DNA from: an uncultured Candidatus Altimarinota bacterium
Lineage (GTDB): Bacteria; Patescibacteriota; Gracilibacteria; CAIRYL01
NCBI GenBank assembly: GCA_947311245.1
Contig: CAMZKJ010000005.1
Span: forward strand, 1-44,942
Reading direction: 5' to 3'
DNA: 44,942 bases
The notes under the pieces are model-generated. The model was not told the origin of the DNA. It did not search any database and saw only the letters and a program-made list of their open reading frames with translations. The position numbers and the translations under genes are program-made. The stretch's first letter is position 1. Each line of letters starts with the position of its first letter. This document shows positions 1 through 44,942 of the stretch, piece by piece.

Positions 1-190
1 ATTGATGAAGATTCTGACGGAGATGGGATTTCTGATAGTCTAGAAGGTGCTGAAGATACAGATAATGATGGAAAATTAAATTATCTCCATCATCATCAGA
101 ATCTAGATAATTTAATTTTCCATCATTATCTGTATCTTCAGCACCTTCTAGACTATCAGAAATCCCATCTCCATCAGAATCTTCATCAAT
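1..190. repeat. 86-bp inverted repeat at the window edge
   Basis: Bases 1-86 are the reverse complement of 105-190 with one mismatch (C18 opposite A173), separated by 18 bases (87-104). Both arms carry TSP3 repeat coding sequence, in opposite orientations. It may be a fold-back assembly or amplification artefact inside a repetitive gene, or a real inversion. The single mismatch argues slightly against a simple hairpin copy of one molecule. Confidence 0.9.
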
Positions 191-1891
191 AAAATTAGGA
201 AGTCCATCATTATCAGTATCTTCAGTACCTTCTAGACTATCAGAAATCCCATCTCCATCTGAATCTTCATCAATAAAATTAGGAATTCCATCTCCATCAA
301 TGTCATCACTTCCCTCTTCTCTATCATTTAATCCATCATTATCACTATCAAGATCTAAATAATTTGGTTTTCCATCTTGATCAGTATCTCCGCTTCCTTC
401 AATAGAATCTAAAATACCATCATTATCTGAATCTTCATCAAGATAATTTTCATTCAAATCTCCATCTGTATCAATTGTTCCTTCTACAGAATCTGGAATT
501 CCATCTCCATCACTGTCTAAATCTTGTTGATTTGGAATCCCATCTCCATCAATATCTCTTCGTTGTTCTTTAATATCCGAAATCCCATCTCCGTCTGAAT
601 CTAAATCAAGTCCGTCTATAATACCATCCCCATCTGTATCCGTTCCTGCATTTGAAGAGGGATTTGATTCTTGACCATTAGTAATACCATCTCCATCAGA
701 ATCTTCATTTGCATCAGAAATACCATTATCATCAGTATCTACCTCATAAGGACTTGTCCCCATCAATGCTTCATCTTCATTATTTACCCCATCTCCATCA
801 ATATCTGTATCAAGACTATCTGGAATACCATCATTATCAGTATCTCCATTTGGATTTGGTACTGGTGTTGTAAATGGTGTTGGAGTAATTATTGGCGTAG
901 CAGTAGCAGTTCGCGTTGCTTCTGTCGTAGAAGTAACTGTCGGTGTTGCTTCTGGTGTAGCTGTAGCTGTTGGCGTTGCTGTAATTACTGGTGTTACAAC
1001 AGGAAGAGTGTTATCAATTGCATTGTCTATTGCTGTAATAACAGTATCTATAACTTGCCCATTTTCATCAATATTTGTAAGCACTACATTTAGAGTATCT
1101 CCTTCTTGTGCGCTTGTATCAAAATCACAAGACCATGTGTCATCTTCTAAAACAGTTGTTTCACATTTAGCACCAGACGGAGTTGTAATTGTAATTTTAT
1201 CCCCTCTTCGTCCATGCCCATTAATTATCTCTCCATTTGAAGGTAACGTTACATCTGTATAATATGAATCAGGATAATTTGTAAAAAACTGAGGAAAAAA
1301 TTTAATATTTTCATCCGCTTCTACTGTATTAAAATAACATGACCACATACTTTCTGTTCCTGGCGCAACATAAAATTCATATCGAGAATCTGAAGTGGCT
1401 ATAGCATCTGGAATCCAATCCCAGTTAATCTGATTCTTACTCATTGCATATCCAAACACATCAATAATTTCTGCAACAATGTCATCATTTGTAAATTCTC
1501 CATTATTTTTTCTTGTCATTAAATTAACAAGACCATCCATATCAACTTTTCCATAAAAAATCCCTTCTTGTAAAGAGGTGGGCGCTGTCGCCATACACTG
1601 CTTCACAGCATCAGACATTTCTGGACCATCATATGGTGTAATTAACGCCCTATCTAAATTTACCCCATTTGCAAAATAATCTGCTTTTAAACCAGATGTA
1701 TTAGATTTTTGCAATTCGGATCCTTGAAAAAATTCCGCTAAATAATCTTTTTCTAATTCTGAATGAGAAGTCCTTAATTGCTGAACTCCAAAAACTGCCC
1801 CACCTACCAGTGCAACAGATAAAGCTCCAATTGAAGCTTTTTTTAGATTAGAACTCCCTTGTTCTTGTTTGTTTGTTTGTTTGATATTCAT
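1..1891 (-). CDS. Large exported thrombospondin type 3 repeat surface protein (3' end outside window)
   Basis: The frame is open from an ATG at 1889-1891 to the window edge, about 630 codons with no stop. The N-terminus is basic and followed by a hydrophobic stretch (residues about 19-36), consistent with a signal anchor. A domain of about 200 residues follows; its end (TITTPSGAKCETTV...WSCDF) resembles a bacterial Ig-like domain with two cysteines. Then comes a Thr/Pro-rich linker and about 17 DxDxDG-type calcium-binding motifs of the thrombospondin type 3 kind. Known TSP3 repeats bind Ca2+ and form rigid stalks; a cell-surface adhesin or stalk role is inferred. The last roughly 35 codons run through the left arm of an inverted repeat and may be an assembly artefact. 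A good promoter lies at 1927-1955. Confidence 0.85.
   Translation of the reverse strand, partial: MNIKQTNKQEQGSSNLKKASIGALSVALVGGAVFGVQQLRTSHSELEKDYLAEFFQGSELQKSNTSGLKADYFANGVNLDRALITPYDGPEMSDAVKQCMATAPTSLQEGIFYGKVDMDGLVNLMTRKNNGEFTNDDIVAEIIDVFGYAMSKNQINWDWIPDAIATSDSRYEFYVAPGTESMWSCYFNTVEADENIKFFPQFFTNYPDSYYTDVTLPSNGEIINGHGRRGDKITITTPSGAKCETTVLEDDTWSCDFDTSAQEGDTLNVVLTNIDENGQVIDTVITAIDNAIDNTLPVVTPVITATPTATATPEATPTVTSTTEATRTATATPIITPTPFTTPVPNPNGDTDNDGIPDSLDTDIDGDGVNNEDEALMGTSPYEVDTDDNGISDANEDSDGDGITNGQESNPSSNAGTDTDGDGIIDGLDLDSDGDGISDIKEQRRDIDGDGIPNQQDLDSDGDGIPDSVEGTIDTDGDLNENYLDEDSDNDGILDSIEGSGDTDQDGKPNYLDLDSDNDGLNDREEGSDDIDGDGIPNFIDEDSDGDGISDSLEGTEDTDNDGLPNFIDEDSDGDGISDSLEGAEDTDNDGKLNYLDSDDDGDNLIFHHYLYLQHLLDYQKSHLRQNLHQ
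107..274. repeat. Two tandem 84-bp TSP3-coding direct repeats
   Basis: Copies at 107-190 and 191-274 are nearly identical over their last about 55 bases and encode 28-residue calcium-binding units on the minus strand. The similarity at DNA level points to recent duplication within the surface protein gene. More diverged units continue up to about 870. Confidence 0.8.
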
Positions 1892-1926
1892 ATGTATTTG
1901 GTTAGATAAATTTTACATATCATATC

Positions 1927-1955
1927 ATTGTACTGTAATATAAAATATAATTCAA
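1927..1955 (-). promoter_or_regulatory. Promoter of the TSP3 surface protein gene
   Basis: On the minus strand TTGAAT (1950-1955) is followed after exactly 17 bases by TACAAT (1927-1932). The predicted start of transcription near 1920 gives a leader of about 29 bases before the ATG at 1891. Confidence 0.55.
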
Positions 1956-2060
1956 GAGAATATTTCAACTTTCTCATTAAAAGTTAATACGCTACAGTTT
2001 ACATACTATTTTTATAAACAAAACGTACACATGAATTTTATTACTACTCCTCTCAGCCAC

Positions 2061-4373
2061 ATGAAACAATTTATTACACATGCTATTTTTACAACTCTTA
2101 TAAGTATTATTTTCTGTAATAATAATACTGTTTTTGCTGAAAATAATAAAAATATACAAATTGCAGATACAACAAAAGGTGCAAGCTATATTTTCAACAA
2201 AGAGAATGATGAAAATATAAATTTCACACTTTCCAAATCTTATGATTCTATCGCAGTAAAAATTAAAACAAACACTGAAACTTCACAGACAATTCCAATA
2301 ATACTGATTTCAAATAATGCAGGAGAAACATGGAACATGCTAAATTTTAATACTGATAGCAAAACCGACAGATTAGAAACTAAAAATAATCAGATATTAT
2401 ATTCCGATTTATTATTTTTAAAGAAAAAATCTCAAACATTTCTTTTTAAAACAAAATTTTCAACACAAGCAGACGCAGAATTAGAATTTATTTTTTTACA
2501 AGATGATGTTTTAGAAAATTTAGAAGCCAGTAACGTTACTAACAATAGTAATAATTTAGGATACACACGAGATACTGCTTTTTTTCGTGCAAATGGAATT
2601 ATTTCCAGAGAAGAATGGGGGGCAAATGAAACATATAGATACCTTTCACCAAATTATAAAGAGCCAAAGCCTTCAAAAAATACCACTCCTTTAAGCGCAC
2701 GAGCCAAAGAATGCAACGCAACATATGCAAAGAATCCACAAGATTTTATAAAATCAGAAGTAATATATGCAGATACAAATGGGAAATTAAAATGGCCATA
2801 TCAATATTCTCCTGAAATAAAAAAAATTATAATACATCATACAGGAACAAATAATTCAAAATATATTGGAAAAACTTCAGAAGAAATAATGCGTGCAACA
2901 TATAAATTTCATGCAAATATAAAAGGATGGGGAGATATTGGATATAATTTTTTAATATCAAAAGAAGGAGCTATTTACGAAGGAAAAGCTGGTGGAGATT
3001 TTATAATTGGAGGACACGCATATTGTGCAAATACACAAACTATTGGAATTTCATTAATGGGAAACTATGAAAATGAAACAATGAATAAGTCACAAATGAT
3101 TGCATTAAAGCGATTAATAACAGCACTTTCAGAAAAATATAAAATTAATCCATCAGATAAAAGTTATTTTTTAGGAAAAACTACACCAAATCTTGTTGGT
3201 CACAAAGATTACGGAAAGACTTTATGTCCTGGTAAAAATGTGTATAAATATTTACAAATCATTCGAGATACATTCGAAAATAAATATTTTGGAGATACTC
3301 CTGCTTATCATAATCCATATAACATTCCAGAATATATGACTCCTCATATTTCTACACCTACACCAACTCCAACACCAAGTATAATAAAACAGTCTCAACC
3401 TGTTTTATCGGTTCAAGCAAGCTTGATTTCACGACCAACAATTGGAGATGTAAAGAATAAAAAAGTTCCAAAAATACAAGAACCAAAAAAAAGAGAACAA
3501 ATAATTAAAAATCATATTACTCCTCCAAATAGAGATATTAGAATAAAGTTATCATTTCAATCTGATATGATTCAAATAAAGGGAAATCAAATGAGTGTTG
3601 AAATAAACGATGCATCAAAGACAATGAAGAAAAAACGCGTCATTATTACGACTCGAAAAGATAAAGATAAAAAGATCTCTTTATATATAAATAATACACC
3701 TGTCGATAAGATTAGAATTTCAAATAAAAATTATTCAGAACCATTAACTATTGCATCATGGGCAAGGCCTCTTGCATGGTCGCCACAAACACATGATAAT
3801 ATGTTTCTTGGTATATTAGAATTCAGAATCATTAACAATGAATTAGTAATTATTAATGAACTTCCACTTGAAGATTATTTAAAGGGAATTGCGGAAGTTT
3901 CAAATACTACTGCCTTGGAAAAACAAAAAGTAATAGCTGTAATTGCAAGAACATATGCCCAATTTTATATGCAAGATAATCAGAAAAAATTTCCAAACAT
4001 GCCATATGATGGAGATGACAACCCAGACCATTTTCAAAAATATAGAGGGTACGGATATCAAAAAAGGTCTCCCCTCTTTACAAGAGCTGTAAATCTTACA
4101 CAATCAGAAGTCGTAAGCTATAATGGTAAAATTGTAAAAACACCATTTTTTTCTGAAAGTGCAGGGCGAACATTCAGTGCAAAAGAAAAATGGGGATGGA
4201 ATAACACACCACACTTACAAAGTGTAAATGATATTTTTTGTAAAAATGGAGAAGGTGAACTAAAAGGGCACGGTGTTGGATTATCTGGATGTGGAGCAGA
4301 AACAATGGCAAAACGAGGATTTTCGTATAAAGATATTATTAAATATTATTATAAAGATGTAGAAATATATTAA
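2061..4373 (+). CDS. Exported N-acetylmuramoyl-L-alanine amidase (PGRP/Amidase_2) fused to SpoIID/LytB domain
   Basis: I prefer the ATG at 2061 over an in-frame ATG at 2031 because it places a typical signal peptide (MKQFITHAIF..., cleavage after VFA) at the very N-terminus, giving 770 residues. The amidase domain spans about 240-410: the metal site is H259 (or the adjacent H260), H381 and C389, with the H-x7-C spacing of T7 lysozyme and PGRPs, and GWGDIGYNFLI is characteristic. A PTPTPTP linker near 430 leads to a SpoIID/LytB domain at about 595-765 (LPLEDYLKGIAEVS, candidate catalytic E612, then SESAGRTFS). Known functions: PGRP amidases remove stem peptides and SpoIID is a lytic transglycosylase acting on denuded glycan. 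A secreted wall-remodelling enzyme with both activities is inferred. Confidence 0.88.
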   Translation: MKQFITHAIFTTLISIIFCNNNTVFAENNKNIQIADTTKGASYIFNKENDENINFTLSKSYDSIAVKIKTNTETSQTIPIILISNNAGETWNMLNFNTDSKTDRLETKNNQILYSDLLFLKKKSQTFLFKTKFSTQADAELEFIFLQDDVLENLEASNVTNNSNNLGYTRDTAFFRANGIISREEWGANETYRYLSPNYKEPKPSKNTTPLSARAKECNATYAKNPQDFIKSEVIYADTNGKLKWPYQYSPEIKKIIIHHTGTNNSKYIGKTSEEIMRATYKFHANIKGWGDIGYNFLISKEGAIYEGKAGGDFIIGGHAYCANTQTIGISLMGNYENETMNKSQMIALKRLITALSEKYKINPSDKSYFLGKTTPNLVGHKDYGKTLCPGKNVYKYLQIIRDTFENKYFGDTPAYHNPYNIPEYMTPHISTPTPTPTPSIIKQSQPVLSVQASLISRPTIGDVKNKKVPKIQEPKKREQIIKNHITPPNRDIRIKLSFQSDMIQIKGNQMSVEINDASKTMKKKRVIITTRKDKDKKISLYINNTPVDKIRISNKNYSEPLTIASWARPLAWSPQTHDNMFLGILEFRIINNELVIINELPLEDYLKGIAEVSNTTALEKQKVIAVIARTYAQFYMQDNQKKFPNMPYDGDDNPDHFQKYRGYGYQKRSPLFTRAVNLTQSEVVSYNGKIVKTPFFSESAGRTFSAKEKWGWNNTPHLQSVNDIFCKNGEGELKGHGVGLSGCGAETMAKRGFSYKDIIKYYYKDVEIY

Positions 4374-4429
4374 AAAATTTACTATAATAAAAAGAGTGTA
4401 TAACATTACAAATATTTAAGAAAAAAACT

Positions 4430-4762
4430 ATGAGTATAATGGATATGTTTAGCCCGAAAGAGTGTAATATTAGTGGAATGAAAGGATCTATAAAATGGAG
4501 CTGGGAAGAATATTTTAAAAAGAAAGAAGAAATTGAAAAAAGTGGAGGAAAAATTTATTTATTAGATATGATAAATCATCCAGTTGAAGGGTCTACACCT
4601 ATTTCAAATGAAATTTTTGAAAACCAACCAGATGGAACATATTTTGTTTTATATTGTCATTCAGGAGGGTCTTCTGGGTACCTTCAAAAACAATTAAGTC
4701 CACAATTTCCACAATATAATATTATTAATATGGCAGGAGGAATTGGAATGTATCCTCGATAA
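4430..4762 (+). CDS. Rhodanese-like sulfurtransferase domain protein
   Basis: The protein has 110 residues. It ends with a hydrophobic strand running into the loop YCHSGGSS, with C76 in the position of the rhodanese active-site cysteine, followed by a helix and NMAGGIGMYP, which matches the closing V-x-N-x-x-GGI element of single-domain rhodaneses. The N-terminal half is diverged and shorter than usual. Rhodaneses carry sulfane sulfur on the cysteine; the substrate is unknown. It lies just after the amidase gene, with TATAAT at 4383-4388 as a possible -10 but no clear -35, and is closed by a terminator at 4788. sufE, another sulfur-transfer gene, lies on the opposite strand nearby. Confidence 0.6.
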   Translation: MSIMDMFSPKECNISGMKGSIKWSWEEYFKKKEEIEKSGGKIYLLDMINHPVEGSTPISNEIFENQPDGTYFVLYCHSGGSSGYLQKQLSPQFPQYNIINMAGGIGMYPR

Positions 4763-4787
4763 AATAAGAATAAAAATAAATAAGAAT

Positions 4788-4817
4788 AAAAAGAAGCAAT
4801 TATGCTTCTTTTTCTTT
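4788..4817 (+). terminator. Intrinsic terminator after the rhodanese-like gene
   Basis: An 11-bp perfect stem (4788-4798 with 4803-4813, loop ATTA) contains GAAGCA/TGCTTC and ends in a T-rich run. A-tracts on both sides could let it work in both directions, so it may also end the converging sufE-methyltransferase transcript. Confidence 0.7.
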
Positions 4818-4905
4818 TACTTCGTTTCTTTCTTCTATTTCTTCTATTAAATTCTATTAAATTTAAATTATTTATCTTTACTGTTAATTGCTTAGTTTGT
4901 ATTTT

Positions 4906-5535
4906 TTATTGTTTCTTTTTTCTTGTAAATACCATTATAGCATCATCTGGTTCGGGGACTGTGAAAAACGACCAATGATCTTCCTCTCTTTTTATATAAT
5001 TATGAAAGCTTTTCATTTTATCTGGAAATTTTTTGGTATCATCAACCACAATAATTCCATCTTCAGAAAGAAGTGTTTCCGCAAATATAAAAAATTTATG
5101 TGTCCAACTTTTTTGAGCATCTATAAAAATAAAATCAAAAGGGCCATCTAATTGAGTTATCGTTTCTAAAATATTGCCAAAGCGAAATTCAATATTTCCT
5201 AGATTACAAGCCTTTGCATTCATTTTTGCACTTTCTAATGACGGCTCCGAAATATCTCCTGTAAGTAACTCCCCATCCCATTTTTCAAGTTGGTCAGCAA
5301 TAATACATGAAGAAAACCCATTGGCACACCCCATTTCTAAAACTTTTTTTGGTTTTTTAAGTTGTAAAAAAAATTGCAATACATTCACACAAATCCACGA
5401 AATATTTGGAATATTTTGATCTTCTCCAAATTGTTTTAAATCTGCAAAAAATTCAGTTCGAGATTTTTTTTGTATATCTTCAATCGATAAGTTTTTACTT
5501 TCCCAAAAAATTTTTGGAATTATTTTTTTTGCCAT
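4906..5535 (-). CDS. Class I SAM-dependent O-methyltransferase (family 3 / Methyltransf_24 type)
   Basis: The protein has 209 residues. The SAM-binding motif I is VLEMGCANGFSS, followed by an acidic residue at the end of strand 2 (LLTGDIS), a motif near FRFGN, and the metal/substrate region FDFIFIDAQKS with VVDDT later, as in YrrM- or catechol-type O-methyltransferases. The substrate cannot be read from sequence. The gene starts 10 bases after the sufE stop and is probably cotranscribed with it. Confidence 0.75.
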   Translation of the reverse strand: MAKKIIPKIFWESKNLSIEDIQKKSRTEFFADLKQFGEDQNIPNISWICVNVLQFFLQLKKPKKVLEMGCANGFSSCIIADQLEKWDGELLTGDISEPSLESAKMNAKACNLGNIEFRFGNILETITQLDGPFDFIFIDAQKSWTHKFFIFAETLLSEDGIIVVDDTKKFPDKMKSFHNYIKREEDHWSFFTVPEPDDAIMVFTRKKKQ

Positions 5536-5545
5536 AGAATTATTA

Positions 5546-5956
5546 TTATAAATTTCCTACTTGCTTATGAATTTTATTCAAAGAACTTAATGCTCCATTC
5601 GCTCTTGATGGAGACAGAGATTCAATTATACCGAGTTCTTGTAAATCGTTCACAGAAAATTCTAAAATTTCTTTTTTTGTTGCATCTTTAAATCCTATAA
5701 TAAAAAATGCAAGAAATCCTTTAGAAATTGCGCCATCAGCATCAGCACAAATGAGAATTTTATCTTCAGTATTTTTAACCGAAACCCACGCATTTGAAGC
5801 ACATCCTAAAATTTTATTTTCTTCATTTTTTTCTTCATCGGATAATTGATTTATTTCTGGAATTTCTCCAGCAAGCTCTATGAAATATTGAAATTTTTCC
5901 GTTTGAGTGTCACACCCTTTTAAATCATCTGCTAAATCATATAGATTTTGTAACAT
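5546..5956 (-). CDS. sufE: SufE-like cysteine desulfurase sulfur acceptor
   Basis: The protein has 136 residues, the normal SufE size. C52 in ILGCASNAW corresponds to the sulfur-accepting cysteine (C51 in E. coli SufE), and the C-terminal SLSPSRANGALSSL matches the conserved LSPSRxNG segment of the family. SufE takes persulfide sulfur from the desulfurase SufS and passes it to the SufBCD Fe-S scaffold; none of those partners is in the window. It is the first gene of a two-gene unit with the methyltransferase. Confidence 0.85.
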   Translation of the reverse strand: MLQNLYDLADDLKGCDTQTEKFQYFIELAGEIPEINQLSDEEKNEENKILGCASNAWVSVKNTEDKILICADADGAISKGFLAFFIIGFKDATKKEILEFSVNDLQELGIIESLSPSRANGALSSLNKIHKQVGNL

Positions 5957-6085
5957 AATTTTTATTGTTATTATTATTTTTTATATATCCGAAGTTCAGA
6001 AGAAGAACTCTAAAATAATTCATTCAAAAAATAGTAGTACTTCCAAATCTAAACATATCAATTCTTCATAACTGTAACAAATTTA

Positions 6086-6094
6086 TGCTATAAT
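6086..6094 (+). promoter_or_regulatory. Extended -10 promoter of the potassium channel gene
   Basis: TGCTATAAT (6086-6094) is a perfect extended -10 element; the -35 position holds only a weak TTCATA (6065-6070). The predicted transcription start near 6101 leaves a leader of about 26 bases. Confidence 0.5.
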
Positions 6095-6126
6095 AAAAAC
6101 ACTCATCTCTATAAACAGCAATTATT

Positions 6127-7098
6127 ATGAATACAAAAAAATTACTCACTCTTAAAGAGAGGATATGTTTTACACTTGAAAATCACAAAGATACAGAACA
6201 AAGCCCTCTTCACAATTATATAAATTTGTTTTTATCTACACTTATCATCGCAAATGTTTTTGCTATGATACTGCAAACAATGGACATGTTTAAACACTAT
6301 ATAGATTGTTTTTCAGTATTCGAAAATATTTCACTTTCCATTTTCACACTTGAATATATTGCAAGACTCTGGACATATAAACTGCATGAAAAATATATAA
6401 ATTTTTCATCATTTGTATTTTCTCCAATGATGATATTTGATGCATTTGTAATATTGCCTCACCTTGTAAATCTTATATTTCCGAATATACTAGACTTACG
6501 AATTTTACGAATTATTAGAGTATTTAGAATTTTTAGGCTGTATAAATATTCAAACACTATAAATAAAATTTTTGATATTACACGGCGTCATAAACATGTA
6601 TTATTAAGTGCTTTTTCTTTTATTATGATGGGAGTTGTAAGTAGTGCAACACTCATGTATTTTGCAGAAAAAGATGTACAACCAGATGCTTTCTCTAGTA
6701 TCCCTCAATCTATTTATTGGGCCGTTATAACTATTTCCACAGTGGGATACGGAGATGTTTCACCGATGACCGACCTTGGGAAATTTATTACAGTCTGTAC
6801 AACAATAATGGGGGTAGCAATTTATGCCCTTCCCACTTCGATACTCGGTGCCGCATTTTATGCAGAACTTATGTCGAAAGAATCACATATTATTGATGGA
6901 TTACGAAAAGAAAATAAACACTTAGATTATTTACTCAACGATGCGAGAAGAGAAATGCAAATTTTAAGAGATATTATCAAAAAAGAAAGAGAAAAAAGTA
7001 GAGAAAATAAAGAGGAAAAAGAAGACTATGATGATGAAAAAAAGAGAGAAACATATAAGAAAAAAATAAGAAAAAAATTTTTAAATCTTTTTAAATAA
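6127..7098 (+). CDS. Voltage-gated-type potassium channel with C-terminal coiled coil
   Basis: The protein has 323 residues with six predicted membrane segments. Segment 4 (about 135-150, LRILRIIRVFRIFRLYK) carries an Arg at every third position, the hallmark of a voltage sensor. The selectivity filter is TVGYGD in the pore loop between segments 5 and 6 (about 215-225). After segment 6 comes a highly charged helix of about 80 residues rich in Lys, Glu and Arg, likely a cytoplasmic coiled coil helping tetramer assembly. There is no RCK or cyclic-nucleotide domain. It heads a plus-strand run of four genes. Channel type is clear; physiological role is not. Confidence 0.88.
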   Translation: MNTKKLLTLKERICFTLENHKDTEQSPLHNYINLFLSTLIIANVFAMILQTMDMFKHYIDCFSVFENISLSIFTLEYIARLWTYKLHEKYINFSSFVFSPMMIFDAFVILPHLVNLIFPNILDLRILRIIRVFRIFRLYKYSNTINKIFDITRRHKHVLLSAFSFIMMGVVSSATLMYFAEKDVQPDAFSSIPQSIYWAVITISTVGYGDVSPMTDLGKFITVCTTIMGVAIYALPTSILGAAFYAELMSKESHIIDGLRKENKHLDYLLNDARREMQILRDIIKKEREKSRENKEEKEDYDDEKKRETYKKKIRKKFLNLFK

Positions 7099-7162
7099 AT
7101 TTCTGTGCTGTGCTAAACTTTATATAAAAAATGAATTACTCTATATATTAATACACTAAAAC

Positions 7163-7834
7163 ATGAGCTCTCTTAAAACATTAGCAATTGGAATTGGAAT
7201 ACTAGCCATTGGAAGTGTATCTGCATATTATGCCAATATTTTTGATATTCAGTCAAAAATTAAAACAGAAAATAAAAACACTCCAATTCAAGAGATTATA
7301 ATTCAAGACAAAGATAAATATAAATATAAATATAAAAATACAAAAAATCAATTCACGCTCTATTTCGATTTTGGATGTCCTCATTGTCGAGAATTTTATA
7401 ATAATACATATGTTTCATTACAATCTGAATATTCTAACAAAAATATAGATTTTACAATTTTACCATATAGTCAAAAAACAATAGGTAAAAGTTTTATTTT
7501 AGCAAAATATTTACTCTGTATAAAAAAAACAAATCCAAATAAAATTGATGCATTTATTCAACATACCTCCATTACAGACGATATAAAAGATGATAATTTT
7601 CTTACAGAAAAAAGAAAACAATTGGAATTATCAGAAAAAGAAAATGCTACTTTTCTTACATGTATAAAAGATGAAGATAAATCTGCCGAAAAAGAAGTAT
7701 TAGAGATTAGAACACAAGCACGAGAAAAAGGAGTAATTGGAACTCCCACGTTTTTTATAAATGATACAAAGTTTGAACGAAACCAAAGCTATATAAAAGT
7801 TGCTACAGAGATCGAAAAAATTTTTAATAAATAA
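7163..7834 (+). CDS. DsbA-like membrane-anchored thiol:disulfide oxidoreductase
   Basis: The protein has 223 residues. An N-terminal hydrophobic segment (about 5-25) acts as an anchor or signal, followed by a Lys-rich linker and a thioredoxin fold with an insertion. The active site is C72-P-H-C75 in FDFGCPHCREFY, identical in type to DsbA (CPHC), and GVIGTPTFFIN supplies the cis-proline loop. It would oxidise or shuffle disulfides in exported proteins. A plausible client in this window is the DUF11 surface protein at 36939-39551, which has paired cysteines. The stop lies one base before the aroB start, so the two are probably cotranscribed. Confidence 0.82.
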   Translation: MSSLKTLAIGIGILAIGSVSAYYANIFDIQSKIKTENKNTPIQEIIIQDKDKYKYKYKNTKNQFTLYFDFGCPHCREFYNNTYVSLQSEYSNKNIDFTILPYSQKTIGKSFILAKYLLCIKKTNPNKIDAFIQHTSITDDIKDDNFLTEKRKQLELSEKENATFLTCIKDEDKSAEKEVLEIRTQAREKGVIGTPTFFINDTKFERNQSYIKVATEIEKIFNK

Positions 7835-7835
7835 T

Positions 7836-8939
7836 ATGCCCAATAAGACAACATCTTTAGATATCAAAATTAAAACTCCATCTAAAAATTATACTATTAA
7901 TTTTTGTACAGAAAATAATTTTGAAAATCTTTGTAATACAATTATATCTCAAATAAATAATAGAAATTGTTTATTTGTAACAGACGAAAATGTGTTTGCG
8001 AAAACAGATTTTTTTAAAAATGTAGAAATTCAAAATAAAAATATTATTGTGCTTCCTGCAGGAGAAAAAAATAAAACATGGGAAAATATAGAAAAAATTT
8101 TAGACGCATGTTTTCTTCATAATTTAGACAGATCTTCATGTTTAATTGCTGTTGGAGGTGGAGTGATTGGAGATATGACCGGATTTGCCTCAAGTATTTT
8201 CATGAGAGGAATTCCTTTTATTCAAGTTCCTACAACTCTTTTATCTATGGTTGATTCAAGCGTTGGAGGAAAAACAGGAATAGATACACCACATGGAAAA
8301 AATTTAATTGGAGCATTTCATCAACCAGAAGCTGTTTTTTGTTGCAAATATTTTTTATCGACACTTGAATGTATAGAAATTCAAAATGGATTAAGTGAAA
8401 TGATAAAACACGGAATTTTAGGAAATAAAACACATTTTGAACATCTAGAAAATTTATTAAAAAATAATACTACAATATTTAAAAATACAAAAATTACAGA
8501 AGTTATAGACGGTGAAGATACGAAATTATTAGAAGAAATTTTTACACTGGTTCCAGAATCTATTGCAGTAAAAAAACATATTATTCAACAAGACGAAACT
8601 GAAAAATTTGGTGGAATGCGTGGATTTTTAAATCTTGGACATACTTATGGACATGCTATTGAACTGCTTTCAAATTTTAAAGTTCCCCATGGAATTGGAG
8701 TTGCGAAAGGAATTATTTGTGCATTGAAAACTTCTCAAGAAAGAAATATTTTTGAAAATAATAATTATAATGCAAACAGAATTAAAAATATATTTGAATA
8801 TGCAAATATAGACACCTCTCATAATTTTTCAGAAACCGAAATAGAAAAAGCTATGACTCATGATAAAAAGAAAAAAGATGGAGAGATACAACTTATTCTC
8901 ATTAAAAAAATTGGAGAAGTTACCTATAATTATTTATAA
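7836..8939 (+). CDS. aroB: 3-dehydroquinate synthase
   Basis: Starting at the ATG at 7836 gives 367 residues; an upstream in-frame start at 7800 would overlap dsbA and adds nothing conserved. Family hallmarks are present: NAD-binding VGGGVIGDMTGFAAS-type loop, PTTLLSMVDSSVGGKTGI, NLIGAFHQP, GLSEMIKHGIL, and metal-binding histidines in LGHTYGHAIE and PHGIGVAKG. The enzyme cyclises DAHP to 3-dehydroquinate, step two of the shikimate pathway. No other shikimate gene is in the window, so a related sugar-phosphate cyclase role cannot be fully excluded, but the motifs are those of true AroB. Confidence 0.88.
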   Translation: MPNKTTSLDIKIKTPSKNYTINFCTENNFENLCNTIISQINNRNCLFVTDENVFAKTDFFKNVEIQNKNIIVLPAGEKNKTWENIEKILDACFLHNLDRSSCLIAVGGGVIGDMTGFASSIFMRGIPFIQVPTTLLSMVDSSVGGKTGIDTPHGKNLIGAFHQPEAVFCCKYFLSTLECIEIQNGLSEMIKHGILGNKTHFEHLENLLKNNTTIFKNTKITEVIDGEDTKLLEEIFTLVPESIAVKKHIIQQDETEKFGGMRGFLNLGHTYGHAIELLSNFKVPHGIGVAKGIICALKTSQERNIFENNNYNANRIKNIFEYANIDTSHNFSETEIEKAMTHDKKKKDGEIQLILIKKIGEVTYNYL

Positions 8940-8967
8940 TTTCATACAATATATAATCTTACATACA

Positions 8968-10893
8968 ATGTTACATAAAATATTTTTATATTTTTTAGGA
9001 ATAACACTTCTAACACTTCCTCTTATTTATTCGCTCGACACACAACAAATATTTTCAGTAAATAAATTCACACTTGTTCTCTTCTTTATTGGAATATCAG
9101 CATTACTCTTTAGTAGTGCTTTTTCTTATAAAAAAAAATTCTTTAAAATATCTAAAAACACACTATATGCAGGAGGAGTTCTTACCAGCATTCTTACACT
9201 TTCTACATATTTTTCATCAACACCCATCATTTCATTTTTTGGAAGTGATGCACGACATTTTGGAGCACTCTTTATTTTTACACTATTCTTAACTTTTATA
9301 TTTACATCTCAAATATTTATAAATAACAAAAAAAATAACACAATAGAAAATAAAATAATTATTCCTTTCATTTTTTTACCCCTCTCAATTTCAGGAATTA
9401 TCACCGCAATATGGGCAATATTACAATATGCTGGATATCCACCAGTTTTCGGAGGGGTCTTAAATTTTGACAGTTTAAGTGCACGAAGTTTTGCAGGAAT
9501 GGGACAGCCAAACTTTTGTGCACAATTTTTAATTTTTCCATTTTTTATAAGTTGGTATTTTTTAATAAAAAACTTTATAAGAAAAAATATTTATTTTTGT
9601 ATTTTACATTCAAATATACTGATTTTATATGCATTTGCATTATATGCAACTGGATCACGAGCAGGAATACTTGGAGTTTTATCGGGAATTGCTGTTCTCA
9701 CTACCGCCTATATTTCATTCAAATTATATAATAAATATAAATATTCAAAATACTTACTCCACATTGGAGTAAGTAGTATAACAATTGGAATAATAAGTAT
9801 TTTTACACTTATTTTTATATATGGAGAGAGTATTTCTCTCTATCTCGGTGACAGAGGAGATTCTATCGCTGCACGGTTTTATTTTTGGAACAATGCCGTA
9901 GAACTTATCAACCAAAATTTTTGGACAGGAACAGGGGCAGATATGATGAGCATTCCATTTAGTCAAACATTATCAGTAATAGCGCTGGAGCCAGAAAATT
10001 TTTCCGCAACTCCAGATAGAAGTCATAGCATTATTTTTGACATATTTTTACAATATGGAATTTTTGGGTTTTTATTTTTTATTTTTGGAATTTGGAAAAT
10101 AACACAAACAGCTCTTCAAAATATATACCAATCTTTTCAAAATAATGGGGAAAAAATTGATATTATTTCTATAATTTCACTTGCTGGATTCATTGGAATT
10201 CTTACAACATGGGTCTTTGGGTTTGCTGTAATTACAGATAGTTTTATTGCAACTCTTTTCATTGCTTTAATTTTTAGAAACTCTATTAAAAATAATTATA
10301 TACCAAAAACTATTCATCATAATATTATGAATATTATAATATTTATGATAGTTATGATTGCTCTCTTTTTAATACATACTGCATACACAATACATCAATC
10401 AGAAAAAGCACTTTTCCCATTAAAAAATAATGCACAATTAACCGATACTGAAAAATATACTCTCTCCGAAAAAATATTACAAACCCCATATTTAGCAAAT
10501 AATTTATTCAGTGTTTATTCACAATTTACAGATAAACAAAAAATAGAAGCCATAAAAATGGGAAAAAAATATAATATTCAAACAAGTGAATATTATCAAA
10601 ATATAATATTCACCCTGATCTCTCATAATAAAAAGGAAGAAGCTCTTTTTTATTTAAAAAAATTACAACAAAATGCCGGTAATTTATTCACAAAACAAAT
10701 ACAAGTAACACAAATTGCAAAAACCTATAACCTTATATCAAATAAAGAATTTCAAAGAGAAATACAAAATATAAAACAAAACCTTATTCCAGAATATTAT
10801 TTCAATTCAGAAAACCATAGAGATAGTAAATTTCAAAAATTTTGGAAACATCATGCTAACAGCATGAAATTTTTAATAGAATACACAAATTAA
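8968..10893 (+). CDS. O-antigen ligase/polymerase-like (Wzy_C/WaaL) multi-pass membrane protein
   Basis: I choose the ATG at 8968 (641 residues) because the first hydrophobic helix begins there; the longer frame from 8860 overlaps aroB. About 11-12 hydrophobic segments span residues 1-480. TGSRAGILGVLSG and the loop GDRGDSIAARFYFWNNA ... GTGAD, followed by HSIIFDIFLQYGIFG, match the Wzy_C core of O-antigen ligases. The last about 140 residues are soluble and may be helical repeats. Such proteins join or polymerise lipid-linked polysaccharides at the outer face of the membrane; the substrate is unknown. It is the last gene of the run and its stop overlaps the gatA stop. Confidence 0.75.
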   Translation: MLHKIFLYFLGITLLTLPLIYSLDTQQIFSVNKFTLVLFFIGISALLFSSAFSYKKKFFKISKNTLYAGGVLTSILTLSTYFSSTPIISFFGSDARHFGALFIFTLFLTFIFTSQIFINNKKNNTIENKIIIPFIFLPLSISGIITAIWAILQYAGYPPVFGGVLNFDSLSARSFAGMGQPNFCAQFLIFPFFISWYFLIKNFIRKNIYFCILHSNILILYAFALYATGSRAGILGVLSGIAVLTTAYISFKLYNKYKYSKYLLHIGVSSITIGIISIFTLIFIYGESISLYLGDRGDSIAARFYFWNNAVELINQNFWTGTGADMMSIPFSQTLSVIALEPENFSATPDRSHSIIFDIFLQYGIFGFLFFIFGIWKITQTALQNIYQSFQNNGEKIDIISIISLAGFIGILTTWVFGFAVITDSFIATLFIALIFRNSIKNNYIPKTIHHNIMNIIIFMIVMIALFLIHTAYTIHQSEKALFPLKNNAQLTDTEKYTLSEKILQTPYLANNLFSVYSQFTDKQKIEAIKMGKKYNIQTSEYYQNIIFTLISHNKKEEALFYLKKLQQNAGNLFTKQIQVTQIAKTYNLISNKEFQREIQNIKQNLIPEYYFNSENHRDSKFQKFWKHHANSMKFLIEYTN

Positions 10894-12350
10894 ACTAACT
10901 CTTTTTCTCTAATTGCTGTAAAGTTATAATCTTTTTCTAATACAGCTCCAATTTCAAGAATTTCTTTTTCATTAAATGCTTTTCCTAAAATTTGAATACC
11001 AGCTGGTAAATCATGTACTTTTTCTGTTGGAATAGATACACCACAAATTCCTGCTAAGTTTGCCGTAACCGTGAATATATCAGCCAAATACATTGCCAAT
11101 GGGTCAGAAGTCTTCTCTCCTATATCAAATGCAGAAAATGGTGTTACCGGCGCAATAATAGCATCAAGTTGTGCAAATGCTTTTTCATATTCTTCTTTTA
11201 TAAGCGTTCGAACTTTTGCAGCTTTCACATAATATGCATCAAAATATCCAGCAGAAAGTGTATATGTTCCCATCATAATCGCTCGTTTTACTTCTGGTCC
11301 TAAAAACTCACTTCGTGTTTTTGTATATTGCTCTTCTAATGTTGAAACATCAGCAGTCTCTCCAAACCGAATTCCATCATATCGTGCAAGATTTGTTGAA
11401 GCTTCTGCTTTTACCAATAAATAATATGTTGGAATTGCATATTTTGTAAGCGGTAAAGAAATTTCTACAACTTCTCCTCCTAATTTTTTTATTTTTTCTA
11501 CAGTTCCTTCAAATGATTTTTTTAGATCTGTATCAAAGCCATCTGCTTCTATAAACTCTTTAATTACACCAATTTTTTTTCCAGATAAATTAGATTCTTC
11601 AGATAAAGAATTTGAATATTTTTCAACTGAAATATTTGGAGTTGTTGCATCTTTTTCATCTTTTCCAGCAATTACCTCTAATACTCTTGCTACACAATCT
11701 ACAGTAGGTGCGATAGGGCCAATAGAATCAAAACTAGACGCATATGATATAATTCCAGACCGCGAGACTCTACCATAAGAAACTTTTAACCCTGTTACCC
11801 CACAAAAATTTGCAGGCTGTCGAATTGATCCACCTGTATCTGTTCCTATAGAAAATAAACCTAAATATTTTGCGACACTTGCCGCCGAACCTCCAGAAGA
11901 ACCTCCAGGAACTTTTTTATCATTCCACGGGTTTCTTGTAAGTTGTAATGCTGAATTCTCACAACTTGACCCCTGTGTAAACTCATCAGTATTTACTTTC
12001 CCCAATAATATAGCTCCTGATTTTTCTAATAATTCTGCAACAGTTGCATCATAAGGAGATTCATAATTTTCCAATATTTTAGAACCTGCTGTATTTTTAA
12101 GCCCTTTTTTTGATACTACATCTTTCAATGAATACGGAATTCCCGCTAATGGTGCTGAAAAATCTCCAGATTTATCGAGTGCTATTGCTTGATTTCGTGC
12201 TGACTCAAAACAAGTTTGAGTATATGCCCCTAATTGTTTATCAAGATTTTCTATTCTTGATATAAATAAATTTGTAAGATCTAATGCTGATATTTTCTTT
12301 GCTTCAAGCATTTTTTTTGCATCAGCAATAGTTGTTGGAAAAACTGTCAT
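10890..12350 (-). CDS. gatA: Aspartyl/glutamyl-tRNA amidotransferase subunit A
   Basis: The protein has 486 residues, the normal GatA length. The amidase-signature triad is K76 (YSLKDVV), S151 (PGGSSGGSAAS) and S175 (DTGGSIRQPA), each three below the S. aureus numbering of K79, S154 and S178. GatA releases ammonia from glutamine, which GatB then uses to convert Glu-tRNA(Gln) or Asp-tRNA(Asn). gatC lies upstream on the same strand, 53 bases away; gatB is not in the window. The stop shares the bases TTAA with the stop of the converging membrane-protein gene. Confidence 0.95.
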   Translation of the reverse strand: MTVFPTTIADAKKMLEAKKISALDLTNLFISRIENLDKQLGAYTQTCFESARNQAIALDKSGDFSAPLAGIPYSLKDVVSKKGLKNTAGSKILENYESPYDATVAELLEKSGAILLGKVNTDEFTQGSSCENSALQLTRNPWNDKKVPGGSSGGSAASVAKYLGLFSIGTDTGGSIRQPANFCGVTGLKVSYGRVSRSGIISYASSFDSIGPIAPTVDCVARVLEVIAGKDEKDATTPNISVEKYSNSLSEESNLSGKKIGVIKEFIEADGFDTDLKKSFEGTVEKIKKLGGEVVEISLPLTKYAIPTYYLLVKAEASTNLARYDGIRFGETADVSTLEEQYTKTRSEFLGPEVKRAIMMGTYTLSAGYFDAYYVKAAKVRTLIKEEYEKAFAQLDAIIAPVTPFSAFDIGEKTSDPLAMYLADIFTVTANLAGICGVSIPTEKVHDLPAGIQILGKAFNEKEILEIGAVLEKDYNFTAIREKELV

Positions 12351-12403
12351 ATAATAATTATTTTTAAGAATTTAAATTTAAATTTTCGATATTTAAAAGA
12401 GGT

Positions 12404-12685
12404 CTACATAACTGCGGAAACGGCTATTTGTGTTTTTACTTTTGTTTGATTTGAACATTTCAATAATTTTTCTGAATCAAAAGACATAACAACATCTTCC
12501 GTTGTTACATTTTCAAGCCCCGTAATTTGTGCAGTGGCAATTACTCCATCTGTATTTACTTCTGACAAGATGTCAAAGAAACCTAGAATATTTGTAAATT
12601 CTTTTTGATAATCTTCTATTTCCTTATCTGTTAAGGAAAGACGTGATAATCCTGCGACCTTAATAATATCTTCTTTTGAAATCAT
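12404..12685 (-). CDS. gatC: Aspartyl/glutamyl-tRNA amidotransferase subunit C
   Basis: The protein has 93 residues. It starts with the typical GatC segment SKEDIIKVAGLSRLSLTDKEIEDYQKEF and continues with LGFFDILSEVNTDGV, matching the family throughout. GatC is a small clamp that stabilises the GatA-GatB complex. It uses a TAG stop, one of only four in the window. It lies directly upstream of gatA and is separated from the ribosomal cluster by a terminator at 12744-12787. Confidence 0.9.
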   Translation of the reverse strand: MISKEDIIKVAGLSRLSLTDKEIEDYQKEFTNILGFFDILSEVNTDGVIATAQITGLENVTTEDVVMSFDSEKLLKCSNQTKVKTQIAVSAVM

Positions 12686-12743
12686 AAATTTTTATTGTAA
12701 AAAATCTTAATAGTAAGTAAAAATATAATATACTAGATAAAAC

Positions 12744-12787
12744 AAAAAAACTACTCTTAAATATAAAAATTTGAGAGTAGCTTTTAA
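12744..12787 (-). terminator. Terminator of the ribosomal protein/rpoA cluster
   Basis: A 12-bp stem (12751-12762 with 12769-12780, one G-T pair, 6-base loop) built on CTACTCT/AGAGTAG is followed on the minus strand by seven T. It lies 36 bases after the rpsI stop and separates the ribosomal cluster from gatC. Confidence 0.8.
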
Positions 12788-12822
12788 TGTATTTTGTAAT
12801 TTTACTGTAATAAACTGACAAA

Positions 12823-13224
12823 CTACCGTTTTGACCATTGAGGAGATTTTCGAGCTTTTTTCTTCCCGAATTTTTTCCGTTCTTTTCTTCGAGGATCTCG
12901 AGTTAAAAATCCTGCTGCTTTTAAAGAAAGACGAAGATCTGGATTCATACTTTCCAATGCTCTTGCAATTCCATGTCGTGCTGCATCTGACTGAGAAGAA
13001 AACCCTCCTCCTACTAAAACAATTTTAATATCAAATTTTTTAGCATTATCAGTAAGCACTAATGGAGATATAATATTTCCTACATAATTTCCAGAGAAAT
13101 ATTCAGAGATATCTTTTCCATTAACTTCTACTTTTCCACCCTTCTCAGAAGGTGTTAAGTATACTTTTGCGATTGATGTCTTTCTTTTTCCTACAGCGTA
13201 GAAATATTGTTCTGATTTAGCCAT
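12823..13224 (-). CDS. rpsI: 30S ribosomal protein S9 (uS9)
   Basis: The protein has 133 residues. It starts YFYAVGKRKTSIAKVYL and ends with the basic tail RKERKKFGKKKARKSPQWSKR, whose last residues (KR) reach the P-site tRNA in known ribosomes. VGGGFSSQSDAARHGIARAL is diagnostic. The stop is TAG. It is the last gene of the cluster, 24 bases after rplM, and a strong terminator follows. Confidence 0.97.
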   Translation of the reverse strand: MAKSEQYFYAVGKRKTSIAKVYLTPSEKGGKVEVNGKDISEYFSGNYVGNIISPLVLTDNAKKFDIKIVLVGGGFSSQSDAARHGIARALESMNPDLRLSLKAAGFLTRDPRRKERKKFGKKKARKSPQWSKR

Positions 13225-13248
13225 GGTGTATTAAACTTAAATAATGAT

Positions 13249-13680
13249 TTATGAAACCTTTAATGGTTGAGGATTTTGAGCTTCTTGTCGATGATCTGCT
13301 CCTGCATAAACCTTAAGACGTTTTAAAATTTCGTTTTTAAATTTCGTTCGTGGGATCATTCCTGCAATTGCTGTTTCAACAATAAATGTTGGTTTTTTCT
13401 CATGCATTTTTTCTGCTGTTGTTGTTTTTACATTTCCAACATAACCAGAGTATCTATAGTATTTTTTATCTTTCCATTTATTCCCAGTTAATACTACTTT
13501 ATCTGAGTTAATAACAACCACTCCATCCCCTGTATCTAAATGAGGAGTAAATGTTGGTTTATTTTTTCCTCTTAACACAGTAGCTACCTCAGTAGCAAGT
13601 CGTCCAACTGATTTACCAGCGGCATCTACGATATACCATGACCGAGTAATATCTGTTTTTTTTGGTACAAATGTCTTCAT
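13249..13680 (-). CDS. rplM: 50S ribosomal protein L13 (uL13)
   Basis: The protein has 143 residues. Hallmarks are SWYIVDAAGKSVGRLATEVATVLRGK, the segment VVINSDKVVLTGNKW, the glycine-rich YRYSGYVGN and GMIPRTKFKNEILKRLKVYAG near the end. It is an early-assembly large-subunit protein. The gene follows rplQ after 43 bases and precedes rpsI by 24, the usual L13-S9 pair here attached to the end of the alpha operon. Confidence 0.97.
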   Translation of the reverse strand: MKTFVPKKTDITRSWYIVDAAGKSVGRLATEVATVLRGKNKPTFTPHLDTGDGVVVINSDKVVLTGNKWKDKKYYRYSGYVGNVKTTTAEKMHEKKPTFIVETAIAGMIPRTKFKNEILKRLKVYAGADHRQEAQNPQPLKVS

Positions 13681-13723
13681 AATAAATTATTTTTATAAAT
13701 ATTCTATGCTTCTGTAATACTAT

Positions 13724-14143
13724 TTACGAAGCAACAGTTTCTGATTTTTTAGATTTAACCTCAGGATTTTGATTAGAAAAAACTCCGTCAGTAAGAATTG
13801 AAATCTTATAAATTGGAGCATTATCTCCATCTCTAAACCCAATCTTTGTTCGAGTTGTAAACCCTGAAGTTCTTCCTTCTAAAGCAGGAATAATAACATT
13901 CATAAATTTACGCTGAGCAGCTTCTCCAAAAAGAACTTTTTTAACATCTCGAATTGCTTCTCGTTGTTCAGATTTTCGACCTTTTAAAACAAGCCTATCA
14001 AATACAGGAATCAATGTTTTAACCTTTGCCTCAGTTGTAACAATTGAATCATTTAAGACCAATGATGTTACTAAATTTCGTAATAAAGCCTTTAATTGGT
14101 TTGGTTTTCGATTTAGCCGAGAACCTTTTCTTCTATGTCTCAT
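13724..14143 (-). CDS. rplQ: 50S ribosomal protein L17 (bL17)
   Basis: The protein has 139 residues. The N-terminus MRHRRKGSRLNRKPNQLKAL is the signature of L17, followed by LVTSLVLNDSIVTTEAKVK. The C-terminal half is somewhat longer and more variable than in E. coli. The position right after rpoA (24 bases) is the standard one. Confidence 0.96.
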   Translation of the reverse strand: MRHRRKGSRLNRKPNQLKALLRNLVTSLVLNDSIVTTEAKVKTLIPVFDRLVLKGRKSEQREAIRDVKKVLFGEAAQRKFMNVIIPALEGRTSGFTTRTKIGFRDGDNAPIYKISILTDGVFSNQNPEVKSKKSETVAS

Positions 14144-14167
14144 ATAAACATTTACAATAAATAATAA

Positions 14168-15139
14168 TTATGCTCGAAGTGTTGCTTCATATCCATTTGC
14201 TTCTAAAGCTTCTGTCAACTCAGACATTGCTTTTTTACCAAACCCTCTCATCGATTCAAGATGCGAAGCTGATGAAACGAGAACCTCTTCAACAGAACCG
14301 ATATTTCCATTAATTAACGCGTTCAAAGTACGTGGAGAAAGGTTTAGAATCTCAATTGGAGTATAAGACTCCTGATCATCTGTAATTTCATCAGAAGATT
14401 TACTTGTTTCAAAATCTGTAAGAAATCCCTCTTCTACTTTTTCTTCACTCTCATTTTGTAAAAAAGAAAAATATCCTTCTAACACCTGAGCAGCGAAGTG
14501 AAATGCATCAGCAGGAGACAACGATCCATTTGTCACAACTTCTAATTGAAGAGTATCTAAATTTGTCATATCTCCAACTCGAGCAGGAAGAACTTCATAT
14601 TGAACAGATTTTACTGGTGAAAAGATTGTATCAATTAAAATCCATGAGCTTTCTCCTTCTTTTTTAATTCTTTCTTTTGCAGAAGAAAAACCAATCCCTT
14701 TTTCAACCTGTGCTTCTAAATCAAATACAGTAGATGATTTTGTTACAGATGATATTTTATAACTACCGTTTAAAACCTCTGTATCCCCCTCTGTTGAGAA
14801 TTCTGAAGCAAGTATATCACCTTCTGAGTTTTTTACAAGTGTTACTATTTCAGGATCTGCCGTATGTTTTTTGAATGACACTTCCTTTAAATTCAATAAA
14901 ACATTTAATATACTATCTTGAACACCATCTAACGAAGTATATTCATGAGCAACCCCCTTAATTCTAACCTTTGTAATTCCTGAACCAGGAATAGAAGAAA
15001 GTAACGTTCGCCTCATTGCATTTCCCAATGTATGACCAAAACCTGCAGGAAGTGGTGAAAATCGAAAAATTGAAGAATTTTCAGAAACTTTTTCCTCCGT
15101 TATCTTTGGCTTCCCTATTTCTTCTTGAACAATATGCAT
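14168..15139 (-). CDS. rpoA: DNA-directed RNA polymerase subunit alpha
   Basis: The protein has 323 residues. The N-terminal domain for dimerisation and beta/beta' assembly includes PLPAGFGHTLGNAMRRTLLSS and IKGVAHEYTSLDGVQD. An acidic linker (about 220-250) leads to an alpha C-terminal domain (about 255-323) with LNLSPRTLNALINGNIGSV and MRGFGKKAMSELTEAL, the helix-hairpin-helix that binds UP elements and activators. It sits between rpsD (57 bases) and rplQ (24 bases) as in most bacteria. Confidence 0.98.
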   Translation of the reverse strand: MHIVQEEIGKPKITEEKVSENSSIFRFSPLPAGFGHTLGNAMRRTLLSSIPGSGITKVRIKGVAHEYTSLDGVQDSILNVLLNLKEVSFKKHTADPEIVTLVKNSEGDILASEFSTEGDTEVLNGSYKISSVTKSSTVFDLEAQVEKGIGFSSAKERIKKEGESSWILIDTIFSPVKSVQYEVLPARVGDMTNLDTLQLEVVTNGSLSPADAFHFAAQVLEGYFSFLQNESEEKVEEGFLTDFETSKSSDEITDDQESYTPIEILNLSPRTLNALINGNIGSVEEVLVSSASHLESMRGFGKKAMSELTEALEANGYEATLRA

Positions 15140-15196
15140 CTAGATAATAATAAAATACTAATTTTCAACAATAACTTGCGAAATATTTTACCTATT

Positions 15197-15793
15197 TTAT
15201 CGAGAGTAAAACTCAATAATAGATTGAACATTTACGAGTTGCTCTGCTTCAGTCTCTTCTGGAAGACGAGTCACCTCAATAGTTTTGTTTTTAATATTTA
15301 CAGAAAGCCACGCTGGAACTTTTGTTTTTGCAGACTCCATTGATCTAAGAACTGGATGATCTAATGTTTTCTCTCTTACGGTAATAACGTCACCTACTTT
15401 AACTTGATAAGATGGAATATCCATTCTAACACCATTCACAAGAAAAGCTCTATGATTCACCATTTGTCGCGCTTGAGCACGAGTAAGCGAAAAACCAGCA
15501 CGAAAAATAACATTATCAAATCGTCTTTCTAAAGAAGAAAGAAATTCTGCACCCGTAGAATGTCTCCCATGAGATGCCTTTTCATATAAATTTCGAAATT
15601 GTTTTTCTGACAATCCGTAAATTCTTTTTGCCGTTTGCTTTGCTCTTAACTGAGATCCAAACTCAGAAATTTTCCCTCTTCTATTTGCACCATGAGGCCC
15701 AACTGCACGAGAAACATCAACTGGTTTAGATTTTAAACCAAGATCTTGTCCTTCTCTTCTTGCCAATTTATTTTTTGATCCAGTATAACGCAT
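15197..15793 (-). CDS. rpsD: 30S ribosomal protein S4 (uS4)
   Basis: The protein has 198 residues. It has the S4 RNA-binding domain (about 85-150, SLERRFDNVIFRAGFSLTRAQARQMVNH, then VGDVITVREKT). The N-terminal domain lacks the CxxC zinc motif, so this is the zinc-independent form. S4 nucleates 16S rRNA folding and in some bacteria represses the alpha operon. It lies between rpsK and rpoA. Confidence 0.97.
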   Translation of the reverse strand: MRYTGSKNKLARREGQDLGLKSKPVDVSRAVGPHGANRRGKISEFGSQLRAKQTAKRIYGLSEKQFRNLYEKASHGRHSTGAEFLSSLERRFDNVIFRAGFSLTRAQARQMVNHRAFLVNGVRMDIPSYQVKVGDVITVREKTLDHPVLRSMESAKTKVPAWLSVNIKNKTIEVTRLPEETEAEQLVNVQSIIEFYSR

Positions 15794-15821
15794 AAAATTT
15801 AATAAAACTTCTCAACAAAAA

Positions 15822-16211
15822 CTACACACTTCGTGGATTCTTTGGACGACATCCTCCATGTGGAGTCTGTGTTCTATCCACAATACTTCTAATATTAACC
15901 CCAGAAAGATGCAAACCTCTAATCGCCTGCTCCCTACCTGGACCGACACCTCGAATTAAAACGTCAGCATCTTCTATCCCAAAACCTTTTGCTTTCTCAA
16001 TTGCCATTTCTGCTGCTTTTTGTGCAGCATATGGAGTAGATTTCTTACTCCCCTTGAATCCACAAACTCCTGGAGTTGCCCATGACAAAACCTTACCGTC
16101 TAAATCAGTAATTGTTACAATCGTATTATTAAATCCAGCATTAATACACACTTTTACATGAGATACCGTTCTTCGGATTTTTCGCTTTGAAGTTGTTCGT
16201 TTAACAGCCAT
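15822..16211 (-). CDS. rpsK: 30S ribosomal protein S11 (uS11), with HGG in place of HNG
   Basis: The protein has 129 residues with the conserved core NNTIVTITDLDGKVLSWA, GFKGSKKSTPYAAQ and IRGVGPGREQAIRGL. The C-terminal loop reads TQTPHGGCRPK. In most bacteria this loop is PHNGCRPP, where the Asn-Gly pair becomes isoaspartate; here the Asn is replaced by Gly, so that modification cannot form. The stop is TAG. It lies 22 bases after rpsM. Confidence 0.97.
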   Translation of the reverse strand: MAVKRTTSKRKIRRTVSHVKVCINAGFNNTIVTITDLDGKVLSWATPGVCGFKGSKKSTPYAAQKAAEMAIEKAKGFGIEDADVLIRGVGPGREQAIRGLHLSGVNIRSIVDRTQTPHGGCRPKNPRSV

Positions 16212-16233
16212 ATATCAGTTTATTACAATAAAA

Positions 16234-16581
16234 TTATTTTCGACCTCTATTTCCACGTCGAGTCTTACAGTTAACTTTTGTTCGTTGCCCACGACAAGGA
16301 AGGCCGACATTATGACGACGCCCTCTGTAGCAAGATATGTCTTTAAGTCGACGAATATCCGCTGCAATTTGTTGACGCAAATCTCCTTCTACAGTCATTT
16401 CAGACACTGCATTTCGAAGATTATTCAAGTCCTCTTCTGATAAGTCATTAGCCCTAACATCCTCAGAAAGAGACAATGACGCCAATATCTTTTGAGAAGT
16501 TGTCAACCCAATTCCATACACATATGTTAACGCAACAACAATTCGTTTATTTGGAAGGTCTATACCTGCTATACGAGCCAT
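16234..16581 (-). CDS. rpsM: 30S ribosomal protein S13 (uS13)
   Basis: The protein has 115 residues. It begins [20 protein letters not shown] and ends with the basic tail [18 protein letters not shown], which contacts the P-site t[20 protein letters not shown] is the family signature. The helix-hairpin-helix region includes [13 protein letters not shown]. It follows rpmJ after 18 bases. Confidence 0.97.
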
Positions 16582-16599
16582 AATACAATTGATTAAAAA

Positions 16600-16713
16600 T
16601 TATCCTTGTCTTTGTTTGTGCTTTGGTTCTTTACAAATAACCCGCACTATCCCTTTTCGCCTAATAACTTTACAGCTATCACACATCTTTTTAACTGATG
16701 GTCTTACTTTCAT
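16600..16713 (-). CDS. rpmJ: 50S ribosomal protein L36 (bL36)
   Basis: This short gene encodes 37 residues. It starts [20 protein letters not shown] and has the zinc ligands C11, C14, C27 and H32 in the C-x2-C-x12-C-x4-H pattern of the zinc-binding form of L36, so it is complete. It lies between infA (21 bases) and rpsM (18 bases), its normal place. Confidence 0.95.
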
Positions 16714-16734
16714 AATTCTAATATAAAATTTTCA

Positions 16735-16995
16735 TTATTTCTCTCTGAAGACTATTCTTCCTTTATTTAAGTCATAAAGAGAACTTTCAATTTGAACAAT
16801 ATCACCAGGCAATATTCGAACTCGATTCTTTCGAACTCGACCACTAATAGTACATTGTGCATATCGAGCTTCTTCTTCAGGAATTGCAATATAATCTTCC
16901 CCTGCTCTTATTTCAAAGACTTTAACCTTAAAAACCGCACCAGGTAAACACTCTTCTACAACCCCTCGACTTTCTACAACACCTTCTTTACTCAT
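16735..16995 (-). CDS. infA: Translation initiation factor IF-1
   Basis: The protein has 86 residues, somewhat longer than the usual 72. It has the S1/OB-fold of IF-1: GVVEECLPGAVFKVKV, then TISGRVRKNRVRILPGDIVQIE and a terminal KGRIVFR. The extra residues fall in the central loop (RAGEDYIAIPEEEARYAQ). IF-1 binds the A site of the 30S subunit during initiation. It follows rpsE after 65 bases, where other bacteria have rplO, secY, adk and map. Confidence 0.92.
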   Translation of the reverse strand: MSKEGVVESRGVVEECLPGAVFKVKVFEIRAGEDYIAIPEEEARYAQCTISGRVRKNRVRILPGDIVQIESSLYDLNKGRIVFREK

Positions 16996-17060
16996 TGAAC
17001 ACTATAATATAAAACAACAAAAACATCATATCAATCTATTTACAATTACTGCAAGACTTT

Positions 17061-17618
17061 TTATGAATTCGTAGCTTCATCAGATGTCGACCTTCTCAAT
17101 CGAACAAAAGACTTAAGTGCCCGTATCGAAGCTTGAGCAGAAACTAATTTAGAATTTGTTCCAATTGATTTAGCATAAATATCTGTTATTCCTGCAAGAG
17201 TTGCAATCTTACGAAAAGACCCTCCTGCAATAACACCAGTTCCAGCAGGTGCTGGCATCAAAAGAATTTTTGCTGACTTATACAAAGCTTCTTTTGCAAA
17301 CGGGATAGTCCCCTTAACAAGAGAAACATTTATAATATTCTTCTTAGCATCTTGAACAGCCTTTCGAATCGCAACTGAAACCTCTACAGATTTACCAGTT
17401 CCAAGTCCAACTCTCCCCTTTTTATCACCAATAGCAACAGAAGCAAGAAATCTCATTCTTCGCCCCCCTTTTACTACACGAGTCACTCGTGCAATATCAA
17501 GAACAACCTCTTCAAATTCTTTCGGTTCTCGACGCCCTCCTGTACGACGACCTCTCCCCTTAGACCGAGAGTGAAAATTCTTTTTTTCTTCCGTTGGTTT
17601 TACTAGTTCTTCAGACAT
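17061..17618 (-). CDS. rpsE: 30S ribosomal protein S5 (uS5)
   Basis: The protein has 185 residues. After a basic N-terminal extension comes the double-stranded RNA-binding domain (ARVTRVVKGGRRMRFLASVAIGDKKGRVGLGTGK) and the C-terminal domain (PAPAGTGVIAGG, AGITDIYAKSIGTN). S5 helps decoding fidelity. In most bacteria rpmD (L30) and rplO follow; here the next gene is infA. Confidence 0.97.
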   Translation of the reverse strand: MSEELVKPTEEKKNFHSRSKGRGRRTGGRREPKEFEEVVLDIARVTRVVKGGRRMRFLASVAIGDKKGRVGLGTGKSVEVSVAIRKAVQDAKKNIINVSLVKGTIPFAKEALYKSAKILLMPAPAGTGVIAGGSFRKIATLAGITDIYAKSIGTNSKLVSAQASIRALKSFVRLRRSTSDEATNS

Positions 17619-17638
17619 TGAAAAAATACAAATAATAA

Positions 17639-17959
17639 TTAAAATTCAAACCCTAATGTTCGAGCATGATCTGCAAACTCTTTCACTCTTCCATGATAAG
17701 CATACCCATTCCTATCAAATACACAAGAACCTGTATACTTTTTAGCAAGATTTTCAGCTGCTAGCTTTGACCCCGAAATATTCCCTTCTTTCACAAGAAC
17801 AGAAGCAATAACAACCCCTTTAACATCATCGATTAACTGAGCTGAAAAAGCTCTATTTGATCGATAAACCGATAAACGTGGACAATCTGCAGTTCCATTA
17901 ATCTTTGAACGAATTCGAACCTTTCTTCTATTACGAAGCGTGTATTTTCTAGATGACAT
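17639..17959 (-). CDS. rplR: 50S ribosomal protein L18 (uL18)
   Basis: The protein has 106 residues, slightly shorter than in E. coli (117) through a short N-terminus. The features CPRLSVYRSNRAFSAQLIDD and VFDRNGYAYHGRVKEFADHAR, ending in GFEF, define the family. L18 binds 5S rRNA together with L5. It lies between rplF (25 bases) and rpsE (20 bases). Confidence 0.96.
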   Translation of the reverse strand: MSSRKYTLRNRRKVRIRSKINGTADCPRLSVYRSNRAFSAQLIDDVKGVVIASVLVKEGNISGSKLAAENLAKKYTGSCVFDRNGYAYHGRVKEFADHARTLGFEF

Positions 17960-17984
17960 AAAGTATTTTTATCAAAAATAGATA

Positions 17985-18530
17985 TTATTTTGCAGCTGAC
18001 TTACCAGCTTTTCTTCTTACATATTCTCCAACATATCGAATACCTTTTCCTTTGTACGGCTCAGGCTTTTTTAATTTTCGAATATTCGCAGCAAATTCTC
18101 CAACCTTCTGTTTGTCTGCACCAGAAATAATAACAATATTTTTTTCCTTTTCGTGCATAACAACTGAAACCCCCTCAGGAGCATCTAACGATACAGGATG
18201 AGAAAAACCAAGAGTTAAATCAATCTTAGACCCAGTAGCCTTTGCTCGATACCCAACCCCAATTATTTCTAATTGTTTTTCATGCCCCTTTGTAACCCCT
18301 TCTATCATATTAAACACAATAGACCGAGTAAGACCATGAAAAGCTCGCACTTTTCGATCCTCAGAAGAACACTCAACTACTAACAAACCGTCTTCCTCTT
18401 TTGCAGAAATCCCTTCCGGAAAATCAAATGAAAGAGACCCTTTTGGGCCTTTCACTGCAATTGAAGCTTTTGTAACAGTAACTGAAACTCCAGATACTAT
18501 TGCCACTGGCAACTTTCCAATTCGAGACAT
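17985..18530 (-). CDS. rplF: 50S ribosomal protein L6 (uL6)
   Basis: The protein has 181 residues with two tandem alpha/beta domains. It starts MSRIGKLPVAI and contains GVTKGHEKQLEIIGVGYRA and the C-terminal signature PEPYKGKGIRYVGEYVRRKAGK. It lies next to the sarcin-ricin loop in known ribosomes. It follows rpsH after 9 bases. Confidence 0.97.
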   Translation of the reverse strand: MSRIGKLPVAIVSGVSVTVTKASIAVKGPKGSLSFDFPEGISAKEEDGLLVVECSSEDRKVRAFHGLTRSIVFNMIEGVTKGHEKQLEIIGVGYRAKATGSKIDLTLGFSHPVSLDAPEGVSVVMHEKEKNIVIISGADKQKVGEFAANIRKLKKPEPYKGKGIRYVGEYVRRKAGKSAAK

Positions 18531-18539
18531 AATATTATA

Positions 18540-18923
18540 TTAATAAACTTCACAAATATACTCCCCTCCAAGACCTGCTTCTATCGCTTTCTCTGTAGTA
18601 AGCAACCCTTTTGAAGTAGAGACAATACCAATTCCATACCCATTTTTAACAGGACGAAGATCAACACAAGATGAATAAGACCGACGACCAGGAGTACTTT
18701 TTCGAACAAGTTCAATCCCTGAATTCTGAGGAATTAAAAATACTTTCAATTGTGGAAATTTTTCATTTCTCACCACCTTTACCTCACCAATAAAACCCTC
18801 TGCCGCCAAAACAGCAACTAAAGATTCTTTTAATTTAGAGTAAGGAATTAAAACGAATTCATGTTTCGCTCGAGACGCATTTCGAATTCGAGTCAACAAA
18901 TCTGCAATAGGATCAGTTATCAT
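18540..18923 (-). CDS. rpsH: 30S ribosomal protein S8 (uS8)
   Basis: The protein has 127 residues. It begins MITDPIADLLTRIRNASRAKH and has the C-terminal signature GIGIVSTSKGLLTTEKA, ending GGEYICEVY. S8 binds the central domain of 16S rRNA and is a repressor of the spc operon in E. coli. It lies between rpsN and rplF. Confidence 0.97.
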   Translation of the reverse strand: MITDPIADLLTRIRNASRAKHEFVLIPYSKLKESLVAVLAAEGFIGEVKVVRNEKFPQLKVFLIPQNSGIELVRKSTPGRRSYSSCVDLRPVKNGYGIGIVSTSKGLLTTEKAIEAGLGGEYICEVY

Positions 18924-18938
18924 TTGAATATAAAAAAA

Positions 18939-19163
18939 TTACCAACTAGCTTTTCTCAACCCAGGAATTAACCCAAGAGATGCATTTTCCCGAACACAAA
19001 TTCGACACATTTTAAAGAAACGAATATATCCTCGTGGTCGACCACAGACTTGACATCTATTTCTAACTCGACACTTAAACTTTGGAGTTACACCTGCAGC
19101 AATTGCATCAGTAACTCTTTTTTCTCGTTTCTTATCCCGCTCAATCATTGATCTTTTAGCCAT
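18939..19163 (-). CDS. rpsN: 30S ribosomal protein S14, zinc-binding type (uS14)
   Basis: The protein has 74 residues. Its C-terminal half has two CxxC pairs (CQVCGRPRG ... MCRIC) that form the zinc site of type Z S14. It carries an N-terminal extension of about 13 residues relative to the usual 61-residue zinc form. The protein acts in the head of the 30S subunit. It lies between rplE (14 bases) and rpsH (15 bases). Confidence 0.95.
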
Positions 19164-19177
19164 GAATAAAAATTAAA

Positions 19178-19717
19178 TTATTGTTTTTTAAATGGAAACC
19201 CAAAAGAAGAAAGTAACTCCTTCGCTCCATCATCCGTAGATGCCGTTGTAACAAATGTAATAGCAACTCCATAGTTTTTTACAACATCGTTATAATGAAT
19301 CTCTGGAAATACAGAATAAGTCTTTAACCCAAGAGAGTAATTTCCTCTTCCATCAAAAGACTTCAATGAAAACCCACTAAAATCTCTAATTCGAGGAGCC
19401 GTAACCTTTATAATTCTCTCAAGAAAATCGTACATCTTCTCCCCTCTTAGAGTAAGAGTAACCCCAACAGGCATACCTTTTCTAAGTTTAAAATTTGAGA
19501 CAGAAAGCCGAGCTTTTCGAACTACAGACTTTTGACCTGATATAGCTTCAACCCCTTGAACAACTTTTGAAAAATCTTTTCCTCCTTGCAACCAAGAACC
19601 AATCCCAACATTTATAACTATTTTTTCCATTTTAGGAATAGCCATAATATTAGCAATACCCAGTTCTTTCTTCAATTTAGGAACGATTACCGATGTATAT
19701 TCTTCTACAAAACTCAT
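19178..19717 (-). CDS. rplE: 50S ribosomal protein L5 (uL5)
   Basis: The protein has 179 residues. Signatures are IANIMAIPKMEKIVINVGIG, GQKSVVRKARLSVSNFKLRKGMPVGVTLTLRG and the C-terminal FVTTASTDDGAKELLSSFGFPF. L5 binds 5S rRNA in the central protuberance. The start codon overlaps the rplX stop by one base (TAATG), consistent with translational coupling. Confidence 0.97.
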   Translation of the reverse strand: MSFVEEYTSVIVPKLKKELGIANIMAIPKMEKIVINVGIGSWLQGGKDFSKVVQGVEAISGQKSVVRKARLSVSNFKLRKGMPVGVTLTLRGEKMYDFLERIIKVTAPRIRDFSGFSLKSFDGRGNYSLGLKTYSVFPEIHYNDVVKNYGVAITFVTTASTDDGAKELLSSFGFPFKKQ

Positions 19718-20040
19718 TATGATTTAGTGAAATTTTCTGAAACTGTTTTACCTGTCGTAACAAACTCTCTTACTTTTTTACCGCTCTTATCAAATACGTA
19801 TTTAATCCGAGAAGCTTTTCCCTCTGAATCAACAACCATCACATTTGAAGCGTTAAAAGGAGCTTCTTTCTCAACCCTTTCTCCAGCACGTTCAGAGGTT
19901 TTTTTAATATGTTTTGTGATTATATTAACCCCCTTAACCGTTACCGTATTTTTAGAAGAATTAAGAGCTATTACACTTCCTTTTTTCCCGCTATCTTTCC
20001 CTGAAATAACAAGTACTTCATCTCCTACTTTAATTCTCAT
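19717..20040 (-). CDS. rplX: 50S ribosomal protein L24 (uL24)
   Basis: The protein has 107 residues. It starts MRIKVGDEVLVISGKDSGKKG, the KOW motif typical of L24, followed by VKGVNIITKHIKKT. L24 initiates 50S assembly. It lies 8 bases after rplN and overlaps rplE by one base. Confidence 0.96.
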   Translation of the reverse strand: MRIKVGDEVLVISGKDSGKKGSVIALNSSKNTVTVKGVNIITKHIKKTSERAGERVEKEAPFNASNVMVVDSEGKASRIKYVFDKSGKKVREFVTTGKTVSENFTKS

Positions 20041-20048
20041 AATATAAA

Positions 20049-20417
20049 TTAAAAAATTTCTGGAGCCATAGATATTATCTTCTGATACCCCGCAGTTCTT
20101 ACCTCATTTGCAACTGGACCAAACACTCGAGAACCTCGAGGCTGACCATCTGAATTAAGAATAACAACAGCATTTTCGTCAAATCGAAGAAATGAACCAT
20201 TAGGCCTTCGAACAGTATTTCTTTGTCGAACAACTACTGCTCTCTGAATACTTTTTCTTTTAACTGCACCTTTTGGTGAAGCTACCCGAACAGTCACAAC
20301 AATTACATCTCCAACTTGAGCATAACGACGTTTTGACCCTCCTAAAACCTTAATACACATAACTTCTTTTGCACCAGAGTTATCTGCAACCGACAATATA
20401 GACTGTGTCTGAATCAT
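20049..20417 (-). CDS. rplN: 50S ribosomal protein L14 (uL14)
   Basis: The protein has 122 residues, the exact family length. It starts [20 protein letters not shown], with the signature [14 protein letters not shown] and the basic centre [23 protein letters not shown]14 forms an intersubunit bridge. It lies between rpsQ (33 bases) and rplX (8 bases). Confidence 0.98.
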
Positions 20418-20450
20418 ATCTTTTCTTTTATTGAAATTACTTTTTCCGTA

Positions 20451-20675
20451 TTATGCTGTAACAAGTGTCCATCTTTTCATTTTTGAAATAGGTCTACACT
20501 CTACAACCTTAACTTGATCTCCAACCTTACAAGAATTATTCTCATCATGAGCGTAAAACTTTTTAGACTTCAGAACTCTTTTTTCATACAAAGCATGCTT
20601 TACATAAGAGTCAACTCTTACAACTATTGTTTTGTCTCCCGAAGCCGAAACGACTATTCCGTTTTTAGTTTTCAT
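20451..20675 (-). CDS. rpsQ: 30S ribosomal protein S17 (uS17)
   Basis: The protein has 74 residues. It is an OB-fold protein with the motifs GIVVSASGDKTIVVRVDSYVKHALY and KVGDQVKVVECRPISKMKRW, the latter being the family signature. It is slightly short at the N-terminus against E. coli (84). It follows rpmC after 19 bases. Confidence 0.95.
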   Translation of the reverse strand: MKTKNGIVVSASGDKTIVVRVDSYVKHALYEKRVLKSKKFYAHDENNSCKVGDQVKVVECRPISKMKRWTLVTA

Positions 20676-20694
20676 ATATTGATATTCTAAATTA

Positions 20695-20850
20695 TTAACT
20701 ATTCATCTCTGTTAGTATTCGAGCTACAACTTTTCGTGCCTTACTTACATCTGAAGAGTTTTTATGCTGACCAATTCGAGACGAAAGCCGAACAGAGGCA
20801 AGAGCATGTCGAGCCGATGAAAGTTTTTTTTCCAAGCTTACTTTTGTCAT
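20695..20850 (-). CDS. rpmC: 50S ribosomal protein L29 (uL29)
   Basis: This short gene encodes 51 residues from the ATG at 20848-20850. The protein is two helices, beginning MTKVSLEKKLSSARHALASV and ending with SKARKVVARILTEMNS, which matches the conserved R-x2-IARI-x-T end of L29. It is shorter than the usual about 63 residues at the N-terminus. It lies between rplP (8 bases) and rpsQ (19 bases), its normal place. Confidence 0.9.
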   Translation of the reverse strand: MTKVSLEKKLSSARHALASVRLSSRIGQHKNSSDVSKARKVVARILTEMNS

Positions 20851-20858
20851 TTTTTAAA

Positions 20859-21278
20859 TTAAATTTCTGTATTAAATACAAGTTTTGTCTTAACTGATAA
20901 CTTATGGCTAGCTAATCGAAAAGCCTCTCTTGCAATACTCTCTGGAACTCCTCTTATTTCAAATAAAACAGTCCCTGGTTTTACTCTTGCAACATAGAAG
21001 TCTACAGACCCTTTACCTGAACCCATAGGAACCTCTGCTGCTTTACGAGTTATAGGAGTATGTGGAAATATCCGAATCCAAATCTTTCCTTTTCGAGCAA
21101 GAGAACGAGACATTGTTTGTCGAGCTGATTCTATCTGTCGAGATGAAATCTCTCCAAATGAAAGAGCTTTAATTCCAAATTCTCCAAAGGCGACTCTGTG
21201 TCCCGATTGAGCCGTTCCGCCTCCTTGGTTTCGCCGTCGAAACTCTTTTCGATGTTTTGTTCTTTTAGGAAGAAGCAT
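20859..21278 (-). CDS. rplP: 50S ribosomal protein L16 (uL16)
   Basis: The protein has 139 residues. It starts MLLPKRTKHRKEFRRRNQG and contains VAFGEFGIKALSFGEISSRQ, KIWIRIFPHTPITRKAAEVPMGSGKG and AREAFRLASHKL, all diagnostic. L16 helps place tRNA at the peptidyl transferase centre. It is the first gene of this cluster; the usual upstream genes rpsC, rplV, rpsS and rplB are not next to it. Confidence 0.97.
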   Translation of the reverse strand: MLLPKRTKHRKEFRRRNQGGGTAQSGHRVAFGEFGIKALSFGEISSRQIESARQTMSRSLARKGKIWIRIFPHTPITRKAAEVPMGSGKGSVDFYVARVKPGTVLFEIRGVPESIAREAFRLASHKLSVKTKLVFNTEI

Positions 21279-21473
21279 ATAAAATTAAAACAAATAGACA
21301 AAACCTTGATTTTCAGTTACATCTCAGAATATTTAAATTTCGTCGATTGCAACTATTATCAAAGTTTTTTAGCTGATAAAGCTTACCGATAAGAAAGTAA
21401 GAAGTCAAGTTTTTTCTTTTCTTTTTTTTATAAAAGCTTTATTATACATATATACATAACTTATACACTATAT
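21279..21473. other. Divergent intergenic region between rplP and gmk
   Basis: These 195 bases must hold the promoters of the ribosomal cluster (minus) and gmk (plus). On the minus strand a good -35 TTGACT lies at 21403-21408, but the -10 at the right spacing is poor (TAAGCT, 21380-21385). TATAAT also occurs on the minus strand at 21441-21446. The plus strand is a run of TATA-like sequence up to the gmk start. No riboswitch or ribosomal leader structure was recognised. Confidence 0.4.
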
Positions 21474-22073
21474 ATGGAAAATAAATTTACAGGAAAATTC
21501 TTCTTAATAATAGGACCATCTGGGGTGGGAAAAGGAAGTATAATCTCTGCAATAAAAGAAGAATGGAAAACTAAAAACTTTGTATTTCCTATTACTGCAA
21601 CAACACGAAAACCAAGAAAAGGAGAAATAGATAATAAAGACTATATATTTCTGACAAAAAATGAATTTGAATCAGGATTGCAACAAGAGCAATTTATAGA
21701 ACATGCAATAGTTCATAATGTTAATTATTATGGACTTCCTAAAAAAGAAGTATTTGATGCACTTAAAAAAGGAAAAAATGTAATAAGAGAACTTGATATT
21801 CAAGGACTATGGAATTTAAAAAAGATAATCCCAAAAGAAAATTTATTTTCAATATTCGTCATGCCACCAAGTATTGCATCACTTGAGGCAAGAATTAGAA
21901 ACAGAAGCACACTTCCAGAAGAAGAAATCGCAAGACGATTAGAAACTGCAAAAGAAGAAATTTTAAATGCAAAAGAATGCAATGCGATTATTACATCTCA
22001 CGATGCAAAATTAAGAGAAGCAATCATTGAAACAAAAAATATAATTTTATTAGAACTAGAAAAAAATAAATAA
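21474..22073 (+). CDS. gmk: Guanylate kinase
   Basis: The protein has 199 residues, normal length. The P-loop is GPSGVGKGSI (about 14-23), followed by the GMP-binding region TTRKPRKGEIDNKDYIFL and the segment IRELDIQGLWNLKK; RIRNRSTLPEEEIARRLETAKEE is the lid region. It phosphorylates GMP to GDP. The more usual P-loop ending GKGT/GKST is GKGS here, which keeps the hydroxyl. It starts a three-gene plus-strand unit, with ATG immediately after an A/T-only leader and no Shine-Dalgarno. Confidence 0.95.
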   Translation: MENKFTGKFFLIIGPSGVGKGSIISAIKEEWKTKNFVFPITATTRKPRKGEIDNKDYIFLTKNEFESGLQQEQFIEHAIVHNVNYYGLPKKEVFDALKKGKNVIRELDIQGLWNLKKIIPKENLFSIFVMPPSIASLEARIRNRSTLPEEEIARRLETAKEEILNAKECNAIITSHDAKLREAIIETKNIILLELEKNK

Positions 22074-22086
22074 TAACATAAGCAAC

Positions 22087-22416
22087 ATGAACTCTAAGCA
22101 AATAAGAGAAGTACTTACAAAGATACAAAGCGAAGTTACATGCCCAAAATGCAATAAAAAAATAAACCCAAAAGATATTAAAATTGACTCACACAACAAA
22201 GAAACCTGTACACTAAAAATTACATGCACTCCATGCAATTTTACATTTGCAGGACAAGCAATATTCAAAGAATACCTTACGCCTACTGGAAAAAAGATGA
22301 ATGCATCATCACGAGCAAAACATAAAAAATTTCAAAATAAAGCAATTCAACATAATGATAAAGTACAGATATCAGAAAATCTTAAAAATATAACAAGCAT
22401 CTCCGATGTTTTATAA
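22087..22416 (+). CDS. Small zinc-ribbon protein of unknown function
   Basis: The protein has 109 residues. Two CxxC pairs (C19/C22 in TCPKC and C47/C50 in CTPC) form a likely zinc ribbon of about 35 residues. The C-terminal half is basic (KKMNASSRAKHKKFQNK), suggesting nucleic-acid contact, which is inference. I do not recognise the family. It lies 13 bases after gmk and 35 before a lipoprotein gene, so it is probably cotranscribed with gmk. Confidence 0.6.
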   Translation: MNSKQIREVLTKIQSEVTCPKCNKKINPKDIKIDSHNKETCTLKITCTPCNFTFAGQAIFKEYLTPTGKKMNASSRAKHKKFQNKAIQHNDKVQISENLKNITSISDVL

Positions 22417-22451
22417 TTCCCCTATTTATCAATAAAAAAAATAAAAAATAT

Positions 22452-22874
22452 ATGAAAAATACAATAAAAAAAATCTCAAGTCTTTCTTTTCTTATAACTA
22501 CAACCTTCTTGTCTGGATGTGAAGCCATTGATTCAGCATTAGAAATTAAACAAAATGTAGAAAACCAAGTAACCGAAATTACAAACAATATAAATAAAAT
22601 TCAAGCAAACCTTGAGCAGAAAAAAACGGAACTCGACAAAAAACTAAAAGAATTAGAAGAGGCTCAAAATGCACTTTCTCAACTTTTTGGAAACGACTCA
22701 CCCGAGGCAAAAGCACAAGAAGTTGTTATAAAAAAAGAAATTCAAACCTTAGAAAAGGAAACTATTAAAATTAAAAATGATGTAATTAAAGACACTCAAA
22801 ATATAGAAATTTTACAAGACAGCAAAAAAGCCGAAAAAGAATCGGCTTCTAGCGGTGTATTTTCTATAGAATAA
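22452..22874 (+). CDS. Coiled-coil lipoprotein
   Basis: The protein has 140 residues. A signal sequence (MKNTIKKISSLSFLITTTF) ends in the lipobox LSGC, with C23 as the likely lipidated residue. The mature part is almost wholly heptad-patterned helix (about 30-125), rich in Lys, Glu, Gln and Asn with no other cysteines. A membrane-tethered structural or spacer role is possible; no family is recognised. The 3' end of the gene overlaps the terminator of the converging dapF transcript. Confidence 0.7.
   Translation: MKNTIKKISSLSFLITTTFLSGCEAIDSALEIKQNVENQVTEITNNINKIQANLEQKKTELDKKLKELEEAQNALSQLFGNDSPEAKAQEVVIKKEIQTLEKETIKIKNDVIKDTQNIEILQDSKKAEKESASSGVFSIE
22824..22848 (-). terminator. Terminator of the dap operon inside the lipoprotein gene
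   Basis: A 7-bp perfect stem AAGCCGA/TCGGCTT (22828-22834 with 22842-22848, 7-base loop) is followed on the minus strand by T residues (22824-22829). It lies 34 bases past the dapF stop, within the last codons of the opposite-strand lipoprotein gene. Confidence 0.7.
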
Positions 22875-22881
22875 ATAAACC

Positions 22882-23736
22882 CTATACTTCTATTTCTCCT
22901 TCAAAAACAATAGCACTCGGACCTGTCATAAAAATATTGAGACTTTCATCTTGAGTAAAAAACAAAGTCCCACCGGGAACTCTAATTTCAACTATTTTAT
23001 TTTTTGATTCTTGAATTTTTGGGTATTTTTTTAAAATGTGTGCAAAACTCGCACTTGCACCTGTTCCACATGCAAGAGTCACCCCTGCCCCTCGCTCAAA
23101 TGTTGAAACTTGAAATATATTTTCTGCTAAATTTATTGGTGCGACAAAATTTACATTTATTCTATTTGGATAATATTCCACAGTATTTTCTACAATTGCC
23201 CCCAGTGTATCTATTTTTTTCGATATTTCTTCAACATTTGCAAAAAATCCAACAGCATGCGGATTCCCCATAGATGCGAAATTCCACTCTACCCCTTCTA
23301 TTAAAACTGCTTCATTTTCTTTTTTTACAAAATCTGATATATGTGAAAATTTTGCTTTTCCCATATTTACCGTAAAATTATTCTCTTTTGCATTTACAGA
23401 AACAGCTTTAATCCCAGAACGTGTTTCTACTATAATTTCAGATTTTTCAATATTCCAAAATTGTTTTGCAAAATGAGCCGTTACTCGAACACCATTTCCG
23501 CACATTTCTGCAGTTGTTCCATCAGCGTTATAATAATTCATAAAAATATCAGCAATATTTTTATTTTTTTCTTCATAATATTTTTCCATCAAAATAACCC
23601 CATCCGCACCAACTCCAAAATGCCTATCGCATAAAAACTGAATTTGCTTTTCTGTTAAATATATATTCTTATCTGAATTATCTATACATACAAAGTCGTT
23701 TCCAGCTCCGTGCATTTTTGTGAAACTTATTTTCAT
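22882..23736 (-). CDS. dapF: Diaminopimelate epimerase
   Basis: The protein has 284 residues. The catalytic cysteine pair is C79 (AEMCGNGVRV) and C223 (LACGTGASAS); the N-terminal FTKMHGAGNDFVCID is diagnostic. It interconverts LL- and meso-diaminopimelate, the form used for peptidoglycan and by LysA. It is last in the dap operon, 57 bases after lysA, and uses TAG as stop. The terminator lies just downstream. Confidence 0.95.
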   Translation of the reverse strand: MKISFTKMHGAGNDFVCIDNSDKNIYLTEKQIQFLCDRHFGVGADGVILMEKYYEEKNKNIADIFMNYYNADGTTAEMCGNGVRVTAHFAKQFWNIEKSEIIVETRSGIKAVSVNAKENNFTVNMGKAKFSHISDFVKKENEAVLIEGVEWNFASMGNPHAVGFFANVEEISKKIDTLGAIVENTVEYYPNRINVNFVAPINLAENIFQVSTFERGAGVTLACGTGASASFAHILKKYPKIQESKNKIVEIRVPGGTLFFTQDESLNIFMTGPSAIVFEGEIEV

Positions 23737-23793
23737 AGTGTTATATAAATTAAATTATAAATATTGTACAGAAATACTACGTAAGACAATTTT

Positions 23794-25029
23794 TTACATT
23801 GAAACTTGTATAAAATTTTCAATAATTTGCTCATAACTTTGTCGTTTTTTTGTAAGCACAATTTCTCCATTTTCTTTTACTAAAACCTCACTTGCATTTT
23901 CTCGCAAATTATAACTTGAACTCATTGTTGACCCGTATCCACCAGCAACCAAAATTGCTAAAATATCACCTTCATCTGCTTTTTGAATATCAATATTTTC
24001 ATTAAAAATATCACATGTTTCACATACATTTCCTGCAACTTGCACATTTTCAAAACCTACATCTGTACCTATTTTTGAAACATTTACAATATGCTGATAC
24101 GCACCATACATCGCGGGACGAATCAAATGATGAAATCCCGAATCTGTCCCTAAAAATACAATTTCTTTTGCTTTTCGTGTTGTAACTTTTGTAAGTAAAA
24201 CTGTTGACTGTGAAATTAAAAATTTCCCAGGTTCTATTCTAATTTCTAAATTTTTATTCGCACTATTTTTTAATTTTCCTTCTAACGCATCTGCAAAAGA
24301 TTTAAGATCAATCTCTTCCTTATCAGGATTATATTGCACTCCAAAACCACCCCCCATATCAATAAATTTAATATTAGAAAATTTATTTGAAATTTCTAAA
24401 AGCAATTCAAACGCCTGAGTAAACTCTGTTGCAGTATAAAATCCTGAACCTAAATGACAATGAATTCCAACAAGTGTCAGATTATATTTTTTACAAATAT
24501 TTTGAACTTCTGCGAAATCATCAATCACAATTCCAAATTTACTTTCATTTTGACCCGTAGTAATTTTATCAAATTCTCCAACTCCAATATTTGGACTTAA
24601 TCGTACCGATACATCTGAACCGTTAAACATTTTTCCAAATCGTTCTAATTCAGACAAACTTCCTAAATTTTGTAAAATATTTTGCTCTCCTACAAATTTT
24701 ATTTCTTCATCTGTTGGATTACTTGGTGTAAAAATAATTTGCTCTGGAGCATACCCCAAAGAAAGAGCCATCTTTACTTCATTTGGTGAAACAGCATCTA
24801 TTCCATAAATTCCAGCATCTTTTATAATTTTTATATAATGCGGATTATAGTTCGCTTTCATTGCGTAAAATATTTTTATATTAATATTTGAAAAAGCATC
24901 AATCATTTCGGTACATTTATTTTTTATTGTTTTCTCATCGGTTACCCACACTGGCGTTCCAAATTTTTCAGATATCTCTAAAAGTGTTTTTGGTGCAACT
25001 GGCAATAATCGAGTATTTACTGTATTCAT
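23794..25029 (-). CDS. lysA: Diaminopimelate decarboxylase
   Basis: The protein has 411 residues of the PLP-dependent alanine-racemase-like fold. The PLP lysine is K58 in YAMKANYNP. HCHLGSGF, DMGGGFGV and RIEPGKF form the phosphate- and substrate-binding loops, and VCETCDIF with GGYGSTMSSSYN completes the active site from the C-terminal beta domain. It converts meso-DAP to L-lysine. It lies between the aminotransferase (11 bases) and dapF. Confidence 0.93.
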   Translation of the reverse strand: MNTVNTRLLPVAPKTLLEISEKFGTPVWVTDEKTIKNKCTEMIDAFSNINIKIFYAMKANYNPHYIKIIKDAGIYGIDAVSPNEVKMALSLGYAPEQIIFTPSNPTDEEIKFVGEQNILQNLGSLSELERFGKMFNGSDVSVRLSPNIGVGEFDKITTGQNESKFGIVIDDFAEVQNICKKYNLTLVGIHCHLGSGFYTATEFTQAFELLLEISNKFSNIKFIDMGGGFGVQYNPDKEEIDLKSFADALEGKLKNSANKNLEIRIEPGKFLISQSTVLLTKVTTRKAKEIVFLGTDSGFHHLIRPAMYGAYQHIVNVSKIGTDVGFENVQVAGNVCETCDIFNENIDIQKADEGDILAILVAGGYGSTMSSSYNLRENASEVLVKENGEIVLTKKRQSYEQIIENFIQVSM

Positions 25030-25040
25030 ATTTTTTATTA

Positions 25041-26267
25041 TTAATATTCTATTTTTATTTTCTCTAATACACTTACCACTCTATCCTGATTTTCTTTTTT
25101 TTCAAAATCTGAACACACAGAATACCGAATAAACTGCTCTGATTCTCCATTCACATCAGCACCAGTAAACGGAACCCCCACCAATCCATAGTTATCAATC
25201 ATCATAGTATTAAATTCCTCTGCATTTGCTATATGTTCACCATTCAATTTTTTAGGACAATGAAAAAGCATAAAAAATCCTGCATCAACTGGACATGCTA
25301 ACTCAAACCCTGCTTGTGCAAAAATTGGCAATGCAATATCTAGGCGTCGTTTATACATTTCTTGAATTTCTTGCATTTCAATTTTTGACTCTGGTAAGTC
25401 AAAATACTCTTCACATCCAACCAATGCAGGACCAAATGGACCAGAATCCGCATTTCCTTTAATCTTAGTAAGCTCCGAAATAAAATCGATACTTCCAATC
25501 GCCGCTCCAAGTCTCCACCCACAAGCAGAAATAGCTTTTGAAATAGAAAAATACTCTATCCAATCTAACTCTGGATAATTTTTTGCAACTTCACACAGAG
25601 GAGTATGACTTTTATGTGTTAATGAAGTATATGCTCCATCATTCACAAGACGAATATTATACCGAATACAATATTCAATTAAACTTTCCCAATCTTCTCT
25701 CGATGCCCCTGCAGGACATGGATTTCCCGGTTTTACCGTAATAATCATTTTGGGCTTTTTCCCTGTTTGTGGAAGATTTTTTACATTTAATGCAAAATTC
25801 TCAGATGAATACAATGGCCATGCAAAAGAGTCTTCTCCCAAGTAATCAGCCCATTGCCCCACCAAATCATATGCTGGAGATGTTTTAACAAATCCTGAAT
25901 TTTCAGAATCAGAACCTTCGATATTCGCACCACAGGCAATTGGTAATAGCCCAATCATAGCTTTTTCTCCTGGCAATACTAGCGATGCAATATTTTCATA
26001 TTTATTAATATCAAGCCCTGTAGCCTGTAAAACAAAATTTCTACAAAAATTTCCAGGATCTCTATTATCCCAATATGTATGAATAAAATTATCTGACTTC
26101 AAAATATTTTTTGAAACAATTTTTCGCACTGTTTCTGGCGGACATGTATCAGGTTCTCCTACTGCGATATTTATACTCGATCCTTTTCCATGAATACTTT
26201 CATAATTTCTTACCGCTTTTTTAATTCGTTGGAACAAATTTTCTGGTGAATTTCCTAAATATTTCAT
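25041..26267 (-). CDS. Class I/II PLP aminotransferase, probable diaminopimelate aminotransferase
   Basis: The protein has 408 residues. The PLP lysine is K244 in SISKAISACGWRLG; D210 and Y213 (NDGAYTS) and the C-terminal arginine (FIRYSVCSD) complete the fold-type I site. The usual PNNPTG loop is replaced by KPGNPCPAGAS, and the N-terminus lacks the typical DapL segment, so it is a divergent member. By context it should make LL-DAP from tetrahydrodipicolinate, since neither dapD nor dapE is present; a succinyl-DAP (DapC-like) role cannot be excluded. It lies 16 bases after dapA. Confidence 0.7.
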   Translation of the reverse strand: MKYLGNSPENLFQRIKKAVRNYESIHGKGSSINIAVGEPDTCPPETVRKIVSKNILKSDNFIHTYWDNRDPGNFCRNFVLQATGLDINKYENIASLVLPGEKAMIGLLPIACGANIEGSDSENSGFVKTSPAYDLVGQWADYLGEDSFAWPLYSSENFALNVKNLPQTGKKPKMIITVKPGNPCPAGASREDWESLIEYCIRYNIRLVNDGAYTSLTHKSHTPLCEVAKNYPELDWIEYFSISKAISACGWRLGAAIGSIDFISELTKIKGNADSGPFGPALVGCEEYFDLPESKIEMQEIQEMYKRRLDIALPIFAQAGFELACPVDAGFFMLFHCPKKLNGEHIANAEEFNTMMIDNYGLVGVPFTGADVNGESEQFIRYSVCSDFEKKENQDRVVSVLEKIKIEY

Positions 26268-26283
26268 ATTATTTTATATTATT

Positions 26284-27174
26284 TTATATATTAAATGCCA
26301 AAAACAATTGTTCTGAATTTTTTGGCTCCATTTCTACCAATGGTGAACGAAAAGCTAATTCACATTTTCCCATCTTTGCCAACAATGTTTTAATAGGAAT
26401 TGGATTTGTTTCTATGAAACATGCATTCATTTTTTCCAATAACTCAGACTGTAAAGCATCACCTTCTTCAAAATTTCCTGATCGCCCTAATTCTACCAAT
26501 TTTTTAATTTCTGAAGGATGAGAATTCGCCATAACAGAAATAACCCCATTTCCACATTTTTCTTTAATAAGCCTATATGTCAAACTTTCCTCTCCACATA
26601 AAATTGGGAAATTTTCTCCAAGCATTTTTCGCACTTCTTGAGCTTGGTCAAAACTTCCACTCGCCTCCTTCACCGCTTTAATATTTTTCAAATTATCCCT
26701 CATTCGTAAAAGCGTGCTTGTTTCAATATTTACTCCACATCTTCCTGCTATATTATACACAATAATTGGAACACTTACGGCATTATTTATTTGCATAAAA
26801 TAATCATAAATTCCATTTTGTGTTGGCTTATTATAATACGGTGTCACAACTAAAAGAGCATCTGCTCCATTTTTTTCTGCTTCCATAGAATGAGTTACTG
26901 CTTCCGCTGTAGAATTCGAACCAGTTCCTGCAATAACCAAAATTCTTTTATTTACTATTGTAACTGCTTTTTTAATAAGCTCATCGTTTTCTGCCCATGT
27001 CAGAGTTGGACTCTCCCCCGTTGTTCCTGCAACAACAATTCCATCAATTCCTGCTGCTATCTGTTCTTCAATTAAATTTTCAAATGCAGTATAATCTATA
27101 CTTTCTCCATCTTTTGTAAAAGGCGTAATAATCGCCGTAAAAGTTCCTGTTAAATCTATATTTGTCATAATCAT
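26284..27174 (-). CDS. dapA: 4-hydroxy-tetrahydrodipicolinate synthase
   Basis: The protein has 296 residues from the first ATG; a second ATG two codons later is equally possible. The Schiff-base lysine is K169 (AVKEASGS), with the Thr-Thr pair in AGTTGESPTL (51-52) and Y140 in VYNIAGRCG, where canonical enzymes have YNVPGRTG. It condenses pyruvate with aspartate semialdehyde, the first committed step. It starts 4 bases after the dapB stop. Confidence 0.95.
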   Translation of the reverse strand: MIMTNIDLTGTFTAIITPFTKDGESIDYTAFENLIEEQIAAGIDGIVVAGTTGESPTLTWAENDELIKKAVTIVNKRILVIAGTGSNSTAEAVTHSMEAEKNGADALLVVTPYYNKPTQNGIYDYFMQINNAVSVPIIVYNIAGRCGVNIETSTLLRMRDNLKNIKAVKEASGSFDQAQEVRKMLGENFPILCGEESLTYRLIKEKCGNGVISVMANSHPSEIKKLVELGRSGNFEEGDALQSELLEKMNACFIETNPIPIKTLLAKMGKCELAFRSPLVEMEPKNSEQLFLAFNI

Positions 27175-27178
27175 TTTA

Positions 27179-27940
27179 TTATTTAATAATATCTGCTAAA
27201 AAATCTTCCATTGTATATATCCCTATTGGCTGAGTTTTAAGCCACTCTGCTGCCTTCACTGTATCAATAGAAAATGCATCTCGTGTTTTTGAGGTATGCT
27301 TTATTTCAACTACCTGTGCCTCCGCATCAAAAGCGACAGTATGTGAAAAATTATTATACCCTGCACGAGTTGAAGAAAAATGTAATTCTTCAGGCTTAGG
27401 TTTTCGGTCTATAAAAGCATTTTCAAAAACTTCTGTTTTTCTTTCTATATTTTCAAGTAAAATTTTCTCTAAATTTTTTGCTGTTCCAGAAGGAGATTCT
27501 GCCTTATTTCTATGATGAATTTCGTGCCCCCATACATCATAATCTTCCAATTTATTAAAAAGTTTGGCAGAAAATTCTATTATTTTTTCATATAATGCCG
27601 CACCAATCGAATAATTATTTGCATAAATAAGTCGTGTTTTATTTTCTATTACAGCTTTTTCTACTTCATCAAGTCTGCTATGCCATGCCGTTGTAATAAC
27701 AACACAATCTTTTTTTGCTGATACAATTTTTAAAATATTATCTACTGCCACATTTGGAAGTGTGCATTCAAAAACGATATCAATATTTTCTAAATTTTTA
27801 AATGTTTCAACATTTGCTTCATCATTTTTTCTAAAACTTGCAACAAACGTATGCCCCCGCTTTATTGCATTTTCTTTCACTGCTTTTCCCATATTTCCAA
27901 GCCCTACATTTACGAAATTAAGCTCTCGTTTTTCTCCCAT
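27179..27940 (-). CDS. dapB: 4-hydroxy-tetrahydrodipicolinate reductase
   Basis: The protein has 253 residues. The N-terminal NAD(P)-binding loop reads NVGLGNMGKAV instead of the more usual GxxGxMG, and the catalytic segment is EIHHRNKAESPSGTAKNLE, with the His-His and Lys of the family. It reduces the DapA product to tetrahydrodipicolinate. It is the first gene of the five-gene operon, so its 244-base upstream gap should contain the operon promoter. Confidence 0.92.
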   Translation of the reverse strand: MGEKRELNFVNVGLGNMGKAVKENAIKRGHTFVASFRKNDEANVETFKNLENIDIVFECTLPNVAVDNILKIVSAKKDCVVITTAWHSRLDEVEKAVIENKTRLIYANNYSIGAALYEKIIEFSAKLFNKLEDYDVWGHEIHHRNKAESPSGTAKNLEKILLENIERKTEVFENAFIDRKPKPEELHFSSTRAGYNNFSHTVAFDAEAQVVEIKHTSKTRDAFSIDTVKAAEWLKTQPIGIYTMEDFLADIIK

Positions 27941-27983
27941 AAAAAATTAGAAAAAGAATAAATAAAAAACACCCTACTGTCTA

Positions 27984-27998
27984 TAAGAATAATTCTTA
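27984..27998. promoter_or_regulatory. Perfect 15-bp 7-1-7 palindrome upstream of dapB
   Basis: TAAGAAT-A-ATTCTTA lies 44 bases before the dapB start. The 7-1-7 layout resembles operators of Fur-family regulators, but about nine such palindromes would be expected by chance in a window of this size and composition, so this is a weak candidate operator. Confidence 0.25.
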
Positions 27999-28036
27999 AT
28001 AAAGAGTAGAGCGCTTAAAATACTAAATTAAATTTC

Positions 28037-28080
28037 AAGAAGTTATCTACAATTTATTATAATGTAGTTTCTTCTTTTTT
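28037..28080. promoter_or_regulatory. Dyad between the permease gene and dapB
   Basis: Nested arms AAGAAG/CTTCTT (28037-28042 with 28071-28076) and CTACA/TGTAG (28047-28051 with 28063-28067) form a hairpin followed on the plus strand by T residues. On the minus strand its centre holds TATAAT (28056-28061). It could be a terminator for the permease transcript, a -10 box for the dap operon inside an operator, or both; the sequence alone does not decide. Confidence 0.35.
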
Positions 28081-28184
28081 AAAAAGCTTATAGCCAATGG
28101 TAAAATTGAAATAAACATTTTATAAGTCAAATTTATATAGTTTTCATAACTCTATTCTATCTATAATTTCCACACTCCTGCAAG

Positions 28185-29159
28185 TTATTTTTCAAAAATC
28201 CTATCAGAAAACCTTGCATATATTGCACCTATTTTCACCTGAAATACAAAAGCAAGAGATATAATTAATGCCACATGTAAACCATCTTTTCCAAATGCCG
28301 TAACGGCTACCGCTAATGCGATTGCCAAATGTCGCAAAGACGTTCCAAATACCAATGCTAATGCATCTTTTTTTGTAAAAAATATTTTTCCAATCACAGT
28401 ACTTAGCCCAAAAGCAAATATATAAAACAAAAAAATAGGTATAATATTATACAAAGTGTGTCCTATATTTTCTAATAAAAAAGGAGCTTTCATTGCCATT
28501 ACAGAAAATACCATTCCTAAAACTCCAAGAACCGAAAATACTCCAATTTTTTTACCAAATTGTTCTTTGTAATTTTCTTCACCTACTTTTTTCACCACAA
28601 AATATCGAGTGAGAATTCCAAAAATTAATGGAAGAAAAATAATAAGCAGAATTTTTTTCATTACCAATAAAAAATCTATATCTACAACTGCCCCCATTAA
28701 AAAATATAAATATAGCGGAGTTAAAAATGCTGCTAAAATAAGACTCAATATAGAAATTCTAATTGCAGCAGGAAGATTTCCTTTTGTCATTCCCGTATAC
28801 GCAATAGTCATACTTCCTGTTGGAAGAAGAGCTATTAACAGTAATCCCAATGCATCGAATGGAGAATCTGAAAAAAATATTTTTCCTAAAAAAAATGCAA
28901 CAAATGGAAGAAAAATAAAATTCAAAACAAGAGAAGTAAGCTTTAATTTTGTACTAAACTTTGTGAAAATTGTTGACACTTTCAGATTTACCATTTGCGG
29001 AAAAATCATCAAAAATGTAAGTGGAAAAATAAGAATTTGTAGAAATTTTGCATCAACCATGCTTCCAAATATAATTCCCCCAATCATAGATACAAGTATC
29101 ATATATACCAAGTTTTTTTGAAGAAAACCTAAAAACTCTAAAAATCTAGAAAATTTCAT
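28185..29159 (-). CDS. BASS/ACR3-like permease (bile acid:sodium symporter superfamily)
   Basis: The protein has 324 residues with about ten hydrophobic segments across its whole length. FPLTFLMIFPQMVNLK near residue 50 and LLPTGSMTIAYTGMTKGNLP near residue 115 resemble the conserved regions of the SBF/ACR3 families, which carry bile acids, organic anions or arsenite. The substrate cannot be inferred: no arsenic genes are nearby. It follows the small protein gene at 29187 after 27 bases and probably shares its transcript. Confidence 0.7.
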   Translation of the reverse strand: MKFSRFLEFLGFLQKNLVYMILVSMIGGIIFGSMVDAKFLQILIFPLTFLMIFPQMVNLKVSTIFTKFSTKLKLTSLVLNFIFLPFVAFFLGKIFFSDSPFDALGLLLIALLPTGSMTIAYTGMTKGNLPAAIRISILSLILAAFLTPLYLYFLMGAVVDIDFLLVMKKILLIIFLPLIFGILTRYFVVKKVGEENYKEQFGKKIGVFSVLGVLGMVFSVMAMKAPFLLENIGHTLYNIIPIFLFYIFAFGLSTVIGKIFFTKKDALALVFGTSLRHLAIALAVAVTAFGKDGLHVALIISLAFVFQVKIGAIYARFSDRIFEK

Positions 29160-29186
29160 AAATATGTATAATGTATAATTTATAAT

Positions 29187-29579
29187 TTATTTAATCACAG
29201 ATTTCACCCACTCTTCAATCGTTAATGTCGCTTGAGGATTTGGCGTTTCCATAAATGAAATAACAAATTTATCTGAAAACTCTGCAACTCCAATAGACCG
29301 AGGTCGAACCGCTAAAACCAACGCATTGGGTAATTCTTTCCCAAAACAAAATATAATATTTTGAGCATCTATAATTTCTGAATTTATTTCTCCTAATTCT
29401 CCTAAATTTTTTGTATGAGAAAAATGATCAAAGGTGCTAATAAAAACTGCAACTGAATGATTTTCTATTTTTTCTTTAAAATATGAAATTATTTCATTGA
29501 TTGAAGAAAATCGAGACTCTGTTTTCAGAATATCCAGAGTAAATACTGGATATTTTTCTTTAAAAGTAACTTTTTTCAT
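29187..29579 (-). CDS. Small conserved protein of unknown function
   Basis: The protein has 130 residues, soluble, without signal peptide. Notable segments are FKEKYPVFTLDI, VAVFISTFDHFSHTK, NIIFCFGKELPN and AVRPRSIGV, followed by FMETPNPQA and EEWVK. From memory this resembles the family annotated DUF6858, but I cannot confirm that. It is divergent from feoB and shares the 141-base region that contains the 7-1-7 palindrome, so co-regulation with iron uptake is possible. It probably forms a transcript with the downstream permease. Confidence 0.65.
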   Translation of the reverse strand: MKKVTFKEKYPVFTLDILKTESRFSSINEIISYFKEKIENHSVAVFISTFDHFSHTKNLGELGEINSEIIDAQNIIFCFGKELPNALVLAVRPRSIGVAEFSDKFVISFMETPNPQATLTIEEWVKSVIK

Positions 29580-29681
29580 GCTTTTTATTAAATAATATTA
29601 TTTTTCTCTAAAAATATAGAAAAACTAAAAAAAATGCAAAGAAAAATTCTTCCTGTTGTTTTAGAAAAGATTTTTATAAAC

Positions 29682-29696
29682 TGAAATAGTATTTCA
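29682..29696. promoter_or_regulatory. Candidate Fur-family operator upstream of feoB
   Basis: TGAAATA-G-TATTTCA is a perfect 15-bp inverted repeat in the 7-1-7 layout of Fur, Zur and PerR boxes. It begins just after a possible -10 (TATAAA, 29675-29680) and ends 24 bases before the feoB ATG, so a bound repressor would cover the transcription start. The second gene of the operon encodes a Fur-family protein. Confidence 0.5.
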
Positions 29697-29720
29697 ATTT
29701 TGGCTTATAAAATCATTCAA

Positions 29721-31589
29721 ATGTCTCAAAAAAAAATTTATTTAATAGGAAATCCAAATGTTGGAAAAACAACGGTGTTTAACGCACTTACCGGAGAAAG
29801 ACAAAAAACAGGAAATTACATAGGAACAACCATTGCAACAGTTGAATCACATGTTAAAAATGAAAAATATGCACACTATACAATTTGTGACATTGCAGGT
29901 GTCTACAATTTTGAAGACAGAAAAGGAGAAGAAAAAATTGCGTGGAATAGCATTGAAAATGCCATGATGGAAGAAAACACTGTGTTTGTACAAGTAATAA
30001 ATGCAGGACAATGGAAGCAATCTCTTTCTTTAACTCTTGATTTGCAAAAAAAAGGAATTCAGCCAATTTTATTTTTTAACACAAAAAAAACAGATATAAA
30101 TCTTGGTGAAGAATTTTATACAATATTGTCGAAAGAGCTTAATCTGCATGTTTTTTATAACGATGTAGAAAGGTTGAGCAATTCAAAATTCCAAGAAATA
30201 TTTTTTGAAAAAATAAATAACATAAATAGAACTATAGATGGAGAACAGAACAAAGAGAATTACACTCTTAACATTCCAAAAACATTTGCAAATTTAGCAG
30301 AGCAAAATAAATATATTTCAAATATATTTGCAAAACATCTTTTATCTCAAAAGGGAGAAAAAAATACAAAAAATACAAAAAAAGTAAAAATAAGTTGGAT
30401 TGATGCAATATTACTTCATTCTTTTTTTGGGATTCTAACATTTTTCATTGTATTGTATTTCATTTTTGAAATGACATTTACGGTTGGAGCAATTCCAATG
30501 GATTTTATAGATGCTCAAACTTCAGCGCTGCAAACGTATTTAAGCTCTGTGCTACCAGATAATTTATTAACATCTCTTTTGGTTGATGGAATTGTGGCAG
30601 GAGTTGGTGGAACACTTATTTTTCTTCCAAATATTGTTATATTATTCTTCTTTTTATCGCTTTTAAAAGAAAGTGGATACTTAGCACGAACATCATTTTT
30701 ATTCGATATATTTTTTGAAAAAATAGGAGTTTCTGGAAAAGCATCAGTGCCACTTCTTATGGGATTTGGGTGTAATGTTCCGTCTATAATGGCTATTAAA
30801 AGTTTTGAAACAAAAAAAGAGCAAGTAATTGTAACAATGATGTCTTTATTTATGAGTTGCGGGGCAAGGCTTCCTGTTTATACGTTACTGCTTGCGGTCT
30901 TTATTCCTGAACAGTATCAAGGAGAAGTATTATTTGGGATTTATTTACTAGGAATTTTGGTATCGTTTATGACTGGGAAATTGTTAAATATTGTGTATAA
31001 CCCACGACAACAACAAAAATTAAAAAGTTATGAAATGCCAAATCTAATACTTCCAAATATTATAAAAGCAACAAAAGAAGCATGGCAAAAAGCAAAAATG
31101 TTTATAGTAAAAGCTGGAACATTTATTTTACCAGTAAGTGTTGTTTTGTGGGGATTATTCACATTTCCACAGGTCGAAATGCCAAAAGGACAAGAAAACT
31201 TTGCGATAGAACATTCGTACGGAGCAAGCATTGGAAAAGCCATTCAGCCAATTTTTGCACCAATGGATTTTGATTGGAAAATTTCAACAGCACTTTTATC
31301 TGGAATTGCTGCAAAAGAAGTAATAGTTACAACATTTGCACAGCTGTATAACGCAACAGACGAAGAACAATCGTTACAAGAAAATATTAAAAATTCTGAA
31401 AATTTCAGCTTTCCTACGGCATTAGCACTTATCATCTTTGTATTATTATATACTCCTTGCATGGCAGTGGTTGGAGTTATTAGAGGAGAGCTTGGAAATG
31501 GATGGGCCTTATTTTCAATTGCATATCCATTTATAATCGCATGGATTTTTGCATTTATAGCATTTACTATAGCAACATATTTTTTATAA
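29721..31589 (+). CDS. feoB: Ferrous iron transport protein B
   Basis: I choose the ATG at 29721 (622 residues); a TTG at 29700 would add seven residues not seen in the family. The N-terminal GTPase has G1 GNPNVGKTT (10-18), switch I YIGTTI and G3 DIAG where DxxG is expected. The G4 motif is odd: NTKKTD rather than NxxD. The membrane part has both Gate motifs (GFGCNVPSIMA and SCGARLPVYTLLLAVF) and about eight to ten helices. It is shorter than E. coli FeoB (773) and lacks the Cys-rich tail. It imports Fe2+. The FeoA-Fur gene follows after 6 bases. Confidence 0.93.
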   Translation: MSQKKIYLIGNPNVGKTTVFNALTGERQKTGNYIGTTIATVESHVKNEKYAHYTICDIAGVYNFEDRKGEEKIAWNSIENAMMEENTVFVQVINAGQWKQSLSLTLDLQKKGIQPILFFNTKKTDINLGEEFYTILSKELNLHVFYNDVERLSNSKFQEIFFEKINNINRTIDGEQNKENYTLNIPKTFANLAEQNKYISNIFAKHLLSQKGEKNTKNTKKVKISWIDAILLHSFFGILTFFIVLYFIFEMTFTVGAIPMDFIDAQTSALQTYLSSVLPDNLLTSLLVDGIVAGVGGTLIFLPNIVILFFFLSLLKESGYLARTSFLFDIFFEKIGVSGKASVPLLMGFGCNVPSIMAIKSFETKKEQVIVTMMSLFMSCGARLPVYTLLLAVFIPEQYQGEVLFGIYLLGILVSFMTGKLLNIVYNPRQQQKLKSYEMPNLILPNIIKATKEAWQKAKMFIVKAGTFILPVSVVLWGLFTFPQVEMPKGQENFAIEHSYGASIGKAIQPIFAPMDFDWKISTALLSGIAAKEVIVTTFAQLYNATDEEQSLQENIKNSENFSFPTALALIIFVLLYTPCMAVVGVIRGELGNGWALFSIAYPFIIAWIFAFIAFTIATYFL

Positions 31590-31595
31590 AAACAT

Positions 31596-32255
31596 ATGAA
31601 ACATTTACATGAAATACAAAATAAAACAGTTATTGTTTTAGAGCGATGTGGAAACGAAGAAGAAAAAAAATACTTAAACAATATTGGAATTGACTCTGAA
31701 AGCTTAATTTCTGTTGTGAAAAATGAAATTAATACAAATCAACCACTTTTGATAGAAGTAAACAATGCACGATTTATGCTGAGTCGAGATTTGGCAAAAA
31801 AAATATTGGTAGATAATGTATTAGCCAAGCAAAAAATTTTATTTAAAGGAAATAAAACACAGCAACGAGAAATAATTCTAGGTGTTATTCAAAATTTTAC
31901 GCATCATTTTTCATTAAAAGAATGTATAAAAAAAGTAGAAGAAGTTGTAGAAAAAAATAATATGAATAGTCCAAATGCTTCTGAAAATATTGGAGACATC
32001 ACTGTTTACAGAACTGTAAAAGCATTAAAAGAAAAGCATATTTTAGACGAAATAGTACTTCCGAATGGGGAGATAAAATATGAAATTCACAAAGAACATC
32101 ATGATCATATTTTTTGTAAAAATTGTGGAAATATTATTGAGTTTTACAGCGAAGAAATAGAAAATTTACAAAAAGAAATTGCCGAAAAACATGGAGTAAA
32201 ATTATACTCTCATTCACTTACAATGATTGGATTGGAATGTGAAAAATGTAAATAA
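31596..32255 (+). CDS. FeoA-Fur fusion: SH3-like FeoA domain joined to a Fur-family metalloregulator
   Basis: The protein has 219 residues. Residues about 8-74 match FeoA: LERCGNEEEKKYLNNIGI corresponds to the helix and LxxLGM turn, then a V-V strand, LLIEVNNARFMLSRDLAKKI. Residues about 85-219 are Fur: TQQREIILGVIQ, winged helix with ITVYRTVKALKEKHIL, then the metal region H168-H169-D170-H171, C174-x2-C177, E-rich helix, SHSLTMIG and C215-x2-C218. Known: FeoA assists FeoB; Fur represses iron uptake genes with Fe2+. The gene lies 6 bases after feoB. A regulator that also contacts FeoB, or that senses through the FeoA domain, is inference. Confidence 0.85.
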   Translation: MKHLHEIQNKTVIVLERCGNEEEKKYLNNIGIDSESLISVVKNEINTNQPLLIEVNNARFMLSRDLAKKILVDNVLAKQKILFKGNKTQQREIILGVIQNFTHHFSLKECIKKVEEVVEKNNMNSPNASENIGDITVYRTVKALKEKHILDEIVLPNGEIKYEIHKEHHDHIFCKNCGNIIEFYSEEIENLQKEIAEKHGVKLYSHSLTMIGLECEKCK

Positions 32256-32275
32256 ATATTTAAATATAGATATTT

Positions 32276-33097
32276 TTAGCCAAATACAATAACACGACCA
32301 TTCCACTCAATTATTTTATGCTGAGCAAACTTTTTAAGCGCTTCTGAAAAAACTTTTTTCTCAATATTAGCACCTTCTTTTTTCATTTCATCTACAGATA
32401 AATTATGCCCAATGTGAAACACATCTTGGGCTATAATTGGACCTTCGTCTAAGTCTTTTGTTACAAAATGCGAAGTTGCACCAATTAATTTAACCCCTCT
32501 GTCAAATGCCATTTCATATGGTTTTCCTCCTATAAAAGATGGTAAAAAAGAATGGTGAATATTTATTATTGGTTTTGATATTTTTTGTAAAAAATCATCT
32601 GAAATTATTTTCATGTACCGAGCTAAGCAAATGACATCATAATCAAGATTTTCTAAAATTTTTATATGCTCTTGCTCGTGCAGATTATTTTTTACACTTG
32701 GAACATATGAAAAATTAATATTAAATTTTTCTGCAATTGGTTTTATAATTTCATGATTACTGATAATATGAACAACTTGGATTGGTAACGATTCAGAAAC
32801 CTCTGCTAAAACAATTTCTAGCGGAGTTGGCAAAGTTGCAGAACAAAAAAGTACAACTTTTGTTTTTTTCTCTACTGAAAAAGTAGAAAATTCCATCTGA
32901 ATTTCTTCTGCTAATTTTTTAAATTTTTCAGAAAAATCCTCAATATTTTGTGGCGTGGTAGAGTGTATTCTAATAAAAAACTGACCACGCTCTGTATGCT
33001 CTTCTAGCTTTAAAATATTTAAATTATCTGAAGCAAAAAATGTTGAAATTTTAGCAACAAGTCCTTTTGAATCTGGGCAATGGGCGAGAAGAATCAT
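32276..33097 (-). CDS. purU: Formyltetrahydrofolate deformylase
   Basis: The protein has 273 residues. An N-terminal ACT domain (about 1-80, CPDSKGLVAKISTFF) precedes a formyltransferase-type catalytic domain with VLFCSATLP, LARYMKIIS, NIHHSFLPSFIGGKPYEMAF and the Asp of VTKDLDEGPII. The ACT domain and the IHHSFLPSF segment distinguish PurU from PurN. It hydrolyses 10-formyl-THF to formate and THF. A good promoter lies at 33128-33156. The gene converges on the FeoA-Fur gene. Confidence 0.92.
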   Translation of the reverse strand: MILLAHCPDSKGLVAKISTFFASDNLNILKLEEHTERGQFFIRIHSTTPQNIEDFSEKFKKLAEEIQMEFSTFSVEKKTKVVLFCSATLPTPLEIVLAEVSESLPIQVVHIISNHEIIKPIAEKFNINFSYVPSVKNNLHEQEHIKILENLDYDVICLARYMKIISDDFLQKISKPIINIHHSFLPSFIGGKPYEMAFDRGVKLIGATSHFVTKDLDEGPIIAQDVFHIGHNLSVDEMKKEGANIEKKVFSEALKKFAQHKIIEWNGRVIVFG

Positions 33098-33127
33098 TTT
33101 AAGTATACGTAAAATTTTAGTATCAAT

Positions 33128-33156
33128 AGAATACTCTGTAAGTAATTTTTCTTCAA
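33128..33156 (-). promoter_or_regulatory. Promoter of purU
   Basis: On the minus strand TTGAAG (33151-33156) is followed after exactly 17 bases by TATTCT (33128-33133). The expected transcript starts about 25 bases before the purU ATG at 33097. Confidence 0.45.
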
Positions 33157-33175
33157 ACTTTCTTATATCAAAATT

Positions 33176-33403
33176 TTAAAAAATCACATTAATACCCAAT
33201 CTTTCTGCAGGCTCAATATCATTATCATAATTATCCCCTACTACCAAAACTTCATTTGAATGTAATTGATATTTTTCTAAAATATAAGAATATGCTTTTT
33301 CTTTTTTTTCTGGATAAAAGTTATTATTTAAAATTTCTATAAAATATTTTTTAATTTTCAATACATGAAACAGTAAATATTTGACGCAAAAAGGGATTCT
33401 CAT
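33176..33403 (-). pseudogene. Remnant of a HAD-superfamily hydrolase
   Basis: An open frame of 75 codons carries the C-terminal part of a HAD phosphatase: IKKYFIEILNNN, then EKKEKAYSYILEKYQL and motif IV as VLVVGDNYDNDIEPAERLGI. Motifs I to III, which hold the nucleophilic aspartate, are absent, and the frame stops right after the GI where HAD proteins go on for another 20-40 residues. The first about 15 residues look unrelated. It seems truncated at both ends and has probably lost function; a very small active protein is unlikely. Confidence 0.5.
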
Positions 33404-33443
33404 TACAGTTTGTATACACAGTGAATATACCTCCCACAGAAAT

Positions 33444-34229
33444 ATGCATTACACACTTTATAAAAAATTTAAAAAACCAGCTAACTCCGAAGATATCTAT
33501 ATATTTTTTCATGGATTTGGATCATCTTCCTGCATTTCTGAATTTGATGCCACAACTCCACACATAACAACTTTACTACAAGCCTCACATAAAGGATGTG
33601 GAATACTTACTTTTGATTTTACCGGACATGGGCAATCTAAGTCTGATACCAATATCACACCTGCTAAAGAAATTTCAGATATTAAAGAAATTTTTACACT
33701 TGTAACGAGCAACTATCCACAGTCTAAAATTATTCCTATTTGTGCAAGCCATGGAGCCTTAATGTTATCCATATTCCTAGACCAGAATCCTATTTTTGTA
33801 AAAAATATAAAAAAAATAATAGCGTGGTATCCGTGCCTACAATATGAAAATATTTTTTATACGAAACAATCCAACAAGATTATACCGCTCATTCCTGGAT
33901 CTCAAGAATTAAGTACAAAAATGCAGAGTGATTTTGAGCAAGGTTTGCATATTTTTAACCCATGGGGAGATTTGATAATAACTTCAGATTTCTATAAAGA
34001 TATAGAAAAATATAGTTCTTCATTTTTGGAGACAACAACAATTCCTACATTAATACTCCATGGGAACAAGGACAATGTCGTGCCTATATCTTACAGCAAA
34101 CATCTCGCACAAAATAATAAGAACATTATTTTAAAAACTATAAACAATGCCTCTCATTCATTCGAAGAAACTGCCCACAAAAAAGAAGTAATACAACAAT
34201 CTTTAGCTTTTTTGAAAAAAGAGTTTTAA
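33444..34229 (+). CDS. Alpha/beta hydrolase (S33/Hydrolase_4 type)
   Basis: The ATG at 33444 gives 261 residues; a TTG at 33381 would overlap the HAD remnant and adds no conserved sequence. The oxyanion region is FFHGFGSSS, and the triad is S102 (ICASHGAL), D210 (LHGNKDNVVP) and H238 (NNASHSF). The nucleophile elbow is CxSxG rather than the canonical GxSxG. There is no signal peptide, so it is likely cytoplasmic. The substrate is unknown; monoacylglycerol lipases and serine aminopeptidases share this shape. It converges on the next gene with an 8-base gap. Confidence 0.8.
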   Translation: MHYTLYKKFKKPANSEDIYIFFHGFGSSSCISEFDATTPHITTLLQASHKGCGILTFDFTGHGQSKSDTNITPAKEISDIKEIFTLVTSNYPQSKIIPICASHGALMLSIFLDQNPIFVKNIKKIIAWYPCLQYENIFYTKQSNKIIPLIPGSQELSTKMQSDFEQGLHIFNPWGDLIITSDFYKDIEKYSSSFLETTTIPTLILHGNKDNVVPISYSKHLAQNNKNIILKTINNASHSFEETAHKKEVIQQSLAFLKKEF

Positions 34230-34237
34230 TCAAAAGC

Positions 34238-35239
34238 TTATAATTTTTCTAATAATTTCTTAAGTCTACTTTGTGCATTAACAACCAAAGGATGCCCAAC
34301 CGGAAGTCTTTCTATAACCTGCTTTAGCTGTAAAACACATCTATCAAAATATTTTTTTGCTTCAGAAAAATTTTTACTTTTTTGCAATTTCTTTGCTCTG
34401 TTGTATTCACTTAATGCTTTAAAAAATAATTTAGAATCTTCATATTTAACAGAGTAAAAGCTTTGATTTCCACGTATTACTTCGTCATGAGTTTCTGTTG
34501 ATACAATATTTATATTTGTTAAATCATCCAAACTCTCTATCAAAAAAGGCTCTGAGACATCTGGAGTTTTTCTCCAATCCCAAACTCTTACACCTTTTTT
34601 TTCATAGGCACTCTCTCCTCCTGTATTAACATCCATCAATAGTGCAACTTTTTTCCCATCTATTTCTCCCAGCTCTACTACTATAGAATGGTGAATAGAG
34701 TTATTGCGTATTACTAATTTTGAATTTATATTCATTTGCTTTAAATATTCTCGTATTAACTCTGAAATAGAACTACAAATAGAAGTTTGAGTAAGTGCCA
34801 AATCAACAGCATTCACAGGAAGAGATTCTGTCCAAGAAAATGGATATTTTTTTACAATATCTGAATAATATTGTTCAATAAAGGTTTGAATCGCTTGTAA
34901 GTTCTCGGTTACCTCTTTTGTTTCCAATCTGGTTTCCGATTTTTTTTGCAATGAGAGATGTGGAGATTTTTTATTATGAAATGTCTTAAGATCTTTTTCT
35001 TTCAAAAAGCCAAATGACTTATCTTTTAATTTTTTTAAAACAGTACCGAGAGCTATTAACTCTGCAATAGACAAATTATCAAAATACTCAGGATTTAACA
35101 CTTTTAATTTTTGAACATCTGTATCTTTTAATACATAACAACTCATACGTTTTTCATCACACTCTCCAAAATCCTCTCTTATAAACAAAACCCTATTCTC
35201 ACAAAAATTTAAAAATGAATTACATGTGCTGTGTATCAT
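34238..35239 (-). CDS. Hypothetical protein with a possible transglutaminase-like Cys-His-Asp core
   Basis: I prefer the ATG at 35237-35239 (333 residues) over a TTG at 35251. No family is recognised with confidence. A central region of about 140-210 reads like a transglutaminase/cysteine-peptidase fold: C155 at the start of a helix (TSICSSISELIREYL), H183 or H184 in a strand (IHHSIVVEL), and D203 in ALLMDVNTG. The C-terminal 90 residues are helical, Lys-rich and TPR-like. It has no signal peptide. A well-formed promoter lies directly upstream, so the gene is probably expressed alone. Confidence 0.6.
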   Translation of the reverse strand: MIHSTCNSFLNFCENRVLFIREDFGECDEKRMSCYVLKDTDVQKLKVLNPEYFDNLSIAELIALGTVLKKLKDKSFGFLKEKDLKTFHNKKSPHLSLQKKSETRLETKEVTENLQAIQTFIEQYYSDIVKKYPFSWTESLPVNAVDLALTQTSICSSISELIREYLKQMNINSKLVIRNNSIHHSIVVELGEIDGKKVALLMDVNTGGESAYEKKGVRVWDWRKTPDVSEPFLIESLDDLTNINIVSTETHDEVIRGNQSFYSVKYEDSKLFFKALSEYNRAKKLQKSKNFSEAKKYFDRCVLQLKQVIERLPVGHPLVVNAQSRLKKLLEKL

Positions 35240-35273
35240 AGATAATCTCAAAAATAAAACAATATTTCAGATT

Positions 35274-35302
35274 ATTATATCAAAATTTTACAGATTTTTC
35301 AA
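35274..35302 (-). promoter_or_regulatory. Promoter of the transglutaminase-like gene
   Basis: On the minus strand TTGAAA (35297-35302), 17 bases, then TATAAT (35274-35279), preceded by TGA to give an extended -10. This is the closest match to the sigma-70 consensus in the window. Transcription would start about 28 bases before the ATG. Confidence 0.7.
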
Positions 35303-35320
35303 CTTAAAACATATAATATT

Positions 35321-35349
35321 TTGTAATACACATATAAACAGAGTATTAT
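35321..35349 (+). promoter_or_regulatory. Promoter of glyS
   Basis: TTGTAA (35321-35326), 17 bases, then TATTAT (35344-35349). The expected start near 35356 gives a leader of about 25 bases with no room for a T-box, so control of glyS by uncharged tRNA through such a leader is unlikely. Confidence 0.6.
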
Positions 35350-35380
35350 AAAATTATTACAATATTTAATTACACTAAAC

Positions 35381-36844
35381 ATGACGAAACCAATGCCAAC
35401 GATGCAACAAATTCAATCTCTTTGTAAAAGACGAGGAATTGTTTCTTTAGGATCAGATATTTATGGAGGATTTGGAAATACATATTCATACGGACCATAT
35501 GGTTCACAAATAAAAAAAAATATTAAAGATTTATGGTGGAAAAACTTTGTTGAAAACCGTTCTGATATTATGGGAATAGATGGAGATATTTTCTTACACC
35601 CAAAAGCTTGGGAAGCAAGTGGGCATGTTGCAGGATTTAACGACCAATTAATTGATTGTAAAGATTGTAAGGCTAGAATTAGAGCAGACCATCTTGTAGA
35701 AGATAGCCTAAAAATGGATTGCGAGGGAATGAGTGATGAAGCGGTTACAAAACTTATTAAAGATAATAATTTACAATGCCCAAATTGTAAAAGTGAAAAC
35801 TTAACAGAAGCACGAAAATTCAATCTCATGTTTAAAACAGAACTCAGTAAAACTGCAAAAGCAGGAGATGATAATTTTGTATATTTACGACCAGAAACAG
35901 CTCAAGCAATATTTCTTGAATTTAAAAATGTTGTAGATAACACTCGAGCAAAAGTTCCATTTGGACTCGCTCAAATTGGAAAAGCATTTCGAAATGAAAT
36001 TACACCAGGGAATTTCATTTTTCGACAATTAGAATTTGAACAAATGGAAATTGAATATTTTTTCTCTCCACCAAAAAACTGGACAGAAAACAAAGAAAAA
36101 TTAATGAGTTTAGGGCATATTAACGATTGGGACGAAGAATCTCGAAACCATATCAATGCACAATTTGATGCATGGTCAAAAGATATTGATAATTGGTGTG
36201 AAATTGTTGGGCTTGATTCGAAAAAATGTCATGCGATTGAACATGCTCCAGAAAAATTATCGCATTATTCAAAACGAACATTCGATATTGAGTTTGATTT
36301 TCCTTTTGGACAAAAAGAATTATATGGGTGTGCATATCGAACAGATTTTGATTTATCTCAACATCAAAAATTTTCTGGGAAAAAATTAGAATATAGAGAT
36401 CCTCAAACCAATGAAGTCTATACTCCTCATGTGTTAGAACCGACATTTGGACTTGGACGAACATTTTTAGCTATTTTAACTTCTGCTTACGAAGAAGAAA
36501 AATTAGAAGACGGAACAAGCCGAACTGTTTTACATTTAAAACCAGCTATTGCACCAGTAAAAGTTGCAATATTACCACTTATGAAAAAAGACGGACTACC
36601 AGAAATTTCAAAAGAAATTTTACAAGATCTTCAAAGCTTTGGAGCATGTGAATACGATGAAGGAGGACAAATTGGAAAACGATATCGACGACAAGACGAA
36701 ATTGGAACGCCAGTTTGTATCACTGTTGATTACGATACAAAAGAAGATAATACCGTTACAGTGCGAGACCGAGACACAATGAAACAAGAGCGAATAAAAA
36801 TTTCAGATTTAAAAACATATTTATTTACAAAATATTTTGGGTAA
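35381..36844 (+). CDS. glyS: Glycyl-tRNA synthetase, alpha2 (single-chain) type
   Basis: The protein has 487 residues of class II synthetase. The N-terminus LCKRRGIVSLGSDIYGG and FGNTYSYGPYGSQIKKNI are typical of the alpha2 GlyRS found in archaea, eukaryotes and some bacteria. A zinc-binding insertion has CKDC (about 95) and CPNC (about 130). Motif 2 is FRNEITPGNFIFRQLEFEQMEIEYF and motif 3 GLGRTFLAIL; the C-terminal anticodon-binding domain starts near 385 (IAPVKVAILPL). It charges tRNA-Gly. It is monocistronic, with its own promoter and terminator. Confidence 0.95.
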   Translation: MTKPMPTMQQIQSLCKRRGIVSLGSDIYGGFGNTYSYGPYGSQIKKNIKDLWWKNFVENRSDIMGIDGDIFLHPKAWEASGHVAGFNDQLIDCKDCKARIRADHLVEDSLKMDCEGMSDEAVTKLIKDNNLQCPNCKSENLTEARKFNLMFKTELSKTAKAGDDNFVYLRPETAQAIFLEFKNVVDNTRAKVPFGLAQIGKAFRNEITPGNFIFRQLEFEQMEIEYFFSPPKNWTENKEKLMSLGHINDWDEESRNHINAQFDAWSKDIDNWCEIVGLDSKKCHAIEHAPEKLSHYSKRTFDIEFDFPFGQKELYGCAYRTDFDLSQHQKFSGKKLEYRDPQTNEVYTPHVLEPTFGLGRTFLAILTSAYEEEKLEDGTSRTVLHLKPAIAPVKVAILPLMKKDGLPEISKEILQDLQSFGACEYDEGGQIGKRYRRQDEIGTPVCITVDYDTKEDNTVTVRDRDTMKQERIKISDLKTYLFTKYFG

Positions 36845-36870
36845 AAACTCTATAGACCACATTTATTTAC

Positions 36871-36907
36871 AAAAAAAAGTGAATGCAAATATGCATTCAC
36901 TTTTTTA
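36871..36907. terminator. Bidirectional terminator between glyS and the DUF11 surface protein gene
   Basis: Stem GTGAATGCA/TGCATTCAC (36879-36887 with 36892-36900, loop AATA) is flanked by A and T runs that extend the pairing by six bases. It serves glyS on the plus strand and the converging surface protein gene on the minus strand. Confidence 0.85.
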
Positions 36908-36938
36908 AATTATATTATTTTTATATTTTTTAATAATA

Positions 36939-39551
36939 TTACACTATTCTTCGTCTGTTATATATATATAACCCAGCAAACATAAGTGCTAATCCAAATG
37001 GAATCATTGGAGCATCTAAACCAGTTTGAATTAACTTACGAGGTCTTGTAACTGTACTGGTATTACTGTTTGGAGTATACAAATTTTGAAGACTTCCTTG
37101 TTGGCTCGATACAACCGTTGTTGTTGTTTCTGCCATTTTTTTCATTTCAATTGTTTGAGAACCCGCTTTTAAAATATTTTTAATTTCTGTTCCTGCTAAA
37201 ATATGAGATTTGACTTTCATAGTAACCGTTTTTGTAAACGTGTCGCCAACTGGTAAAAATTTACGTTTAAATTTAAGAGTTGTAGGATCAACCAATCTTT
37301 TTTCTGAACCATTTACTGGCTCCAAATATTCTTTTGGAAACATATCAAACAGCATTACATTTTTCAAATCTTCCGAACCTATATTTTTTAATGATAACGT
37401 ATATGTAATTATTTCTCCTGCTTTTACTTCAGATTTATCAGCTGTTTTTGTAAGTCTATATGCTTCTTCTGTAGATGTTGAAGCTACTAAGTGTGTAGGA
37501 GTAGGAGTAACTGTTTCTGATACAATATCGCCAGCTTTCATATATACGATATCAAATTTCCCAACTCCTTCAGATTTTTTAACGTTAGGACATTTATAAT
37601 CTATTTCAAAAGATTTAATTGTAAGTTTCGATTGAGCATTTCCTTCTTTTGCTTTTAATTTTACATCAAATGTAAATGAAAGATTTCCATTTGATGAAAT
37701 TGGATCTTCAAGAATAAATATACCTTTGTTCAATTTTGCTCCTTCAATATTTGTAATGTCAGATTGTTGAATATTTTCTGACTCAAATTTCATTTCAACT
37801 TTTGTATTATGCGCATATGAAGTTCCTTTATTTAAAATAATCACTTTATATGTGAGTTCAGAATCAGTGTTTTTTGCAATAGTTGCAATTTGTTTTTCTG
37901 TTGCATCTGAATATTTTGAATCTTTTTCACCTTTCTGTTTAACAAATGCATTAATACTTAACTCAATTGTTGAGTCTGTATTACATCCTCCTCCCGAACC
38001 ACTACTAGATGTTGATGTTGACGTTCCGTGAGTATTTGGCGTAGTTGTTGGAACTGGTGTAGTTGTTGGAACTGGTGTGGTTGTTGGAACCGGTGTGGTT
38101 GTTGGAACCGGTGTGGTTGTTGGAACCGGTGTAGTTGTTGGAACAATATTATTAATTGTAACCGTATTACTATCTCTATTATTTGTCAGATCTGTTGTTT
38201 CTGTTTCATTATCTGATTTAATTACTGCAGTATTCGTAATTGTTGTGCCATCTGCAAGACCTGTTTTTGTTTTAAGTGTATACTTAATTTCATATACCGT
38301 TTCATCAGAAATATCTCCTAATTCACACGAAATATAATCCCCTTGAAACAAGGCAACTAAAGGATCGTTATTATATGAAATTTTACAATTTGCACCTGCG
38401 GGAGATACAAGCATAAATGTCGAGGAGTCTAATAATGCATTATCAAATATATCATTAATTATTACATTTGTAGCGGTCAATAAATCTGTTCCGTCTCTTT
38501 TTGTATTTTGATACGAAAGAGTATACTCAACGGTTTCTCCAGATTTTACCTCCGTTTTATCTGAAACTTTCTCAACTCGTACATCACTTGTTCGCTCCGT
38601 ATTTTGCACAACAATAGTTTGTCTATCTGAATTATTAGTTTTATCAGAACTATTACTTTCATTATCTGAAGAAATTGTTGCCGTATTTTTTAATTGTGTT
38701 CCATTTGTAATATTGGGCTTTGTTGTAAGTGTATATTTAATTATATGATCTGTATTATCTACAATATTTCCAATAGAGCATTCTATATATCCATTTTGAA
38801 ATACTGCAACTAAAGGATCTGGATCTTGTTTTACCGCACATATACCGTTAGTAGGAGTTAACAAAGTAAAACTATCTGGATTAAAATTTGCATCAAACAA
38901 ATCTTTTATTAGAACATTTTCTGCAGCTAATGATCCGATATTGTTATATACTAGTGTATATTCAACTGTTTCTCCAGACTGTATAACTGATTTATTTACA
39001 GACTTCGTAAGAGAAAGATCACTTTCTGCAACGTTAATCGAGCTTACAATTGCTGTTGAAGTACTTGATCTATTATTTGCTTTTAGCGAATCAAGCTCTC
39101 CTTCTGTGGTAATAGTTGCAGAATTTTTAACTTCTTCCCCTATTACTGCATTATTATTTACAGGCACTGTATATGTAATTGTTCGTGATGTATTTGGAAG
39201 AATTTCTGCAATATCACAATAAATATAATCCCCTTGAAACAATGCAACTAAAGGATCTGGATCTCTTGTTACGCTACACGTATCATTTGAATTTTCATAT
39301 GTAAATGAAGTAGAGAATAAATCAATATTTTTATTTGAGATAAAATCCTTAATTGTACTAACTGGTACAGCAACATCTGCAAGATTTTTAATCTCTAATG
39401 TATAAGTAATTGAATCTCCTGGTATAACCTGAGAAACCGAGGCAGTTTTTTCTATACTGATATCTATATCAGCTGCTGATGCGGCTCCTCCTGCAAAAAT
39501 CGCAGCAATAGCACCAACATAAAAAAGTGATTTTTTTAAAATATTTAGCAT
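36939..39551 (-). CDS. Cell-surface protein with DUF11 repeats and a C-terminal sorting signal
   Basis: The protein has 870 residues. A signal peptide (LKKSLFYVGAIAAIFAGGAASA) precedes three DUF11-type domains (about 28-165, 175-315, 320-460), each with a cysteine pair around DPLVALFQGDYI. A linker of about six PTTTPV units, a Ser/Gly patch, a Cys-containing domain and a further DUF11 repeat (about 705-805) follow. The C-terminus has LIQTG (840-844), a hydrophobic helix and NRRRIV, the layout of a sortase substrate with I in place of P. A wall- or membrane-anchored adhesin or envelope coat protein is likely. It is flanked by a promoter (39618-39646) and a terminator. Confidence 0.88.
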   Translation of the reverse strand: MLNILKKSLFYVGAIAAIFAGGAASAADIDISIEKTASVSQVIPGDSITYTLEIKNLADVAVPVSTIKDFISNKNIDLFSTSFTYENSNDTCSVTRDPDPLVALFQGDYIYCDIAEILPNTSRTITYTVPVNNNAVIGEEVKNSATITTEGELDSLKANNRSSTSTAIVSSINVAESDLSLTKSVNKSVIQSGETVEYTLVYNNIGSLAAENVLIKDLFDANFNPDSFTLLTPTNGICAVKQDPDPLVAVFQNGYIECSIGNIVDNTDHIIKYTLTTKPNITNGTQLKNTATISSDNESNSSDKTNNSDRQTIVVQNTERTSDVRVEKVSDKTEVKSGETVEYTLSYQNTKRDGTDLLTATNVIINDIFDNALLDSSTFMLVSPAGANCKISYNNDPLVALFQGDYISCELGDISDETVYEIKYTLKTKTGLADGTTITNTAVIKSDNETETTDLTNNRDSNTVTINNIVPTTTPVPTTTPVPTTTPVPTTTPVPTTTPVPTTTPNTHGTSTSTSSSGSGGGCNTDSTIELSINAFVKQKGEKDSKYSDATEKQIATIAKNTDSELTYKVIILNKGTSYAHNTKVEMKFESENIQQSDITNIEGAKLNKGIFILEDPISSNGNLSFTFDVKLKAKEGNAQSKLTIKSFEIDYKCPNVKKSEGVGKFDIVYMKAGDIVSETVTPTPTHLVASTSTEEAYRLTKTADKSEVKAGEIITYTLSLKNIGSEDLKNVMLFDMFPKEYLEPVNGSEKRLVDPTTLKFKRKFLPVGDTFTKTVTMKVKSHILAGTEIKNILKAGSQTIEMKKMAETTTTVVSSQQGSLQNLYTPNSNTSTVTRPRKLIQTGLDAPMIPFGLALMFAGLYIYNRRRIV
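38044..38145. repeat. 18-bp tandem repeat encoding PTTTPV units
   Basis: About five and two-thirds copies of an 18-base unit (plus strand GTTGTTGGAACYGGTGTR) encode the Thr/Pro linker of the surface protein on the minus strand. Copies differ only at two wobble-type positions. Copy number changes would keep the frame and alter linker length. Confidence 0.9.
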
Positions 39552-39582
39552 TTTGTATGTATGTAAAAAAGTGAGTATTTAT

Positions 39583-39616
39583 ATATGATATTTATTATTA
39601 TATTTTAATATCATAT
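39583..39616. promoter_or_regulatory. 10-bp inverted repeat in the leader of the DUF11 gene
   Basis: ATATGATATT (39583-39592) and AATATCATAT (39607-39616) are perfect inverted arms, 14 bases apart, between the -10 box and the start codon. It could be an operator or an mRNA hairpin; AT-rich context lowers its significance. Confidence 0.35.
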
Positions 39617-39617
39617 T

Positions 39618-39646
39618 ATTTTACCACTATTTTAATATATACACAA
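39618..39646 (-). promoter_or_regulatory. Promoter of the DUF11 surface protein gene
   Basis: On the minus strand TTGTGT (39641-39646), 17 bases, then TAAAAT (39618-39623). The transcript would start near 39611, leaving a leader of about 60 bases that contains half of an inverted repeat. Confidence 0.45.
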
Positions 39647-39702
39647 TAGGTAATTTGCAATTTTATAGAAATATTATTAAAACAAGTTTTCTCTATACTA
39701 AT

Positions 39703-39736
39703 AAACTCTTTATATAAGAGTTTGTATAAAGAGTTT
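39703..39736. terminator. Overlapping hairpins downstream of tgt
   Basis: AAACTCTTTATA (39703-39714) pairs perfectly with TATAAAGAGTTT (39725-39736). The same left arm can instead pair its first eight bases with AAGAGTTT at 39716-39723. On the plus strand the long stem is followed by only a few T. On the minus strand it lies just past the tgt stop but lacks a clear T run, so termination of mfd-tgt here is likely but not certain. Confidence 0.45.
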
Positions 39737-39756
39737 TAGCTATTTTTACAGATCTA

Positions 39757-40881
39757 TTATAAATATTGTTCTAAAAAGTTATTTTTAAATTCTTTATATT
39801 TATTTTCAAAAATTGCATTTCGTGCATTACTCATTAATTCTTGATAGAAAAATAAATTATGAATAGTTGCATATTTTTGTCCTAAACTTTCACCAACTTT
39901 TAATAAGTGATGAATATAACTTCGTGTACATTTTTTCTCTGCACATACTTCACATTTGCATTCTGGATCTAAAACACTTGAGTCTTCTGCAAATTTTGCA
40001 TTTTTTATTTTTATGACTCCTTTTTTTGTAAATACACTACCATGTCGTGCATTTCGTGCAGGAAGAACACAATCAAACATATCGACCCCCCGTTCAATTG
40101 CTTCTAATAAATTTTCTGGAGTTCCAACTCCCATTAAATATCTCGCTTTTTTTTCTGGCATAAATTCTACAATTTCTTCCAATACTTGATACATTACTTC
40201 ACTTGTTTCACCAACTGCTAATCCCCCCATTGCAAATCCATCAAATGGAAGCGATGTAATTTCTTGTAAACTTTTTTTCCGCAATTCTTCAAATGCCCCA
40301 CCTTGAATAATTCCAAATAATTGTGGTCTCTCTGTTGTAGGAGTTTTTAAATCATATTGTTTGGCAAAATAATCTATTGATCTCTTTGCCCATGCCGTTG
40401 TTTTATTTACTGCATTTTCAATTGCAACAAAATCTGGAACATTTGGCGGACATTCATCAAATGCCATTAAAATATCTGACCCTAATTCTATTTGAATTTG
40501 CATAGATGTTTCTGCATCTAAATAAAATAAATCTCCATTTATATGAGAATTAAACCAAACTCCATCATTTGTAATTTTTTTTCCTTGAATTGAAAAAACT
40601 TGAAACCCTCCAGAATCAGTTAAAATTGGTTTATTCCATCGCTCCCATTTATGCAATCCTCCCATTTTTTTTATTAATTTTGAACCTGGTCGTAAATGCA
40701 AATGATATGTATTTCCTAAAGAAATTTGAGCTCCTAAATTTTCTAATTCATCAAACCCAACCGAAGCCTTTATTGCACCTCTTGTAGCCACTGGCATAAA
40801 TACAGGAGTTTGAATATCTCCATGTGGCGTCTGTAATAGTCCTACTCGTGCTTTTCCGTCTTGATGCTGATGTGTAAACAT
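39757..40881 (-). CDS. tgt: tRNA-guanine(34) transglycosylase
   Basis: The ATG at 40881 gives 374 residues; a TTG at 40911 would add ten hydrophobic residues not seen in the family. Motifs are TPVFMPVATRGAIKA, LTDSGGFQVFS (general acid Asp), GGLAVGE, LMGVGTP and the nucleophile Asp in MFDCVLPARNARHG. The zinc site is C-x-C-x2-C (CKCEVC) with a later His. It exchanges G34 for queuine or preQ1 in Asp, Asn, His and Tyr tRNAs. No queuosine synthesis gene is in the window. It lies 39 bases after mfd on the same strand. Confidence 0.95.
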   Translation of the reverse strand: MFTHQHQDGKARVGLLQTPHGDIQTPVFMPVATRGAIKASVGFDELENLGAQISLGNTYHLHLRPGSKLIKKMGGLHKWERWNKPILTDSGGFQVFSIQGKKITNDGVWFNSHINGDLFYLDAETSMQIQIELGSDILMAFDECPPNVPDFVAIENAVNKTTAWAKRSIDYFAKQYDLKTPTTERPQLFGIIQGGAFEELRKKSLQEITSLPFDGFAMGGLAVGETSEVMYQVLEEIVEFMPEKKARYLMGVGTPENLLEAIERGVDMFDCVLPARNARHGSVFTKKGVIKIKNAKFAEDSSVLDPECKCEVCAEKKCTRSYIHHLLKVGESLGQKYATIHNLFFYQELMSNARNAIFENKYKEFKNNFLEQYL

Positions 40882-40920
40882 AAAAATAAATAATGTATAT
40901 AATAGTAACAAACAAAAAAC

Positions 40921-43900
40921 TTACTCCTTCACTAAACATCCTAATGCTTTTTCAATAACCCCCACAAAATCTAATCCTAATTGTTTTTGTGGTAATACGA
41001 GAGTACTTCCAGAAATTGTCCAATTTGGTTGCACTTCTAATAACTGCATAATTTCTTTTGCTGTCACGCTTTTTGCTAAATGTAACTCAACATTATCTCC
41101 CTGAAATTTTACTGCTTTTACAAGTGCTTTTTTTGCTAGGATTTTTATTTCTAAAATTTTTACTAAATTTCTAACTTCTACTGGTAATCTTCCATATTCT
41201 TCAGAAAGCTCTTCCGATAATTCATGCAAGGTTTCGATATCTTCAATAGATGCGAATCGTTGATATATAAGAATTTTTTCTTTTGTACTGGGAATAAAAA
41301 AACTGGGAACAAATGCATTTAATGGAATTTCTATTTGCACATCTTCTATAACTTCTTCCAATTTTATTTTTTTACCTTTCTCAGTAGCATCAAATTTTGA
41401 TTGTTTTTCTAAAATTTTAATTTCTTTACTTAATAATTTTAAAAAATGATTCACTCCTATAGAATTCACTGTCCCACTTTGAGAAATACCTAAAACATCT
41501 CCAGCTCCACGAATTTCTAAATCTCTCATTGATAATTGAAATCCACTCCCCAATTCTGATGCTTCCACAATTGCTCTTAATCGTTTTTTAGAATCCATAG
41601 GTAATTTATCTTTATTATATAAAAGATAAGAATATGCTTGCCTACTACTTCGTCCAATCCGTCCACGCAATTGATATAATTGAGATAACCCAAATCTATC
41701 TGCATTATTTATAATCATTGTATTTGCATTTGGTAAATCTATACCATTTTCAATAATTGTAGAAGAAATTAAAACATCAAATTTTCCAGATTTAAAGCTT
41801 TCAATTTTATCTTCCAGTTCATGAGAATTTAATTGCCCATGAGCAACAACAAAACTTGCCTCTGGAACCAGCAATCTTAACTTATCTGCCATTGATTCTA
41901 TTGTTTCAACTCGATTATGTAAAAAATAAATTTGCCCCTTCCTCTCTAATTCTTTTTTAATCACCTCTACAATCAAAGTATCTGAAAATTTTCGAACTTC
42001 AGTTAGAATTGGAAGTCGCCCTGGTGGAGGAGTCGTAATGGTCGAAATATCTCGCAAATTATGCAATGCTAAATTTAATGTTCTCGGGATAGGTGTTGCT
42101 GTCATTGTTAAAATATGAACTCCTTTTTTCATATTTTTAATTTTTTCTTTTTGCTTTACCCCAAATCGTTGTTCTTCATCTACAATCAATAATCCTAAAT
42201 TATGAAATTTTACATCTGGAGATAACAATCGATGAGTTCCAATTAAAATATCAATTTTCCCTGCTTTTGCTTTTTCTAAAATAATTTTTTGTTCTTTTAT
42301 ACTTTTGAATCGAGAAATTTCCTCTATTACAATTCCAAAATCCCCCATTCGAGACTTGAAACTTTTATAATGTTGATCTACTAAAATAGTAATAGGTGCA
42401 ATTACTGCAACTTGTAATCCATTTTCTACAGCTTTAAAAGCAGCACGCATTGCGACTTCTGTTTTTCCAAATCCAACATCTCCACAAACAAGCCTATCCA
42501 TTGGTTTTTTCCCCTCTAAGTCTTTTTTTATATCTCTAATTGCCGCTAACTGTCCAGGAGTCGGAGAATATTGAAATGCTGCCTCAAATTCACTCATTTG
42601 CTCGGAATCTTCATTACATTGATACGCATGTGCTTTTTCTCGTTTTGCATATAGCTCTAGCAATTCTTTTGCCATTTCTGCTGTTTCTTTTTTTGCCTTT
42701 GATTGAGATTTGCTCCATTCTTTTCCTCCTAATCTTGTTAATTTTGGTTGAGAGTCTTCTGATGTTAAATATCTTGAAACTTTATCTGCATACGCAATTG
42801 GAACAAAAAGTTTATCATTTTTTAAATATTCAAGTTCTAAATATTCTCGTGTAATACCAGAAATTTCCTGTTCCGCAATTCCTAAAAATTTTCCGATTCC
42901 ATGATCTGCATGTACTACGAAATCTCCAGCTTTTAAACTCGCTAGAAAATCATTCATATCTTGATTATTTTCAGATCGTTTTTGCTGTGTTTTCATTTGA
43001 AAAACTTCTCTATCTGTTAAAAATAAAATTTTCTCTTCTTGATTTTGAAATGAAGGAGGTACAAATTCTGCATTTCCAGCATCGACTAAAGCAATAGGAG
43101 AAAATAAATCAAACTTTGAAGAAAATGGAATATTTTCTTCTTCAAAAATTGTTTTAATTTCTTCAAATCGTTTTGTTACTAAAATAGTTTTCCAACCTGT
43201 ATTAATTTTTTCTCGTAAATCATTTAAAAAGTCTGGAATATTGTAAAATTTTAAAAGTGACAAAAATCGTAAATGTAAACTTTCTACTTGATTAATAGGA
43301 AATACAGAATTTTCAATTATTTTTGCAGGACTTTGTAATAATATATTTTGAAAATCTTCATTTAAATCCGAAAACTCTTCTATAAATAATAAATCTTTTG
43401 CCGTTATTAAATCTGTTAATTTTGAAGTGAGTTCTTCATTTCCAACCGCTAAAATTTCTTGTTCTTTTATTTCTTCTTGTATATTCATATTTTGCACAGA
43501 ATCTATGCTTTCAATTTTTTCAATTACATCAAAATTAAAACTGATAACAATTTCACTCTTTGCTCCTAATGGGAAAATAATAATTTGTTCTCCTTTTTTA
43601 ATAAATTCCCCTTCTTCTAAATAGTGCTGAGAATATGAATGTTTATATCCTGCTGTTTCAAGTTTTTTAAATAAAACCGAATGCGTAAGCATATCAGATT
43701 TTTTTAGTAAAAACTTCTTATGACTCAAACTTATAGAATGTGGATATAAATCCATAGCTTGTTCACGAGAAAGGAAGAAAATAGTTTTTTGTTTTTCTGC
43801 AATTTTATTTGCTAATAAAAACTTATCTCGTTCAATATCTTTTTCTATAGAAGAAACTCCAAGATAACATGTAGAATATTCATTTGATAAAAAAGATGTA

Positions 43901-44121
43901 AATAAATGAGAATACTCTATTATTTCACTGTTTTTTTCTACAATATAAAAAAGATGGTGAGGTGCTTGTCTTCGCAAATAATCCGAAACAAAGAAGGACT
44001 TTGCAGAAATATTTGCAAGTCCATATGTTGAAAAAAATCGTTTTTTCTTTGAAGGAGGAATAGTTTTTATTTTTGGAAAAAAATTCCATATTCCTTCTGA
44101 TAATTCTTTTGAAAAAGACAT
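40921..44121 (-). CDS. mfd: Transcription-repair coupling factor
   Basis: The protein has 1066 residues, a little short against E. coli Mfd (1148). An N-terminal UvrB-like region (about 1-330) is diverged. The CarD-like RNA polymerase interaction domain starts near 388 (GDFVVHADHGIGKFLGI ... REYLELEY). The RecG-like translocase has Walker A GDVGFGKTEVAMRAAF, the DEEQ box (LLIVDEEQRFGVKQKEK), TATPIPRTLNLAL and the motif region NADRFGLSQLYQLRGRIGRS. A C-terminal TRCF domain follows. It removes stalled polymerase at lesions and recruits UvrA. tgt lies downstream in the same unit. Confidence 0.97.
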   Translation of the reverse strand: MSFSKELSEGIWNFFPKIKTIPPSKKKRFFSTYGLANISAKSFFVSDYLRRQAPHHLFYIVEKNSEIIEYSHLFTSFLSNEYSTCYLGVSSIEKDIERDKFLLANKIAEKQKTIFFLSREQAMDLYPHSISLSHKKFLLKKSDMLTHSVLFKKLETAGYKHSYSQHYLEEGEFIKKGEQIIIFPLGAKSEIVISFNFDVIEKIESIDSVQNMNIQEEIKEQEILAVGNEELTSKLTDLITAKDLLFIEEFSDLNEDFQNILLQSPAKIIENSVFPINQVESLHLRFLSLLKFYNIPDFLNDLREKINTGWKTILVTKRFEEIKTIFEEENIPFSSKFDLFSPIALVDAGNAEFVPPSFQNQEEKILFLTDREVFQMKTQQKRSENNQDMNDFLASLKAGDFVVHADHGIGKFLGIAEQEISGITREYLELEYLKNDKLFVPIAYADKVSRYLTSEDSQPKLTRLGGKEWSKSQSKAKKETAEMAKELLELYAKREKAHAYQCNEDSEQMSEFEAAFQYSPTPGQLAAIRDIKKDLEGKKPMDRLVCGDVGFGKTEVAMRAAFKAVENGLQVAVIAPITILVDQHYKSFKSRMGDFGIVIEEISRFKSIKEQKIILEKAKAGKIDILIGTHRLLSPDVKFHNLGLLIVDEEQRFGVKQKEKIKNMKKGVHILTMTATPIPRTLNLALHNLRDISTITTPPPGRLPILTEVRKFSDTLIVEVIKKELERKGQIYFLHNRVETIESMADKLRLLVPEASFVVAHGQLNSHELEDKIESFKSGKFDVLISSTIIENGIDLPNANTMIINNADRFGLSQLYQLRGRIGRSSRQAYSYLLYNKDKLPMDSKKRLRAIVEASELGSGFQLSMRDLEIRGAGDVLGISQSGTVNSIGVNHFLKLLSKEIKILEKQSKFDATEKGKKIKLEEVIEDVQIEIPLNAFVPSFFIPSTKEKILIYQRFASIEDIETLHELSEELSEEYGRLPVEVRNLVKILEIKILAKKALVKAVKFQGDNVELHLAKSVTAKEIMQLLEVQPNWTISGSTLVLPQKQLGLDFVGVIEKALGCLVKE

Positions 44122-44164
44122 TACTTATTATTAATATTATTTAAAATGTAATTTTTACAGTGCG

Positions 44165-44193
44165 ATGATAATGTTTATGACTCTTTTATTCAA
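44165..44193 (-). promoter_or_regulatory. Promoter of mfd-tgt
   Basis: On the minus strand TTGAAT (44188-44193), 17 bases, then TATCAT (44165-44170). The predicted start near 44158 gives a leader of about 37 bases before the mfd ATG. Confidence 0.45.
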
Positions 44194-44227
44194 ATAAATA
44201 TTTATATTTTATTAAGAAATATATACT

Positions 44228-44276
44228 AAAAAAAGTCTATAATCTGTTAATACAATAACAAACTATAGACTTTTTT
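44228..44276 (-). terminator. Terminator of the rRNA operon
   Basis: Stem GTCTATA/TATAGAC (44235-44241 with 44264-44270) encloses an inner stem TGTTA/TAACA (44245-44249 with 44256-44260) and is flanked by A and T runs. On the minus strand it lies about 20 bases past the 5S gene and is followed by seven T. Confidence 0.75.
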
Positions 44277-44297
44277 GTATATTTACAAAAAAACCGT

Positions 44298-44416
44298 GTC
44301 TTGGCGGCGACTTACTCTCCCAGGGGCAAGGCCCCAAGTACCATCAGCGATGAAAGACTTAACTACTGAGTTCGGAATGGAATCAGGTGTACCCCTTTCT
44401 CAATAACCACCAAGAC
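44298..44416 (-). rRNA. rrf: 5S ribosomal RNA
   Basis: On the minus strand the terminal helix is formed by GTCTTGG and CCAAGAC, with the universally conserved internal segments CCGAACTCAG (loop C region) and GATGGTACT. The length of about 119 is normal; the exact ends are uncertain by a few bases because the helix extends outward on both sides. Confidence 0.93.
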
Positions 44417-44418
44417 AC

Positions 44419-44592
44419 GATCTTTTTGTAAAAGACTGTGAAATTAACGAATAGAAGTTTATATTTTTTTATATATTATATCAATGTAAAAAGAGAGGCT
44501 GTTTGCCAAATATTTCAAAAAGTCTCGAAGACTTTCACTTTCGAAAAACTAAAAGCTTTCGAGAGCTATTTGAAACGCAACAGTAGAATTAA
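44419..44592 (-). other. 23S-5S spacer with a likely processing stem
   Basis: The spacer holds no tRNA. Outer complementary segments CTGTT...TTTCAAA (44499-44519) and TTTGAAA...AACAG (44569-44583) enclose a perfect 7-bp hairpin (44519-44525 with 44529-44535). Such stems flank rRNA cleavage sites in bacteria; RNase III processing here is inference. Confidence 0.5.

Positions 44593-44942
<350 letters not shown>

Follow-up and report, generated by a model that had tools for sequence, protein, structure and literature searches.

In the 44,942-nucleotide stretch of DNA analysed here (the window), the gene directly behind feoB encodes a single chain in which a FeoA domain is joined to a Fur domain. 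This pair of genes was found in three genomes belonging to two classes of the phylum. In FeoA-Fur two known families are combined in a new way; the system as such is not of a new kind. The chain is probably bifunctional, serving both as a partner of FeoB and, in response to iron, as a repressor of the importer operon to which it belongs. Binding of iron, DNA and FeoB by the fusion is what we infer from its domains and their setting.

The feoA::fur fusion gene (31596..32255, + strand) is one open reading frame of 219 codons (219 aa), running from ATG to TAA with no internal stops, and its ATG lies 6 bases after the feoB stop codon (31589). Both of its domains exceed their Pfam cut-offs: FeoA (SH3-like, PF04023) over aa 4-73 (31605..31814, + strand) with 34.2 bits (E 2.7e-8, cut-off 23), and FUR (PF01475) over aa 88-210 (31857..32225, + strand) with 95.7 bits (E 2.7e-27, cut-off 23.1). 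The linker between them is very short (about aa 74-87). The initial annotation, made from the sequence alone, had proposed an N-terminal FeoA and a Fur in one chain 6 bases downstream of feoB; the uninterrupted frame, the two domain matches and the coordinates bear this out, and the upstream gene is feoB by TIGR00437. It had also raised the matter of separate feoA or fur genes: no other FeoA or FUR match was found in the window's assembly (885 kb in 54 contigs, 86.7% complete), so that, within the assembled part, both jobs fall on one chain.

That annotation had made the FeoA assignment depend on residues 1-80; residues 1-79, taken alone, score 37.1 bits against PF04023 (cut-off 23). A profile built from the FeoA halves of all three fusions matches the solved FeoA 3e19 at 4.9e-12, aligned over the whole domain, and the Bacteroides fragilis FeoA (BfFeoA, 7r7b) at 2.4e-4. 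Of the three FeoA domains, that of the window diverges most (34 bits, vs 52.6 in genome G389 and 64.7 in genome G406). Structure prediction of the single chain gave a Fur fold for the Fur half but only low-confidence models for the FeoA half (block pLDDT 41-66 and 37-71), as no homologues of this half were in the alignment used; the FeoA identity of the N-terminal half is based on sequence profiles. In BfFeoA, a clamp formed by F23, I27, M30, I59 and L61 has been proposed to contact FeoB (PMC8980893). By alignment, the window has hydrophobic residues at four of these five positions (L27, I30, F60 and L62) and a glutamate (E23) where BfFeoA has F23.

In the Fur half, alignment places the S1 ligands, the structural Zn CxxC...CxxC, at C174, C177, C215 and C218 (the last two just past the Pfam stretch), the S2 ligands at H104, E163, H169, H171 and E182, and the S3 ligands at H168, D170, E189 and H206, the site names being those of the published Helicobacter/Campylobacter Fur scheme. 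All three sites are present in the window, as had been claimed of the Fur metal ligands. S2 is kept in all three fusions, and the G406 protein lacks two of the S3 ligands. All three fusions share the recognition motif TVYRT (136-140) unchanged, and the metal and DNA-contact residues are intact in the window. AlphaFold blocks covering aa 91-219 have pLDDT values of 70-94, and Foldseek matches this half to Fur structures at about 1e-9, including HpFur (2xig) and MSR-1 Fur (4rb2), the latter in complex with the feoAB1 operator. The top NCBIfam scores of the fusion are for iron Fur and not for Zur or PerR, all of them below cut-off, and no DtxR DNA-binding or dimerisation domain was matched in the protein in a Pfam scan to E 1. 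An 11-residue insertion (aa 117-127; 31944-31976) in the DNA-binding half has no counterpart in the other two fusions or in the ordinary Furs aligned with them.

The upstream feoB (29700..31589, + strand) encodes a Fe(II) transporter GTPase/permease (TIGR00437, 403.9 bits, cut-off 315.65). Its Gate and FeoB_N domains score above cut-off, and Pfam gave no match to the FeoB_Cyto helical domain. The listed TTG start at 29700 is probably not real and the next in-frame ATG, at 29721, probably the start. The window's FeoB is divergent and lacks the G4 guanine-specificity motif NxxD. The motif is also changed in the fusion-linked FeoBs of G389 and G406 (NQSK and NMIK), but loss of the G4 Asp was rejected as a hallmark of fusion-type systems, since it has also occurred in 4/15 other FeoBs of the phylum. 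A canonical feoAB(C) arrangement with a separate feoA was not found at this locus; feoB is present, with FeoA only as the 3' fusion. Divergent from feoB lies a gene for a DUF6858 protein (29187-29579, 183 bits), which shares the intergenic region described below and could be co-regulated with feoB. Elsewhere the window encodes a SufE-family Fe-S assembly protein (5546-5956), a plausible iron consumer, and a lysA-like gene about 5 kb from feoB.

With translation starting at ATG 29721, the feoB leader contains a candidate Fur operator, the perfect 7-1-7 palindrome TGAAATAgTATTTCA (29682..29696, + strand), in which 10/11 pairs match when the palindrome is extended and whose exact sequence occurs nowhere else in the assembly. 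Sites upstream of feoB in G389 (TGAGAATgATTCTCA) and G406 (TGAAAATgAATTTCA) are likewise 7-1-7 palindromes of the form TGA...TCA. Against the classical consensus TGATAATnATTATCA, the G389 site matches at 12/14 positions (reached in 0.1% of dinucleotide shuffles), the G406 site at 11/14 (1.8%) and the window site at 8/14, with little likeness beyond the TGA...TCA ends. TGA...TCA palindromes at least as good occurred in 0 (window), 0 (G389) and 4 (G406) per 1000 dinucleotide shuffles, the form tested having been chosen after the sites were seen. Any perfect 7-1-7 palindrome arises in the window leader in 7.7% of mononucleotide and 12.8% of dinucleotide shuffles; an arbitrary one is therefore not rare, and the operator claim rests on the TGA...TCA form and its recurrence in three genomes. 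Taken together, a predicted Fur-type operator geometry is present in front of all three feoB genes, while the window palindrome by itself is a candidate of moderate strength, given its consensus fit and the frequency of arbitrary palindromes. Eight further sites with one mismatch occur in the assembly (9 sites in all, vs 1 for the reversed control), and a wider regulon drawn from the operator sequence was rejected, most of these sites falling within unrelated genes or at a distance from their starts.

A search of 353 genomes of the window's class for FeoA and FUR showed that FeoA is rare (13/353 at E <= 0.001, one of them below cut-off) and FUR common (200/353); the two coincide at one place only in the window's genome. 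A phylum-wide draw of 380 genomes yielded two more fusions, G389:C73 (FeoA 52.6 bits, FUR 115.5 bits) and G406:C102 (FeoA 64.7 bits, FUR 107.9 bits), both from one family of another class, so that a survey of CPR genomes for this architecture beside feoB, as had been proposed, returned two further cases. Both genes lie directly 3' of a complete feoB, with gaps of 8 bp in G389 and 29 bp in G406, and their products are 37% (G389) and 30% (G406) identical to the window protein in full-length alignment, or 38% and 32% when measured across both domains. In each of the three genomes the fusion is the only FeoA found; G389 and G406 also have a second, ordinary Fur. The stand-alone feoA of the phylum lies 5' of feoB in 15/15 pairs with readable order, whereas the fusions lie 3'. 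The G406 fusion is followed after about 4 bp by a gene for a cation diffusion facilitator (CDF; L123 8957-9850), which suggests an operon joining importer, regulator and metal exporter.

The fusion was not found in the third genome of G389's class (3 genomes in total), in two further small classes of the phylum, or among phages, plasmids and viral contigs; a Streptomyces plasmid with a tblastn match to both halves proved on inspection to carry only Fur. In other genomes of the window's order, FeoB matches cover no more than the G-domain, and four genomes of the same genus (76-87% complete) are without FeoA. Several relatives in the window's class have an in-frame TGA in their Fur genes, as would be expected of Patescibacteria/CPR, class Gracilibacteria, a small-genome candidate phylum. 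A genome of the same family (G005) has, at a contig start (L124 2-127), a 42-residue Fur C-terminus that is 63% identical to the window's and adjoins a lysA-like decarboxylase gene; neither feoB nor FeoA was found in that assembly, and the fragment may be the same locus as the window's, cut by the contig end. Outside the phylum, the genome-wide scan was made with short peptide patterns taken from the window's fusion protein, which amounts to a very limited survey; in other groups the fusion could be commoner.

A tree of 83 Fur domains, with 11 loci from beyond the phylum among them, recovers the three fusion Furs as a single clade (support 98/86). This clade groups with a Campylobacterota Fur (92/65), near proteobacterial Furs, and stands apart from the phylum's ordinary Furs, among which are the second copies in G389 and G406 and those of the window's own genus. 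The simplest reading of this placement is that the fusion arose once and was then transferred laterally. Co-inheritance of FeoB with the fusion is neither supported nor rejected by the FeoB trees (p-AU 0.31 for a clade with the FeoBs of G389 and G406), which are indecisive because the window FeoB forms a very long branch.

Each half of the chain has well-known counterparts. With stand-alone FeoA (PF04023) it shares the Pfam match, the whole-domain alignment to solved FeoAs and the linkage to feoB, but here FeoA is fused N-terminally to Fur and encoded 3' and not 5' of feoB. With iron-type Fur (PF01475) it shares the winged helix, the dimerisation domain, the S1/S2/S3 ligands and a feoB-linked 7-1-7 palindrome, but it has FeoA before the usual N-terminus, together with the 11-residue insertion. 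FeoA is likewise covalently linked to a Feo-related protein in the FeoA-FeoB fusions of B. fragilis (PMC8980893), where its partner is the transporter and not a transcriptional regulator. DtxR/MntR proteins with a C-terminal SH3/FeoA-like domain (e.g. PgMntR, PMC4805248) also combine a metal-dependent repressor with a FeoA-like domain, but they belong to an unrelated repressor family and have the reverse domain order, and the fusion gene lies directly behind feoB. FeoC, a small winged-helix protein, is likewise encoded 3' of feoB in feo operons; the fusion has no FeoC match in the Pfam scan, and FeoC lacks the Fur dimerisation/metal domain. The earlier statement that no FeoA-Fur chain had been described agrees with our search of the open-access full-text literature, which returned none, and no single chain among solved structures matches both domains. 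The main survey of Feo architectures lists, in its accessible part, FeoA proteins with 'an additional domain', with Fur not named there (PMC8749426).

The reading we consider probable is that the feoB operon would make FeoB together with the FeoA-Fur chain, whose FeoA domain, as FeoB's only FeoA partner, is predicted to dock on the G domain of FeoB, while its Fur domain would dimerise and sense Fe(II) at S2/S3. Iron-loaded Fur would then bind the palindrome before feoB and repress the operon, closing a negative feedback loop with joint production of importer, helper and repressor. The intact two-domain frame and its recurrence behind feoB are consistent with this, as are the lack of any other FeoA match in the three genomes and of any other Fur match in the window's, the conserved Fur ligands and TVYRT motif, and the placement of the Fur clade near genuine iron Furs. 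The mostly hydrophobic FeoA clamp, the CDF gene continuing the G406 operon and the published nucleotide-dependent binding of FeoA to NFeoB in the B. fragilis fusion (PMC8980893) point the same way. The initial annotation had suggested that the chain could tie transporter activity, iron sensing and repression together, and with this the TGA...TCA palindromes that precede feoB in all three genomes agree. Against the bifunctional reading stand the poor consensus fit of the window palindrome and the frequency of arbitrary ones, E23 in the clamp, the two missing S3 ligands of G406 and the low confidence of the FeoA-half models; moreover, the second Furs of G389 and G406 could own the boxes in those genomes.

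Transcription factors sequestered by transporters are known from Mlc-PtsG and MalT-MalK. These are not homologous to FeoA-Fur and offer a possible functional analogy only, that of a regulator reading transporter state. By this analogy, it is possible, and we put it forward tentatively, that GTP-bound, importing FeoB keeps FeoA-Fur at the membrane and off DNA, so that repression would track not only cell iron but also how far the transporter is occupied, in the way that PtsG acts on Mlc. This is the stronger of the ideas in the initial annotation, which had Fur held at the membrane during iron flow; it extends the bifunctional explanation and does not exclude it. The very short linker, the co-production with feoB, the sole FeoA and sole Fur of the window's genome and the nucleotide dependence of FeoA-NFeoB binding (PMC8980893) favour such gating, but a Fur dimer has two FeoA domains and might bind FeoB and DNA simultaneously. 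The fuller proposal of a one-protein flux sensor, in which FeoB occupancy (via FeoA) and cytosolic Fe(II) (via Fur) would jointly set feo transcription, is rather doubtful.

It is unlikely that the FeoA part has lost its transport role and acts only in cis on Fur as an SH3-like module, in the manner of the C-terminal SH3-like domain of DtxR/IdeR/MntR. In favour of it, SH3-like FeoA domains do occur in DtxR-family regulators, with twin FeoA domains described in PgMntR (PMC4805248), and the FeoA half shows its greatest divergence in the window. This cis-only reading is weakened because each fusion lies beside a feoB and no other FeoA was found in its genome. The published Feo survey reports a FeoA or FeoA-like domain for each bacterial feo operon that it identified (PMC8749426), so that a purely cis-acting module would leave FeoB partnerless.

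A role in regulating Mn, Zn or a peroxide response, with feoB encoding a transporter of Mn or another metal, has a slim chance. Fur-family members with similar ligands differ in metal, none of the three fusion-linked FeoBs retains NxxD, and some FeoB proteins are Mn transporters (PMC8749426); the Fur clade, however, is placed next to Campylobacterota and Proteobacteria Furs, the best NCBIfam scores, although below cut-off, are for iron Fur, and the G389 site is a classical Fur box. A frameshift or assembly error joining two genes, conceivable in a draft of 54 contigs, can be dismissed, because G389 and G406, independent genomes diverged to 32-38% identity, carry the same in-frame fusion directly behind feoB.

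The fusion bears on the role of FeoA in FeoB function and on the question whether bacteria sense iron flux in addition to the iron pool. It predicts that FeoA-FeoB binding and Fur-DNA binding are physically linked, and a natural FeoA-Fur chain, recurrent behind feoB with a predicted Fur-type operator, provides a compact test system. In these small-genome bacteria a transport accessory and its regulator are merged in one gene, apparently gained laterally, and one molecule may both help to import iron and switch off the gene of the importer.
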